A DNA stretch of 47,864 nt from Thermoflexus sp. GTDB lineage: Bacteria; Chloroflexota; Anaerolineae; Aggregatilineales; Aggregatilineaceae. The DNA is taken from NCBI GenBank assembly GCA_020724465.1, contig DYGX01000025.1, forward strand, positions 1-47,864, in the 5' to 3' direction. The translations under genes and the position numbers were made by a program. The notes below the pieces were generated by a model, which saw nothing but the letters and a program-made list of their open reading frames with translations, was not told the origin of the DNA and ran no database searches. Positions 1-47,864 of this stretch are shown one piece after another; position 1 is the stretch's first letter, and every line of letters begins with the position of its first letter.

Positions 1-52
1 CGGTTTGTTCAGGTGGTGGCTCATGTGCTCTAAAGTGCATAACAGCCTCTAG
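1..52. repeat. Terminal inverted repeat, left copy
   Basis: These 52 bases are the exact reverse complement of 47811-47862; identity stops abruptly at 53. The inner edge is CTAG followed by AGGCTGTTATG, read from the neighbouring gene outward. Both copies cut into protein-coding genes, so the shared segment is foreign to at least one of them, and most likely both. CTAG could be the insertion target. A GAG(G/C)CTGTT-type end is reminiscent of some IS5-family termini, but that resemblance is weak. No transposase lies inside the window. Confidence 0.85.
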
Positions 53-244
53 AGCCGCGCCGTGGTCGGCGGCGTCTTCCAGCACACCGAGGATGTAGTT
101 GGTCATGGGGGGATTGATGATGCCGCGCACTTCCGCCAGAATTACAGAACCAGGCGGCGGCTGGGCGCTGACCGGACCGGCCACGCCCAACAGGCAGAAT
201 GCGATCACCCACGCCCTCAGGACAAATAGCTTGATGGGTTTCAT
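1..244 (-). CDS. NfeD/ClpP-class membrane serine protease, N-terminal fragment interrupted by the terminal repeat
   Basis: Reading from ATG at 244, the protein begins MKPIKLFVLRAWVIAFCLLG and continues to a Sec signal cleavage site near VSA|QPP. It then has VILAEVRGIINPPMTNYIL and VLEDAADHGA. This is the pattern of the first strand and helix of NfeD-type (ClpP-class) membrane serine proteases, which normally continue with a hydrophobic strand and a TPGG motif. Here native sequence ends near 53 and the frame runs into the repeat as LEAVMHFRAHEPPPEQT. The catalytic Ser/Lys region and NfeD domain are absent. A GGGGAG ribosome site lies one base before the ATG. The family call rests on about 60 residues and is moderate. 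Confidence 0.6.
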   Translation of the reverse strand, partial: MKPIKLFVLRAWVIAFCLLGVAGPVSAQPPPGSVILAEVRGIINPPMTNYILGVLEDAADHGAALEAVMHFRAHEPPPEQT

Positions 245-409
245 GCTCCCCTGCAAACGGAAAATCTTTTGACTACGACGCCTGGCGATCGCCACACCGC
301 GAATCGCTGCTGAGTCTAATGGTAGCATGAACGTTAAGGGAATGCCTAATCCCCTGCTTCCGTACCCGCGCAACCTGCAAGCGCAGAAGCAGGGTTCTGA
401 GGCGCAGGA

Positions 410-1441
410 TCACAGATATTTGCGGAAAAACTCGACCGTGCGCAGCATGGCCTGTTCGAAGTACGGGGAATTAATGTCGTGTCCCCCGCCGGCATACTCG
501 TAATACTCGTAGACCTTGCCGTTCTCCAGTAGCACAGCAGCCAGACCCCGCGAATAGCCGATGTTGACCACGGTGTCATCTACGGCATGATGGATCTGGA
601 GCGGGCTTTGGAGCAGCTCGATGTGCTCGGTGAGCGAAACCGCGCGCCAGAACGGCACCGACGTGTCGGGGTCGCCGTAGGCCGCGCGCAGCTCGCGCCC
701 CCGCCGGCGACTGGGGGACTCGGCCAGGGCCGCACTACGCGAGGACGGGTCGGAGATGCGATAGGCGGTGTAGTCGTCGTAGCTGTAGACCGCCCCCGCC
801 CAGATCACGCCAGCCTTGATCGCCGGCTCGATCAGCATGGCGCGCAACACGAGATTCCCGGCCATGCTGTGCCCCCACATGCCGATGCCGTCCGGATCGA
901 CGTACTCAAGCGTCTGCAGGCTTTTCAGCGCCGCGATCGCGTCGATGGTGTAGGCCGGGGAGAAGTAGCTGCCGGTTGGCTCGCCCTCGGAATTACCATG
1001 CCCGCGCATGTCGATCTTGAAAACCACAAAGCCGTGGCGGGCCAGCGTGTCGACATAGGCCACATAGCGCTCGGTGGTCCGGTACGACTGCGGCGGGATA
1101 AAGCCGTGATTGAAGACGATGGCCTTGAAGCCGCCCGGCGGCACTTCGCCGAAGGGCACGGTCAGCAGGCCGTAGATCCGGTTGCCCTCGGAGATGTAGC
1201 TGGCGATATAGCGCGTATAGTTCGCGCCGTCGGCCAGCCGCTCCTCGAATGTGATCTCGCTTCCTTCGATTTCCAGCTCCAGCAGCGCCGCGATTGTCAG
1301 ATCGTTGCCCAACTCGAACTTGTCGCCCTGTGCCGCCACGGGGTTTGCCCCGGCGAGCACGCCGAAGACCAGGACCATCACCAAGACCCATGTTGCACGC
1401 GCGGCCCGCTGTGAACGCTGCCGTCTATTCCACGTGTCCAT
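410..1441 (-). CDS. Secreted alpha/beta hydrolase (dienelactone hydrolase/S9-like)
   Basis: A 343-residue protein if started at ATG 1441, which has GAGG six bases upstream; a GTG at 1456 would add five residues. A positively charged N-terminus and hydrophobic stretch form a signal peptide ending near NPVAAQ, so it acts outside the membrane. The fold is recognisable from an HGF oxyanion-type turn (IVFNHGFIPP), GHGNSEGE, the nucleophile elbow GHSMAG, the acid region HHAVDDTVV and the catalytic His in GGGHDIN. All three triad residues are present. Family members cleave esters or short peptides; the substrate cannot be read. It starts 36 bases after the beta-propeller gene and is probably co-transcribed. 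Confidence 0.8.
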   Translation of the reverse strand: MDTWNRRQRSQRAARATWVLVMVLVFGVLAGANPVAAQGDKFELGNDLTIAALLELEIEGSEITFEERLADGANYTRYIASYISEGNRIYGLLTVPFGEVPPGGFKAIVFNHGFIPPQSYRTTERYVAYVDTLARHGFVVFKIDMRGHGNSEGEPTGSYFSPAYTIDAIAALKSLQTLEYVDPDGIGMWGHSMAGNLVLRAMLIEPAIKAGVIWAGAVYSYDDYTAYRISDPSSRSAALAESPSRRRGRELRAAYGDPDTSVPFWRAVSLTEHIELLQSPLQIHHAVDDTVVNIGYSRGLAAVLLENGKVYEYYEYAGGGHDINSPYFEQAMLRTVEFFRKYL

Positions 1442-1477
1442 TTTCTTCCTCATCACCCACGCTGCGCCCCAACGCGC

Positions 1478-2476
1478 TTACGCCCCTTCTCGCACTACGA
1501 TCAACTTATCGGCTCCAGACTCCGCACCCCATACCTCGCCGGGCCGCCCCAGGATCTGCCGCACTTCGCCGCGCGGGCTGGGAAGCGGGACGGTGGTGAA
1601 AGTCTCCGTTTCGGGGTCAAACCGGACGAGCGCGTTGGCCCCAAAGTCGCTCAGCCAGACGATGTCGTTCTCGTCGACATACACGGCGTAGGCGCGCGGC
1701 CCTGGCCCCGGCAGCCGCCAGCTTTGCCAGCTCTCGTCCGCCGGGTCATACACAGACACATTGCCGCTGGTCCACTCGCTGACCCAGATGCGCCCCTTTG
1801 AATCCGACCAGACGCGCCGGGCGCCCTGGTTCGGCGTGGGCGGCTCAAGGACTGTCGCCGCGCCCGTTGCCAGGTCGATGCGCGCGATGTGGTTGCCGGC
1901 CAGAGACGCGTAATAGACATCTCCATCCGGCGTCGTGGTGATTCCGTATGGACCGCGTCCGCGTGGCGCCTGGAACATCTCGATCTCGCCCGTGGCGGGA
2001 TCGAGCCGCCCATAGTAGCCGCTCTGCCCGGTGAACCACAGGATGCCTTCGGCGTCGAACGTGGCGGTGTTGAGATTGGCATAGGGTGTGCCAGCCGGCA
2101 GCGGATAGACGGTGACCTCTTCTGTCTCCGCGTCGACGCGCACGATCGCGTTCAGCCCGCTGTCGGTCACCCATGCCGCGCCGTCTGGCCCAACAATCAC
2201 GCCGTGGGGCGCCGACCCCTGCCCCAGCGGAACGTGCCGCGTTTCGCCTGTTTCGGGGTCCAGCCGGCCTAGCTCACCAAGCCGCTGAGCCGTATACCAC
2301 ACGCTGCCGTCCGGCGCCGGGGCGACATCATGCGGGCGCGACCCGGCGGGCACGGCGTATTCTTGAAGCTCGACCTGAACCCCGGGCTGCTGTGCATGCG
2401 CCAGGTCCGCGCTAACAGACAGACTGGCCAGCAGAAGCGCTATCCCAACTCGTAGCCGTTTTCCGGTAACCATCAT
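1478..2476 (-). CDS. Secreted Vgb-like (virginiamycin B lyase/SMP-30 type) beta-propeller protein
   Basis: The ATG at 2476 has GGGAG seven bases upstream and gives 332 residues; a TTG at 2497 is less likely. After a signal peptide ending near AHAQQ come about six repeats of the form PDGxxWxT-GxxGRxDPxTGE, each a propeller blade (for example APDGSVWYTAQ, GPDGAAWVTDS, DAEGILWFTGQ, DSKGRIWVSEW). This is the pattern of the Vgb/streptogramin-lyase family, but many environmental members are simply secreted seven-blade propellers of unknown substrate. No antibiotic-resistance role should be assumed. It lies upstream of the secreted hydrolase on the same strand, so both may process the same extracellular substrate. 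Confidence 0.75.
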   Translation of the reverse strand: MMVTGKRLRVGIALLLASLSVSADLAHAQQPGVQVELQEYAVPAGSRPHDVAPAPDGSVWYTAQRLGELGRLDPETGETRHVPLGQGSAPHGVIVGPDGAAWVTDSGLNAIVRVDAETEEVTVYPLPAGTPYANLNTATFDAEGILWFTGQSGYYGRLDPATGEIEMFQAPRGRGPYGITTTPDGDVYYASLAGNHIARIDLATGAATVLEPPTPNQGARRVWSDSKGRIWVSEWTSGNVSVYDPADESWQSWRLPGPGPRAYAVYVDENDIVWLSDFGANALVRFDPETETFTTVPLPSPRGEVRQILGRPGEVWGAESGADKLIVVREGA

Positions 2477-2647
2477 GCTCGCTCTCCCAAAATCCAATAC
2501 AGCCTCAAACCAACCGGGACGTGGGCAACCCGGCGCGGCACACCGCGCCTTTCGTCGTCAAAGCCGGAACGGGTCAGCAGACCGGAGCCCTGGACGAACC
2601 TGATCAGGCCGCCTGCCTGCGGCACAGGGGCCAGGCGGCGCCAGAAT

Positions 2648-2656
2648 AATATAGCA
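2648..2656 (-). promoter_or_regulatory. Possible extended -10 element for the Vgb-hydrolase pair
   Basis: On the minus strand this reads TGCTATATT, an extended -10 match in an unusually AT-rich patch (about 2640-2690) of an otherwise GC-rich intergenic stretch. No good -35 hexamer is present 16-18 bases upstream. The 5' leader to the ATG at 2476 would be about 165 bases. The rest of 2477-2736 shows no gene. Confidence 0.3.
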
Positions 2657-2736
2657 GATAAATCATATTTCTTTGTATTTTTTCTGGAAGAACCCGCCGC
2701 GCGGGCCGCCCGCTGCCCAAGCGGCGAGCACCCCGC

Positions 2737-3648
2737 CTACCACCAGCGAAACCGTGCCCGGCATATCCGGTCATCGTCCGCGCCATGCCCGCCCCAGAAA
2801 CAGTCGCCCCAGGCATCTTCGCCCTGAAAGACCTCGCTCCGCCGCAGAGTGGGGGATGTCTCGAAGATATTGATCGGATTGGCGCTGTCGCCGACGTCGA
2901 ACTCAGGCAGGGTGATCGGGTAGTACAGCTCGCCGATGCTGCAGTGCTCCGCCATGAGATGCAGGCGCCGCTGCTGGACAACACTGGCGTTGTTGCACTC
3001 TTGCAGCGACGGGTACATGGCGTGCTTTCCACGGCTGATGTAGAGCAGCGGCGAGTCGCGGAAGCAGCGCACGTCTTCAGGCGAATAAAACTTGCGGTTG
3101 CCGTGCGGATATGTCGTCAGGCCGTCGATCATCCAATAGCCCTCTTGGGGCGCGGGCTTGAGGTAGAGTGAAAACATCTCAACGTCCCCGACGTGCGAAT
3201 CGAGGTGCGCCTGACCGAAAATCCAGCCCAGCGCCCGCAGCACCGATTTGGACAGGAAAACCGAATAGCCGCCGTTGCCAAAGCTCAGCCGCACGCCAAA
3301 CGAGGTCGCGCCATAATCAGTCGGATAGGCAACCGCCCCCCGCCAGACATAACGGCTCGGGTCGTCGGGGTCGGCCACCAACTGGTACGGGACGATCACT
3401 TCTTCCTGCAAATCGGCGGGTTCTCCAGCGGAGAACACGAACGTCGGCGCAAACTCATCGATCAGAGTCTGCCTGATGTCCTCGAACGTGCCTGAACCGA
3501 TGTATTGCGGAGAGCAGGCCGATTCGGAGATGCCGACGTAGGTCGTGCCCCGGTGGTCAAAAAGCACCGAAGTGACTGTGTACAATACGCAATAGATCAG
3601 GAACAGCCGCAGAGCAAACGCTCGCGCACGCTTCAGCCGATCGTTCAC
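2737..3648 (-). CDS. Membrane-anchored protein with Vps62-like motifs
   Basis: 303 residues starting at ATG 3648. Residues about 11-30 (FALRLFLIYCVLYTVTSVLF) form one N-terminal membrane segment; the rest is predicted extracytoplasmic. Two spaced motifs, HVGDVEMFSLYL near residue 157 and PLLYISRGKHAMYPS near residue 203, match the HEGDWE...GSHASY pattern of the Vps62/DUF946 family, which occurs in fungi, plants and scattered bacteria and has no settled biochemical function. Six Cys residues are scattered in the C-terminal half. The C-terminus is Arg/Trp rich. It stands apart from its neighbours with 260 bases downstream. The gene is convincing; the family call is pattern-based. Confidence 0.55.
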   Translation of the reverse strand: MNDRLKRARAFALRLFLIYCVLYTVTSVLFDHRGTTYVGISESACSPQYIGSGTFEDIRQTLIDEFAPTFVFSAGEPADLQEEVIVPYQLVADPDDPSRYVWRGAVAYPTDYGATSFGVRLSFGNGGYSVFLSKSVLRALGWIFGQAHLDSHVGDVEMFSLYLKPAPQEGYWMIDGLTTYPHGNRKFYSPEDVRCFRDSPLLYISRGKHAMYPSLQECNNASVVQQRRLHLMAEHCSIGELYYPITLPEFDVGDSANPINIFETSPTLRRSEVFQGEDAWGDCFWGGHGADDDRICRARFRWW

Positions 3649-3830
3649 GGCTCCCCATCTTCACCCTGGCACAAACCAGCCCAACCAATAGCAGCGTGCG
3701 CTCGACACCGGCAGACGGGCCAGGACCACGAGCCACGCACGCAGCTTCAATCAAGATTATTCGCTCAGAGCCGCCAGTGTGCCAGTTTTCATCTACCCGA
3801 TCCGCGCCGCACTTTCTCTCCGGCGCATCC

Positions 3831-3841
3831 CGGGTATAAAT
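3831..3841 (+). promoter_or_regulatory. Possible -10 region for the ornithine cyclodeaminase-family gene
   Basis: CGGGTATAAAT, with TATAAA at 3835-3840, lies 53 bases before the ATG at 3894. There is no convincing -35 hexamer. The divergent intergenic stretch 3649-3893 otherwise shows no gene or strong dyad. Confidence 0.3.
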
Positions 3842-3893
3842 GGGATCAGGCGCGGGCCGCCTCACACGTCGGGACGAAAGAGGAGAAAAAAGC

Positions 3894-4865
3894 ATGAGAA
3901 TTCTGACGGCAGATGACGTTCGTGTCGCCCTTAGCATGCGCAAAGCGATCGACGCGGTGCGCGCCGGTTTCATCGCCCTCTCTACGGGCCGGGCGCATGT
4001 CCCGCTGCGCAGCGTGCTGGACACGCCGGGCGGGGTACTGCTCACCATGCCCGCTCAGATCACCGGCGCGCCGGTCAACACGGTGAAAGTCGTCTCGGTC
4101 TGCCCGGACAACCCGACGCGCGGGCTGCCGACCATCCACGCCGCCGTGCTGGTCTCCGACGCCCAGACCGGCGTGCCGCTGGCGCTGATGGACGGCCGCT
4201 ACCTGACCGCCCTGCGGACCGGCGCCGCGTCCGGACTGGCAACCGAACTGCTGGCCCGGCCGGACGCTTCGGTGCTGGCTGTCATCGGCGCGGGCGCGCA
4301 GGCGCGGACCCAGGTCGCCGCCGTGTGCGCCGTGCGCCCGATCACGGAGATCCGCATCTACAGCCTGTCGGGCGCCGAGCAACTGGCCGACGAGCTGCGC
4401 AGCCAGTACGGCGCGCACATCACGGCTGTGGCGTCAGCGTCTGCCGCGCTGCGAGGCGCCGATGTGGTGGTCGCGGCGACCAACAGCAAAACGCCGGTCG
4501 TTACGCTGGCGGATCTGACACCAGGAGTCCACATCAACGGGATTGGGTCGTTTGCGCCGGATATGCAGGAGATCGCCGCCGACGTGGTGGCAGCGGCGCG
4601 CGTCATCGTCGATCACCGGGCGAGCGCCTGGGCCGAGGCGGGCGACCTGATCATTCCGCGCGATCAGGGGATCATCACCGAGGATCACATCTACGCTGAG
4701 ATCGGCGAGATCGCCGCCGAACTGAAGCCGGGCCGCCAGGACCCGCAGGAGATCACGTTTTTCAAGTCGGTCGGCAATGCCGTGCAAGACGCCGCCGTGG
4801 CGCAGCGCGTGCTGGAAGCAGCCAGCGCGCGCGGGCTGGGGATCGAGGTCGCGCTCAGCCCATGA
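3894..4865 (+). CDS. Ornithine cyclodeaminase/mu-crystallin family NAD(P)-dependent enzyme
   Basis: 323 residues from ATG 3894, preceded by a clear GAGGAG ribosome site; an in-frame start at 3840 lacks one. Visible family features are Lys65 in the VKVV strand, the RTGAASGLA helix at about 108-116, the Rossmann loop VIGAGAQA at 130-136 and the GSFAPDMQE segment near 216-224. The family includes ornithine cyclodeaminase, alanine dehydrogenase and ketimine reductases, all interconverting amino acids with imino or keto acids. Substrate cannot be assigned. It converges on, and overlaps by 11 bases, a FAD-dependent amine oxidase gene, and lies next to a branched-chain-type amino-acid importer, so an amino-acid catabolic role fits. 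Confidence 0.85.
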
Positions 4866-6033
4866 TGCTGTAGGAATAGCGCCCGCGCACCAGATCGCCC
4901 TCGGCGAAGCGCTCGAAGCGAAACAGGTGCGGGTCAATCGGGCAGCGCCGCTCGCCGGTCGCCAGGTCCGCCAGCATCTCGCCTGTGACCGGCGCCATCT
5001 TGAAGCCAGCGCCGCTCCAGCCGAACGCGCAGATGAAGCCTTGCAGCCCCGGCATGGGCCCGATGACCGGGTGCCAGTCCGGCGTAACATCGTACAGCCC
5101 GGCCCATCCTTTGCGAATTTCCGCGTCGCGCATAGCCGGCACCCGGCGCTCGGTCAGTTCGGCCATTGCGAGGTTGAAGTCCATATCGACCGTTTCGGCA
5201 TAGCGATCGGGGTCGGCCTTGTTCTCCGCTTCCGACGCCTCGAGCGAACCGACGAGCGACAGGCCGCCGGTCTCCGGGCGCAAATAAAACCCCTGGATGA
5301 AGTCGCCGATGAACGGGTGCCGGGCGCTGAGGCTTGCCGGGCGTTGAAAGACGGCCACCTGATGGCGGCTGACCTCGACCGGCACCTCAAACCCGACCGT
5401 CCGCGCCAGCCGCGCCCCCCACGGGCCGGCGGCGTTGATCACGACCGGCGCGCTGTAGGTGCCTTGTGTCGTCTGCACTCCGGTCACGCGCCCCGCCTCG
5501 GTGCAGATCGCCGTTACCTCGACGCCCTGCTCAATCGACGCGCCCAGGTCACGCGCGCGCTGCGCATACGCGTTGGTTGCCATCGCGCCGTCGGCACAGC
5601 CTGCGTCCGGCTCGTACGCCGCGCCGCCGATGTCGTCCACGTAGAGATAAGATGCCAGCGCGCGAACGGCAGGCGGATCGAGCAACTCGACCTGGATCCC
5701 GACCTCGCGCTGCAGGGCGACGTTGGCTTTCAGGCCGTCCAGATCGTGTGGCCCCACGATAAACAGCGCGCCGGTCTGCACCCAGCCCACGTCGCCGCCC
5801 ACGACCCGATCAAAATCGCGCCAGACCTGCAGCGCGCGCAGGGCCATGCGGGCCGTCGTTTCGTTGGAATAGTGCTGGCGCACCAGTCCGACCGTCCGAC
5901 CGGTCCCGCCCGCCGCCAAATAGCTCTTTTCCAGCAGGGTGACGCGCACACCCCGCAGCGCCAGTTGGTAAGCTGCACTCGCGCCGGTGATCCCGCCGCC
6001 GATGATGATCACATCCGCCGTTTGCTGCGCCAT
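4855..6033 (-). CDS. FAD-dependent oxidoreductase (DAO/sarcosine oxidase beta-like)
   Basis: 392 residues from ATG 6033 (AGGA nine bases upstream; a TTG at 6042 has no spacing to that site). The N-terminal dinucleotide fold [17 protein letters not shown] and [13 protein letters not shown] define the D-amino-acid oxidase superfamily, as do the internal [12 protein letters not shown] and the C-terminal [17 protein letters not shown] motif that closes over the flavin. Members oxidise sarcosine, glycine, D-amino acids or related secondary amines with O2 or an electron-transfer partner. It is the last gene of the minus-strand liv operon, six bases after the exporter gene. Its partner across the convergent junction is an ornithine cyclodeaminase-family enzyme. 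Confidence 0.85.
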
Positions 6034-6038
6034 AGTGC

Positions 6039-6965
6039 TCAATCCTTTATGCGTGCTGTTCCAAATTCCACGCGCGACCCCGCGTCGGACTCCAGGCCAG
6101 AAACGTCTTCCGGCAGCAGAACCCGCGCCACGCCGGCGCCCAACACCACCAAGCAGCCGACCACCTGCAGCAGGCTGATCGACTCGTGGTACGCGAACAC
6201 GCCGATCAGTGTCGCCGCCACCGGCTCGCCGTAGGCGATGGTCCCATACTCAACCGTCTTCAGGTGGCCCAGCGCTGCGATCACCAGCGTGAGCGCCACG
6301 AAACCATGCAGCACGCCGACCGCCGCGATCCAGGGGAGATCGCCCGGCTGCAGGCTTACACCGGCCACCATCACCACCGGCAGCATCACCAGCGACGCGA
6401 ACAAAAACTGGTACGCCGTCCGCGCTGCGCTTGATCCCTCGCCCTGCACCTTGCGATTGTTCAGCACCAGGAACAGGCCGTAGAACACGCCGGACAACAC
6501 CCCGAACACGATGCTTTCGAGCGCGCGCCGGTCGGTGGGCAGGCGAAACTCGGTGATGAACAACGTCCCGATCACCGCGGCAGCCAGCAGGAAGCCGCTC
6601 GCCCGGCTGAACCCTTCGCCCAGCCAGACCGCCGCGAGCGTGCTGGCGACCAGCGGCCCGAGATACAGCAGGAAAGCTGCGTTCGCCATCGTCCCGCTGA
6701 CCACGGCGCGGAAGTAGGCGACGACGAACAGCGCCAGCGCCAGCCCAGACGCGGGCAGCGCCCAGGTGAACCGGAGCGCACGTCCCGTCTGCCGGCGGCC
6801 GGTCAGCGCCCGCAGCCCGGCCAGGCACACGAACCCGATGCTGAAGCGTCCGAGGGCGAGCGCCAGCTCGTTACCCGGCGACACCTGCCGCACAAACACG
6901 CCCAGCGTCGCCATCAGGCCAGTGCCGGCCACCGCCGCCAGATACCATATCCACCGGCGCGTCAC
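6039..6965 (-). CDS. EamA/DMT-family transporter
   Basis: 308 residues with ten predicted membrane segments arranged as two similar halves, the layout of EamA (drug/metabolite transporter) proteins. Typical pieces are LGVFVRQVSP after helix 1, LGPLVASTLAAVWLGEGFSR in the first half, and YGEPVAATLIGVFAYHESIS in the second. The GTG start follows the livF stop codon with no gap, so translation is probably coupled. Members export or import metabolites, often amino acids. Its position between the importer ATPases and the FAD oxidase suggests overflow or exchange of an amino acid or its product, which is inference. Confidence 0.85.
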   Translation of the reverse strand: MTRRWIWYLAAVAGTGLMATLGVFVRQVSPGNELALALGRFSIGFVCLAGLRALTGRRQTGRALRFTWALPASGLALALFVVAYFRAVVSGTMANAAFLLYLGPLVASTLAAVWLGEGFSRASGFLLAAAVIGTLFITEFRLPTDRRALESIVFGVLSGVFYGLFLVLNNRKVQGEGSSAARTAYQFLFASLVMLPVVMVAGVSLQPGDLPWIAAVGVLHGFVALTLVIAALGHLKTVEYGTIAYGEPVAATLIGVFAYHESISLLQVVGCLVVLGAGVARVLLPEDVSGLESDAGSRVEFGTARIKD

Positions 6966-7682
6966 TCACGCCTCGCCCAGATACGCCTGCCGGACGCGCG
7001 GCGCATTCAGCAGCTCCGACGCCGGACCCTCGAGGGCAATCGTGCCCGTCTCCAGCACGTACCCGTAATCCGCCAGCCGGAGCGCGGCACGGGCGTTCTG
7101 CTCGACCAGCAACACGGTGACCCCCTGCTCGTTGATCGTCTGGATCGTCTCGAAGATCGCCTTAATCAGCAGGGGCGCCAGGCCCAGCGACGGCTCGTCG
7201 AGCATCAGCAGCTTGGGGCTGGCCATCAGCGCGCGCCCGATCGACAGCATCTGCTGCTCGCCACCGCTCAGCGTGCCGCCCAACTGCTTTTTGCGCTCGG
7301 CCAGGCGGGGAAACAGGTCATACACCCGGCGCCGGTTTTCCTCGATGCGGGCGCGGTCGTTGCCCAGCGAATAAGCACCCATATTCAGGTTTTCCTGGAC
7401 GGTCAGGGTCGGGAAGATCTGCCGCCCCTCAGGCGCTTGCGTCAGCCCGAGATACACGATTTCGTGAGCCGGCATCTGGTGAATCGGCTTGCCATCAAAG
7501 ATGATCTCGCCGCTGCGGGGCCGCAGCAGGCCGGAGATCGTCCGCAGGGTGGTGGTCTTGCCCGCGCCGTTGGCACCGATCAGCGTCACGATCTGGCCCG
7601 CCTCGACCTGAAGCGAGATCCCCTTGAGCGTGCGGATGTTCCCGTAGTAGGTGTTGACGTTGCGTAGCTCAAGCAATGCCAT
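6966..7682 (-). CDS. Branched-chain amino-acid ABC importer ATPase, LivF type
   Basis: 238 residues from ATG 7682, which overlaps the end of livG and has AAGGTGGGG upstream. Walker A is GANGAGKTT, the Q-loop region is LTQAPEGRQIFPTLTV (the LivF-specific EGR pattern), the signature is LSGGEQQ and Walker B is LLMLDEPSLGL. Length matches the family. It is the second of two nucleotide-binding subunits that power the HAAT-family importer encoded upstream. Confidence 0.93.
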   Translation of the reverse strand: MALLELRNVNTYYGNIRTLKGISLQVEAGQIVTLIGANGAGKTTTLRTISGLLRPRSGEIIFDGKPIHQMPAHEIVYLGLTQAPEGRQIFPTLTVQENLNMGAYSLGNDRARIEENRRRVYDLFPRLAERKKQLGGTLSGGEQQMLSIGRALMASPKLLMLDEPSLGLAPLLIKAIFETIQTINEQGVTVLLVEQNARAALRLADYGYVLETGTIALEGPASELLNAPRVRQAYLGEA

Positions 7683-8580
7683 AGTCGCCCCACCTTGTCC
7701 GGATATCATCCTGTTCTTCGCCCAGGTACGCAGCGATGACGTTGGGATCCTGCTGGATGACCGCGGGTGGTCCCTCGGCGATCTTGCGCCCGTCGTCCAG
7801 CACGACGATGCGGTCGGAGATACTCATCACCACCTTCATATCGTGTTCGATGAGCAGGATTGTGATGCCGCCATCGCGGATCTGGCGGATGGTTTCCATC
7901 AGCGCCAGTCCTTCGGCCTCGTTCAGGCCGGCGGCCGGCTCGTCCAGCACCAGCAGCTTTGGCCCCGTTGCCAGCGCCCGCGCAATCTCCAGGCGGCGCT
8001 GGTCACCGTAGGCCAGGTTGCGCGCCAGCTCGTCCGCTTTATCCGCCAAACCGATGAACGCCAGATGGCGCAGGGACTCCTGCACGATGCGCCGTTCTTC
8101 GTCGCGCTCGTAGGGCAGCTTCAGCACCGCCCCGATCACCCCGGCACGCCCGCGGTGATGCTGCCCGGCCATCACGTTCTCCAGCACGGTCAGCCGCGGG
8201 AACAGGCGGATCGTCTGAAAGGTGCGCGCGATCCCGCGCTGCGCGACATCGTGAGGGCGCAGGACAGGAGTCATGCCCAACTGCCTGAGAATCAGGCCGG
8301 GCAGCCAGGGAATCCAGCCACCCAGGCGGGTGAGGAAGGCGCGGAGCACCCGGTCGCGCCGGCGCGCGTGCGATTCAACGATCACCTCGCCGTCAAAGAT
8401 GACGGTTCCCTCGGTGGCGGGGTAGATGCCCGTCACCACATTGAAGACGGTCGTCTTGCCGGCGCCGTTCGGCCCGATCAGGCTGAGGATCTCGCCGCGC
8501 TCCAGCGAGAAGCTCAGCGAGTCGATCGCGCGCAGGCCGCCGAAATCTTTACTGAGAGATCGGACTTCGAGAAGGCTCAT
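7669..8580 (-). CDS. Branched-chain amino-acid ABC importer ATPase, LivG type, with internal insertion
   Basis: 303 residues, about 45 more than usual LivG. Walker A GPNGAGKTT, signature LAYGDQRRLEIARAL and Walker B LLVLDEPAAGLN are intact, as is the family Q-loop RTFQTIRLF. The extra residues lie between the FDGE strand and HDVAQRGIARTFQ. They are basic and then hydrophobic (SHARRRDRVLRAFLTRLGG, then WIPWLPGLIL), and may contact the unusually large LivM partner. The start overlaps the livM stop by four bases, indicating translational coupling. Confidence 0.92.
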   Translation of the reverse strand: MSLLEVRSLSKDFGGLRAIDSLSFSLERGEILSLIGPNGAGKTTVFNVVTGIYPATEGTVIFDGEVIVESHARRRDRVLRAFLTRLGGWIPWLPGLILRQLGMTPVLRPHDVAQRGIARTFQTIRLFPRLTVLENVMAGQHHRGRAGVIGAVLKLPYERDEERRIVQESLRHLAFIGLADKADELARNLAYGDQRRLEIARALATGPKLLVLDEPAAGLNEAEGLALMETIRQIRDGGITILLIEHDMKVVMSISDRIVVLDDGRKIAEGPPAVIQQDPNVIAAYLGEEQDDIRTRWGDYGIA

Positions 8581-10352
8581 TGCGCGTCCCCTACTGTCGC
8601 CTGCTGGGGTACAGCGATCTCAGCCGGAGCCGGAGTCTCTGCCACCGCCGAGAACATCACGCCGCGCCGCCGCTCCGGGATCATCCCTGCCGGGCGCAGC
8701 ACCATCATCACGACCATCGCCGCACCCATCAGGCCGTCGCGCCAGTCCATGATCCGGAAGGCCGTCACGCTGCGCTGCAGATCCGGCGCCAGACTCTTGC
8801 CGGCCACCAGCATCACAATGGCGTACACCGCCGCGGCGCTGCCCACCCACAGCAGCACGTCGCCGGTGCGGCGGCGCACAATGGGCAGCAAAGTCAGGGC
8901 GGCCAGGGCCATCAGCAGACCGGGGACATACAGTACACGCTCGCCCAACACCAGCGGCGGCACGAAGAACGCTGCGGCGATGACGCCGCTCTCCAGCGCC
9001 GCCCCGCCAAGCCGTCCGCGCGCGCTGTAGAGATGCAGGCCCAGCAGCAGGGCGAGGATCACCGCCGGGTTCAGGCCCTGGTAGAGGAAGTTTGGCCCCA
9101 CATCGCGCAGCAGCTCCGGCAGCACCACCATGCCGAGCGTGCCGACCAGGATGCCAGGGATCGAGCCGCTGCCGCCGAGCACCACGATGCAGAACATGAT
9201 CACGGACTGCAAGAAATTGAAGCTCTCCGGCGCGACCACGGTAAAACGGCCCGCGTACAGCACGCCCGCCACACCAGCCACCGCCGATCCGATCGCAAAA
9301 GCTGCCAGTTTCACCTGTGTGGTGTCGATCCCCATCGCTTCGGCGGCGAGCTGGTCCTCGCGCACGTACAGCCAGGCGCGCCCCAGGCGCGAATCTTGCA
9401 GTCGACGCATCCCCACCAGCGTGATCAGGATGAATCCCAGGACCAGATAGTAGTACGGGCGCGCATCGCGCCTGAACGCGACCGGCGTGACCTCGACGCC
9501 CAGCACCGTCGTCGGCGCGCCTACATTGAAGTACTCGTCCAGGCTGCCCTCGATCGCGGTGACGATCGGCCCGGAGCGGGCGGCTGCGATCAGCCCAAAG
9601 AGCGCTACCACGCCGACCAGCGCGATCATCTGCCCGCGCGGGCTGACGTGATGATCGCGCAGTGCTGTCACTAAAACCAGCGCTACTACCGCCATCACGA
9701 TGGAGACAAGGAACAGCGGCTTCTGATCCAGTGCCAGCGGCAGCAAGTAATAACTGGCCGCGATCAGACCCGCCCCGCCCCAGCGCACAACCGGTCCGCT
9801 CTTGCGCATGAGATAGACGTACAGGAGCAAAACCAGCGCCAGCACGAGCGCGGGGACCGGCTCCACCCATGGCAGTGGAAATTCGGGGCGGCCCGCGCCG
9901 AACAGCCCGTTGGCCCCGCCGGTGATCCCGAAGGCGTTGTTGGTGACCCCAATCCGGAAGATCTCGCCGAAGGCGATGGTGACGATGCACAGGTAGTCGC
10001 CGCGCAGATGCAGGATCGGCTTGGAGATCAGGATCGCCGCCCCACCCGCCACCAGTGCCGCGATGGGGATGGTGGCCAGGATCGTGATGTTGTGCTCAAT
10101 GCTCAGGATCGCGGCGGTATAGGCGCCCAGCCCGAAGAACGCGGCGTGCCCGAGCTGGAACAGGCCCGCATAGCCCACGATCAGGTTGAGGCTGAGGCCG
10201 AGCATCACATATATCCCGGCCAGAACCGCCAGCGACGTGCGCGAGCGGTCCATGAACGGCAGATAGGGCAGCACCAGCGCCAGCGCCAGAACAAGCGCCG
10301 ACCCCATCCACGGGCGAGAGATACGCGCGAGGGATTGGCTCATGGCACTCAC
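8577..10352 (-). CDS. Branched-chain amino-acid ABC importer permease, LivM type, enlarged
   Basis: 591 residues against roughly 300-420 for most LivM proteins. The N-terminal half has the family hallmarks LNLIVGYAGLFQLGHAAFFGLGAYT and LRGDYLCIVTIAFGEI. The coupling-helix region SRLGRAWLYVREDQLAAEAMGID and the IVVLGGSGSIPGILVG motif follow only after an extra stretch at about 185-300 containing added hydrophobic segments and the soluble-looking EGSLDEYFNVGAPTT. A further set of membrane segments follows the conserved core, ending in an Ala/Pro-rich tail. A GTG start is used, overlapping the livH stop by four bases; an ATG three codons later is an alternative. Confidence 0.9.
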   Translation of the reverse strand: MSAMSQSLARISRPWMGSALVLALALVLPYLPFMDRSRTSLAVLAGIYVMLGLSLNLIVGYAGLFQLGHAAFFGLGAYTAAILSIEHNITILATIPIAALVAGGAAILISKPILHLRGDYLCIVTIAFGEIFRIGVTNNAFGITGGANGLFGAGRPEFPLPWVEPVPALVLALVLLLYVYLMRKSGPVVRWGGAGLIAASYYLLPLALDQKPLFLVSIVMAVVALVLVTALRDHHVSPRGQMIALVGVVALFGLIAAARSGPIVTAIEGSLDEYFNVGAPTTVLGVEVTPVAFRRDARPYYYLVLGFILITLVGMRRLQDSRLGRAWLYVREDQLAAEAMGIDTTQVKLAAFAIGSAVAGVAGVLYAGRFTVVAPESFNFLQSVIMFCIVVLGGSGSIPGILVGTLGMVVLPELLRDVGPNFLYQGLNPAVILALLLGLHLYSARGRLGGAALESGVIAAAFFVPPLVLGERVLYVPGLLMALAALTLLPIVRRRTGDVLLWVGSAAAVYAIVMLVAGKSLAPDLQRSVTAFRIMDWRDGLMGAAMVVMMVLRPAGMIPERRRGVMFSAVAETPAPAEIAVPQQATVGDAQ

Positions 10353-11281
10353 ACCTTTTCTGCAACGGTCTCGCCCAGCAGGCCGGTTGGACGCGCGATC
10401 AGGATGGCGATGAGCAGCACGTAGGCGATCGCGTCTTTCCAGGCCGATGCGTCGGCCAGACCGACGTTAGGGCCATAAGCCACCACCATCGTCTCGCTGA
10501 TCCCCAGGATAAACCCGCCTAACACCGCGCCGGGGATGTTGCCGATGCCGCCGAGGATGGCCGCAATGAAGGCTTTGAGGCCAAACACCCACCCCAGGGT
10601 GAAGTTGAACGAGCCGTAGTAGATGCCGATCAACAGGCCCGCCAGCCCGCCCAGCGCGGGGCCGATCATGAACACCAGCGAAATGATGCGATCCACATTG
10701 ATGCCCATCAGACGCGAGACATTGTGATCGAGCGAGACGGCTCGCATCGCCGTGCCGATCCGCGTCCGCTGCACGAATAGATAGAGACCGACCATGATCG
10801 CGACACAGACCAGCAGCATCAGGACTTGCAGCCCGGAAACCGATACGCTGCCCGTCAGGCGGAGATTGGGCAGTTCCTTGAGCAACCCCGGCGGGTAGGT
10901 GCGCCAGCGCGCGTCGGAGACGTTGCGCGCCACCGACTGTAGCACAAACGCGGCGCCAAGGGCGGAGATAATGGGCGACAGGCGCCCAGCCGAGCGCAGC
11001 GGGCGATAGGCCACGCGCTCGATGGTCATCCCCATCACGCCGATAAACGCCATCACCAGCACCGCCGCCGCCAGAATAGCCGCCAGGTCCAGGTCGGTCA
11101 GGCCCGCCAAAACCGTGGTGAGCAAGCCCCAGCCCGCCAACGTGCCCCACATGAACATGTCGCCATGTGCGAAGTTAATCAGCTTGAGTACACCATAGAC
11201 CATGGTGTAGCCCAGTGCGACCACCGCATAGAAGCCGCCGATGGTCAGACCATTGATGAGCTGCTGTAAGAATGTTTCCAT
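10349..11281 (-). CDS. Branched-chain amino-acid ABC importer permease, LivH type
   Basis: 310 residues with about eight membrane segments. Family motifs include the N-terminal FLQQLINGLTIGGFYAVVALG, GVLKLINFAHGD, the EAA-like loop RTRIGTAMRAVSLDHNVSRLMGI and ILGGIGNIPGAVLGG. It forms the membrane channel with LivM. It is separated from the upstream binding-protein gene by 80 bases that hold a stem-loop, and is coupled by overlap to livM downstream. Confidence 0.93.
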   Translation of the reverse strand: METFLQQLINGLTIGGFYAVVALGYTMVYGVLKLINFAHGDMFMWGTLAGWGLLTTVLAGLTDLDLAAILAAAVLVMAFIGVMGMTIERVAYRPLRSAGRLSPIISALGAAFVLQSVARNVSDARWRTYPPGLLKELPNLRLTGSVSVSGLQVLMLLVCVAIMVGLYLFVQRTRIGTAMRAVSLDHNVSRLMGINVDRIISLVFMIGPALGGLAGLLIGIYYGSFNFTLGWVFGLKAFIAAILGGIGNIPGAVLGGFILGISETMVVAYGPNVGLADASAWKDAIAYVLLIAILIARPTGLLGETVAEKV

Positions 11282-11308
11282 CAGCGTGTGTCTTTCTTAG
11301 CAAGGAAA

Positions 11309-11333
11309 GTGGCAGGGGGCGGCGTCCTGCCAC
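11309..11333 (-). other. Intercistronic stem-loop between livK and livH
   Basis: Arms 11309-11316 and 11326-11333 (GTGGCAGG/CCTGCCAC) pair perfectly over 8 bp with a 9-base loop. No T-run follows on the minus strand, so it is more likely an RNA-stabilising or partial-termination element that favours the binding-protein message than a full terminator. Confidence 0.65.
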
Positions 11334-11361
11334 CCCCTTAAGACTGTCTTGCGGCGCGAGG

Positions 11362-12531
11362 CTACTCCTCAGACTGCGGCTGAGGCTGCTCGGGGTAATA
11401 GGCGATCACCCCTTCCTCATCGATCTGATACAGCGCGTGGATCGTGCCCAGGCGGTCGCCCTTTTCGTCAAAGCCGATGATCGGACCGCTCAGGCCGGGG
11501 TAGTCCTTAAAGTCTTCGTGCAGGTACTCGGCCAGGACACCCGGATCGGTGCTCTCGGTTTCCTCGATGGCGTGCGCGATGACATTGAAGGCTTCTGCCG
11601 CCAGCAGCCACCACACGCTCGCGGGCGGCTCGCCATAAGCCTCGGTGAACATCTCAACGAACTCGACCGCTTCGGGGTATTCCAGGTCTTGCGGCAGCGG
11701 CTCGGTGGTGATAAACGTCCCCGCCGCAGCCTCTACCCCGGCGATCTCGACCATCTCGGGGTTGTTGCTGGCGTTGCCCATCATCCACTGGATGTCCAGC
11801 CCCAGGTCCGCCGTCTGGCGCAGCAGCAGGCCGCCCTGCGCGTGATAGCCGGTGAAGTACACCACGTCCAGGTCTGCCTGGCCGATATTGGTCAGGATCG
11901 GGGTGAAGTCCTGGTCGTCCGGGTTGATCGCGTCGTAGAAGGCAACTTCCAGCCCGTACTCCTCGGCGTAGGTTCGAGTCCATTCCGCCAAACCCGCGGC
12001 GTAGGTCGAGTTGTCGTGCAGGATGCCGATCCGCTCCGCGCCCAGCACGTCGCGCATTGCCAGCACAGCAAACAGCGCCTGGCGGTCATCCAGGAAGCAC
12101 ACGCGGAAGAAGCGCTCGAACCCTTTCTCGGTCAGCCGGGTAGCCGTCGAGGATGGGGTGATGTGCAGAATGCCTTCCTCATTGTAGATCTCCGAGGCTG
12201 GCTCGGTCGCGGTAGAGTTGTACGCGCCGATCACCGCGATCACGCCCGCATCGATCAGGCGATCCGCCACCAGTGCCGATTGCGTCGGATCGCCCGCGTC
12301 ATCCTCAACCACCAACTCCACGGGCCGGCCCAACAGCCCGCCTTCCTCGTTAACCTTGTCAACCAAAAGCCGGACGGCTTTCTCGAACCCCTGCCCCTCG
12401 TAGGCGTAGTCGCCGGTCATCGGTCCCTGCAGGCCGATGCGGATCGGCTCGCCTTCCTGGGCGCCTGCAATCAAGCCAAACGGGCCAAGAAGAAGCGCAA
12501 GCAGCACGGTCATGACGACGAGTCGTTTCAT
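11362..12531 (-). CDS. Branched-chain amino-acid-type ABC substrate-binding protein (LivK/LivJ-like)
   Basis: 389 residues with a clear signal peptide (MKRLVVMTVLLALLLGPFG... to AGAQ) and an AGGAGG ribosome site. The mature part begins PIRIGLQGPMTGDYAYEGQGFEKAV, typical of type I periplasmic binding proteins of the HAAT family, and contains VIGAYNSTATEPASEIYNE. The tail is acidic. There is no lipobox Cys, so in a monoderm-like envelope it may need another means of retention. First gene of the operon livK-livH-livM-livG-livF-eamA-FAD oxidase. Ligand may be an amino acid, amide or urea; not decidable here. Confidence 0.9.
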   Translation of the reverse strand: MKRLVVMTVLLALLLGPFGLIAGAQEGEPIRIGLQGPMTGDYAYEGQGFEKAVRLLVDKVNEEGGLLGRPVELVVEDDAGDPTQSALVADRLIDAGVIAVIGAYNSTATEPASEIYNEEGILHITPSSTATRLTEKGFERFFRVCFLDDRQALFAVLAMRDVLGAERIGILHDNSTYAAGLAEWTRTYAEEYGLEVAFYDAINPDDQDFTPILTNIGQADLDVVYFTGYHAQGGLLLRQTADLGLDIQWMMGNASNNPEMVEIAGVEAAAGTFITTEPLPQDLEYPEAVEFVEMFTEAYGEPPASVWWLLAAEAFNVIAHAIEETESTDPGVLAEYLHEDFKDYPGLSGPIIGFDEKGDRLGTIHALYQIDEEGVIAYYPEQPQPQSEE

Positions 12532-12810
12532 CTGATCTGCCTCCTCAGGTAAACAAATAAATCGATGGAGCTAGACGAATCCTGCGCCTTCATGGTGAAG
12601 TTTTGTCGCGGCTTCCTCCTTGTGGACAGTAAGGTTATAGATGTAACAGGTCACACAGCACCGCCCTGTGAGTGAGTCGGGGAGTTGGGGAGTGCACAGG
12701 GTAGCCCGGTGGCCGTGCCAGCGGATTCAATTCTCAACAAACGCGTAATGTTAATTACTGTACCTGATGCTGTCTGGCGCGTCAATCCGATCAGCAGCAT
12801 TTCCACCACT

Positions 12811-12830
12811 AGCCGCGTCCAGACGCGGCT
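12811..12830. promoter_or_regulatory. Compact 9-bp dyad
   Basis: AGCCGCGTC and GACGCGGCT are perfect inverted arms separated by only two bases. A 2-base loop is too tight for a good RNA hairpin, so a protein-binding dyad is the more natural reading. It sits about 280 bases before livK. Confidence 0.4.
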
Positions 12831-12875
12831 TAGCGGTTGCTGTGAACTTAGGCGCCGTATGTTCCCCTTTCTCTA

Positions 12876-12948
12876 AACCCCCTCACGGCGCGACAGCTCG
12901 CGGGCGAGGGAGCCGGCCTGCTGCCCCGCTTGCGTGAGCTGAGGGGTT
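12876..12948. repeat. Nested inverted repeat, possible dispersed palindromic element
   Basis: AACCCC-CTCACG (12876-12887) pairs with CGTGAG (12933-12938) and GGGGTT (12943-12948), leaving a 4-base bulge. The interior is GC-rich and contains a smaller CTCGC/GCGAG hairpin. It lies just beyond the 3' end of the minus-strand phosphatidyltransferase-like gene, so it could act as its terminator or be a small dispersed repeat. Confidence 0.4.
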
Positions 12949-12981
12949 CGGGGCTGCGAGGCAAAAAGTACCTGACACGCT

Positions 12982-13647
12982 CTACCGACCGTGTTTACCG
13001 TTCCAGCTTCGGCTGGCCTTGCGCTCGCCGGTCCCCCTCTGGGCCGGGGCGTCGTGCGACGGATCCGGTCGAGCATCCTGCGCCTGGTTTTCGACCAGAT
13101 CCTGCACAAAGCCGGGCAGCCGCACATGGAAGAAGCGCCGCCCCGCAAACACCAGCATGACCACAACCCACAGCAGCAGCCACCACACAATACGGGCGCT
13201 CTGCAATAACGCCGCGACGACAACACCGAGGTACATGGGAGCCTGGAAGATCACCGCCAGCGTGTTGGCGCGCTCGTTTTGCCCGCGGAAAATCCATCCC
13301 CACACGGCGACGTACAACGCGGCGAGAAACGGCGAAAGATAGCCGGCAAACGACAGAAACAACAGCAGCGCGACGCTAAAGGCGATGTCGAAGGTCAGAT
13401 CGTGCGCGCCAATCCAGGTTTGTTGGGTCACCTGGCTGAGGCGGGCAAAATACCCGTCCAGCGTGTCCAGCGTCGCCGCGAGCAGCAGCAGAACCAGCGC
13501 CGCCTGGACACCGTCCTTGCCGCGCGCGATGCCCAGCCAGACCAGCGCCAGCGCCAGCGGCCCGCGCGCCAGTGTGCACAGATCGGCCACCTTCTTTTGC
13601 CAGGGATAGGCAACACGGTCTTTGTCGGGTTCGGTCGTCATGGTCAT
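12982..13647 (-). CDS. CDP-alcohol phosphatidyltransferase-like membrane protein
   Basis: 221 residues from ATG 13647. About six membrane segments surround DTLDGYFAR, the core of the CDP-alcohol phosphotransferase signature D-x2-D-G-x2-A-R. The second half of the signature is looser than canonical: Gly, Asp and Asp occur as G-x2-D-x3-D (GAHDLTFD) after 10 residues, where G-x3-D-x3-D after 8-9 is normal. It may therefore be a divergent or altered-specificity member of the phospholipid-head-group family. The C-terminal 40 residues are polar and basic. It is a single gene with non-coding DNA on both sides. Confidence 0.7.
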   Translation of the reverse strand: MTMTTEPDKDRVAYPWQKKVADLCTLARGPLALALVWLGIARGKDGVQAALVLLLLAATLDTLDGYFARLSQVTQQTWIGAHDLTFDIAFSVALLLFLSFAGYLSPFLAALYVAVWGWIFRGQNERANTLAVIFQAPMYLGVVVAALLQSARIVWWLLLWVVVMLVFAGRRFFHVRLPGFVQDLVENQAQDARPDPSHDAPAQRGTGERKASRSWNGKHGR

Positions 13648-13763
13648 CCCGTCAACTGCCTGAACTTGCCGCCATCTGTATCTTCTCCGGCCATGCGCCC
13701 GCTGTCTTGCGGCATAATCATAACACGTCTGGCGGCGTGCCAGGAAGGCGGCTCGACGAGATT

Positions 13764-13792
13764 TTGACAGCGGGCATCGAACATGGTATTGT
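13764..13792 (+). promoter_or_regulatory. Sigma70-type promoter of the candidate small RNA
   Basis: TTGACA at 13764-13769, a 17-base spacer and TATTGT at 13787-13792. Both hexamers and spacing fit a housekeeping promoter and would start RNA near 13799. No plus-strand gene follows before the terminator at 13860. Confidence 0.6.
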
Positions 13793-13798
13793 AACGTC

Positions 13799-13890
13799 AC
13801 TTCGCAAATTACTCTTTGCACTCGCCACGATTTTTTGATTTGGAAGATTCCGTTCCAGCGACTCCTCACCCGTTGGTGAGGAGTCTTTTT
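13799..13890 (+). ncRNA. Candidate small structured RNA of about 90 nt
   Basis: The segment is bracketed by a consensus-like promoter (13764-13792) and a perfect rho-independent terminator (13860-13890). It has no ATG and no ribosome site. Within it are two short hairpins, GCAAA/TTTGC near 13804-13819 and TGGAA/TTCCA near 13841-13857, and a U-rich single-stranded stretch (GATTTTTTGATTT) between them, followed by the terminator stem. It resembles no RNA family I know. It could be a trans-acting sRNA or a terminated leader upstream of the LacI-family gene; the separate promoter at 13966 favours an independent RNA. Confidence 0.5.
13860..13890 (+). terminator. Perfect rho-independent terminator
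   Basis: GACTCCTCACC (13860-13870), loop CGTT, GGTGAGGAGTC (13875-13885), then five T. The 11-bp stem has no mismatch and the T-run is only on the plus strand. No plus-strand protein gene lies upstream of it for over 8 kb, so it must end a non-coding or leader transcript. Confidence 0.85.
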
Positions 13891-13943
13891 GCCTGCTGCC
13901 CGGCCCAACGACCAACAAGCACACTTCCATTCTCAGAGATTTT

Positions 13944-13957
13944 TGCAAACGTTCACA
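13944..13957. promoter_or_regulatory. LacI-type operator O1
   Basis: TGCAAACGTTCACA, a dyad centred on AACGTT with a CG centre as in LacI/PurR-family operators. It lies just upstream of the -35 at 13966. Confidence 0.6.
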
Positions 13958-13965
13958 CGAATTTC

Positions 13966-13994
13966 TTGACAACGGTTTCAAAGCATTATATGCT
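13966..13994 (+). promoter_or_regulatory. Promoter of the LacI-family regulator gene
   Basis: TTGACA at 13966-13971, 17-base spacer, TATGCT at 13989-13994. The -35 lies inside operator O2, so a bound repressor would block polymerase. The 5' leader would be about 160 bases. Confidence 0.6.
13967..13980. promoter_or_regulatory. LacI-type operator O2 overlapping the -35
   Basis: TGACAACGGTTTCA matches the same TGA-AACG-TT-TCA dyad as O1 and O3 and covers the -35 hexamer of the putative regulator promoter. Confidence 0.6.
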
Positions 13995-14075
13995 GATGAC
14001 AAACAGGCTTGCATGCTGCAAGCGGATGATTGGGCCGACAAATACTTTTGTGCGCCCCATCTTGGCCTGACATTG

Positions 14076-14089
14076 TGAAAACGTTGTCA
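14076..14089. promoter_or_regulatory. LacI-type operator O3 in the leader
   Basis: TGAAAACGTTGTCA is self-complementary at 12 of 14 positions, the best of the three sites. It is 96 bases after O2 measured centre to centre (109 from O2 start to start), downstream of the predicted transcription start, suitable for looping or roadblock repression. Confidence 0.65.
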
Positions 14090-14160
14090 TGATGGCCGGG
14101 CGCCATCCCGTTGTATAACCGGGTTCCGACGGGCACGGGTTTACAGGATTTTGGCAGCGC

Positions 14161-15231
14161 ATGACCACCCGCGGCAGGAAGAACTCCAGTATCACAATTG
14201 TCGATGTCGCCCGCGAGGCCGGGGTCTCATACTCGACGGTTTCGCGCGTGGTCAACGACAACTCGCACGTCCGCCCCGAAACCCGCGCCAGAGTCTTGAA
14301 CGCAATGCTGCGGCTGGGCTATGTGGTCAACCAGCAAGCGCGCAGCCTGCGTGGAGGACGCTCGCAGGTTATCGGCGTGCTGGTTCCCGATGTCGGCAAC
14401 ACGTACATCGGCGCCATCATCCAGGGCATCGACAGCGAGCTGGCCGCGCGCCAGTACCACCTTATGCTATACACCACCCATCGCCGCAAAACCAAAGAAT
14501 CGGCCTATGTGACCACCATCACGCGGGGGATGGCTGACGGACTGCTTTTGCTGCTGCCCACCAATGTCGAAGCGTATATCGAGTCGCTCCAGAAACTGCA
14601 GTTCCCGCATGTGCTGGTCGACTACCAACATGTTGAAAACGCATTCACGTCCACCGTGCAGTCGACCAACTGGCAGGGGGCCTACGACGCGACCCGCTAT
14701 CTGATCGAGCTGGGCCACCGGCGCATTGGCTATATCGTCGGGCAGCGGGAAATGCAGTGCTCGCTCGACCGCCTGGCCGGTTACCGCGCGGCCCTGGCCG
14801 ACGCCGGGCTTCCTATCGACCCAGAGTTGATCTATCCGGGCGATTTTTACCGCCCACAGGGCTATATGGCCGCCAACCACTTCTTGAGCCTGCCCAACCC
14901 GCCAACCGCCATCTTCGCAGCCAACGATCTGTCGGCTTTTGGGGTGATGGACGCCGTGCTCAACAGCGGGCGACGGATTCCCGAAGACATCTCGGTCATC
15001 GGCTTCGACGACATCCTCGAAGCCGGGCACGTGCATCCGGGCCTGACGACCGTCCGCCAGCCCCTGGAAGAGATGGGGCGCGTGGCGGCGCAACTGCTGC
15101 TCAAACGTCTGGACAACCCGGATCTGCCTGGCGAGCGTGTTGAAATGGCTACCGAGCTGATCGTGCGTGACTCGTGCGCTCCGGCCCGCGAAGGCGTGGG
15201 TATCCCGCCGGAAGTTTCCCGGCGATACTGA
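14161..15231 (+). CDS. LacI/GalR-family transcriptional regulator
   Basis: 356 residues. The N-terminal helix-turn-helix and hinge, ITIVDVAREAGVSYSTVSRV at residues 11-30 followed by GYVVNQQARSLRGGRS, are textbook LacI family. The rest is a periplasmic-binding-protein-like effector domain with VIGVLVPDVGNTY, the GHRRIGYI strand and the C-terminal FDDILEAGHVHPGLTTVRQP. It should bind the three CG-centred operators just upstream and so control itself, and probably the sugar importer that starts 48 bases downstream. The effector is presumably the imported sugar. Confidence 0.93.
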   Translation: MTTRGRKNSSITIVDVAREAGVSYSTVSRVVNDNSHVRPETRARVLNAMLRLGYVVNQQARSLRGGRSQVIGVLVPDVGNTYIGAIIQGIDSELAARQYHLMLYTTHRRKTKESAYVTTITRGMADGLLLLLPTNVEAYIESLQKLQFPHVLVDYQHVENAFTSTVQSTNWQGAYDATRYLIELGHRRIGYIVGQREMQCSLDRLAGYRAALADAGLPIDPELIYPGDFYRPQGYMAANHFLSLPNPPTAIFAANDLSAFGVMDAVLNSGRRIPEDISVIGFDDILEAGHVHPGLTTVRQPLEEMGRVAAQLLLKRLDNPDLPGERVEMATELIVRDSCAPAREGVGIPPEVSRRY

Positions 15232-15241
15232 TTTCGTTTCG

Positions 15242-15258
15242 GACGAGCGCGGCTCGTC
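15242..15258 (+). other. Short hairpin between regulator and binding protein genes
   Basis: GACGAGC and GCTCGTC (7 bp) around a 3-base loop, just after the regulator stop codon and before the importer ribosome site. No T-run, so a weak terminator or processing site at most. Confidence 0.4.
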
Positions 15259-15279
15259 GAGCATTTAAGGAGAAGAGAC

Positions 15280-16575
15280 ATGAGACTGTTACGGAGCTTT
15301 CTGATCCTGGCCCTCGTGATGGGCGTCGTGGTCGGCCTCGGTGGGCTACGTGCCAGCTCCGCGCAGGAGCAGGTTACCATCACCTGGTGGCACATCACCA
15401 CCAACCCGCCGGACCGGGCCTACTGGGACGAACTGGCTGCTGAATTTATGGAAGCCAACCCCAACGTGAACATCGAGATCACCGTGCTGGAGAACGAGGC
15501 ATTCAAGAGCCAGCTGGTGACCGTGATGCAGGCGGGCGAGCCGCCGGATCTGTTCCAGAGCTGGGGTGGCGGTGTGCTGTGGCAGTATGCAGAAGCGGGC
15601 ATGGTCCGCAACATCGCGCCCGAGCTTGAGGCCAATGACGGCGAGTGGAAGAACTCCTTCACGACTCAGGCTGCCCTTGAGCTGTACGGCCGCAATGGCG
15701 AGTACTACGGCGTGCCGTGGACCTGGGGTGCGGTCGGCATGTTCTACAACAAGGCGCTCTTTGAGCAGGCCGGGCTGGATCCGGACAATCCCCCGGCGAC
15801 CTGGGATGAGTTCCTGGCGGCTGTTCAGACGCTGAAGGATGCGGGCATCACCCCGATCGCGCTCGGTGAGGGCGACAAGTGGCCGGGCCACTTCTGGTGG
15901 GTGTATCTGGCGGTGCGTCTCGGCGGCGAGGAAGCCTTCCTCAACGCGTACAACCGCACGGGGTCGTTCGCCGACGAGCCATTTGTGAAGGCGGGTGAAT
16001 ACCTCAAGCAGCTAATCGACCTCCAGCCGTTCCAGGAAGGCTTCATGAGCAGCTCCTTCGGAGACGAGGGCCGCGTCATGGGCAACGCCGAGGCCGCGAT
16101 GGAACTGCAGGGCCAGTTTGCGATCAGCAACATGGTCGCGAACAGCGAGTCCGGCGAGGGCATCGGCGATGACCTCGGCTGGTTCCCCTTCCCCGCCATC
16201 CCAGAAGGCGCCGGAAATCCGAATGACGTGCTCGGCGGCGGCGACGGCTTCGCCGTCGGCAAGGACGCTCCTGATGAGGCCATCGAGTTCCTGAAGTACA
16301 TCACCAGCGTGGACGCGCAACGCCGTGGCGCAGAACTGTGGATTGTGCCGACGGTCGCGGGCGCGGAAGACGTGCTGGCCGATGACCCGATCATGAGCAC
16401 CATCTTGAAGGCGCGCAATGAAGCGCCGTACTTCCAGCTCTACTACGACCAGTTCCTGCCCCCCGCCGTCGCTCAGACGGTTCTCGACGCGGTCCAGGGC
16501 CTGTTCGCAGGGGAGATCAGCCCTGAAGAAGCGGCTATGATGATTGAAGATACGGCCGCGTTCGAACTCGGGTAG
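15280..16575 (+). CDS. Sugar ABC importer substrate-binding protein (CUT1, family 1)
   Basis: 431 residues with AAGGAG upstream and a signal peptide ending near ASSAQEQ. The mature start VTITWWHITTNPPDRAYWDELAAEF is typical of CUT1 oligosaccharide-binding proteins, as are PPDLFQSWGGGVL, YGVPWTWGAVGMFYNK and FAISNMV. Many Trp/Tyr/Phe residues suit carbohydrate stacking. There is no lipobox. It is the first gene of an operon with two permease genes and follows a LacI-family regulator. No ATPase subunit is encoded nearby. Confidence 0.9.
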   Translation: MRLLRSFLILALVMGVVVGLGGLRASSAQEQVTITWWHITTNPPDRAYWDELAAEFMEANPNVNIEITVLENEAFKSQLVTVMQAGEPPDLFQSWGGGVLWQYAEAGMVRNIAPELEANDGEWKNSFTTQAALELYGRNGEYYGVPWTWGAVGMFYNKALFEQAGLDPDNPPATWDEFLAAVQTLKDAGITPIALGEGDKWPGHFWWVYLAVRLGGEEAFLNAYNRTGSFADEPFVKAGEYLKQLIDLQPFQEGFMSSSFGDEGRVMGNAEAAMELQGQFAISNMVANSESGEGIGDDLGWFPFPAIPEGAGNPNDVLGGGDGFAVGKDAPDEAIEFLKYITSVDAQRRGAELWIVPTVAGAEDVLADDPIMSTILKARNEAPYFQLYYDQFLPPAVAQTVLDAVQGLFAGEISPEEAAMMIEDTAAFELG

Positions 16576-16594
16576 AATAAAGATAGCACTCGCA

Positions 16595-16647
16595 GGGTGA
16601 GTGTGGCGCCGGCGGCGCCGGCGCGCCGTTGGATGCCACACTCACCC
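16595..16647 (+). other. Long intercistronic stem-loop after the binding-protein gene
   Basis: Arms 16595-16607 and 16635-16647 (GGGTGAGTGTGGC/GCCACACTCACCC) pair perfectly over 13 bp. The 27-base loop contains a second palindrome, GCCGGC-GGC-GCCGGC (16608-16622). No T-run follows. It lies 20 bases after the stop codon and 50 before the permease start, a place suited to protecting the binding-protein message from 3' decay. Confidence 0.75.
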
Positions 16648-16696
16648 CACCGGGCAAAACTACAGCTCTTTGTTTGAAAGCATAAAGGAATGACCG

Positions 16697-17656
16697 ATGT
16701 CAGCGACGAACTTCCGGGTGCTGCCTCGCACATCGTCTCCCCCGCGTGACCACACGATCCTCCGCCGCAACATCAACAAAGCGCTGATGCTGGTGCTGCT
16801 CATCGCGCCGGGGATGATCCTGTTCCTGACCTTCGTCCTGATTCCGGTGGTCCAGTCGGCGCGCTACAGCGTGTACGACTGGAACGGGTTCGGGCAGCCC
16901 GAAGACTATGTCGGACTGGACAACTATCAGCGGCTCTATGAGCACAATGTCTTTCGCACTGCCTTGAGCAACAGCTTCAAGATCATGCTGTTGTCGCTGG
17001 CAGTGCAGCTTCCGATTGCCATGACCCTGGCGCTGCTCGTCGGGCGTGGATCGCTGCCCGGCAGGCGCTTTTTCCGCGCGCTGTTGTTCATTCCGTATGT
17101 CTTTTCCGAAGTCATCGTCGCTATCATCTGGTGGTACGTCTATCACCCAAACGACGGGCTGGCCACCACCATCTTCAGCACCTTCGGCCTCAAGCCGATC
17201 GAATGGCTGGGCGACAAAAACGTGGTCATCTACTCGATCTTCCTGGTGCTGACGTGGAAGTATTTTGGCTATTACATGATCCTGTACATGGCCGGGCTGC
17301 AGGGTGTTCCGCAGGACCTCGAAGAGGCAGCGCGCGTTGACGGGGCGAACTGGTGGCAGACACTGACGCGCATCACCCTGCCGCTGATGGGGCCGACCAT
17401 CCGCCTGACTATCTATCTTTCCGTGCTCGGCTCCTTCCAGCAGTTCGTGATCGTGCAAACGCTGACACGCGGCGGCAACCCCTTCAATTCAGGGCATGTG
17501 CTCGCCACGTACCTCTACAAATTCGGCATCCAGCGCTTCTACATGGGCTACGGCAGCGCGGTGGCAGTGGTTCTCTTCCTGATCACGCTGATTTTCTCGC
17601 TGGGCTACCAACGGATAGTGCTGCGCCAGGACTTCGCGCAGCAGGACCTGGGGTGA
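16697..17656 (+). CDS. Sugar ABC importer permease 1 (MalF/UgpA type)
   Basis: 319 residues with six predicted membrane segments. The ATPase-contacting EAA loop reads EEAARVDGANWWQTLTRITLPLMGP near residue 214. The N-terminus has the usual LIAPGMILFLTFVLIPVVQS and a YSVYDWNGFG loop. It pairs with the permease encoded seven bases downstream to form the membrane channel for the sugar delivered by the preceding binding protein. Confidence 0.92.
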   Translation: MSATNFRVLPRTSSPPRDHTILRRNINKALMLVLLIAPGMILFLTFVLIPVVQSARYSVYDWNGFGQPEDYVGLDNYQRLYEHNVFRTALSNSFKIMLLSLAVQLPIAMTLALLVGRGSLPGRRFFRALLFIPYVFSEVIVAIIWWYVYHPNDGLATTIFSTFGLKPIEWLGDKNVVIYSIFLVLTWKYFGYYMILYMAGLQGVPQDLEEAARVDGANWWQTLTRITLPLMGPTIRLTIYLSVLGSFQQFVIVQTLTRGGNPFNSGHVLATYLYKFGIQRFYMGYGSAVAVVLFLITLIFSLGYQRIVLRQDFAQQDLG

Positions 17657-17663
17657 GGGCGCA

Positions 17664-18569
17664 ATGAGCGGAGCAGTAAACCGAACCACCATGCAGAGCG
17701 CCACCCTGGAGCAATCGCTCGTTTTGGAGCGGCGGGCGCGCCTCAATCGCCGGTTGATCGTTGCGGGCAAACTGCTGATTCTGGTCATCCTCTCCGCCGT
17801 GATCATGGGGCCCGTGCTGACCGCGTTCCTCGGCAGCCTGCGCACAACCGGCCAGTTCCTGTCGCGGCCCTTTGGATTGCCAACTGCCGGCATCCACTGG
17901 GAAAACTACACCAATATCCTGACCGGGAAGGCTTTCTGGACAGCGGCGCAGAACAGCCTGATCATCACGGTTGGCGTCGCGACGATCAACATCACGCTGG
18001 CCAGCATGATGGCGTTCGCCTTTAGCCGCGTGAGATTCCTGGGGCGCAGCCTGCTGTTCAACATTCTGTCGCTGGGGCTGCTGTTCCCGCTGGTGATCGC
18101 GCTGCTGCCGTTGTTCATCCAATTGCGCAACCTGGGGCTGACAAACTCGCTGTGGGGCGTGATCCTGCCGCTGGCGGCGTTTGGTCTGCCCGGCAGCGTC
18201 GTGATCCTGCGCAGCTTTTTCATGGCGGTTCCAGGCGAGCTGGAAGACGCCTCGTACATTGATGGCTGCACCACGCTCGGCTTTTTCCGTCACATCCTGC
18301 TGCCGATCTCGCGCCCCGCGCTGACGGCGGTGGTGACGATGCAGATTGTTGTCGCGTGGAACGAGTATTTTCTGCCGCTGCTGGTGCTCACCAACGACAA
18401 GAAGTGGCCGCTGCCCCTGGGCATTATGCAGTTCATGGGCCAGTACGGATGGGACTATGCCGGGATTATGGCGTACGTCACCCTGTTGATCATCCCGGCG
18501 GTGATCTTCTACATCGTCACGGAGAAGTACATTGTCACCGGGCTGACCGGCGGCGAATTGAAGGGCTAG
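17664..18569 (+). CDS. Sugar ABC importer permease 2 (MalG/UgpE type)
   Basis: 301 residues, six membrane segments, EAA loop EDASYIDGCTTLGFFRHILLP. The C-terminus, EKYIVTGLTGGELKG, is the standard ending of MalG-type CUT1 permeases. The first 35 residues are a polar cytoplasmic extension. Last gene of the operon; it converges on the histidine kinase gene, with a hairpin between. Confidence 0.92.
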   Translation: MSGAVNRTTMQSATLEQSLVLERRARLNRRLIVAGKLLILVILSAVIMGPVLTAFLGSLRTTGQFLSRPFGLPTAGIHWENYTNILTGKAFWTAAQNSLIITVGVATINITLASMMAFAFSRVRFLGRSLLFNILSLGLLFPLVIALLPLFIQLRNLGLTNSLWGVILPLAAFGLPGSVVILRSFFMAVPGELEDASYIDGCTTLGFFRHILLPISRPALTAVVTMQIVVAWNEYFLPLLVLTNDKKWPLPLGIMQFMGQYGWDYAGIMAYVTLLIIPAVIFYIVTEKYIVTGLTGGELKG

Positions 18570-18571
18570 AA

Positions 18572-18595
18572 CGCAGCGCGCGCCGGGGCGCTGCG
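18572..18595. terminator. Convergent-gene hairpin, possible bidirectional terminator
   Basis: CGCAGCGC and GCGCTGCG pair over 8 bp with an 8-base loop in the 35 bases between the ends of the permease and histidine kinase genes. There is no T-run, so termination strength is uncertain. Confidence 0.45.
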
Positions 18596-18604
18596 ATACA
18601 ATCT

Positions 18605-20425
18605 TCAGGCGGCGCGCTCGCCGACGTGCTGGAGAGGCAGATACACGGTGAATGTGCTCCCCTCTCCTTCGGTGCTGCGCACGGTGACCTGCCCTTCGAA
18701 CTGCGTCACAAGCTGCTTCACAATCGCCAGCCCCAGGCCGGTGCCGAGCGGCTGGCTTTGCCGGGCGTTTTTCGCCCGGTAGAACTCGGTGAACAGGTGC
18801 GGCAGGTCCTCTTGAGGAATCCCGATCCCGCTGTCGGAGACCGTGAACTCCAGCCAGTGCTCATCCCAGCTCAGGTCGGCCTGCACGCGCCCGTTCGGAG
18901 GCGTGTATTTGATTGCGTTGCTGACCAGGTTCGCCAGGATGCGCCGCAGGCTTTCGCGATCCGCCCTTACCCACAACTGCGGCAAGTGCCCGACGTTGCT
19001 GTCAAACTCAATTGCTTTGGCTCGCGCTTGATCCTTGAAAGCGGCGACAACCCCTTCCAGACATTCCGTGGCATCCACCAGATCCGGCTCTGCCGGCTCG
19101 GCCGGACCTAGATACCGCTCGCGCCCGGCAGCCAGATCGAGCAGATCGGTGATCAGCTCCTGCAAGAAATCAAGCCGTCCCTCGATGCGCTGCAGGACCT
19201 CGCGCTGCTGGTCGGATAGCTCGCCAAGAAAACCTTGCGTGAAATTGCGCACCAGGCTTTGAGCGCCGGCCACCGGCGCGCGAAGCTCGTGGGTCACGGT
19301 GCGCAGGAACCGGCTCTTTGCCTCATCGATCTGGGTCAGTGCCTGGTATTGCAGGGCGTTGTTCAGCGCGCTGCCAGCCAGCGCCGACACGGCCGCCAGG
19401 AACGGCAGATCGCCGGCAGAAAAATGCCTTGGTGTTTTGCTGTAGATACGCAGCACGCCCAACGTCCGCCCGTCGAAGCTGCGGATCGGCCCAACCAGCC
19501 CGGAGCGGATACCTTCGGTGAGCATGGCGTTTTTGTACATCACCCGCTGATCGGTGCGCACATCCTCGATAATCGTAGGCTGCCCCTTGACCGCCAGCAG
19601 GTCCATCGGGCTGTGAGCCACATCGACGTTGCCTTTCTCGATATAGGTTTCGCTCAACCCGTAGGAAGCGGCGTATTCCAGTGTGTTCCCATCTGCCGAA
19701 AGCAGGCGGACAATCCCGGCGCTGGCGTTAAGCGTCCTGGCGCAGCTTTCGAGCAGATGGTTCAGCACTTGGCCCACATCCAGTGTCGATGAGATAGTCT
19801 GAGCGACTTCGTAGAGGGCGATCGCTTCCCGCTGCCGGCGGCGAAGACGCGAGGCAACCGTAATGCTGAGCAGAACCAGAAACAGCGTGGAGAGAAGAAA
19901 AGCCAGCAGCGCCGTGCCGACAAACCAACCGTTGCGATAGAGTGAGATGGGCCCCCACAAGCTCACATGCGCGATGATCTGGCGATATTCCAGCAGCGCG
20001 ATCAGGCCCATCAACCCGGTTGCCACAAAAACCAGAACGACCGACGCCGCGCGCGAAAGCAGCAGCCCGGTTCCGAACAGGTGCAGCATCAGATAGAGCG
20101 TCAAAGGGCTTTCAACGCCGCCGGTGAGATGAAAGAGCAGGCCGAACGTCGCCAGGTCCAGCGCGATTTGCAGATACGCCGCCAAGCTAAGAACCTTCGG
20201 CTTTTCGGAGATGACGCGCCATACCAGCACGTTGAAGATTAGATGAACCAATCCGAGCGCCAGCAGCGGCCCTGGCCGGACGGCGACGCCCGACGCCAGC
20301 CAGCCGATAGCCGCCAGGCTGACCGCACCCGCGCCGGTGGTCCAGCGCCAGAAGATCAGGACGCGGAAGTTGGCGAGCAGCTCATCGGTGGTCGGAACAA
20401 GGCCGGGCGGCGCCTGACGCTCCAT
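18605..20425 (-). CDS. Membrane sensor histidine kinase with GAF domain
   Basis: 606 residues from ATG 20425 (GGAGAG upstream). Domain order: about six membrane segments (residues 20-190), including HLTGGVESPLTLYL, which recalls the TGG-x-NPF ubiquinone-site region of RegB/PrrB redox kinases. Then a GAF domain (about 214-354), HisKA with phospho-acceptor His379 in RTVTHELRAP, and a HATPase with N box NAIKYTPPNG, G1 DSGIGIP and G2 GTGLGLAIV. Its likely partner is the response regulator transcribed divergently 251 bases away. Position beside the hydrogenase operon and the RegB-like sequence suggest redox sensing; this is inference. Confidence 0.88.
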   Translation of the reverse strand: MERQAPPGLVPTTDELLANFRVLIFWRWTTGAGAVSLAAIGWLASGVAVRPGPLLALGLVHLIFNVLVWRVISEKPKVLSLAAYLQIALDLATFGLLFHLTGGVESPLTLYLMLHLFGTGLLLSRAASVVLVFVATGLMGLIALLEYRQIIAHVSLWGPISLYRNGWFVGTALLAFLLSTLFLVLLSITVASRLRRRQREAIALYEVAQTISSTLDVGQVLNHLLESCARTLNASAGIVRLLSADGNTLEYAASYGLSETYIEKGNVDVAHSPMDLLAVKGQPTIIEDVRTDQRVMYKNAMLTEGIRSGLVGPIRSFDGRTLGVLRIYSKTPRHFSAGDLPFLAAVSALAGSALNNALQYQALTQIDEAKSRFLRTVTHELRAPVAGAQSLVRNFTQGFLGELSDQQREVLQRIEGRLDFLQELITDLLDLAAGRERYLGPAEPAEPDLVDATECLEGVVAAFKDQARAKAIEFDSNVGHLPQLWVRADRESLRRILANLVSNAIKYTPPNGRVQADLSWDEHWLEFTVSDSGIGIPQEDLPHLFTEFYRAKNARQSQPLGTGLGLAIVKQLVTQFEGQVTVRSTEGEGSTFTVYLPLQHVGERAA

Positions 20426-20513
20426 CGGACTCTCTCCACACATGTCCTCTTTGGACAAGGCGCTGGCCGCAGGCTGCAAAGTCGCTAACAGGCGGCATCA
20501 AATCCATTGTAAA

Positions 20514-20540
20514 ATGATAGTACATTGTGTCACTTATCAA
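20514..20540 (-). promoter_or_regulatory. Possible promoter of the histidine kinase gene
   Basis: On the minus strand, TTGATA (20540-20535) and TATCAT (20519-20514) each match five of six consensus bases, but the 15-base spacer is short. The remainder of 20426-20676 shows no gene. Confidence 0.3.
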
Positions 20541-20676
20541 AGTGGCTGCGCTCTACTCTTTGGCGGACGAGGATCCCATAACCGCCTCGGCGCTCGCCGG
20601 TACACGGTTGGCCGGGCGTCAACCTGGACGCAGCGTCGCCTTGCTGGGACATGAGACCCATAGTGGGAGCAGCCCA

Positions 20677-21378
20677 ATGGAATCTGACCATAACCCAATC
20701 ACGATTATTCTGGCCGATCCGAACGTACTATTTCGCGGCGCGCTGGCCCGCCTGCTCGACTCGCTGTGGGACATGGAAGTAGTGGCCGAGACCGGGGATG
20801 GGCTGAAAGTCGCAGACCTGGCGATGGAACTGAAGCCGGAGGTCATCCTGTCGGAGATCGCGCTGGAAGGCTGTCATGGCCCTATGCTGGCCGGCCTGAT
20901 TAAGGAACACTTCCCCGGCGTGCACATCGTGTTCCTCACGTCGGACACAGACCCCGACACGCTCTTAAGCTGCATCTTTGCCGGCGCGAGCGGCTACCTC
21001 TACAAAGACATCACCCCAGGTGAGCTGTTCCTGCGTATTCGCGGGCTGCGCAAGGGCGAGGCGGCCATGTCATTGAGCACCGTTGCCACCCTGATCCAGC
21101 GCCTCAACAAGCACAACTCCACCTTCCTCCTCCGCACGACTCCGGTTGAAGACCTCACCGCGCGCGAGATCGAGATTGTTGCGCTGGTCGCCCAGGGCCT
21201 TACCAACCGCAAGATCGGCAGCCTGCTGAATATCTCCGAGAACACCGTCCGCAACCACCTGGCCGCGATCTGCCAGAAGCTCAATGTGCGCAACCGGCTT
21301 CAGGTCGCCGTGTACGGTGTAACGCACGGGCTAGTCGATGTTTATCTGCTTGATTACGCCCCTTCTAGTTCAGTCTGA
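20677..21378 (+). CDS. LuxR/NarL-family response regulator with Glu in place of the phospho-acceptor Asp
   Basis: 233 residues from ATG 20677 (GGGAG upstream). An N-terminal receiver domain (1-125) is followed by a LuxR helix-turn-helix (about 167-215, LTAREIEIVALVAQGLTNRK). Aligning to NarL, the phosphorylation site is Glu60 (VILSEIALEG) instead of Asp, and the acidic pair is reduced to Asp14-Pro15. Thr88 and Lys110 (GYLYKD) are kept. Glu often mimics phospho-Asp, so this may be constitutively active or controlled by another route. It sits between its candidate kinase (divergent) and the Hdr-Mvh operon 247 bases downstream, a plausible target. Confidence 0.88.
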   Translation: MESDHNPITIILADPNVLFRGALARLLDSLWDMEVVAETGDGLKVADLAMELKPEVILSEIALEGCHGPMLAGLIKEHFPGVHIVFLTSDTDPDTLLSCIFAGASGYLYKDITPGELFLRIRGLRKGEAAMSLSTVATLIQRLNKHNSTFLLRTTPVEDLTAREIEIVALVAQGLTNRKIGSLLNISENTVRNHLAAICQKLNVRNRLQVAVYGVTHGLVDVYLLDYAPSSSV

Positions 21379-21406
21379 CTAGTCCACTCGTACTAATCTC
21401 CTGCGC

Positions 21407-21438
21407 AGCCCGGTCTATTCGTCATCTAGACGCGGGCT
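21407..21438 (+). terminator. Stem-loop after the response regulator gene
   Basis: AGCCCG-GTCTA (21407-21417) pairs with TAGAC-g-CGGGCT (21427-21438), 11 bp with one bulged base and a 9-base loop, 29 bases after the stop codon. No T-run follows, so termination is only possible. Confidence 0.5.
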
Positions 21439-21472
21439 GGCTTGACTCTCTACAATGAAAGCGTAGGTTGAT

Positions 21473-21489
21473 CTATTTTTCACAAATAG
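21473..21489. promoter_or_regulatory. AT-rich dyad upstream of hdrC
   Basis: CTATTT-ttcac-AAATAG, perfect 6-bp arms with a 5-base centre, in GC-rich surroundings 137 bases before the hdrC start. Just upstream, TTGACT (21442-21447) with a poor TAGGTT (21464-21469) is the best promoter-like pair. A regulator site for the hydrogenase operon is possible. Confidence 0.35.
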
Positions 21490-21625
21490 TACTGCCCATC
21501 GGCCATGCCTGCTGGGGAAACACCCGTCCATCTGCGCCGATGCCGTTGCAACCGGTTCCCCGTTCGCTCGCAGCCGCAAGGCATTACCTCTGTCAGTCTC
21601 TGTACTTAAAGGAGGATAGCGAGCC

Positions 21626-22195
21626 TTGACCGCAATTCGCACTCCCACGCTCTACCAGCAAGTCGTCGACTCGACGCCCGACGGGCACCGGCTCGATATC
21701 TGCTTGCAGTGTGGCACCTGCGGCGGGTCGTGCCCGTCTGGCGGCGATATGCAGCACACGCCGCGCGAGATTTTCGCGCTGCTGCGCGCCGGCTACGACG
21801 ACGAAGTGCTGCGCAGCAACACGCCGTGGTACTGCGTGTCGTGCTACGCCTGTACTGTTCGATGCCCCCAGGCGATCCCGATCACCGATCTCATGTACAC
21901 CATCAAGCAGCAAGCGATTGCCAGGGGCTACTATGACCAGCACGCCGCAGCGAAGTTCTCCGAGACGTTTGTCGGGTTCGTCGAACAGCGCGGTCGCAGC
22001 TTCGAGTTTGGCCTGGCAACCCGCTTCCATCTGTTCCATCACCCTCTCCAATCCATCCGCCTGGGGATGGTGGGGCTCAACATGCTGCGCCATAACCGCC
22101 TGGCCCTGCGCCCCAAGTCGATCCGGCAGATGGAGCAGTTAGCCGCGATCTTGAATAAAGCGAAAGAGCTGGCGGCCAAGGAGATGCAGGCATGA
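21626..22195 (+). CDS. hdrC: Heterodisulfide reductase-like iron-sulfur subunit C
   Basis: 189 residues starting with TTG 21626 behind AAAGGAGG. Two [4Fe-4S] motifs are present: Cys26-x2-Cys29-x2-Cys32-x3-Cys36 (CLQCGTCGGSCP) and Cys70-x2-Cys73-x2-Cys76-x3-Cys80 (CVSCYACTVRCP). The helical tail is typical of HdrC. It carries electrons from the flavin subunit HdrA to HdrB. First gene of a seven-gene operon; it overlaps hdrB by four bases. Confidence 0.92.
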   Translation: MTAIRTPTLYQQVVDSTPDGHRLDICLQCGTCGGSCPSGGDMQHTPREIFALLRAGYDDEVLRSNTPWYCVSCYACTVRCPQAIPITDLMYTIKQQAIARGYYDQHAAAKFSETFVGFVEQRGRSFEFGLATRFHLFHHPLQSIRLGMVGLNMLRHNRLALRPKSIRQMEQLAAILNKAKELAAKEMQA

Positions 22196-23151
22196 CTTCC
22201 CGAAGCTACCTTTACTATCCCGGCTGCGCGCTCCAACACCGCAGCCACGCCTATGAAGTGGCGAATCAAGCTGTCGCGGCGGAGCTTGATATCGAGCTAG
22301 TCGAGCTGGATGACTGGAACTGCTGCGGGGCGACCGAATACTTCACCATCAACCGTCTGCCCGCCTACGCGCTCGTTGCCCGCAACCTGGCTCTGGCCGC
22401 CGGCCAGGACGGCGGGGATCTGCTTGCGCCATGCAGCGCCTGCTTCCTGAACCTGTATAAGACCGACAGGCACATGAAGCAATATCCGGCGCTGGCGGCC
22501 AAAGTCAACAAGGCGCTCGACGCGGGCAATCTGCACTACGAGCCGGGAACGGTGCGCGTCCGGCATCTGCTGGAAGCCATTATCACCGACATCGGACTGG
22601 ATGAACTGCGTGCCAGGGTCCGCCGGCCCCTCTACGGACTGAATCTGGCCGCCTACTATGGCTGCCTGATCGCCCGTCCCTATCCTGTTTTCGGCAGCCC
22701 GGAACAGCCAACGATGATGGACCGCCTGCTCGAAGCCCTGGGCGCCAACGTCGTTCCCTTCTCGCTCAAGACATATTGCTGCGGTGGGCATATGACGCAG
22801 ATCAGCGAGGAAAGCGCGTTCGAGATGATTCACCGCCTGATCAAAAACGCGGCGGAGAGTGGAGCGGACGCGCTGGTCACGATCTGCCCGATGTGCCAGC
22901 TTAACCTGGACATCTACCAGGACGCCGCGAACAAGCACTACGAGACCAACTACTTCGTGCCGGCCATGTTCTTCACCCAGACAATCGGCCTGGCGCTGGG
23001 CTTGGCCCCGGACCAGCTCGCGTTTGGGCAGGAGTTTGTCAGCTTTGCTGCCCTGATCGAGAAGATCCAGGATGCGCCTCCACCCCGAACGAGACCTGAG
23101 CGGCGTCCGAAACAGGCCTTGCCGATGCCCGCCATGCCGGAGGAGGTCTAG
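22192..23151 (+). CDS. hdrB: Heterodisulfide reductase-like subunit B (CCG domains)
   Basis: 319 residues. Two CCG domains hold the Cys ligands of the unusual paired iron-sulfur clusters where disulfide reduction occurs: Cys12, Cys44-Cys45, Cys81-x2-Cys84, and Cys158, Cys196-Cys197, Cys232-x2-Cys235. Length exceeds methanogen HdrB by a Pro/Arg-rich tail. A bacterium is unlikely to use CoM-S-S-CoB, so the true electron acceptor is unknown. Confidence 0.92.
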   Translation: MTSRSYLYYPGCALQHRSHAYEVANQAVAAELDIELVELDDWNCCGATEYFTINRLPAYALVARNLALAAGQDGGDLLAPCSACFLNLYKTDRHMKQYPALAAKVNKALDAGNLHYEPGTVRVRHLLEAIITDIGLDELRARVRRPLYGLNLAAYYGCLIARPYPVFGSPEQPTMMDRLLEALGANVVPFSLKTYCCGGHMTQISEESAFEMIHRLIKNAAESGADALVTICPMCQLNLDIYQDAANKHYETNYFVPAMFFTQTIGLALGLAPDQLAFGQEFVSFAALIEKIQDAPPPRTRPERRPKQALPMPAMPEEV

Positions 23152-23154
23152 CCG

Positions 23155-25173
23155 ATGGACGACAGACGAGTTGGGGTGTATGTGTGTCACTGCGGGCACA
23201 ACATCGCCGGGACGGTGGATGTCGAACAGGTGGCCGAGTGGGCGCAGCGCCTGCCGTATGTGGCCGTCGCGCGTCACTTTCAGTTCATGTGCGCCAGCAC
23301 CGGCCAGGAGCTGATCGAAGAGGACGTGCGCGAGCTGGGGCTGACTCACGTCGTGGTTGCCTCGTGCTCGCCGCTGATGCACGAGAAGACGTTTCGCAAC
23401 GCCTGCCAGCGTGCCGGGCTGAACCCGTTCCTGTTCGCCATGGCAAACATTCGCGAGCACGCCTCGTGGGTTCACCCCAATGACCGCGACGGCGCCACAG
23501 CCAAAGCCAAAGCCCTGATCAGTGCCGCTGTCAGCCGTGTCCTGCGCCAAAACGAACTGGAGCCGATTCGCGTCAACATTCACCCGGCGACGCTGATCGT
23601 CGGCGGGGGAATCGCCGGAATCCAGGCGGCGCTGGAAATTGCCGACGCCGGTCACCACGTTTACCTGGTCGAGCGCGAACCCAGCATCGGCGGGCATATG
23701 GCGATGTTCGACAAGACCTTCCCGACGCTCGACTGCGCCGCGTGCATCCTGACCCCCAAGATGTTCGACGTAGGGACGCACCCGAACGTGACACTTCTGA
23801 CCTACAGCGAGGTCGAGAACGTCGAAGGCTTTGTGGGCAACTTCCAGATCCGGGTTCGCCAGAAGGCGCGCCGGGTGATCGAAGACCTGTGCACCGGCTG
23901 CGGGACATGCTGGGAGAAATGCCCGATCAAGGTGATCGACGAGGTGTTCGAGGCCGGGTTGGGCTACCGCAAGGCGATCTACCGGCCGTTCCCGCAATCG
24001 GTCCCCAAGTACCCGGTGATCGACGTGGAAAACTGCACCTACTTCCGCACCGGCAAGTGCCGCATGTGCGAGAAATCCTGCCCGGCGGGCGCGATCGACT
24101 TCGACATGGAAGATCGCATCATCGAGTTCGAAGTGGGCAACATCATCCTCGCCACCGGCTACAAGTTGTTCGACTGCCGGCGCATCCCGCAGTACGGGTA
24201 TGGGCGCCTGCCGAATGTCTACACCAGTCTGGAGTTCGAGCGCCTGACCAACGCCGCAGGCCCCACCGGCGGCAAGGTCACGCTGCGGGACGGTGAAACC
24301 GAGCCGAAGTCCGTCGCGATCATTCACTGTGTGGGCAGCCGCGACCGGAACTACAACCGCTACTGCTCGGCGATCTGCTGCATGTCTTCGCTCAAATTCG
24401 CCCACCTGGTCAAAGAGAAGACCGGGGCAGAGGTCTACAACTTCTACATCGATATGCGACCCATCGCCAAAGAGTATGAGGAGTTCTATCACCGCATTCT
24501 GGAAGAAGGGACGCATTTCATTCGGGGCCGGGTCGCCGAGATCACCGATGCCGCTCACACCGCCGAGGAAGAAGGCAAGACGATCGTCGTCGCCGAAGAC
24601 ACACTGCTTGGGCGGCAGCGGCGTATCCCCGTCGATATGGTCATCCTCGCCGCCGGGCTGGAACCGCAAGCCGATGCGGCGGAGATCGGGCGGATGTTCG
24701 GCGTCGGATGCGGCACGGCTGGCTTCTTCACCGAGCGGCACCCAAAGCTCGACCCCGTCGCCACGATGACCGAAGGCGTGTACATCGCCGGGGCGTGCCA
24801 GGGGCCAAAGGACATCCCGGACACGGTTGCGCAGGGGGCCGCTGCCGCCGCGCGCGTGCTGGGCGTGATCTCGCAGCGCGAAGTCACGCTGGAGCCGATC
24901 CGGGCGTCCATCGACGAGTCCCGCTGCTCGGGCTGCCGGATCTGCAACGCGCTGTGCCCATACAACGCGATCGAGTATCTGGAAGCCGAGGGGGTCTCCC
25001 GCGTCAACGCCGCCATGTGTAAGGGATGCGGGACGTGTGTTGCCGCCTGCCCAAGCCACGTCATCACCGGCGCCCACTTCACCTTCGAGCAGGTGATGGC
25101 CGAGATCGACGGCATTATGGTGGACGTGTACAGCGAAAGCCCTACGGCCCCCCTGGCCGAGATCATGGCCTGA
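23155..25173 (+). CDS. hdrA: Heterodisulfide reductase-like subunit A (bifurcating flavoprotein)
   Basis: 672 residues, close to the family length. N-terminal VYVCHCGHNIAGTVDVE is diagnostic of HdrA. A FAD-binding loop GGGIAG (149-154) is followed by EREPSIGG and DCAACIL. Iron-sulfur motifs: Cys246/249/252/256, Cys294/302/305/309, and a ferredoxin-like C-terminal pair at 591-602 (CSGCRICNALCP) and 622-633 (CKGCGTCVAACP). All Cys are encoded as Cys; no in-frame stop suggests selenocysteine. The FAD is where electrons from H2 would be split between ferredoxin and HdrB. Confidence 0.94.
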   Translation: MDDRRVGVYVCHCGHNIAGTVDVEQVAEWAQRLPYVAVARHFQFMCASTGQELIEEDVRELGLTHVVVASCSPLMHEKTFRNACQRAGLNPFLFAMANIREHASWVHPNDRDGATAKAKALISAAVSRVLRQNELEPIRVNIHPATLIVGGGIAGIQAALEIADAGHHVYLVEREPSIGGHMAMFDKTFPTLDCAACILTPKMFDVGTHPNVTLLTYSEVENVEGFVGNFQIRVRQKARRVIEDLCTGCGTCWEKCPIKVIDEVFEAGLGYRKAIYRPFPQSVPKYPVIDVENCTYFRTGKCRMCEKSCPAGAIDFDMEDRIIEFEVGNIILATGYKLFDCRRIPQYGYGRLPNVYTSLEFERLTNAAGPTGGKVTLRDGETEPKSVAIIHCVGSRDRNYNRYCSAICCMSSLKFAHLVKEKTGAEVYNFYIDMRPIAKEYEEFYHRILEEGTHFIRGRVAEITDAAHTAEEEGKTIVVAEDTLLGRQRRIPVDMVILAAGLEPQADAAEIGRMFGVGCGTAGFFTERHPKLDPVATMTEGVYIAGACQGPKDIPDTVAQGAAAAARVLGVISQREVTLEPIRASIDESRCSGCRICNALCPYNAIEYLEAEGVSRVNAAMCKGCGTCVAACPSHVITGAHFTFEQVMAEIDGIMVDVYSESPTAPLAEIMA

Positions 25174-25189
25174 GAGAGGAGAAGATGCT

Positions 25190-25684
25190 GTGAGCGACAA
25201 CCGCAGCTTCAAGCCCGTAATCGTGGGCTTCTTGTGCAACTGGTGCTCGTACCGCGCGGCTGACCTGGCGGGCACCTCGCGGGTGGGCTACCCGGCCACG
25301 CTGCGCGACATCCGCATCATGTGTACCGGCCGCCTGGATCCCACCTTTGTCCTGCGCGCCTTGCAGCGCGGCGCAGATGGCGTCCTGATCATGGGCTGCC
25401 ACCCCGGGCAGTGCCATTACCAGGAAGGCAACTACAAGGCCATCCGCCGTGTTGCGCTGCTGAAGCGCATGCTCAAGCAGTTCGGGATCGACGAGCGGCG
25501 CGTGCAGCTCCATTGGGCTTCGGCGGCACAGGGCGTGCTGTTCACCGAAACGGTCAGCAAAATGACCCAGGAGCTTCAGGCGCTTGGGCCGCTCGACTGG
25601 CCGCACAACTGGCCCAACGAAGATCCCTACGTGTACACGCTGCCCAAGACCAAGCAGGAGGCCGCCCATGAGCAGCAAACCTAA
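25190..25684 (+). CDS. mvhD: Hydrogenase-Hdr linking iron-sulfur protein MvhD
   Basis: 164 residues from GTG 25190 with GAGAGGAG upstream. Family motifs GFLCNWCSYRAADLAG, IRIMCTGRLDP and LIMGCHPGQCHY give the Cys ligands of its [2Fe-2S] cluster. MvhD passes electrons from the hydrogenase to HdrA. The last 17 bases overlap the small-subunit start. Confidence 0.93.
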   Translation: MSDNRSFKPVIVGFLCNWCSYRAADLAGTSRVGYPATLRDIRIMCTGRLDPTFVLRALQRGADGVLIMGCHPGQCHYQEGNYKAIRRVALLKRMLKQFGIDERRVQLHWASAAQGVLFTETVSKMTQELQALGPLDWPHNWPNEDPYVYTLPKTKQEAAHEQQT

Positions 25685-26699
25685 ACTGGCCCTCTATTGG
25701 GCCTCGTCGTGTGGCGGGTGCGAGATCGCCGTACTGGGGCTGCACGAGAAGATCCTCGATGTGGCGGCTCATTTCGACATCGTGTTTTGGCCCTGCGTGA
25801 TGGATGCCAAGGTCGCAGACGTGGAAGCGCTGGACAACGGGGAGATCGACGTCTGCCTGTTCAACGGCGCCATTCGCAACGACGACAACGCCCACATGGC
25901 TCACCTGCTGCGCCAGAAATCGAAGGTGCTGGTCGCCTTCGGATCGTGCGCGTTCGGCGGCGGGATCCCCGGCCTGGCTAACCTGACCAGCCGCGACCAG
26001 ATCTTCGACTGGGTGTACTACCAGTCGCCCAGCACCGATAACCCCCAGTCCGTCTGGCCCAAGCCGCACGTCAAGGTTGACGAAGGCACGCTGACGCTGC
26101 CGACGTTTTGGAACACGGTCAAGACGCTGGCGCAGGTTGTGCCGGTGGACTACTTCGTCCCCGGCTGCCCGCCCGAAGTCAGCACCATCGAGGCCGCCGT
26201 GAACGCGATCGTCAGCGGCACCCTGCCCCCGCCCGGCTCGGTCATCGGCCCGGACACCACCGTCTGCGACGAGTGTCCGCGCGAGAAGAACATGAAGAAG
26301 ATCAAACGCTTCTACCGGCCGCAGGAGGTGATTCCCGATCCGAACGCGTGCTTGCTGGACCAGGGTCTCTTCTGCGCGGGAATCGCGACACGCGCCGGCT
26401 GCGGCGCGCGCTGCCCGCAGGTCGGGATGGGCTGCCGCGGCTGCTACGGGCCGATCGACAGGGACCTGGACCACGGCGCGAAGATTCTGACGGCTATCGC
26501 GTCCGCCGTCGACGCGAACACGCCCGAAGAAGTCGAGGCGATTCTTGACACGCTGCCCGACCCGGCGGGCACGTTCTATCGCTACCATCTACCCCACTCG
26601 CTGCTCAGGCGAAAAGAACTCAGCGCGGCCAACGGCAGCAACGGTCAGGCCAAGCCCGAGCGCGCTGAGATGGTGGCGGCTTCAGGAGGCAGGCCATGA
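25668..26699 (+). CDS. mvhG: [NiFe]-hydrogenase small subunit (MvhG type, group 3c-like)
   Basis: 343 residues from ATG 25668, which has GGAGG seven bases upstream; longer in-frame starts lack a site. The N-terminus, LALYWASSCGGCEIAVLG (Cys15, Cys18), binds the proximal cluster. There is no Tat signal, so the enzyme is cytoplasmic. Further ligands are in FGSCAFGG, VPGCPPE, DECPRE and the CGARCPQVGMGCRGCYGP segment. The C-terminal 25 residues are Ala/Gly/Ser rich. It overlaps the large-subunit gene by four bases. Confidence 0.94.
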   Translation: MSSKPKLALYWASSCGGCEIAVLGLHEKILDVAAHFDIVFWPCVMDAKVADVEALDNGEIDVCLFNGAIRNDDNAHMAHLLRQKSKVLVAFGSCAFGGGIPGLANLTSRDQIFDWVYYQSPSTDNPQSVWPKPHVKVDEGTLTLPTFWNTVKTLAQVVPVDYFVPGCPPEVSTIEAAVNAIVSGTLPPPGSVIGPDTTVCDECPREKNMKKIKRFYRPQEVIPDPNACLLDQGLFCAGIATRAGCGARCPQVGMGCRGCYGPIDRDLDHGAKILTAIASAVDANTPEEVEAILDTLPDPAGTFYRYHLPHSLLRRKELSAANGSNGQAKPERAEMVAASGGRP

Positions 26700-28162
26700 C
26701 ACGCATCACAATCGATCCGATCACCCGACTGGAAGGGCACGGCAAGATCGAGATCTTCCTCAATGACCAGGGCGATGTCGAAAACTGCTATTTCCAGGTG
26801 CCCGAACTGCGCGGGTTCGAGGTGTTCTGCGTGGGTCGCCCGGCCGAGGAGATGCCGCGCCTGACCAGCCGGATCTGCGGCGTGTGCCCGGAAGCGCACA
26901 TGATGGCGTCGGCCAAAGCTCTGGACGCCCTGTACGGCGTGGAACCGCCACCGGCCGGGAAGAAACTGCGCGAACTGCTGTACTCCGCGTTCTACGTCAC
27001 CGACCACACCACGCACTTCTACGCGCTGGGCGGACCGGACTTCGTGGTTGGTCCCGACAGCCCGGCAGCCGAGCGCAATATCCTGGGCGTGATCGCCAAG
27101 GTCGGCCTGGAGATTGGCGGCCAGGTGATCGCGGCGCGCAAGCGCAACCACCATGTCATCGAGATGATCGGAGGCAGGGCAATCCACCCGGTCGCCGCGC
27201 TGCCGGGCGGCATGAGCCACCCGATCACCGAGGAGCAGCGGCGCGAAATCCTCGACATCGCCCGGCAGAACGTCGAGTTCGCGCAGTTTACCATCGACCT
27301 GTTCCACAATGTGGTGCTGGCGAACAGCGCCTACGTCGAGATGATCACCAGCCCGGCCTATACCTTGCGCACCTACTACATGGGGCTGGTCGATGAGCAC
27401 AACAAGGTCAACTTCTATGACGGGCTGGTGCGGGTGGTCGATCCGGACGGCGTCGAGTTCGCACGCTATATGCCGGTGGAATATACGGACCACGTCGCCG
27501 AGCATGTCGAGCCATGGACCTATCTGAAATTCCCGTACCTGAAGAAGCTGGGGTGGCACGGCTTCGTTGAAGGCAAAGGCAGCGGGATCTACTGCTGCAC
27601 GCCGCTCTCGCGGCTCAACGCCGCCGACGGCATGGCGACCCCGCTGGCCCAGGCCGAATACGAGCGCATGTACGAGACGCTGGGCGGCAAGCCCGTGCAC
27701 TTCACGCTCGCCACCCACTGGGCGCGCATCATCGAGCTGCTGTACGCCGCCGAGCGCATGGTGGAACTGGCCGAGGATCCGGAAGTGGCCAGCCCGGACG
27801 TCCGCACGCTGCCCACCAAAAAGCCAACCGAGGGCGTGGGAATCGTCGAGGCGCCGCGCGGCACCCTGACGCACCACTACGTCACGGACGAAAACGGTAT
27901 CTTGCTCGAGGCGAATCTGATCGTGGGGACGACCAACAACTACGCGCCGATCCAGATGAACATCAAGCGCGCCGCCGAGTCGCTGATCCACGGCGGCCAG
28001 GTTTCGGACGGCATTCTCAACCGCATCGAGATGGCGTTCCGCGCCTATGACCCGTGCCTGTCGTGCGCGACGCACTCGCTGCCCGGCCAGATGCCGCTGG
28101 AAATCGTGATTCGCGATAGCTCCGGCCAGGTCGTCCAACGGCTGAGCCAGAACATCGACTGA
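26696..28162 (+). CDS. mvhA: [NiFe]-hydrogenase large subunit (MvhA type, group 3c-like)
   Basis: 488 residues. The L1 motif RICGVCPEAH (Cys61, Cys64, His68) and L2 motif DPCLSCATH (Cys454, Cys457) provide the four NiFe-site cysteines. The 28 residues after His460 are the removable tail that must be cut after nickel insertion, and the protease for that is encoded six bases downstream. With MvhD-MvhG and HdrABC it predicts a soluble H2-oxidising, electron-bifurcating complex. Hyp assembly genes are not in the window. Confidence 0.95.
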   Translation: MTRITIDPITRLEGHGKIEIFLNDQGDVENCYFQVPELRGFEVFCVGRPAEEMPRLTSRICGVCPEAHMMASAKALDALYGVEPPPAGKKLRELLYSAFYVTDHTTHFYALGGPDFVVGPDSPAAERNILGVIAKVGLEIGGQVIAARKRNHHVIEMIGGRAIHPVAALPGGMSHPITEEQRREILDIARQNVEFAQFTIDLFHNVVLANSAYVEMITSPAYTLRTYYMGLVDEHNKVNFYDGLVRVVDPDGVEFARYMPVEYTDHVAEHVEPWTYLKFPYLKKLGWHGFVEGKGSGIYCCTPLSRLNAADGMATPLAQAEYERMYETLGGKPVHFTLATHWARIIELLYAAERMVELAEDPEVASPDVRTLPTKKPTEGVGIVEAPRGTLTHHYVTDENGILLEANLIVGTTNNYAPIQMNIKRAAESLIHGGQVSDGILNRIEMAFRAYDPCLSCATHSLPGQMPLEIVIRDSSGQVVQRLSQNID

Positions 28163-28167
28163 CGCGC

Positions 28168-28740
28168 ATGATAGCAAGCGCCGCACAGCTCCACCAGCCG
28201 GTCGCGCCCGGTCCACCCAGGCCGGGCGGCGCCGTCGTGATCGGAATCGGCAACCCGATCCTCTCCGATGACGGCATTGGCTGGCGAGTGGCCGAACAGG
28301 TCGAGGCAGTTCTGCGCGCGCGTGGCGATGCGCTCGCGGGCCAGCGGGTGCACGTCCGCCGGATGTGTCTGGGCGGGCTGGCGCTGGCCGAGGCGCTGGT
28401 CGGCTACGAGCACGCCGTGCTGATCGACGCGATTCTCACCGGCAGCACCAGGCCAGGCACGGTCTACCGGTTTGGCATCAGCGACCTGCCCGCCACGCTC
28501 AACACGGCGTCCAGTCACGACATGACGCTGGCCGGGGCGCTCGCCACGCTGCGCCGGCTGGGCGCGCCTCTGCCGCCCGACAACGGCATCCGGGTGATCG
28601 CGATCGAAGCTGAGGACGTCTGGACCTTTGGCGAAGCCTGCACTCCCCGCGTCGCGCGCAGCGTAGCCCGCGCCGTGCAGGCCGTTCTCGACGAGCTGGC
28701 AGCGCGGCCCGCCGGGCAGACGGCCAGCGCGGACCTGTGA
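28168..28740 (+). CDS. Hydrogenase maturation endopeptidase (HycI/HyaD/HoxW family)
   Basis: 190 residues. GIGNPILSDDGIGW at about 26-39 is the family's nickel-sensing GNxxxxDDG motif; AVLIDAIL and SSHDMTL follow the family pattern. It should cut the C-terminal tail of the adjacent large subunit. The first 20 residues are a Pro-rich extension. It ends the operon and stops four bases before the end of the convergent oxidoreductase gene, with no visible terminator. Confidence 0.9.
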   Translation: MIASAAQLHQPVAPGPPRPGGAVVIGIGNPILSDDGIGWRVAEQVEAVLRARGDALAGQRVHVRRMCLGGLALAEALVGYEHAVLIDAILTGSTRPGTVYRFGISDLPATLNTASSHDMTLAGALATLRRLGAPLPPDNGIRVIAIEAEDVWTFGEACTPRVARSVARAVQAVLDELAARPAGQTASADL

Positions 28741-28744
28741 CGTC

Positions 28745-29872
28745 TCAGCGCGCGACCAGTCGCCCGTCGAAGTCGTCCGCGCCGTCGTGCGCCGCCACCG
28801 GGAACCGTACCGGCGCGCGGTCGCGCTGCGAGCGATAGATCGCCGTGAAGATCTCGACGGTGACCCGCCCATCGTGGCCGGTCACAGCCGGATCGCGGTC
28901 TTCCAGAATTGCGTCGAGGAAGTCCTGATCCTGCAGCACGATATAGCGCAGCGTCGGGTCGCCCTGCTCGAACGCGGCGCGATCCTCGGCGCGCCACTGC
29001 TCGATCATCGACTCCTCTCCCGGGATCGTCCACAGATCGTTGTACGGCGGCTCCAGGATCGAGGTCACGCCGGCGATGAACATCGCGCCGCCCTCGGTCT
29101 GGACGCCCACCGAGCTGCCGTTAGTGCCGTGCACGTGCACCTTGCCGAAGATGCCGGGCTTCTGCGAATTGCTGGCGACAATGCTGCCCAGGCCGCCGTT
29201 CTTGAAGCGCAGCACGGCCACGGCTGTATCCTCGACTTCAATGAACGGGTGATTCAGGTTGGCCCAGTACCCAAACACCTCGTCGATCGACCCCATGAAC
29301 CACTGCAGCAGATCGAGCTGATGGGGCGCCTGATTGACCAGCACCCCGCCACCCTCGGCCACCCACTGCCCGCGCCACGGATCGGAGCGGTAGTAGGCTT
29401 CGTCGCGCCAGCCGTAGAGGATGACCGATCCCAGCACCGGCTGCCCGATCTTGCCATCGTCGATGGCCTGCCGCATGCGCCGCACCGGCTCGTAGAAGCG
29501 GCGCTGGCTGACTACGCCCAGTTTCACCCCCGCCCGGTCGGCTGCCGCGATCATCGCGTCGCAGTCGGCCAGGCTCGCGGCGAGCGGCTTTTCGACCAGG
29601 ACATGCGCCCCGCACGCCGCCGCCTCGATGGCCGGGGCCGCGTGCGCGGGATGCGGCGTACAGATCACGACGGCCTGCACGCCCGCCTGCTCGATCATGG
29701 CGCGGACGCTGGTAAAAGCCGCCGCGCCATACTGCTGCGCAAAAGCCTGGGCGCGCGCCGCGTCGCGCCCGCAGACCGCCACGAAATCCGACTGTGGCAG
29801 GCTGCGAAGCGCCTGGGCATGCAGGTGCGCGATCTTACCGTAGCCGATGACGGCTGTTCTGAGCGGCTCCAT
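28745..29872 (-). CDS. Gfo/Idh/MocA-family NAD(P)-dependent oxidoreductase
   Basis: 375 residues from ATG 29872; longer in-frame starts are unsupported. Rossmann fold TAVIGYGKIAHLHAQAL, then VVICTPHPAHA and the family Glu-Lys-Pro motif VLVEKPLAAS. The C-terminal domain has GGGVLVNQAPHQLDLLQWFMG. Such enzymes oxidise or epimerise sugars, inositols and their derivatives. It is divergent from a CUT1 importer operon with which it shares a promoter region, so it probably acts on the imported sugar. Confidence 0.9.
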   Translation of the reverse strand: MEPLRTAVIGYGKIAHLHAQALRSLPQSDFVAVCGRDAARAQAFAQQYGAAAFTSVRAMIEQAGVQAVVICTPHPAHAAPAIEAAACGAHVLVEKPLAASLADCDAMIAAADRAGVKLGVVSQRRFYEPVRRMRQAIDDGKIGQPVLGSVILYGWRDEAYYRSDPWRGQWVAEGGGVLVNQAPHQLDLLQWFMGSIDEVFGYWANLNHPFIEVEDTAVAVLRFKNGGLGSIVASNSQKPGIFGKVHVHGTNGSSVGVQTEGGAMFIAGVTSILEPPYNDLWTIPGEESMIEQWRAEDRAAFEQGDPTLRYIVLQDQDFLDAILEDRDPAVTGHDGRVTVEIFTAIYRSQRDRAPVRFPVAAHDGADDFDGRLVAR

Positions 29873-29890
29873 CTTCCACAACCATCCTTT

Positions 29891-29953
29891 TTTTGAGTCG
29901 GGTGCGTGATACGCGGCCAATAAGAGGGTAAACACCCGCTATTTTGAGTCGGG
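29891..29953. repeat. Pair of 12-base direct repeats in a divergent promoter region
   Basis: TTTTGAGTCGGG occurs at 29891-29902 and again at 29942-29953, 51 bases apart, about five helical turns. The second copy contains the -35 of the predicted plus-strand promoter. The spacing suits a regulator binding both sites on one DNA face. Between them is a small dyad GGGT-aaac-ACCC (29926-29937). Confidence 0.5.
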
Positions 29954-29972
29954 GTATAATCCATTATATACT
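29944..29972 (+). promoter_or_regulatory. Predicted promoter of the second sugar importer operon
   Basis: TTGAGT (29944-29949), 17-base spacer, TATACT (29967-29972). TATAAT at 29955-29960 is an alternative -10 but lacks a -35. The -35 lies within a 12-base direct repeat. Confidence 0.5.
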
Positions 29973-30094
29973 CCATGCTCTCATGGCTGCTTTTGCTGTG
30001 GCGCGATTGCAGAACAAGAAAGGAGTGTCGGTGGCCCCTACCATCTGATACGCTTTTTGTGTCTTACTCTAGAGAGCACTTTACAGGAGAAACT

Positions 30095-31426
30095 ATGTTC
30101 ACCTCACGCTTTTCTGTTCGCTCAGTTTTCAGTCTGCTCGTAGTCGTTTCGCTGCTGCTGGGTGTGTCTCCGGCCCTGGCGCAAGGCGGCGAGGAGTTCC
30201 CCATTTCGGACCAGTACGCCGGAACCCAGATCCGCGTCATCGCGGCCAACCACCCGTGGAACAACGCGATCCAGCGGCTCATCCCGGACTTTGAAGCAGC
30301 CAGCGGGATCACAATCCGCCTGGAGAGCTACTTTGAGGACCAGCTTTCCCAGCGCCTTCAGATCGGCCTGACCGGCGGCACCGCCGAAGCGGACGTCTTC
30401 ATGTTCCGCCCCCTGCAAGAGGGCCTGCTCTTCGAAAAGAACGGCTGGGTCGCGGATCTGCGCGAGTTCGCCGAGAACGACGAGGCATGGAACCTCGCCG
30501 ACTGGCAGCCCGGCCCGATGGGCACGGTGACCTCGGGTGATGTGCTGTTCGGCATCCCGATTGTGACCGAGCGCCAGGCGCTCTACTATCGCAAGGACCT
30601 GCTTGAAGAGGCCGGCATCGAAGTGCCGCAGACGTTGGAAGAACTCGAAGCGGCTGCCGCGGCGCTCCATGACCCCGACAACGGCGTGTACGGCATTGTC
30701 CTGCGCGGGCAGCGCAGCGCCGCCGTGACGCAGTTTAGCAGCTTCCTCTACAGCTTCGGCGGGCAGTGGATCGACGAAGAGGGCAACAGCGCCATCGGCA
30801 CCCCCGAAGCATTGCAGGCGTATGAGTACTATGGCGGCCTGCTGCGCAACTACGGCCCGCCCGGCACGATCAACATGAGCTGGCCGCAGGCCATCGCGGT
30901 CTTCGCCCAGGGCCAGGCAGCCTTCTACCTGGACGCCGACATCCTGTACACCAACGTCACGAATCCCGAAGCCTCGCTGGTCGTGGACAAAGTCGGGTTT
31001 GCTCCCTTCCCCGAAGGGCCAGCAGGCCGCCGTCCGTACAGCGTGACCTCGTGGGCGCTCGGCATGAACGCGACATCGGAGAACAAGGGCGCTGCCTGGG
31101 AGTTCATCCGTTGGGCGACCAGCCCCGAAATCGTCCGCAAGATGCAGTCCGAGTTCGGGCAGTCGGGCGCGCGCAGTTCGGTGTGGGCCTCGCCCGAAGG
31201 GCTGGGCGGCTTCCCGCCGGATCTGGCGGAAGCGATCGTGATCAACGGGCAGACGGGTGTAGGCTTCGACCGGCCGCGCGTGATCCGCGTGGGCGAAGCG
31301 CGTGATATCGTCGGCCTGCCGATCGTAGTGGCGATCGAGGGCGGAGACGTGGCACAGGCGGTCGAAGAAGCACACGCTGCCTTCCAGCGTTTCCTGGAGC
31401 AAGAAGCTGCCGAGTTCGGCGAGTAG
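30095..31426 (+). CDS. Sugar ABC importer substrate-binding protein (CUT1, family 1)
   Basis: 443 residues from ATG 30095 with CAGGAGAA upstream; an in-frame start at 29975 has no signal-peptide logic. The signal peptide ends near SPALAQGG. Mature sequence shows IRVIAANHPWNNAIQRLIPDF, EADVFMFRPLQEG, FGIPIVTERQALYYRKDLL and WPQAIAVFAQGQAAFY, the usual CUT1 binding-protein landmarks. No lipobox. It heads an operon of binding protein, two permeases and a dehydrogenase, divergent from a Gfo/Idh/MocA enzyme. Together these suggest uptake and oxidation of a sugar or polyol. Confidence 0.9.
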   Translation: MFTSRFSVRSVFSLLVVVSLLLGVSPALAQGGEEFPISDQYAGTQIRVIAANHPWNNAIQRLIPDFEAASGITIRLESYFEDQLSQRLQIGLTGGTAEADVFMFRPLQEGLLFEKNGWVADLREFAENDEAWNLADWQPGPMGTVTSGDVLFGIPIVTERQALYYRKDLLEEAGIEVPQTLEELEAAAAALHDPDNGVYGIVLRGQRSAAVTQFSSFLYSFGGQWIDEEGNSAIGTPEALQAYEYYGGLLRNYGPPGTINMSWPQAIAVFAQGQAAFYLDADILYTNVTNPEASLVVDKVGFAPFPEGPAGRRPYSVTSWALGMNATSENKGAAWEFIRWATSPEIVRKMQSEFGQSGARSSVWASPEGLGGFPPDLAEAIVINGQTGVGFDRPRVIRVGEARDIVGLPIVVAIEGGDVAQAVEEAHAAFQRFLEQEAAEFGE

Positions 31427-31447
31427 CCGGCCGGCCGGGTGGTAGAG

Positions 31448-31474
31448 AGGTCTGCTCTGGATCAGGGCAGACCT
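31448..31474 (+). other. Intercistronic stem-loop after the second binding-protein gene
   Basis: AGGTCTGCTCT (31448-31458) pairs with AGGGCAGACCT (31464-31474) over 11 bp with one G-T wobble and a 5-base loop. No T-run. It lies 21 bases after the stop codon, in the same place as the stem-loops of the other importer operons. Confidence 0.7.
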
Positions 31475-31511
31475 CAATCCTGATCCCAATGCTGTTTTGA
31501 AAGTAGTGCTT

Positions 31512-32435
31512 ATGGCCCCACACCGCACAACGCAAACCCGCACGTCAATCATCCATCTCAGGCGGCGGTTCCAGCGGCTGTCTTTCATCTTGCCGGCTCT
31601 GATTTTTGTGGTGGTTATGATGGCCTTTCCGGTCGCATACAACGGCTGGTTGAGCTTCCACGAGTGGACCGGATCGGCCCGCCGCGCGCCTGAGTACGTG
31701 GGCACGGACAACTACACCGAGCTGTTCACCCAGAGCGACCGCTTCTTCCCGGCGGTCAAGCGGACTTTTCTGTTCACGGGGGTGGTCGTCACAGCCGAAC
31801 TGGTTTTCGGCATCGGGATCGCGCTGCTGCTGCGCGACGCTTTTCCGGGGCATACCGTCGTCAAGACGCTGATTCTGCTTCCGATGGTCGCCACACCCGT
31901 GGCGATCAGTATGGCCTGGCTGCTTATGCTCGAGCCGACCATCGGCGTCTTCAACAAGATTCTGCGCGACATCGGCCTCACGCCGCAGCCCTGGCTCGGA
32001 TCGCAGTCTCAGGCGCTGTGGGTGCTGATGGCCGTGGACATCTGGCAGTGGACGCCGATGATGGCAATGATCACGCTGGCCGGGCTGCTGTCGCTGCCGG
32101 AAGATCCCTATGAGGCCGCCCTGGTCGACGGCGCGTCATCGCTGCAGAGCTTCTTCCACATCACGCTGCCGCTGCTGGTTCCGACCCTACTGACCGCCGT
32201 CCTGTTGCGCTCGATTGAGGCGCTGAAAACGTTCGACATCATTTACACCATGACGCGCGGCGGTCCGGGTTTTTCGACCGAAACCCTCAACACCCTGGCC
32301 TACGTGCGCGCTTTTGAGTACTTTCGCCTGGGGCAGGCCGCCGCTCTGCTGGTCGTGTTCTTCGCGATCGTGCTCGGCGTGAGCGTGATCTTCATTCAGA
32401 TGCGCCGTTCTGTCAGCATGAGGCAGGCGCTATGA
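31512..32435 (+). CDS. Sugar ABC importer permease 1 (MalF/UgpA type)
   Basis: 307 residues from ATG 31512; a TTG at 31497 is an alternative, and neither has a strong ribosome site. Six membrane segments, EAA loop YEAALVDGASSLQSFFHITLP, and the family's RGGPGFSTETL loop after it. Overlaps the next permease gene by four bases. Confidence 0.9.
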   Translation: MAPHRTTQTRTSIIHLRRRFQRLSFILPALIFVVVMMAFPVAYNGWLSFHEWTGSARRAPEYVGTDNYTELFTQSDRFFPAVKRTFLFTGVVVTAELVFGIGIALLLRDAFPGHTVVKTLILLPMVATPVAISMAWLLMLEPTIGVFNKILRDIGLTPQPWLGSQSQALWVLMAVDIWQWTPMMAMITLAGLLSLPEDPYEAALVDGASSLQSFFHITLPLLVPTLLTAVLLRSIEALKTFDIIYTMTRGGPGFSTETLNTLAYVRAFEYFRLGQAAALLVVFFAIVLGVSVIFIQMRRSVSMRQAL

Positions 32436-33322
32436 CCGACCTCAGTCAAGCCACCACACCCCGCCCGCACCGCCCGCTCAGCCGGCAGGCGGTGATGAGC
32501 AAACGGCGTGCCCAGATGCGCCGCATCATGGCCGAGAGCGTCCGCGCGGTGCTGCTTCTGGTCATCATCGTGATCTTTTTGTTCCCGGTCATCTGGATGG
32601 CCCTCGCCGCGTTCCAGACCCAGATCGACATTATTTCGCCCGGCTGGGGGTTCACGCCGACCCTGCGCAACTTCGACCGAGTCTTCTCAGAATACAATTT
32701 CCTGCGCTACATGGGTAACAGCTTCCTGGTAGCTGCCGTTTCGACAGCGCTGTCGCTGCTGCTGGGCCTGCCGGGCGCATATGCCATCGCGCGCTTTCAC
32801 TACGACTGGCTGGGGGTTGTCTTGCTGGCCGCGCGCATCGTGCCGGGCATCACCTTCCTGGTGCCCTGGTACATCCTTTTCAGCCGTGCCGGGCTGAACG
32901 GGACATACATCGCCCTGATCCTGAGCCACATGATCGTGTCGATGCCGTTCATTGTCTGGGTGATGGTGCCCTTCTTCGAGGGTCTGCCGCTCGAGGTCGA
33001 GGAGTCGGCGCGCATCGACGGCGCGACGATGCTGGGCACCTTCGTCCGGATCGCGCTGCCCCTGTCCGTACCGGCCATCATGACCGCCACGATCATGTCG
33101 TTCATTTTCTCTTGGAACAACTTCATGTTTTCGCTGGTGCTTTCCGGCGACGACACCCGGACGCTGCCCGTCGCGATCTTCAATTTCATCACCTACGCCA
33201 GCATCGACTGGGGCGGCCTTATGGCGGCTGCTGTGTTGATTACCCTGCCGGTACTGGTGATCACCGTCTTCATGCAGCGCTACGTCGTCTCCGGGCTGAC
33301 CGCCGGCGCCATCAAAGGTTAG
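32432..33322 (+). CDS. Sugar ABC importer permease 2 (MalG/UgpE type)
   Basis: 296 residues, six membrane segments, EAA loop EESARIDGATMLGTFVRIALP and the standard C-terminus QRYVVSGLTAGAIKG. The N-terminal 40 residues are basic and cytoplasmic. It ends ten bases before the dehydrogenase gene. No ATPase subunit is present in this operon. Confidence 0.92.
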   Translation: MTDLSQATTPRPHRPLSRQAVMSKRRAQMRRIMAESVRAVLLLVIIVIFLFPVIWMALAAFQTQIDIISPGWGFTPTLRNFDRVFSEYNFLRYMGNSFLVAAVSTALSLLLGLPGAYAIARFHYDWLGVVLLAARIVPGITFLVPWYILFSRAGLNGTYIALILSHMIVSMPFIVWVMVPFFEGLPLEVEESARIDGATMLGTFVRIALPLSVPAIMTATIMSFIFSWNNFMFSLVLSGDDTRTLPVAIFNFITYASIDWGGLMAAAVLITLPVLVITVFMQRYVVSGLTAGAIKG

Positions 33323-33331
33323 AGCCAGCCG

Positions 33332-34354
33332 ATGACCGAACCATCGACCATGATGAAGGCGCTGATGCTCACCGACTTCAACCGTCTGGAGCTGCAGTCG
33401 GTGCCGGTGCCGCATCTCAACCACCCGCTCGACGTCCTGGTGCGTGTCCGCGCCGCGGCGATTTGCGGGTCGGACCTGCACGGCTACACGGGGCGGACTG
33501 GCCGCCGCCACCCTCCGCTGATCATGGGGCACGAGGTCGCCGGCGAAGTGGCTGCCGTCGGCGCGGGCGTGCGGCGGGTCCGTCCCGGCGACCGCGTCGC
33601 CCTGCATCCGCTCATCTACCGGGCCGATCCGGCGACCGGGCGCACCGTCCGCCAGATGATCGGTATGAACCTGCCCGGCGCCTATGCCGAGTACACGGTT
33701 GTGCCGGAGACAAATGTGTACCCGATCCCGGACACGCTGCCCTTCTCCACCGCCGCGCTGACCGAGCCGCTGGCGGTCGCCGTGCACGCCGTGGGGATCG
33801 CGCACGTGCAGCCGTATGACCGGGCGCTCGTCATCGGCGCAGGCACGATCGGACTGCTTACCATGCAGGTGTTGCTGCTGGCCGGCGTGCGCGAGGTGAC
33901 TGTGAGCGACATCAGCGAGACGCGGCTGGATATCGCCCGGCAGATGGGCGCGGCGCACGTCATCAACCCGACCGCGCACGATTTCGCGACGGTGATCAGC
34001 GAGCTGACCGGGGGCGAAGGCTTCGACCTCGTCTACGAGGCAGTCGGCACCGGCGCGACGGTCGGGCAGTCGCTGCAGGCAATCCGCGATGGCGGGACGG
34101 TGGTCTGGATCGGCAACAGCGTACGCTTTGTCGAAGTCGATATGCAGGCGGTCGTCACGCGCGAGCTGCGCATCGCGGGCAGCTACGGGATGAACGAGCG
34201 CGATTTCCGGCGGGCGCTGGCGATGCTCGCCGATGGGCGGGTCGCCGCCGAGACGATCATCTCGCGCCGGGCCGTGCTGGACGAAGGGCCGACGCTGTTC
34301 GACGAGCTGCTGCGCGACGAAGCGGTCGTGAAGTGCGTCTTCGAGCTACCCTGA
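33332..34354 (+). CDS. Zinc-type medium-chain alcohol/polyol dehydrogenase lacking the structural-zinc lobe
   Basis: 340 residues. Catalytic zinc ligands are visible: Cys in AAICGSDLHGY and His-Glu in GHEVAGEV; the NAD fold is VIGAGTIGLLTMQ. The segment LIYRADPATGRTVRQMIGMN stands where most family members carry four cysteines for a structural zinc, and it has none. Members with such a loop include sorbitol, threonine and related dehydrogenases. It is the last gene of the second importer operon and so probably oxidises the imported sugar or polyol. Confidence 0.88.
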   Translation: MTEPSTMMKALMLTDFNRLELQSVPVPHLNHPLDVLVRVRAAAICGSDLHGYTGRTGRRHPPLIMGHEVAGEVAAVGAGVRRVRPGDRVALHPLIYRADPATGRTVRQMIGMNLPGAYAEYTVVPETNVYPIPDTLPFSTAALTEPLAVAVHAVGIAHVQPYDRALVIGAGTIGLLTMQVLLLAGVREVTVSDISETRLDIARQMGAAHVINPTAHDFATVISELTGGEGFDLVYEAVGTGATVGQSLQAIRDGGTVVWIGNSVRFVEVDMQAVVTRELRIAGSYGMNERDFRRALAMLADGRVAAETIISRRAVLDEGPTLFDELLRDEAVVKCVFELP

Positions 34355-34358
34355 GCGC

Positions 34359-34418
34359 GCGCCTGTGGCCCCCGCGCCGCCCCTCGGATCGTTCAGAAGG
34401 GCGACAGGCCACAGGCGC
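34359..34418 (+). terminator. 12-bp stem-loop after the importer-dehydrogenase operon
   Basis: GCGCCTGTGGCC (34359-34370) and GGCCACAGGCGC (34407-34418) pair perfectly around a 36-base loop, starting five bases after the stop codon. There is no T-run; it is a plausible factor-assisted terminator or 3' stabiliser. Confidence 0.55.
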
Positions 34419-34456
34419 TGTTCCCAAACCTGGCGACGAGTGCTCTTGAACTGGCG

Positions 34457-36670
34457 TTGAACCGACACGCTGACTCCTTCAGCCCATCCATCACCGCTAG
34501 CACCCGCCCGCGCGCGGCGCTCCATTTTGCGGCGCTGAGCTTCTTCAGCCTGACCGCCTTTCTCACGCTCTATCCGCTGCTGTTCAGTCCCGGCTCGCGG
34601 GCCGCCGGGTACGACTGGTTCTTCCCCCACTGGGCCTATTGGTGGGTCCGGCACGCGCTCACAACCGAGGGCCTGCACGTCTACACCAGCAACTTTGTGA
34701 TGGCCCCCTTCACCACCAGCTTCGCGTACAACGCTATGGCGCTGTTCTGGTTCCCTGTGTGGGCCGCGCTGGAACCGGTCGTGGGCACCATCGCCGCGGT
34801 GAACGTGATCATCTTCCTGGCGTGCGTCCTGAACGGTTACGTGTTCTTCGTGTTTCTGCACAGCGAGGCCGCCGCCCCCGGCCTGGCGCTGATCGGCGGC
34901 GTGGTGCTGCAAGTCTTCCCCGCCGTGCGCTACTTCTACTACAACTCGCACATCAACCTGATGAACTGGTTCCTCATTCCGGCGCTGCTGCTGCTCTGGA
35001 AGGCGGTCGCGGCGGCGGTGTGCGGCGGCAGGCTGCGGCGCAGCGCGATCGCAGCAGGCGTCATGGGCGTGGGACTGTGGGCGGCGGTGCTCTCGGACCT
35101 GCAATACCCCATTTTTGGCGCGTTCGTACTGGGTCCGTATGGCTTGCTGACGCTGTGGCGGTCGCCGCGGCGCGGGCTGCTGGCCGGACTGGGGGTCCTG
35201 GCCGTGGGTCTGGCGCTGGGCCTGCTGTGGCTGGCCGGACCCCTGCCCTACCTGGACGACATGACGGGCACGCTGGCCCCCAGCCCGGTTGAAGAGCGCC
35301 CGGTCATCGATTTCCCGGCAGGCTTTCTGGCGATGGCCGACACCTGGTGGGATTGGAACTCGCCGTCCTTCGGAGCGTTCGTCAGCGCCACCGCGCTGAT
35401 CAGCCTTGCGGCGGCGCTCGCCCGCTTCCCGCGCGGCGGGTGGGACCGCTGGGTGTGGCTGGTCGTGTTCGTGCCCCCGCTCGTGCTGGCGCTCGGCCCC
35501 ACGCTGACGATCGGCGATGTGCGGATCGCCATGCCGTTCCGCCTGCTCTACACACTGACCGACGGGCATTTCAAGATGCCGTGGCGGCTCGGCCCGGCGT
35601 TCGCGCTGGGTGTGATGGCGTTCGCCAGCAAGGTCTGGTCGCCGCGCCTGCCGCGCCACAGGGCAGCGCGCGCGTTTCTGTTCGGCGGCGTGTTCCTGCT
35701 GCTGGCGCTTGATCTGCGCCTGTTTGCTGGCGGGCCAACCACCCCTGTGCTGCCTCGCTACGCCACTTACGAGCAAATGGGCCGCGAACCATACGATTAT
35801 GTCGTCATCGAGGTTCCGACCGGCGCGGGCACCGGCGAAATCCTGCTGGGCGACGCCGACGCCATTCCGCTCCAGTATTACGGCATCTTCCACGGCAAGC
35901 GCATGGTCAACGGGTTCATCTCGCGCGCGCCGCTGGAACACTTCTGGTACCTGCACACCGACGACCCGATGATGGCCTGGCTCGGCCAGCGCCGCCTGCT
36001 GGAACCCGACACCGTCGAGAACCAGCTACGCCAGCGCATCTTCGACTGGCCGGTCGGCTACCTGGTCGTTCATCAGGATTTGATCCGGCGCAAGGGGACC
36101 CCGCCTGAAGAGGTCATCGGCTATCTGAACGCGCACGACGCGCTGCTGTGCGCCCCAACGGTCGAGGGCAGCGCCGTATTCTATCGCACCCGCTGGCACC
36201 CGGACGGATGCATCCCACGCACCCCGCCTGAAGTCGAGCCGGGCGTGTACGCGATCGACATCGGCACGGGCGGCGACGAACGTTATATCGGGTGGGGCTG
36301 GCATTGGCAGGAAACGGTTGCCGACATCACGCTGCGCTGGGCAGGGGATCGTCCTCAGACAGATGTCTATCTTGACCTGCCCCGCGGCAGCTACGAAGTA
36401 GCGGTTGCCATGCAAGCTTTCGAGGAACCGCGTCGCGTGCGGATCGCGCTCAACGGGCGCTTGCTGGAAGGCGAGGCAACCGTCCAGCCGGACAGCCTGG
36501 CAAGTTACACTTTCGATCTTCCGGCAGATGCGGTTGGGAGCGGCACGGCGCTCGCGCTCAGCCTGCACTACGATGGGTGGTTGGTTCCGGCGGAGATCGG
36601 GCACAGCCCGGATCGGCGGCGCCTGGCTGTGGCGGTAGACTGGCTGCGCTTCACGCGGCGGAGTGGCTAG
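34457..36670 (+). CDS. Large polytopic membrane protein, GT-C glycosyltransferase-like
   Basis: 737 residues from a TTG start. About ten or more membrane segments occupy residues 20-430, then a soluble domain of about 300 residues. The first loop has YDWFFPHWAYWWVRHAL, and a loop near 165 has RYFYYNSHINLMNW. This layout (polytopic half, acidic/aromatic first outer loop, outer C-terminal domain) resembles GT-C enzymes that move sugars from lipid carriers, but I cannot find a decisive catalytic DxD or DE. The C-terminal part has beta-rich sequence such as DVYLDLPRGSYEVAV. It overlaps the SGNH hydrolase gene tail to tail by four bases. Confidence 0.6.
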   Translation: MNRHADSFSPSITASTRPRAALHFAALSFFSLTAFLTLYPLLFSPGSRAAGYDWFFPHWAYWWVRHALTTEGLHVYTSNFVMAPFTTSFAYNAMALFWFPVWAALEPVVGTIAAVNVIIFLACVLNGYVFFVFLHSEAAAPGLALIGGVVLQVFPAVRYFYYNSHINLMNWFLIPALLLLWKAVAAAVCGGRLRRSAIAAGVMGVGLWAAVLSDLQYPIFGAFVLGPYGLLTLWRSPRRGLLAGLGVLAVGLALGLLWLAGPLPYLDDMTGTLAPSPVEERPVIDFPAGFLAMADTWWDWNSPSFGAFVSATALISLAAALARFPRGGWDRWVWLVVFVPPLVLALGPTLTIGDVRIAMPFRLLYTLTDGHFKMPWRLGPAFALGVMAFASKVWSPRLPRHRAARAFLFGGVFLLLALDLRLFAGGPTTPVLPRYATYEQMGREPYDYVVIEVPTGAGTGEILLGDADAIPLQYYGIFHGKRMVNGFISRAPLEHFWYLHTDDPMMAWLGQRRLLEPDTVENQLRQRIFDWPVGYLVVHQDLIRRKGTPPEEVIGYLNAHDALLCAPTVEGSAVFYRTRWHPDGCIPRTPPEVEPGVYAIDIGTGGDERYIGWGWHWQETVADITLRWAGDRPQTDVYLDLPRGSYEVAVAMQAFEEPRRVRIALNGRLLEGEATVQPDSLASYTFDLPADAVGSGTALALSLHYDGWLVPAEIGHSPDRRRLAVAVDWLRFTRRSG

Positions 36671-37875
36671 CCTTCGCGAGGAGCCAGCAGCCCTTCGGCG
36701 ATCAAGTATTCGCCCACAAGCTGCGCGACGATCCGGTTGCCGGCGGCGTCCAGGTGGAAATCAAAACCGTTGTAGACCGTATCGCCGCCCGCGACCGCCG
36801 CCATGAACGTCTCGGTCGGATCGATGCAGCGCCAGCCGCGCTCGGCGCAGACCTGGACCAACGCCTCGCGCCCCCTCGCCAGCATGGCGATCCGTTCCTC
36901 ACCGAGCGCGTCCGCACTCCAGGCGGCATAGACCTCTTCTTTGGTGGGGACCAGCACGATCACCAGCTCAGCGCCGAGGTTCGCGGTCGTGGCGTGCGCC
37001 GCTTGAAGCGCGTCCAGCGTCCGGCCCCAGCCGTACTGCACTGCTTCATAGCCCAGATCGTGCGTGTCGAGCCGCTCGTTGAACAGCACCTCGCGCCCGT
37101 TGACGACACGTCTGTGCTCCCCCGACGCTTCCGCCGCGTCCGCAGGGCGATCCAGCCAGTCGCGCACCAGGCGATAGACCGCTGAATACTCGGCCAGCAC
37201 GCCGTAATCCCGCACCGTGTCCACCGTCGGCGGCGGCCCGCCTAGCTGTTCGACTTCGCCCCGCAGCCGCGCGTGATCGTAGTCATCCATGTAATCGTTG
37301 CCGTACCACTGCCACACCACAACACGCGGCTCCATGGGCACGGCGTAGGTGTCGATCACAAGCCGGTGCGACATCGACCCGGTGCCGGGGATGCCCAGGT
37401 TCATCACGTGCCAGCCGAACTGCCGGTGAAGCTGCTCTACCCAGCAGTCCTCGAACGCCGTCCAGCAGAAGGTGAACGAGTCGCCCACCGCAACGATATC
37501 CATCGGCCACTGCGGCGGATTGGTGCGGAAGCCCTCGGCGGAGCCATCCCACAGGCGCAGGGTGTCGAAGGTGAACTTGGCGTCTCCCCAATGCACCGGA
37601 TAGTCGTGCAGATCCGGCGGGATGCGCGCCTGAAATTCCCGGCTCAGCTCGTAGGGGAACACGGGGATGATATGCGCATCGTCCCAGGGGACGCGCCGCA
37701 CATGCTGGATCACCCCCTGGGCGCCCTGCGGCAGCGCGTCGAACGCGACACGCACCAGCACCTCAAGCATCAGCCAGGCCATCAGCAGCCCGAATCCTAC
37801 TGCCAGCAGGCGCTTGAGCACCTGCGCGATCAGAGTAGTTCGGGTGCGGATATAAGTCTGCCCGGTGAATGACAT
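36667..37875 (-). CDS. Membrane-anchored SGNH/GDSL-type hydrolase
   Basis: 402 residues. One N-terminal membrane segment (about 20-46), then an extracytoplasmic domain with the SGNH blocks: VAVGDSFTF (Ser133), a Gly in GIPGTGSMS, Asn in WYGNDYMDD and the Asp/His pair FDFHLDAAGN near the C-terminus. Such proteins deacetylate or modify polysaccharides, or cleave esters. It begins 18 bases after the cytochrome c-dehydrogenase stop, and so appears to be the last gene of the bc-type operon, although a functional link is unclear. Confidence 0.75.
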   Translation of the reverse strand: MSFTGQTYIRTRTTLIAQVLKRLLAVGFGLLMAWLMLEVLVRVAFDALPQGAQGVIQHVRRVPWDDAHIIPVFPYELSREFQARIPPDLHDYPVHWGDAKFTFDTLRLWDGSAEGFRTNPPQWPMDIVAVGDSFTFCWTAFEDCWVEQLHRQFGWHVMNLGIPGTGSMSHRLVIDTYAVPMEPRVVVWQWYGNDYMDDYDHARLRGEVEQLGGPPPTVDTVRDYGVLAEYSAVYRLVRDWLDRPADAAEASGEHRRVVNGREVLFNERLDTHDLGYEAVQYGWGRTLDALQAAHATTANLGAELVIVLVPTKEEVYAAWSADALGEERIAMLARGREALVQVCAERGWRCIDPTETFMAAVAGGDTVYNGFDFHLDAAGNRIVAQLVGEYLIAEGLLAPREG

Positions 37876-37893
37876 CGATTATGTTGACCTCGC

Positions 37894-39816
37894 TTATCCG
37901 CCAGCCGGCTGCAGTTGTTCGGCGGCGCGCTCCAGCCGATAGATAGCTCCCTTGTAGTCCACCAGATACAGCTCGCCCGGCTCGTCCTCTCCAAACGACG
38001 AGATGACGAACGGCGTATCCATGAACGTCTCGCTCTGCCAGGCGCCGGACTCGTTGCGATAGGCAACCCACACGATCCCGTTCACATAATCCCCATAGAA
38101 ATACAGGCCGTCCAGTTCGGGCAGGTTCTGCCCGCGGTAGACATAGCCGCCGGTGACGGACAGCCCGGCGTCGTGCCCGTACTCGAGAATTGGCGGCGTG
38201 TGCTGGCCCAGAACTGTCTCGTCTTCCAGATAAGGATGGGTCGCCTCAAACGCGCTCCAGCCGTAGTTTTCCCCGCCCCGGCTTGAGGCTGGCTGGAAGT
38301 CGATCTCCTCGTACAACCATTGGCCCACATCGCCGATGTACAGGTCGCCCGTCTTGCGGTCGAAGGTGAAACGCCACGGGTTGCGCAGGCCCAGCGCCCA
38401 GATCTCCGGCAGGTAATCGGGGTTGCCCACAAACGGGTTGTCTTCCGGCACGCGATAGCCCTGCTCGACGTCGACGTCCAGGCGCAGCATCTTGCCCAGA
38501 TAGAGGCGGGGATTCTGCGAGTTGTAGTTCGGCTCGGCAGGGCGCCCGCCGTCGCCAAAGCCCATGTAGAGATAGCCGTCAATCGGGCTGAAGACGATAT
38601 TACCGCCGTTGTGGTCCTCGAAAGGCTGGTCGACTTCCAGCAGGATCATGGCGCTGGACGGATCGGCGCGGTTCGGGTCGTCCGCCGAGACCTGATAGCG
38701 CGCCAGCACGCTGTCGCCCAGATGATTGGAGTACGACACGAAGAAGATGCCGTTCTCGCGGTAGTTGGGGTGAAAGGCCAGCCCCAAAAGCCCCTGCTCG
38801 GTATAGATCCCATAGGGCACGCTCGGCGGCAGCAGCTCGGAGATATCCAGGAACGGCTCGGGGAGCACTTTGCCGTCTTGAAGGATCAGAATCTTCCCGC
38901 CCTGCTCCACCACGAACAACCGGCCGGAGCCATCCCCCGCGTGAAACAGGCCCAGGGGGATATCGAAGTTGTCCGCCACTTTGACCCACTCGTAGACCAC
39001 GCCCCGCCATTCGACGGACGTCTGAGCAGCAGCGGCGGCGCTGTCGATTACGGTCTTGTTGTTCACCTCTTTGATGTACGCGATGATCTTGAGCAGGTCC
39101 TCGTTCGACAGGTTCGGGTTGCCGCCGCGCGCCGGCATCTCATAGCCGGTCACGTTCTCGGGGTCATTTTCGGCGCGGCCTTCCTGCAAGAACTTGAGAA
39201 GCTCCTCATCCGTCTGACCTTGCACGAAGGCGTTGTCGGACAAATCCTTGCCGATGCGGTGGCCGGTGACGCCCGCAGCACCCGCATTGTGGCACGAAAA
39301 GCAGTTCGCCTGATAGAGTGTGCGCCCTTCCTTCACCACTTCCAGCGGATACGTCAGGTTGGCGATGTCGATCTGCGCTTCAAGCGCGGGCAGGTCCACC
39401 GGGCGCAGGTCGTTTGCGTCGATGTACGCTTCCACCTGGCGCCAGCGCCCGTGCTTAATCAGGACTACCAGATCATTGATCTGCTGCGGGGTGAGGATGC
39501 CGTTTTCGTCCGCGCTGAACGCGACCATGGCTGTGCCGGGGCGCCCGCGCGAGATCGTCTTGAAAAGCTCGCTATCCGGCTTGGCGCGCACCGCCGGGTC
39601 GTTCAAAGCAGGTGTAACATTCAACCCCTCGCCCGACGCGCCGTGGCACTCCACGCAGTTGAGCGCGTAAAGCTGCATGGCGCGCTCGACCGCGGCGGCC
39701 CGCTGGGCGTCAAGAGTCTCGATCTGCCGGTTCGGCTCGCGCAGCATGTTCAGGCCCAGCAGAAGGATGATCACAAGCGCAGACAGCAGGCTGAGTCGAA
39801 TAGCATGTTTGGACAA
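37894..39816 (-). CDS. Membrane-anchored di-haem cytochrome c fused to a PQQ-type sugar dehydrogenase
   Basis: 640 residues from TTG 39816, seven bases after GGGAG; an upstream extension would run through the Rieske gene and is rejected. One membrane anchor (about 6-26). Two class I cytochrome c domains follow with haem sites CVECH (54-58) and CFSCH (172-176). The remaining 370 residues form a GSDH/aldose-dehydrogenase beta-propeller (LGLFHAGDGSGRLFVVEQGG, GLLGLAFHPNY, FEDHNGGNIVFSP, MGFGDGG, NPWRFTFDRKTGDLYIGDVGQ), the fold that binds PQQ and oxidises sugars. Electrons could pass from PQQ to the attached haems. Co-transcribed with cytochrome b and Rieske genes. Confidence 0.85.
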   Translation of the reverse strand: MSKHAIRLSLLSALVIILLLGLNMLREPNRQIETLDAQRAAAVERAMQLYALNCVECHGASGEGLNVTPALNDPAVRAKPDSELFKTISRGRPGTAMVAFSADENGILTPQQINDLVVLIKHGRWRQVEAYIDANDLRPVDLPALEAQIDIANLTYPLEVVKEGRTLYQANCFSCHNAGAAGVTGHRIGKDLSDNAFVQGQTDEELLKFLQEGRAENDPENVTGYEMPARGGNPNLSNEDLLKIIAYIKEVNNKTVIDSAAAAAQTSVEWRGVVYEWVKVADNFDIPLGLFHAGDGSGRLFVVEQGGKILILQDGKVLPEPFLDISELLPPSVPYGIYTEQGLLGLAFHPNYRENGIFFVSYSNHLGDSVLARYQVSADDPNRADPSSAMILLEVDQPFEDHNGGNIVFSPIDGYLYMGFGDGGRPAEPNYNSQNPRLYLGKMLRLDVDVEQGYRVPEDNPFVGNPDYLPEIWALGLRNPWRFTFDRKTGDLYIGDVGQWLYEEIDFQPASSRGGENYGWSAFEATHPYLEDETVLGQHTPPILEYGHDAGLSVTGGYVYRGQNLPELDGLYFYGDYVNGIVWVAYRNESGAWQSETFMDTPFVISSFGEDEPGELYLVDYKGAIYRLERAAEQLQPAGG

Positions 39817-39845
39817 AAGTCTTCTCCCTTGCCTGGAGCGTTCTC

Positions 39846-40451
39846 TCAGGGATTCGGCTGCCCAGGGTGGAACGGAACCACCGGGGGTGCGTGTGACGCG
39901 GTGTCGGCGGCACCTGACGGGGCGTAGACCAGGTCGGCAGCATCCGTCTGTGTGCGGCGCAGCACCTGGCGCGTGTCCACTTTGACCCGGTCGTTTTCGA
40001 TCAGCACGGTGTAGCGGTCGAGCGGGCGCGGCGCGGGCGGGTTGACCACGCGCCCATCGCGCTCGAACTCCGAGCCATGGCAGGGGCAGGTGAAGCGCCC
40101 GCGCGCACCATCCCAGCCGACCACACACGCCAGATGCGGGCAGACCACGCTCAACGCCAGAAATCCCCCGTCGGCAAACCGGATCAAGAAGAAACGCGCC
40201 TGTTCAAATGGGGTGATCGTTCCGGGCGGGAAGTCGCTCACCAGCCCTGCGATCAGCACCTGACCCTGACTCTCTTCGGCGGGGCGCGACGCAAGAAACC
40301 TCAGTCCGACGCACGCCGCCTGCCCGGCCAGAACGGCCGCCAGCGCGCGCCAGGCCAGCCCGAAGAAGTCGCGCCGCGATACGCCAGCTCCATCGGATGG
40401 CGGTGCCGGGTCGTCGCACGGCTGAGATGGAGACAGGCCTACGTCGTCCAA
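39846..40451 (-). CDS. Rieske [2Fe-2S] protein
   Basis: About 201 residues if started at TTG 40451, inside the last codons of cytochrome b; no ATG or GTG is available, so the start is uncertain. A twin-arginine-like SRRDFFGLAW begins the membrane anchor. Cluster motifs are CPHLACVVGWD and CPCHGSEFE, giving the two Cys and two His ligands; PPAPRPLDRY follows as in family members. The tail is long and Pro/Ala rich. It is the electron acceptor from quinol in the cytochrome bc complex encoded with it. Confidence 0.88.
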   Translation of the reverse strand: MDDVGLSPSQPCDDPAPPSDGAGVSRRDFFGLAWRALAAVLAGQAACVGLRFLASRPAEESQGQVLIAGLVSDFPPGTITPFEQARFFLIRFADGGFLALSVVCPHLACVVGWDGARGRFTCPCHGSEFERDGRVVNPPAPRPLDRYTVLIENDRVKVDTRQVLRRTQTDAADLVYAPSGAADTASHAPPVVPFHPGQPNP

Positions 40452-41839
40452 GGCAGCACCAAAGCCATATTCTCGCCACGGAAGAACACCCCGATCACGG
40501 TCAGGGTGACAAACGCCATAAACAGCAGCGTGAACAGCGCCAGATTGCGCTCGCTGCGTGTGGCTCCTCGCCTGCCGAGCACCCAGTAATATACTCCCAG
40601 CAGCCACAAAATGGCACCGAACGGGATCGCGCCGTTGCTGATCACGGTCGGCAGAGACGGAAATAGCCCCGGCAGGTCGAGCCAGAACTCGTCAAGGACC
40701 ACCAGCGCCGCCGTTACGCCGATCCCGGCCAGGGCATTGAGCGCCGCCAGCCGGCGCCCGCGCCGCGACCGGAACCAGACGCCGGTCACGTCGCGCTCGG
40801 GCCGGGGGTCGGCGTCCACGTATGGCAGCAGGAACAGTCCTGCAGCCGTCAGCACCGGGATGACCACCGTCACGATGACGGGGTGGAAGTGCAGCAGCAA
40901 CTCCTGAAACCCCATGAAGTACCAGGCGGCTTTGGCAGGGTTCGGCGGGTGAGCGGGGTTGGCGGCGTCTTCCAGCGGCGCATCGACCCAGGTCGACCAG
41001 GCGATCATCAGCGCCAGCGTCGCCAACCCCAGTGCCAGCTCCAGCGTGATAAGGTGTGGGATGGTAGTCACGCGTTCAATGCGGCGGCGGTCGATGGGCG
41101 GCTCGTCCAGCCCGCGCGGCAGAGAGAATGTGTCCTTGCGTATCCGCCAGAGGTGATAGGAAATGATAATTATCATCAGCGGCGGCAAGACGACAATGTG
41201 AAAGGCGAAGAACGTTCGCAGCGCGAATTCGCCGATCTCACTGCCGCCGACCAGAAAATGCTGGATGGAGTCGCCCACCAGCGGGATATAGCCCAACATG
41301 CTGGTGCTGATCGTGGTGGCCCAATAGGCGAGCTGGTCCCAGGGCATGAGATAGCCGGTGAAGTTCGAGAGCGCCACCAGCACCAGCAGGCTCAAACCCA
41401 GCAGCCAGTTGAACTCGCGCGGGGGGTGGAACGCGGCGGTGTAGAAGACGCGCAGCATATGCAGCACCGACACGATCAGGAGCAGATTGCCGCTCCAGTG
41501 ATGCAGGTTGCGCACCAGCGCGCCGATCCAGACCTGCGACTGCAGACTCAGGATGCTGGCATAGGCTTTATCCGGCGACGGCGTGTATACGAACGCGAGC
41601 AGCACACCGGTGAAGCCCAAGATCAGGAACAGGGCAATGGCGATAATCCCCAGCCCATAGCTGTAGGTGACCCGCAGCGCGCGCCGCGGCACACGCGGCG
41701 CGTGCAGATGCAAGATCAGGTCATTGAGCGTCAGCCGCATGCGCCCGCGATCGGTTTCCGGCCACGGCTCGCGCCAGATCGAGCGCCGGATGCGTGTTAG
41801 CAGGCCCGGCTGACGCGGTTGAGATTGATCATGCTCCAC
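40439..41839 (-). CDS. Cytochrome b of a bc-type quinol oxidoreductase, full-length form
   Basis: 466 residues with about eight membrane segments, covering both the b6-like and subunit IV-like parts. Haem ligands: His113 and His127, and His214 and His229. The second pair is separated by 14 residues, as in cytochrome b6, not 13 as in bc1. The quinol-site PEWY motif appears as AAWY (NPAKAAWYFMGFQELL), so the usual Glu/Asp is missing. A GTG start is used. It is followed by the Rieske gene with a 13-base overlap. Confidence 0.9.
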   Translation of the reverse strand: MEHDQSQPRQPGLLTRIRRSIWREPWPETDRGRMRLTLNDLILHLHAPRVPRRALRVTYSYGLGIIAIALFLILGFTGVLLAFVYTPSPDKAYASILSLQSQVWIGALVRNLHHWSGNLLLIVSVLHMLRVFYTAAFHPPREFNWLLGLSLLVLVALSNFTGYLMPWDQLAYWATTISTSMLGYIPLVGDSIQHFLVGGSEIGEFALRTFFAFHIVVLPPLMIIIISYHLWRIRKDTFSLPRGLDEPPIDRRRIERVTTIPHLITLELALGLATLALMIAWSTWVDAPLEDAANPAHPPNPAKAAWYFMGFQELLLHFHPVIVTVVIPVLTAAGLFLLPYVDADPRPERDVTGVWFRSRRGRRLAALNALAGIGVTAALVVLDEFWLDLPGLFPSLPTVISNGAIPFGAILWLLGVYYWVLGRRGATRSERNLALFTLLFMAFVTLTVIGVFFRGENMALVLPWTT

Positions 41840-41893
41840 AGAACCGCCCAGTTCCTTTTACCCGGTTGCCGAAAGCGCCATCGCAACACAACA

Positions 41894-41925
41894 GCGCGCC
41901 CGCCCGTCCAACGGGCCAGGCGCGC
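41894..41925 (-). other. Stem-loop between the lipoprotein and cytochrome b genes
   Basis: GCGCGCC (41894-41900) pairs with GGCGCGC (41919-41925), with an inner CCCG/CGGG pair. No T-run on either strand. It may dampen read-through into the cytochrome genes or protect the upstream message. Confidence 0.45.
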
Positions 41926-41939
41926 CGTCGGCGCTCGCC

Positions 41940-42740
41940 TTATGGCGCGTCATCCCTGGCACAGCGAAACCCGATAAACCACCCGCGCGCGTCGGGCGCC
42001 GCGTGAAAGCGGGTTGTCGCGCTGGTGCCGTAATCAATATAGCTACCCAATCCGCCCCGGAAGACCCGATGCCCGGTGGTATCGTCCGGGTCTTCGCGGC
42101 CATCCCCGGCATGGTAGGGGTAGGGACGGTAAAGGCTGCTCACCCACTCCCAAACGTTACCGCTGAGATCGTAGGCGCCCACCCACGACACCCCTTGAGG
42201 CCGGCTGCCCACCGGCGACGTCTGGTTGTTGAAGTTGCCGTCGTAAACCAGATTGTCCTCAATGAACTCGTCGCCCCAGGGATAGTACAGGCTATCCGGA
42301 CCGCGCGCGGCATATTCCCACTCGGCTTCGGTCGGCAGCCGCGCGCCGCGCCGGGCGCAGTGATCGCGCGCCTCGAACCAGGTGAGGTTCTCGCGCGGGT
42401 GGTCAGGGCCGCTGAACGCCCCTTCCGACCCATATTGCCCGTTGGTAACCTCATAGCGGTCGATCCAGAAGGGGCGGTCGAAACACACTTCGTGGACCGG
42501 CTGTTCATCGCGGCGCCCGTGGTAATTGCCCATCAGGAAGCAGCCCGGCGGCACCTGAACCATCTCGACGCCGCCGAACACATCGGCCACCACCGACCAC
42601 GCTTCGTTGTGCTCGATGTAGGCCGGGCGCGAGATCGTCAGGCCGAGCGGGGAACACCCGCCCATGATCAACACCAGAATCACAACCACCAGCGTGCAGT
42701 ATGCCGGACTCATGGTGTGCATGAAACGCGAGAGGCTCAC
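41940..42740 (-). CDS. Lipoprotein with a formylglycine-generating-enzyme (SUMF1/FGE-sulfatase) domain
   Basis: 266 residues. N-terminal hydrophobic stretch ending in the lipobox LIMGGC, so it is lipid-anchored outside the membrane. The remainder follows the FGE fold: VQVPPGCFLMGNYHGRRDEQPVHEV, RYEVTNGQY, RLPTEAEWEYAARG, YPWGDEF, NVWEWVSSLY, HRVFRGGLGSY and GFRCARD. The Cys that true FGEs carry after RGGSW is absent, so it is probably a non-catalytic or differently acting member. GTG start; it appears to be the first gene of the operon leading to cytochrome b. Confidence 0.82.
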   Translation of the reverse strand: MSLSRFMHTMSPAYCTLVVVILVLIMGGCSPLGLTISRPAYIEHNEAWSVVADVFGGVEMVQVPPGCFLMGNYHGRRDEQPVHEVCFDRPFWIDRYEVTNGQYGSEGAFSGPDHPRENLTWFEARDHCARRGARLPTEAEWEYAARGPDSLYYPWGDEFIEDNLVYDGNFNNQTSPVGSRPQGVSWVGAYDLSGNVWEWVSSLYRPYPYHAGDGREDPDDTTGHRVFRGGLGSYIDYGTSATTRFHAAPDARGWFIGFRCARDDAP

Positions 42741-42891
42741 CGCGAAGACCTACCCTGGGTCGCGAGTTGCATCAGACCACGGGCACATCTGCGCTCGCCG
42801 TGCAAAGCGGCGCTGCGCCCGCCCTGTTTTACCACATTTGCCCCCGGCTTTCGAATACCTCGCCGTCATGTTTGCGCCCGGTTTACGGTGG

Positions 42892-42919
42892 TTGACTCGG
42901 TCCCCCGTCTCAGTATAAT
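42892..42919 (+). promoter_or_regulatory. Strong sigma70-type promoter
   Basis: TTGACT (42892-42897), 16-base spacer, perfect TATAAT (42914-42919). Transcription would begin about 50 bases before the ATG at 42976. No other strong signal is visible in 42741-42975. Confidence 0.75.
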
Positions 42920-42975
42920 CCCCGGCGACACCCGGTTGGGCGATTAAGTCTTGAATGGTTAGAGGAGTGAAGAGA

Positions 42976-43773
42976 ATGACCCGAAAACTGGCCACTGCAC
43001 TCGTACTCCTGATTGTCGCGATGATGCTGATCCCGCAGGGCATTACGTCCGCACAGGCGCGCACGGTGAGGATTCCGGTGTGGCACGGCGTCGAAGGCGG
43101 AGCGCGTCAGTACTCGGCTTCCGCGTCGACGACGGTTGTGCTCGCCTATATCTGGGTGGCCCGCACCGCCCAGCAGGTCGAAGACTTCATGACACACGCG
43201 GACATCACCGTGACCATTAACGGCGAGCCGGTCTTCACCCCGCAGCCGGGCAAAGACCAGGGCTGGCAGTCCGTCGAAGTCTCGCAGCTCAACGATCTGG
43301 CTCGTGCTCAGTGGACCTTCCCACTCCCTGCGCTCGAAGCCGGGACGTATGAGATCCGCACCGTGATCACGCTGGACGCGGAAGTGTCGGATGGCCTTGA
43401 GCCGGCTCCGTTCAGCGGCACCGTCAACGACACTACCAATGTGCTGGTCGTCACCGGCGGTGCGACTGCCGCGGGCGCGACTGCTGGCGCGGCGGCAGCC
43501 GTGGCCGGGGATGAGGTGAACTGTAACGCCGCAGTGGGGACGTTCGTCAAGGCGGCCGTGGGCTACTGGGCGCCCGATTTCGAGAAGCCGATCGAGCCGG
43601 AGTTGATCATCCCCGAGGGCAAGACGCTGTGGACCTTCGGCCTGGACGAGACGCACCAGTTCTATCAGGTCTTGCTCGACATGCAGCTCTTCTGGGTGGA
43701 AGCCAACACGCTGGCGCCAACCCCCGACGAAGTCTGGAACAATACCCCGCTGCCGAACTGCGTCGTCGAGTGA
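42976..43773 (+). CDS. Secreted protein of unknown function, two domains joined by an Ala/Gly linker
   Basis: 265 residues from ATG 42976, behind GAGGAG. Signal peptide to about TSAQA. The first half is beta-rich (FTPQPGKDQGW, LEAGTYEIRTVITLDAEVSDG), like an Ig-type or adhesin domain. A low-complexity linker GATAAGATAGAAAAVAG follows. The C-terminal 85 residues have two Cys, many Trp/Phe and GKTLWTFGLDETHQFYQVLL. I recognise no family. It has its own strong promoter and terminator, so it is a single-gene unit, probably well expressed. Confidence 0.75.
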   Translation: MTRKLATALVLLIVAMMLIPQGITSAQARTVRIPVWHGVEGGARQYSASASTTVVLAYIWVARTAQQVEDFMTHADITVTINGEPVFTPQPGKDQGWQSVEVSQLNDLARAQWTFPLPALEAGTYEIRTVITLDAEVSDGLEPAPFSGTVNDTTNVLVVTGGATAAGATAGAAAAVAGDEVNCNAAVGTFVKAAVGYWAPDFEKPIEPELIIPEGKTLWTFGLDETHQFYQVLLDMQLFWVEANTLAPTPDEVWNNTPLPNCVVE

Positions 43774-43803
43774 TCTGTCCGCAACTTCAGCCTCGTGATC
43801 GAC

Positions 43804-43833
43804 AGGGCGCCCCGGCTGAGGGCGCCCTTTTTT
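43804..43833 (+). terminator. Rho-independent terminator
   Basis: AGGGCGCC (43804-43811) and GGCGCCCT (43821-43828), then a run of T to 43833. Outer CGACA/TGTCG bases extend the palindrome. It ends the transcript of the secreted protein gene. Confidence 0.85.
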
Positions 43834-43913
43834 GTCGGCCGCATACGGTTCCTGCTGCGCCGCACAACCTGTTTTCGGCATCTGCTGCGCGGCCTGCCCC
43901 CATGAGTTTGTGG

Positions 43914-43943
43914 TTGACAGCGGCTTTTGTTTCAAGATAGAAT
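43914..43943 (+). promoter_or_regulatory. Sigma70-type promoter of the arabinofuranosidase gene
   Basis: TTGACA (43914-43919), 18-base spacer, TAGAAT (43938-43943). The predicted start near 43950 is just before two 10-base direct repeats. Confidence 0.7.
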
Positions 43944-43954
43944 GATGAACACGA

Positions 43955-43978
43955 GAATACGATTAGCCGAATACGATT
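43955..43978 (+). repeat. Two 10-base direct repeats in the arabinofuranosidase leader
   Basis: GAATACGATT at 43955-43964 and 43969-43978, a 14-base period, immediately downstream of the predicted transcription start. A regulator binding here would block transcription. Confidence 0.5.
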
Positions 43979-44015
43979 TCAACGCCTTTGCGCACCACCG
44001 CGAGAGGGTATCGTC

Positions 44016-45488
44016 TTGAATCACATCCGGATTGACCTTAACCGCACCCTGGGGCCAATCAACCGTGATATCTTCGGGGGATTCGCCGAGCACCTGGGCC
44101 GCTGTATCTATGGCGGCATCTACGAACCCGGCTCGCCCTTCGCCGATGAGCAAGGGTTCAGGACTGACGTTCTCGACGCGCTGCGCCGCCTGCGGATGCC
44201 TGTCATCCGGTATCCGGGCGGCAATTTCGTTTCCGGCTATCGCTGGCGCGACGGCGTCGGCCCGCGCGAGGAGCGCCCTGCCCGCACCGACCTGGCGTGG
44301 GGCGCGCTCGAAACCAATCACTTTGGGACGAACGAGTTCATCACCTTCTGCCGCAAGCTGGGAACCGAGCCATACATTGCCGTCAACTGCGGCGACGGCG
44401 ACATGCGCGAAGCCCGCGATTGGGTCGAGTATTGCAACGGCACGAAAGACACGGCGCTGGTCAGGCTGCGGCGCGAGCATGGATACGAGGAGCCGCACCG
44501 GGTCAAGTATTGGGGCATCGGCAACGAGGTCGACGGCCCCTGGCAGATCGGCTTCAAAACCCCCGAGGAATACGCCCGCGCGCTGACTGAGTTCGGCAAA
44601 GCCATGCGCTGGGTGGACCCAAGCATCAAGCTGCTGGCGTCCGCCGTCTCGCTGTGGGATGGGGATTTCGTCGAGCGCGCCCAGCTCATCCTGGAGCAGG
44701 CCGGGGATCAGATCGACTACATGGCGCTGCACTGGTACGTGGACAACCACGCGAATGATTTTGCCAGGTTCATGACGGTCTCGGAGCTGATCGAGGAGCG
44801 CCTGGCGGCTTACGAAGGGCTGATCCGCGCCCTGCGGCTGGATAACGCCATCAAGCGCCCGATCCACATCGCGGTGGACGAGTGGAACGTCTGGTATCGC
44901 ACGCACCCGGTCTTCGGCAACGACCTGAACAACCTCGAAGAGATCTACAACCTGGAAGACGCGCTGGTTGTGGCGATGCATCTCAACGCCTTCATCCGCC
45001 ACGCGCGCTCGGTCCAGATGGCGAACATCGCGCAGATCGTCAACGTTATCGCGCCTATCTTCACCAAGCCGGACGGGCTGGTGCTCCAGACGATCTTCTA
45101 CCCGTTCGAGCTGTATAGCCGCACCTGTGGCCAGATCGCGCTCGACGTGGCCTGGCGGGGCGACACGTTCTCGGCGGGTGACTACACCGGGGTGCGCACG
45201 CTGGACGTCTCGGCGACATACGACGAGCAGCGCCGGCAGATCGCGCTCTACGTCGTCAACCGCAGCGAGACGGACGCGCTCGAAACGACCGTTTCGCTGC
45301 TGGATGCGCGGTTCGCCGGCCCGGCCAAGCTGTCGATCATCAACGGCCCGGGTATCAAAGCCGAAAACACATTCGCCACACCCGATCAGGTCACGCTCCG
45401 CGAGCAGGAAATCGCGCTGGACGGCCATACCTGGACCGCGGTCTTCGAGCCGCACTCGGTGACGGCGCTGGTCTGTCCGGTGATGTGA
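44016..45488 (+). CDS. abfA: GH51 alpha-L-arabinofuranosidase
   Basis: 490 residues from TTG 44016. The GH51 signature INRDIFGGFAEHLGRCIYGGIY begins the TIM barrel; VIRYPGGNFVSGYRW follows. The acid/base is Glu171 in YWGIGNEVDGPW and the nucleophile Glu289 in IAVDEWNVWY. There is no signal peptide, so it acts in the cytoplasm on arabino-oligosaccharides that have been imported. The binding-protein gene of the third importer starts 124 bases downstream on the same strand, consistent with uptake and hydrolysis of arabinose-containing oligosaccharides. Confidence 0.95.
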   Translation: MNHIRIDLNRTLGPINRDIFGGFAEHLGRCIYGGIYEPGSPFADEQGFRTDVLDALRRLRMPVIRYPGGNFVSGYRWRDGVGPREERPARTDLAWGALETNHFGTNEFITFCRKLGTEPYIAVNCGDGDMREARDWVEYCNGTKDTALVRLRREHGYEEPHRVKYWGIGNEVDGPWQIGFKTPEEYARALTEFGKAMRWVDPSIKLLASAVSLWDGDFVERAQLILEQAGDQIDYMALHWYVDNHANDFARFMTVSELIEERLAAYEGLIRALRLDNAIKRPIHIAVDEWNVWYRTHPVFGNDLNNLEEIYNLEDALVVAMHLNAFIRHARSVQMANIAQIVNVIAPIFTKPDGLVLQTIFYPFELYSRTCGQIALDVAWRGDTFSAGDYTGVRTLDVSATYDEQRRQIALYVVNRSETDALETTVSLLDARFAGPAKLSIINGPGIKAENTFATPDQVTLREQEIALDGHTWTAVFEPHSVTALVCPVM

Positions 45489-45612
45489 GGCACATTTGCC
45501 CGTCTGATGATCGCTCCAAACAGCGAGGGAGGGAGGAACACAGCAAATCAGCACCCAGCACAGCACACAACTCAGCAAATACTGCCGCCACAATTTTCGG
45601 AGGACTTACACG

Positions 45613-47001
45613 ATGAAACGCACTTTGTTGATTAGCCTGATGGCGCTGGCGCTGCTGCTCGGCATGTTTCCGCAGCCCGCTGCCGCGCAGGAACCCGTCG
45701 AGCTGGTTTACACCCAGTGGGGCGGTCCGGACGAGCTGGAAGTCTTCGATTATCTGGTGAACGTGTTCAACGAGCGCAATCCAGACATCCGGATCATCTT
45801 CCAGCCCATCCCCACCGACTACGACACCGCGCTCCAGACCATGATCGCCGGCGGCACGCCCCCCGACATCGCCATGGTCAGCGACGGCCTGTTCAACTCG
45901 CTGGTGCCAACCGGCGTGCTGGTCAACCTGCAGCCCTTCGTCGATGCCAGCGATATCGACTGGGACAACATCTGGCCGTCCGCCATCGGGCGCTATCGCT
46001 GGGACGCCGAGACCAAGACCTTCGGCTCCGGTGACATCTACGCGCTGCCGCGCGACATCGGCCCCACCGTGCTGTATATCAACGTGGACCTCTTCGAGGC
46101 TGCGGGCGTCGAACTGCCCGATCCGGTCGTGCCCATGACCTGGGACCAGATCATCGACATCGGAACCCGTATCACGGTCGATGCGGCGGGCCGGCACCCG
46201 AACGAAGAAGGGTTCGACCCCACCACTGTTGAGGTGTGGGGCGTGGGTGACCTGTGGTATGAGAACACGGTCTACGGCAACGGGGGGCGCGTCCTCAGCG
46301 AAGATGGCCGCACCTTCGTGGCGCCCTACGACCAGAACACCATCGACGCCATCCAGTTCCTGGCCGATCTCCGCCACGTGTACCAGGTCCGCCCCAGCAC
46401 CGCGCAGATCGCCTCGATGAGCGAGTCGCAGATGTTCGAAACGGGCCGCGTGGCGATGACGACCTGCGGCCGCTGGTGCGTGACGAATTACCGCCGCGTC
46501 CTGGACTTCGAGTGGGATGTTCGCCCGAACCCGGTCGGGCCAAGCGGCCAGATCACATCCTTCAACAACCAAGAAGACTGCACCTTCAGCGGCTGGTCCG
46601 GCTCGGTCGGCCTGGCGATCATCAAGGGCAGCAAAGGCGAGCAGTACGCGGAGCAGGCGTACCGCTTCATCGAGTTTATCTTCGGTGAAGAGGGGCAGAT
46701 CGAGCAGGCGAAGCTGGGCTTCCAGATCCCGAATCAGATCGACGTCGCTCACACTGACGTCTTCCGCCAGCCAGGGCTGCCGCCTGCCAATGTCGAGCCG
46801 TACTACGAGGCTGCGCGCTGCCAGTTGCCCGGCCCCTGGACGCAGACCCCGGTCTTCGGCCAGTGGTTTGACGACCTGTTCTGGAACAACGTCTGGCCGG
46901 CGGTGGTGATCGACGGCACGATGCTGGCCGAAGACGCTCTGCTTGAGAATGCCGCGGCGTTCCAGCAAGCGCTTGATGAAGCGTGGGCCACGCTCGACTA
47001 A
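45613..47001 (+). CDS. Sugar ABC importer substrate-binding protein (CUT1, family 1)
   Basis: 462 residues with CGGAGG upstream and a signal peptide ending near PAAAQEP. Mature start VELVYTQWGGPDELEVFDYLVNVF, then GGTPPDIAMVSDG, YALPRDIGPTVLYINVDLF and FETGRVAMTTCGRWC. Four internal Cys (two in CGRWC) are unusual for the family. Placement after a GH51 enzyme suggests arabinose-containing oligosaccharides as ligand. Only the first permease of this importer remains before the fragment ends. Confidence 0.9.
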   Translation: MKRTLLISLMALALLLGMFPQPAAAQEPVELVYTQWGGPDELEVFDYLVNVFNERNPDIRIIFQPIPTDYDTALQTMIAGGTPPDIAMVSDGLFNSLVPTGVLVNLQPFVDASDIDWDNIWPSAIGRYRWDAETKTFGSGDIYALPRDIGPTVLYINVDLFEAAGVELPDPVVPMTWDQIIDIGTRITVDAAGRHPNEEGFDPTTVEVWGVGDLWYENTVYGNGGRVLSEDGRTFVAPYDQNTIDAIQFLADLRHVYQVRPSTAQIASMSESQMFETGRVAMTTCGRWCVTNYRRVLDFEWDVRPNPVGPSGQITSFNNQEDCTFSGWSGSVGLAIIKGSKGEQYAEQAYRFIEFIFGEEGQIEQAKLGFQIPNQIDVAHTDVFRQPGLPPANVEPYYEAARCQLPGPWTQTPVFGQWFDDLFWNNVWPAVVIDGTMLAEDALLENAAAFQQALDEAWATLD

Positions 47002-47025
47002 GGTTGAGCGCATCGCTCGCACGGA

Positions 47026-47062
47026 AAACCTGGCACTCGGCACGATCATGAGTGCCAGGTTT
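47026..47062 (+). other. Intercistronic stem-loop after the third sugar-binding-protein gene
   Basis: AAACCTGGCACTC (47026-47038) and GAGTGCCAGGTTT (47050-47062) pair perfectly over 13 bp with an 11-base loop. A short TGACCTTTT follows. It lies 24 bases after the stop codon and 19 before the permease start. Confidence 0.75.
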
Positions 47063-47081
47063 GACCTTTTGAGGAACCACC

Positions 47082-47864
47082 ATGGCCGCCACAGTCTCCC
47101 GAACGACCAAACGGTCCCGTTTTAGCCTCAGCCTGTCGCAGCGCGACGCCATGTGGGGATACCTGTTTGTCGCGCCAGCGATCATCGGGTTTATCGTCTT
47201 CGCCGTGGGGCCGCTGATCGCCTCGTTGATTCTCAGCTTCACCCGCTGGAATCTCGTCACCGATCCCCAATGGATCGGCCTGCAGAACTGGCGCACTGTC
47301 TTCACCTTCTCGGCTGCTGAAACACCCCCTGCCCTCGATCCGGACACAGGCGAGAGACTCTTCCGCTGCGGACGCGAGAAAGTCCCCGAGTCGCAGGTGG
47401 CCGCGCTGGAAGGAACCGTCGATCAGCGCACGCGGCGCGTGATCACGTGCGATCCGATCTACACGGTGGCGTCCGACGTGTTGCCGCGCGGCTACCAGGA
47501 GATCACCAGGGTCACGCTCGGCAGCAAAGTCTATGTCCTCGGCTCGCGGGATCCGATCTTCTGGAAGAGCCTGTACAACACCGCTTTTCTGCTGTTGGGC
47601 ATCCCGATCTCGATGACGCTGTCGCTGCTGATCGCGATCATGCTCAACCAGGGGCTGCGCGGAACCGCGCTCTTCCGCGCCATCTACTACCTGCCCAGCA
47701 TCCTGCCCATCGCCGCCACCGCGCTGATCTGGACGTGGATCTTCAATCCGGACTTCGGCCTGCTGAATTACTTCTTGGGGCAGATCGGCCTGCCAAGAGA
47801 TATCAGGTGGCTAGAGGCTGTTATGCACTTTAGAGCACATGAGCCACCACCTGAACAAACCGCT
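47082..47864 (+). CDS. Sugar ABC importer permease (MalF type), 3' part replaced by the terminal repeat
   Basis: ATG 47082 with GAGGAA upstream. First membrane segment YLFVAPAIIGFIVFAVGPLIAS is followed by an unusually long outer insertion (about residues 70-160, with two Cys) before the next segment SLYNTAFLLLGIPISMTLSL. The native sequence stops at DIRWL near 47811; the frame then runs on through the repeat as LEAVMHFRAHEPPPEQT. The EAA loop and last membrane segments are missing, so the gene as it stands cannot make a working permease. Confidence 0.85.
   Translation, partial: MAATVSRTTKRSRFSLSLSQRDAMWGYLFVAPAIIGFIVFAVGPLIASLILSFTRWNLVTDPQWIGLQNWRTVFTFSAAETPPALDPDTGERLFRCGREKVPESQVAALEGTVDQRTRRVITCDPIYTVASDVLPRGYQEITRVTLGSKVYVLGSRDPIFWKSLYNTAFLLLGIPISMTLSLLIAIMLNQGLRGTALFRAIYYLPSILPIAATALIWTWIFNPDFGLLNYFLGQIGLPRDIRWLEAVMHFRAHEPPPEQTA
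47811..47862. repeat. Terminal inverted repeat, right copy
   Basis: Exact reverse complement of 1-52, beginning CTAGAGGCTGTT at the inner edge. Two further bases remain to the end of the window. It replaces the rest of a permease gene. The segment itself has internal partial dyads (TGCACTTTAGAGCA; AGGTGG...CCACCT), as expected for a transposon end. Confidence 0.85.

Follow-up and report, generated by a model that had tools for sequence, protein, structure and literature searches.

A predicted small-RNA gene, bracketed by promoter and terminator, next to a lacI-type gene in Thermoflexus sp.

We consider it reasonably likely that the intergenic region upstream of a LacI-type regulator gene in Thermoflexus sp. 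contains a gene, equipped with a promoter and a Rho-independent terminator of its own, for a small RNA of about 92 nt that acts in trans through pairing of its linker. The first-pass annotation of the window (the entire 47,864-nucleotide stretch of DNA analyzed here) had proposed an independently transcribed small RNA at this site, and the anatomy of the predicted transcript, together with the conservation of its promoter and terminator in a relative, supports this proposal as the best explanation. The unit has the anatomy of a small-RNA gene, is present in a single copy in its 4.4-Mb genome (G000), and is selectively conserved in promoter, stems, and linker in one relative (G001). As judged from the DNA sequence, the feature is real and very likely functional. 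It probably represents a regulatory RNA that is ordinary in kind and previously undescribed, and the best reading of its distribution would be a restriction to the genus.

Table 1. Predicted features of the small-RNA locus and of the genes that flank it.
Feature	Positions	Strand	Basis or remark
CDP-alcohol phosphatidyltransferase-like gene	12985-13641	-	Pfam PF01066, E 0.00099, 20 bits vs. cut-off of 22
Sigma-70-type small-RNA promoter, TTGACA-N17-TATTGT, extended -10 (TGG)	13764-13792	+	Motif scan
Predicted small RNA, ~92 nt	13799-13890	+	Positions of promoter and terminator
5' hairpin, GCAAA-UUACUC-UUUGC, 5 pairs, 6-base loop	13804-13819	+	Folds of both sequences
Linker ACUCGCCACGAUUUUUUGAU, candidate base-pairing seed	13820-13839	+	Unpaired in window fold, identical in both genomes
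Second small hairpin, weak, 6 pairs, 7-base loop	13840-13858	+	Window fold
Intrinsic terminator, 11 pairs, 4-base loop, T5	13860-13890	+	Motif scans
Promoter of lacI-type gene	13966-13994	+	Motif scan; separate from small-RNA promoter
LacI-family regulator gene	14161-15231	+	Followed by genes for an ABC transporter solute-binding protein and two permeases

The TTGACA-17-TATTGT promoter and the 11-bp, T5 terminator described by the first-pass annotation are both present (Table 1). The -35 hexamer (13764-13769) is separated by a 17-bp spacer from the -10 hexamer (13787-13792), and a TG dinucleotide is positioned one base 5' of the latter. The terminator stem-loop (13860-13885) reads GACTCCTCACC-CGTT-GGTGAGGAGTC, i.e., 11 perfect pairs, and is followed by TTTTT. 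Transcription would start at A13799, about seven bases 3' of the -10 hexamer, and the RNA would end in the T run; from its sequence, a short non-coding stretch is enclosed by a promoter and an intrinsic terminator of its own. When both strands of the whole window were scanned under strict criteria (promoter matching at least 10 of 12 positions; stem of at least nine unbroken pairs followed by T5; spacing of 50-250 bases), 13764-13890 was the sole promoter-terminator pair, and under the same criteria none was found in 100 first-order Markov simulations of the window. The window contains four promoters and one terminator of this strict quality, compared to 0.49 and 0.02, respectively, per simulated window. 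A loose scan of positions 13000-15000 was less telling, with two promoter-like sites vs. 0.8 expected and six terminator-like sites vs. 1.9 expected.

The 96-nt strand spanning 13797-13892 folds better than all of 200 dinucleotide shuffles (z -3.65). This fold energy is largely that of the terminator; the RNA body without it accounts for -8.3 of -29.4 kcal/mol. Two extra hairpins noticed in the first-pass annotation are both found in the window fold, but they are weak (five and six pairs), weaker than had been implied, and the second is absent from the minimum-energy fold of the G001 sequence, which pairs this region, plus part of the linker, differently.

Of the two other genomes of the genus, G001 (88% identity) carries the RNA unit flanked by the same genes; it is the sole relative found to keep both neighbors in this order, and its lacI copy ends at the contig end after 65 codons. 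Poor conservation in relatives possessing the flanking genes, which the first-pass annotation had named as evidence against a small-RNA gene, was not observed, since promoter and terminator are both kept in G001. Between the two genomes, the promoter differs at two of 29 columns, neither of them inside a hexamer, the RNA body at three of 61, and the terminator at five of 32. There are 27 differences in the 122 columns of the spacer that precedes the promoter, and 19 in the 47 columns of the spacer that follows the terminator (13891-13937), the latter being the least conserved segment measured. As is looked for in an intergenic trans-acting small RNA, the unit is conserved above the flanking non-coding DNA in the two genomes: promoter and RNA together differ at 11 of 128 columns vs. 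81 of 326 other non-coding columns (p = 5e-5), in a comparison that covers these two genomes only and leaves out the lacI promoter. A plainer control, which counted stretches of the same length that were as conserved anywhere in shuffled columns, gave only 0.022; for the fixed place, the value was 0.0007.

Substitutions within 13799-13890 follow the predicted structure. With column classes set after the alignment had been seen, stems are changed at one of 44 positions, loops at five of 17, the linker at none of 20, and other positions at one of 11; the difference between stems and loops has a p value of 0.005. The structure used is the consensus of the two sequences, but identical pairs result from the window sequence alone, which had been folded before a relative was found. 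Among the two homologous sequences found, the sole stem change (A13861 to G) is one-sided and keeps a G-U pair. In the G001 terminator, three of the four loop bases are changed, compared to one of the 22 stem bases (still G-U paired), and the 5' hairpin has one change in its loop and none in its stem.

This pattern bears on two rival readings. The promoter-like site could have arisen by chance beside a terminator that insulates lacI from stray transcription, a role that intergenic terminators can also serve; in line with this, no convincing homologue was found outside the two genomes. We regard this as quite improbable, since it leaves the conservation of the promoter hexamers, of the linker (none of 20 positions changed), and of the 5' hairpin stem unexplained. 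The region might instead encode a tiny protein. In agreement with the absence of a start codon claimed in the first-pass annotation, ATG does not occur in the stretch from the expected start of transcription to the terminator; TTG codons are present, however, the first of them at 13816. It opens a frame of 84 codons that extends to 14070 and runs through the terminator, and open frames crossing the small-RNA region exist on both strands. A tiny protein gene starting at this TTG or at another weak start is nevertheless extremely improbable: the frame would cross both the terminator and the lacI promoter, no Shine-Dalgarno sequence is evident by eye for it, the changes follow stem and loop, and the least conserved segment (13891-13937) falls inside the frame.

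As stated in the first-pass annotation, no plus-strand gene that would need the terminator was seen upstream; the neighbor on this side is the minus-strand phosphatidyltransferase-like gene. A TATGAT on the minus strand (13717-13722) lies ahead of this gene and is kept in G001, while no good -35 was seen by eye. If this TATGAT is the -10 of the phosphatidyltransferase gene, its mRNA would start before the small-RNA region, and the transcripts would not overlap. A one-base gap in G001 at about 13716 shifts the open frames that connect the start of the phosphatidyltransferase gene with the small-RNA region. The phosphatidyltransferase open frame comprises 244 codons in G001 vs. 316 here.

On the other side, the RNA lies on the same strand as lacI, and its terminator is located about 270 bases upstream of this gene. 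Attenuators typically consist of a leader followed by a terminator, and the region might thus be a regulated, attenuator- or riboswitch-like 5' leader of lacI, in which transcripts from 13764 stop at the terminator under some condition and otherwise run on to 14161; this would add a second, conditional promoter to the regulator gene. Several findings make such a leader unlikely. The lacI-type gene has its own promoter-operator just downstream; this separate promoter, claimed in the first-pass annotation, was located at 13966-13994 and is conserved in G001, with two of 66 differing columns in the promoter-operator region (13938-14003). Conversely, the stretch between terminator and lacI promoter, through which a leader would extend, is the least conserved segment. 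No competing antiterminator fold approaches the terminator in strength: when the 3' arm of the terminator is kept unpaired, the two sequences reach at best -10.2 and -11.6 kcal/mol, vs. -29.4 and -30.0 kcal/mol, in a check by folding both sequences without ligand or trans factor. Nor was any riboswitch match to Rfam found.

A LacI-type operator-like sequence, TGACAACGGTTTCA, at 13967-13980 overlaps the lacI promoter, and a second copy is present at 14076-14089. These two LacI-type operators (TGACAACGKTTTCA), in opposite orientation and 109 bases apart in the lacI promoter and leader, are both unchanged in G001, and several lacI relatives in other genera also possess paired operator-like sites, as noted by eye. 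Such paired operators at lacI, recurring in relatives, suggest that the lacI-type gene may be autoregulated, perhaps by looping. A TTGACA promoter was found upstream of all six inspected lacI relatives in other genera. The small-RNA promoter contains no LacI-type operator at up to two mismatches. Just 3' of the lacI promoter, at 14007-14023, there is a short hairpin, GCTTGC-ATGCT-GCAAGC, whose stem is kept in G001 while its loop differs at four of five positions (by eye), an indication that the lacI leader may contain a conserved hairpin.

Returning to the small-RNA gene itself, a covariance search of the whole window against Rfam 15 yielded no matches at the gathering score. A permissive search of 13600-14200 (E up to 10) gave a match to Ysr276 at 13733-13758, upstream of the RNA, with E 2.5 and 9.8 bits vs. 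a gathering score of 100, and was discarded. The statement of the first-pass annotation that no RNA family matches was thus borne out at both thresholds. In blastn searches of 61 genomes, G000 and G001 alone matched at E <= 0.001; every one of the 61 gave some match at E <= 10, and the best of those in the remaining genomes covered 25 bases on the promoter side, in G004 (E 0.0043). A covariance model, R1, was built from the window copy and the G001 copy. Among 154 genomes of the order, it scored strongly in G000 and G001 alone (E about 1e-25 and 4e-26), and among 396 genomes of the class, a sample evidently without G001, which would match, it found G000 alone at E <= 0.001; both searches used stricter filters, with which some weak matches are lost. 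The covariance search in related genomes proposed in the first-pass annotation as a check thus recovered the G001 copy, but none that is convincing in other genera.

Weak R1 matches in five genomes (G084, G068, G070, G018, and G085; best E 0.02-0.96) were taken as chance. In the alignments of four of them (all except G085), what the matches have in common with R1 is mostly hairpins or scattered letters, and tblastn (1e-10) on the fetched loci of about 3 kb revealed no lacI or phosphatidyltransferase relative. All five genomes fall in one family (f2), which the chance reading leaves unexplained. The third genome of the genus, G002, yielded no copy of the RNA unit, an absence that says little because this genome is 73% complete and its neighbor genes are distant (48% identity for the phosphatidyltransferase, 39% for the lacI relative). 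A search for the arrangement of plus-strand promoter and subsequent terminator in other genomes found it neither in up to 450 bases upstream of lacI relatives in six of them (L060-L065) nor upstream of phosphatidyltransferase relatives in five (L043-L047; up to 450 bases, 255 for L043); L046 and L047 each contain one shorter terminator-like site without a preceding promoter match in the scan. Applied to L060-L069 (L066-L069 by model only), R1 gave a single match, in L063, with 11.2 bits and on the minus strand. An exact search of viral contigs with a 29-base pattern found no match, and two plasmid records matched the query, both in the lacI part alone. A possible second copy, a linker similarity of 26-28 bases at G000:C4 with a counterpart at G001:C1 (89 and 86% identity), was rejected. 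These two loci are 91% alike, and the similarity lies, in the sense direction, within an open reading frame that both retain; it was therefore taken as neither a second copy nor a target.

How might the RNA work? Transcription from its own promoter to the terminator would give a non-coding RNA of about 92 nt, in which the small hairpins and the terminator hairpin would serve as stabilizing ends, and the unchanged 20-nt linker would pair in trans with one or a few mRNAs. Small RNAs usually contact their targets through base pairing. We searched G000 and G001 for sites complementary to 15 bases of the linker, allowing up to two mismatches. Beyond the gene itself, five sites were found in each genome, compared to four and two for a reversed control pattern, and no convincing mRNA partner emerged in either; one of the G001 sites is the coding match at G001:C1. 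The complement site AAAAAGCGTGCCGAG (two mismatches) occurs once in each genome. In G000, it starts 42 bases past the end of a 479-codon frame that is antiporter-like by reading of its sequence alone, and no frame of at least 120 codons starts just after it. Duplex energies with the starts of 33 genes were unremarkable (best z -1.7) in a set limited to the window, whose 38 rows contain five genes entered twice by name and mechanical gene calls that include doubtful frames.

The lack of a convincing mRNA partner would also fit a small RNA that binds or sequesters a protein and does not pair with mRNAs, and the conserved hairpins and unchanged linker fit such a role equally well. Nothing positive points to it, and we hold it to be improbable: the genome has no Hfq match, and the repeated motif carried by CsrB-type sponges is not seen by eye. 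In searches with the Hfq profile (PF17209), none of 18 genomes matched (G000 and 17 relatives of the order), while the control was positive in five of 14 named genomes. The RNA is therefore very unlikely to depend on Hfq. A small RNA pairing through its linker would have to work without this protein, as is the case for many small RNAs in Gram-positive bacteria. We tentatively propose, as a possibility that falls somewhat short of an even chance, that the RNA is a genus-specific regulator in Anaerolineae whose action is independent of Hfq and relies on an invariant U-rich linker.

Taken alone, this is one more orphan small RNA of a known kind. A narrow search of the open-access literature, covering titles and the starts of abstracts, returned nothing on small RNAs of Chloroflexota. 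The well-delimited, conserved candidate gene offers a defined starting point for studying how such RNAs function in this phylum, and, if our reading is true, a genus-specific RNA would give tractable first access to small-RNA control in a group on which that search found little written.

Trans-encoded intergenic small RNAs of bacteria possess their own promoter and intrinsic terminator. The RNA described here resembles them in its sigma-70-type promoter, its predicted length of about 92 nt, its short 5' hairpins, its conserved unpaired stretch, its terminator hairpin with U tail, and its site between two protein genes; it differs from described members in that it has no covariance match to any Rfam 15 family and belongs to a host group without an Hfq match. 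With the Hfq-dependent small RNAs of enterobacteria it shares a U-rich unpaired stretch before a terminator with U tail, whereas Hfq was matched in none of the 18 genomes searched. Like attenuator and riboswitch leaders, it would be a 5' RNA that ends in an intrinsic terminator upstream of a gene on the same strand; unlike them, it is followed by a lacI-type gene that has its own conserved promoter, and it forms no strong antiterminator fold.
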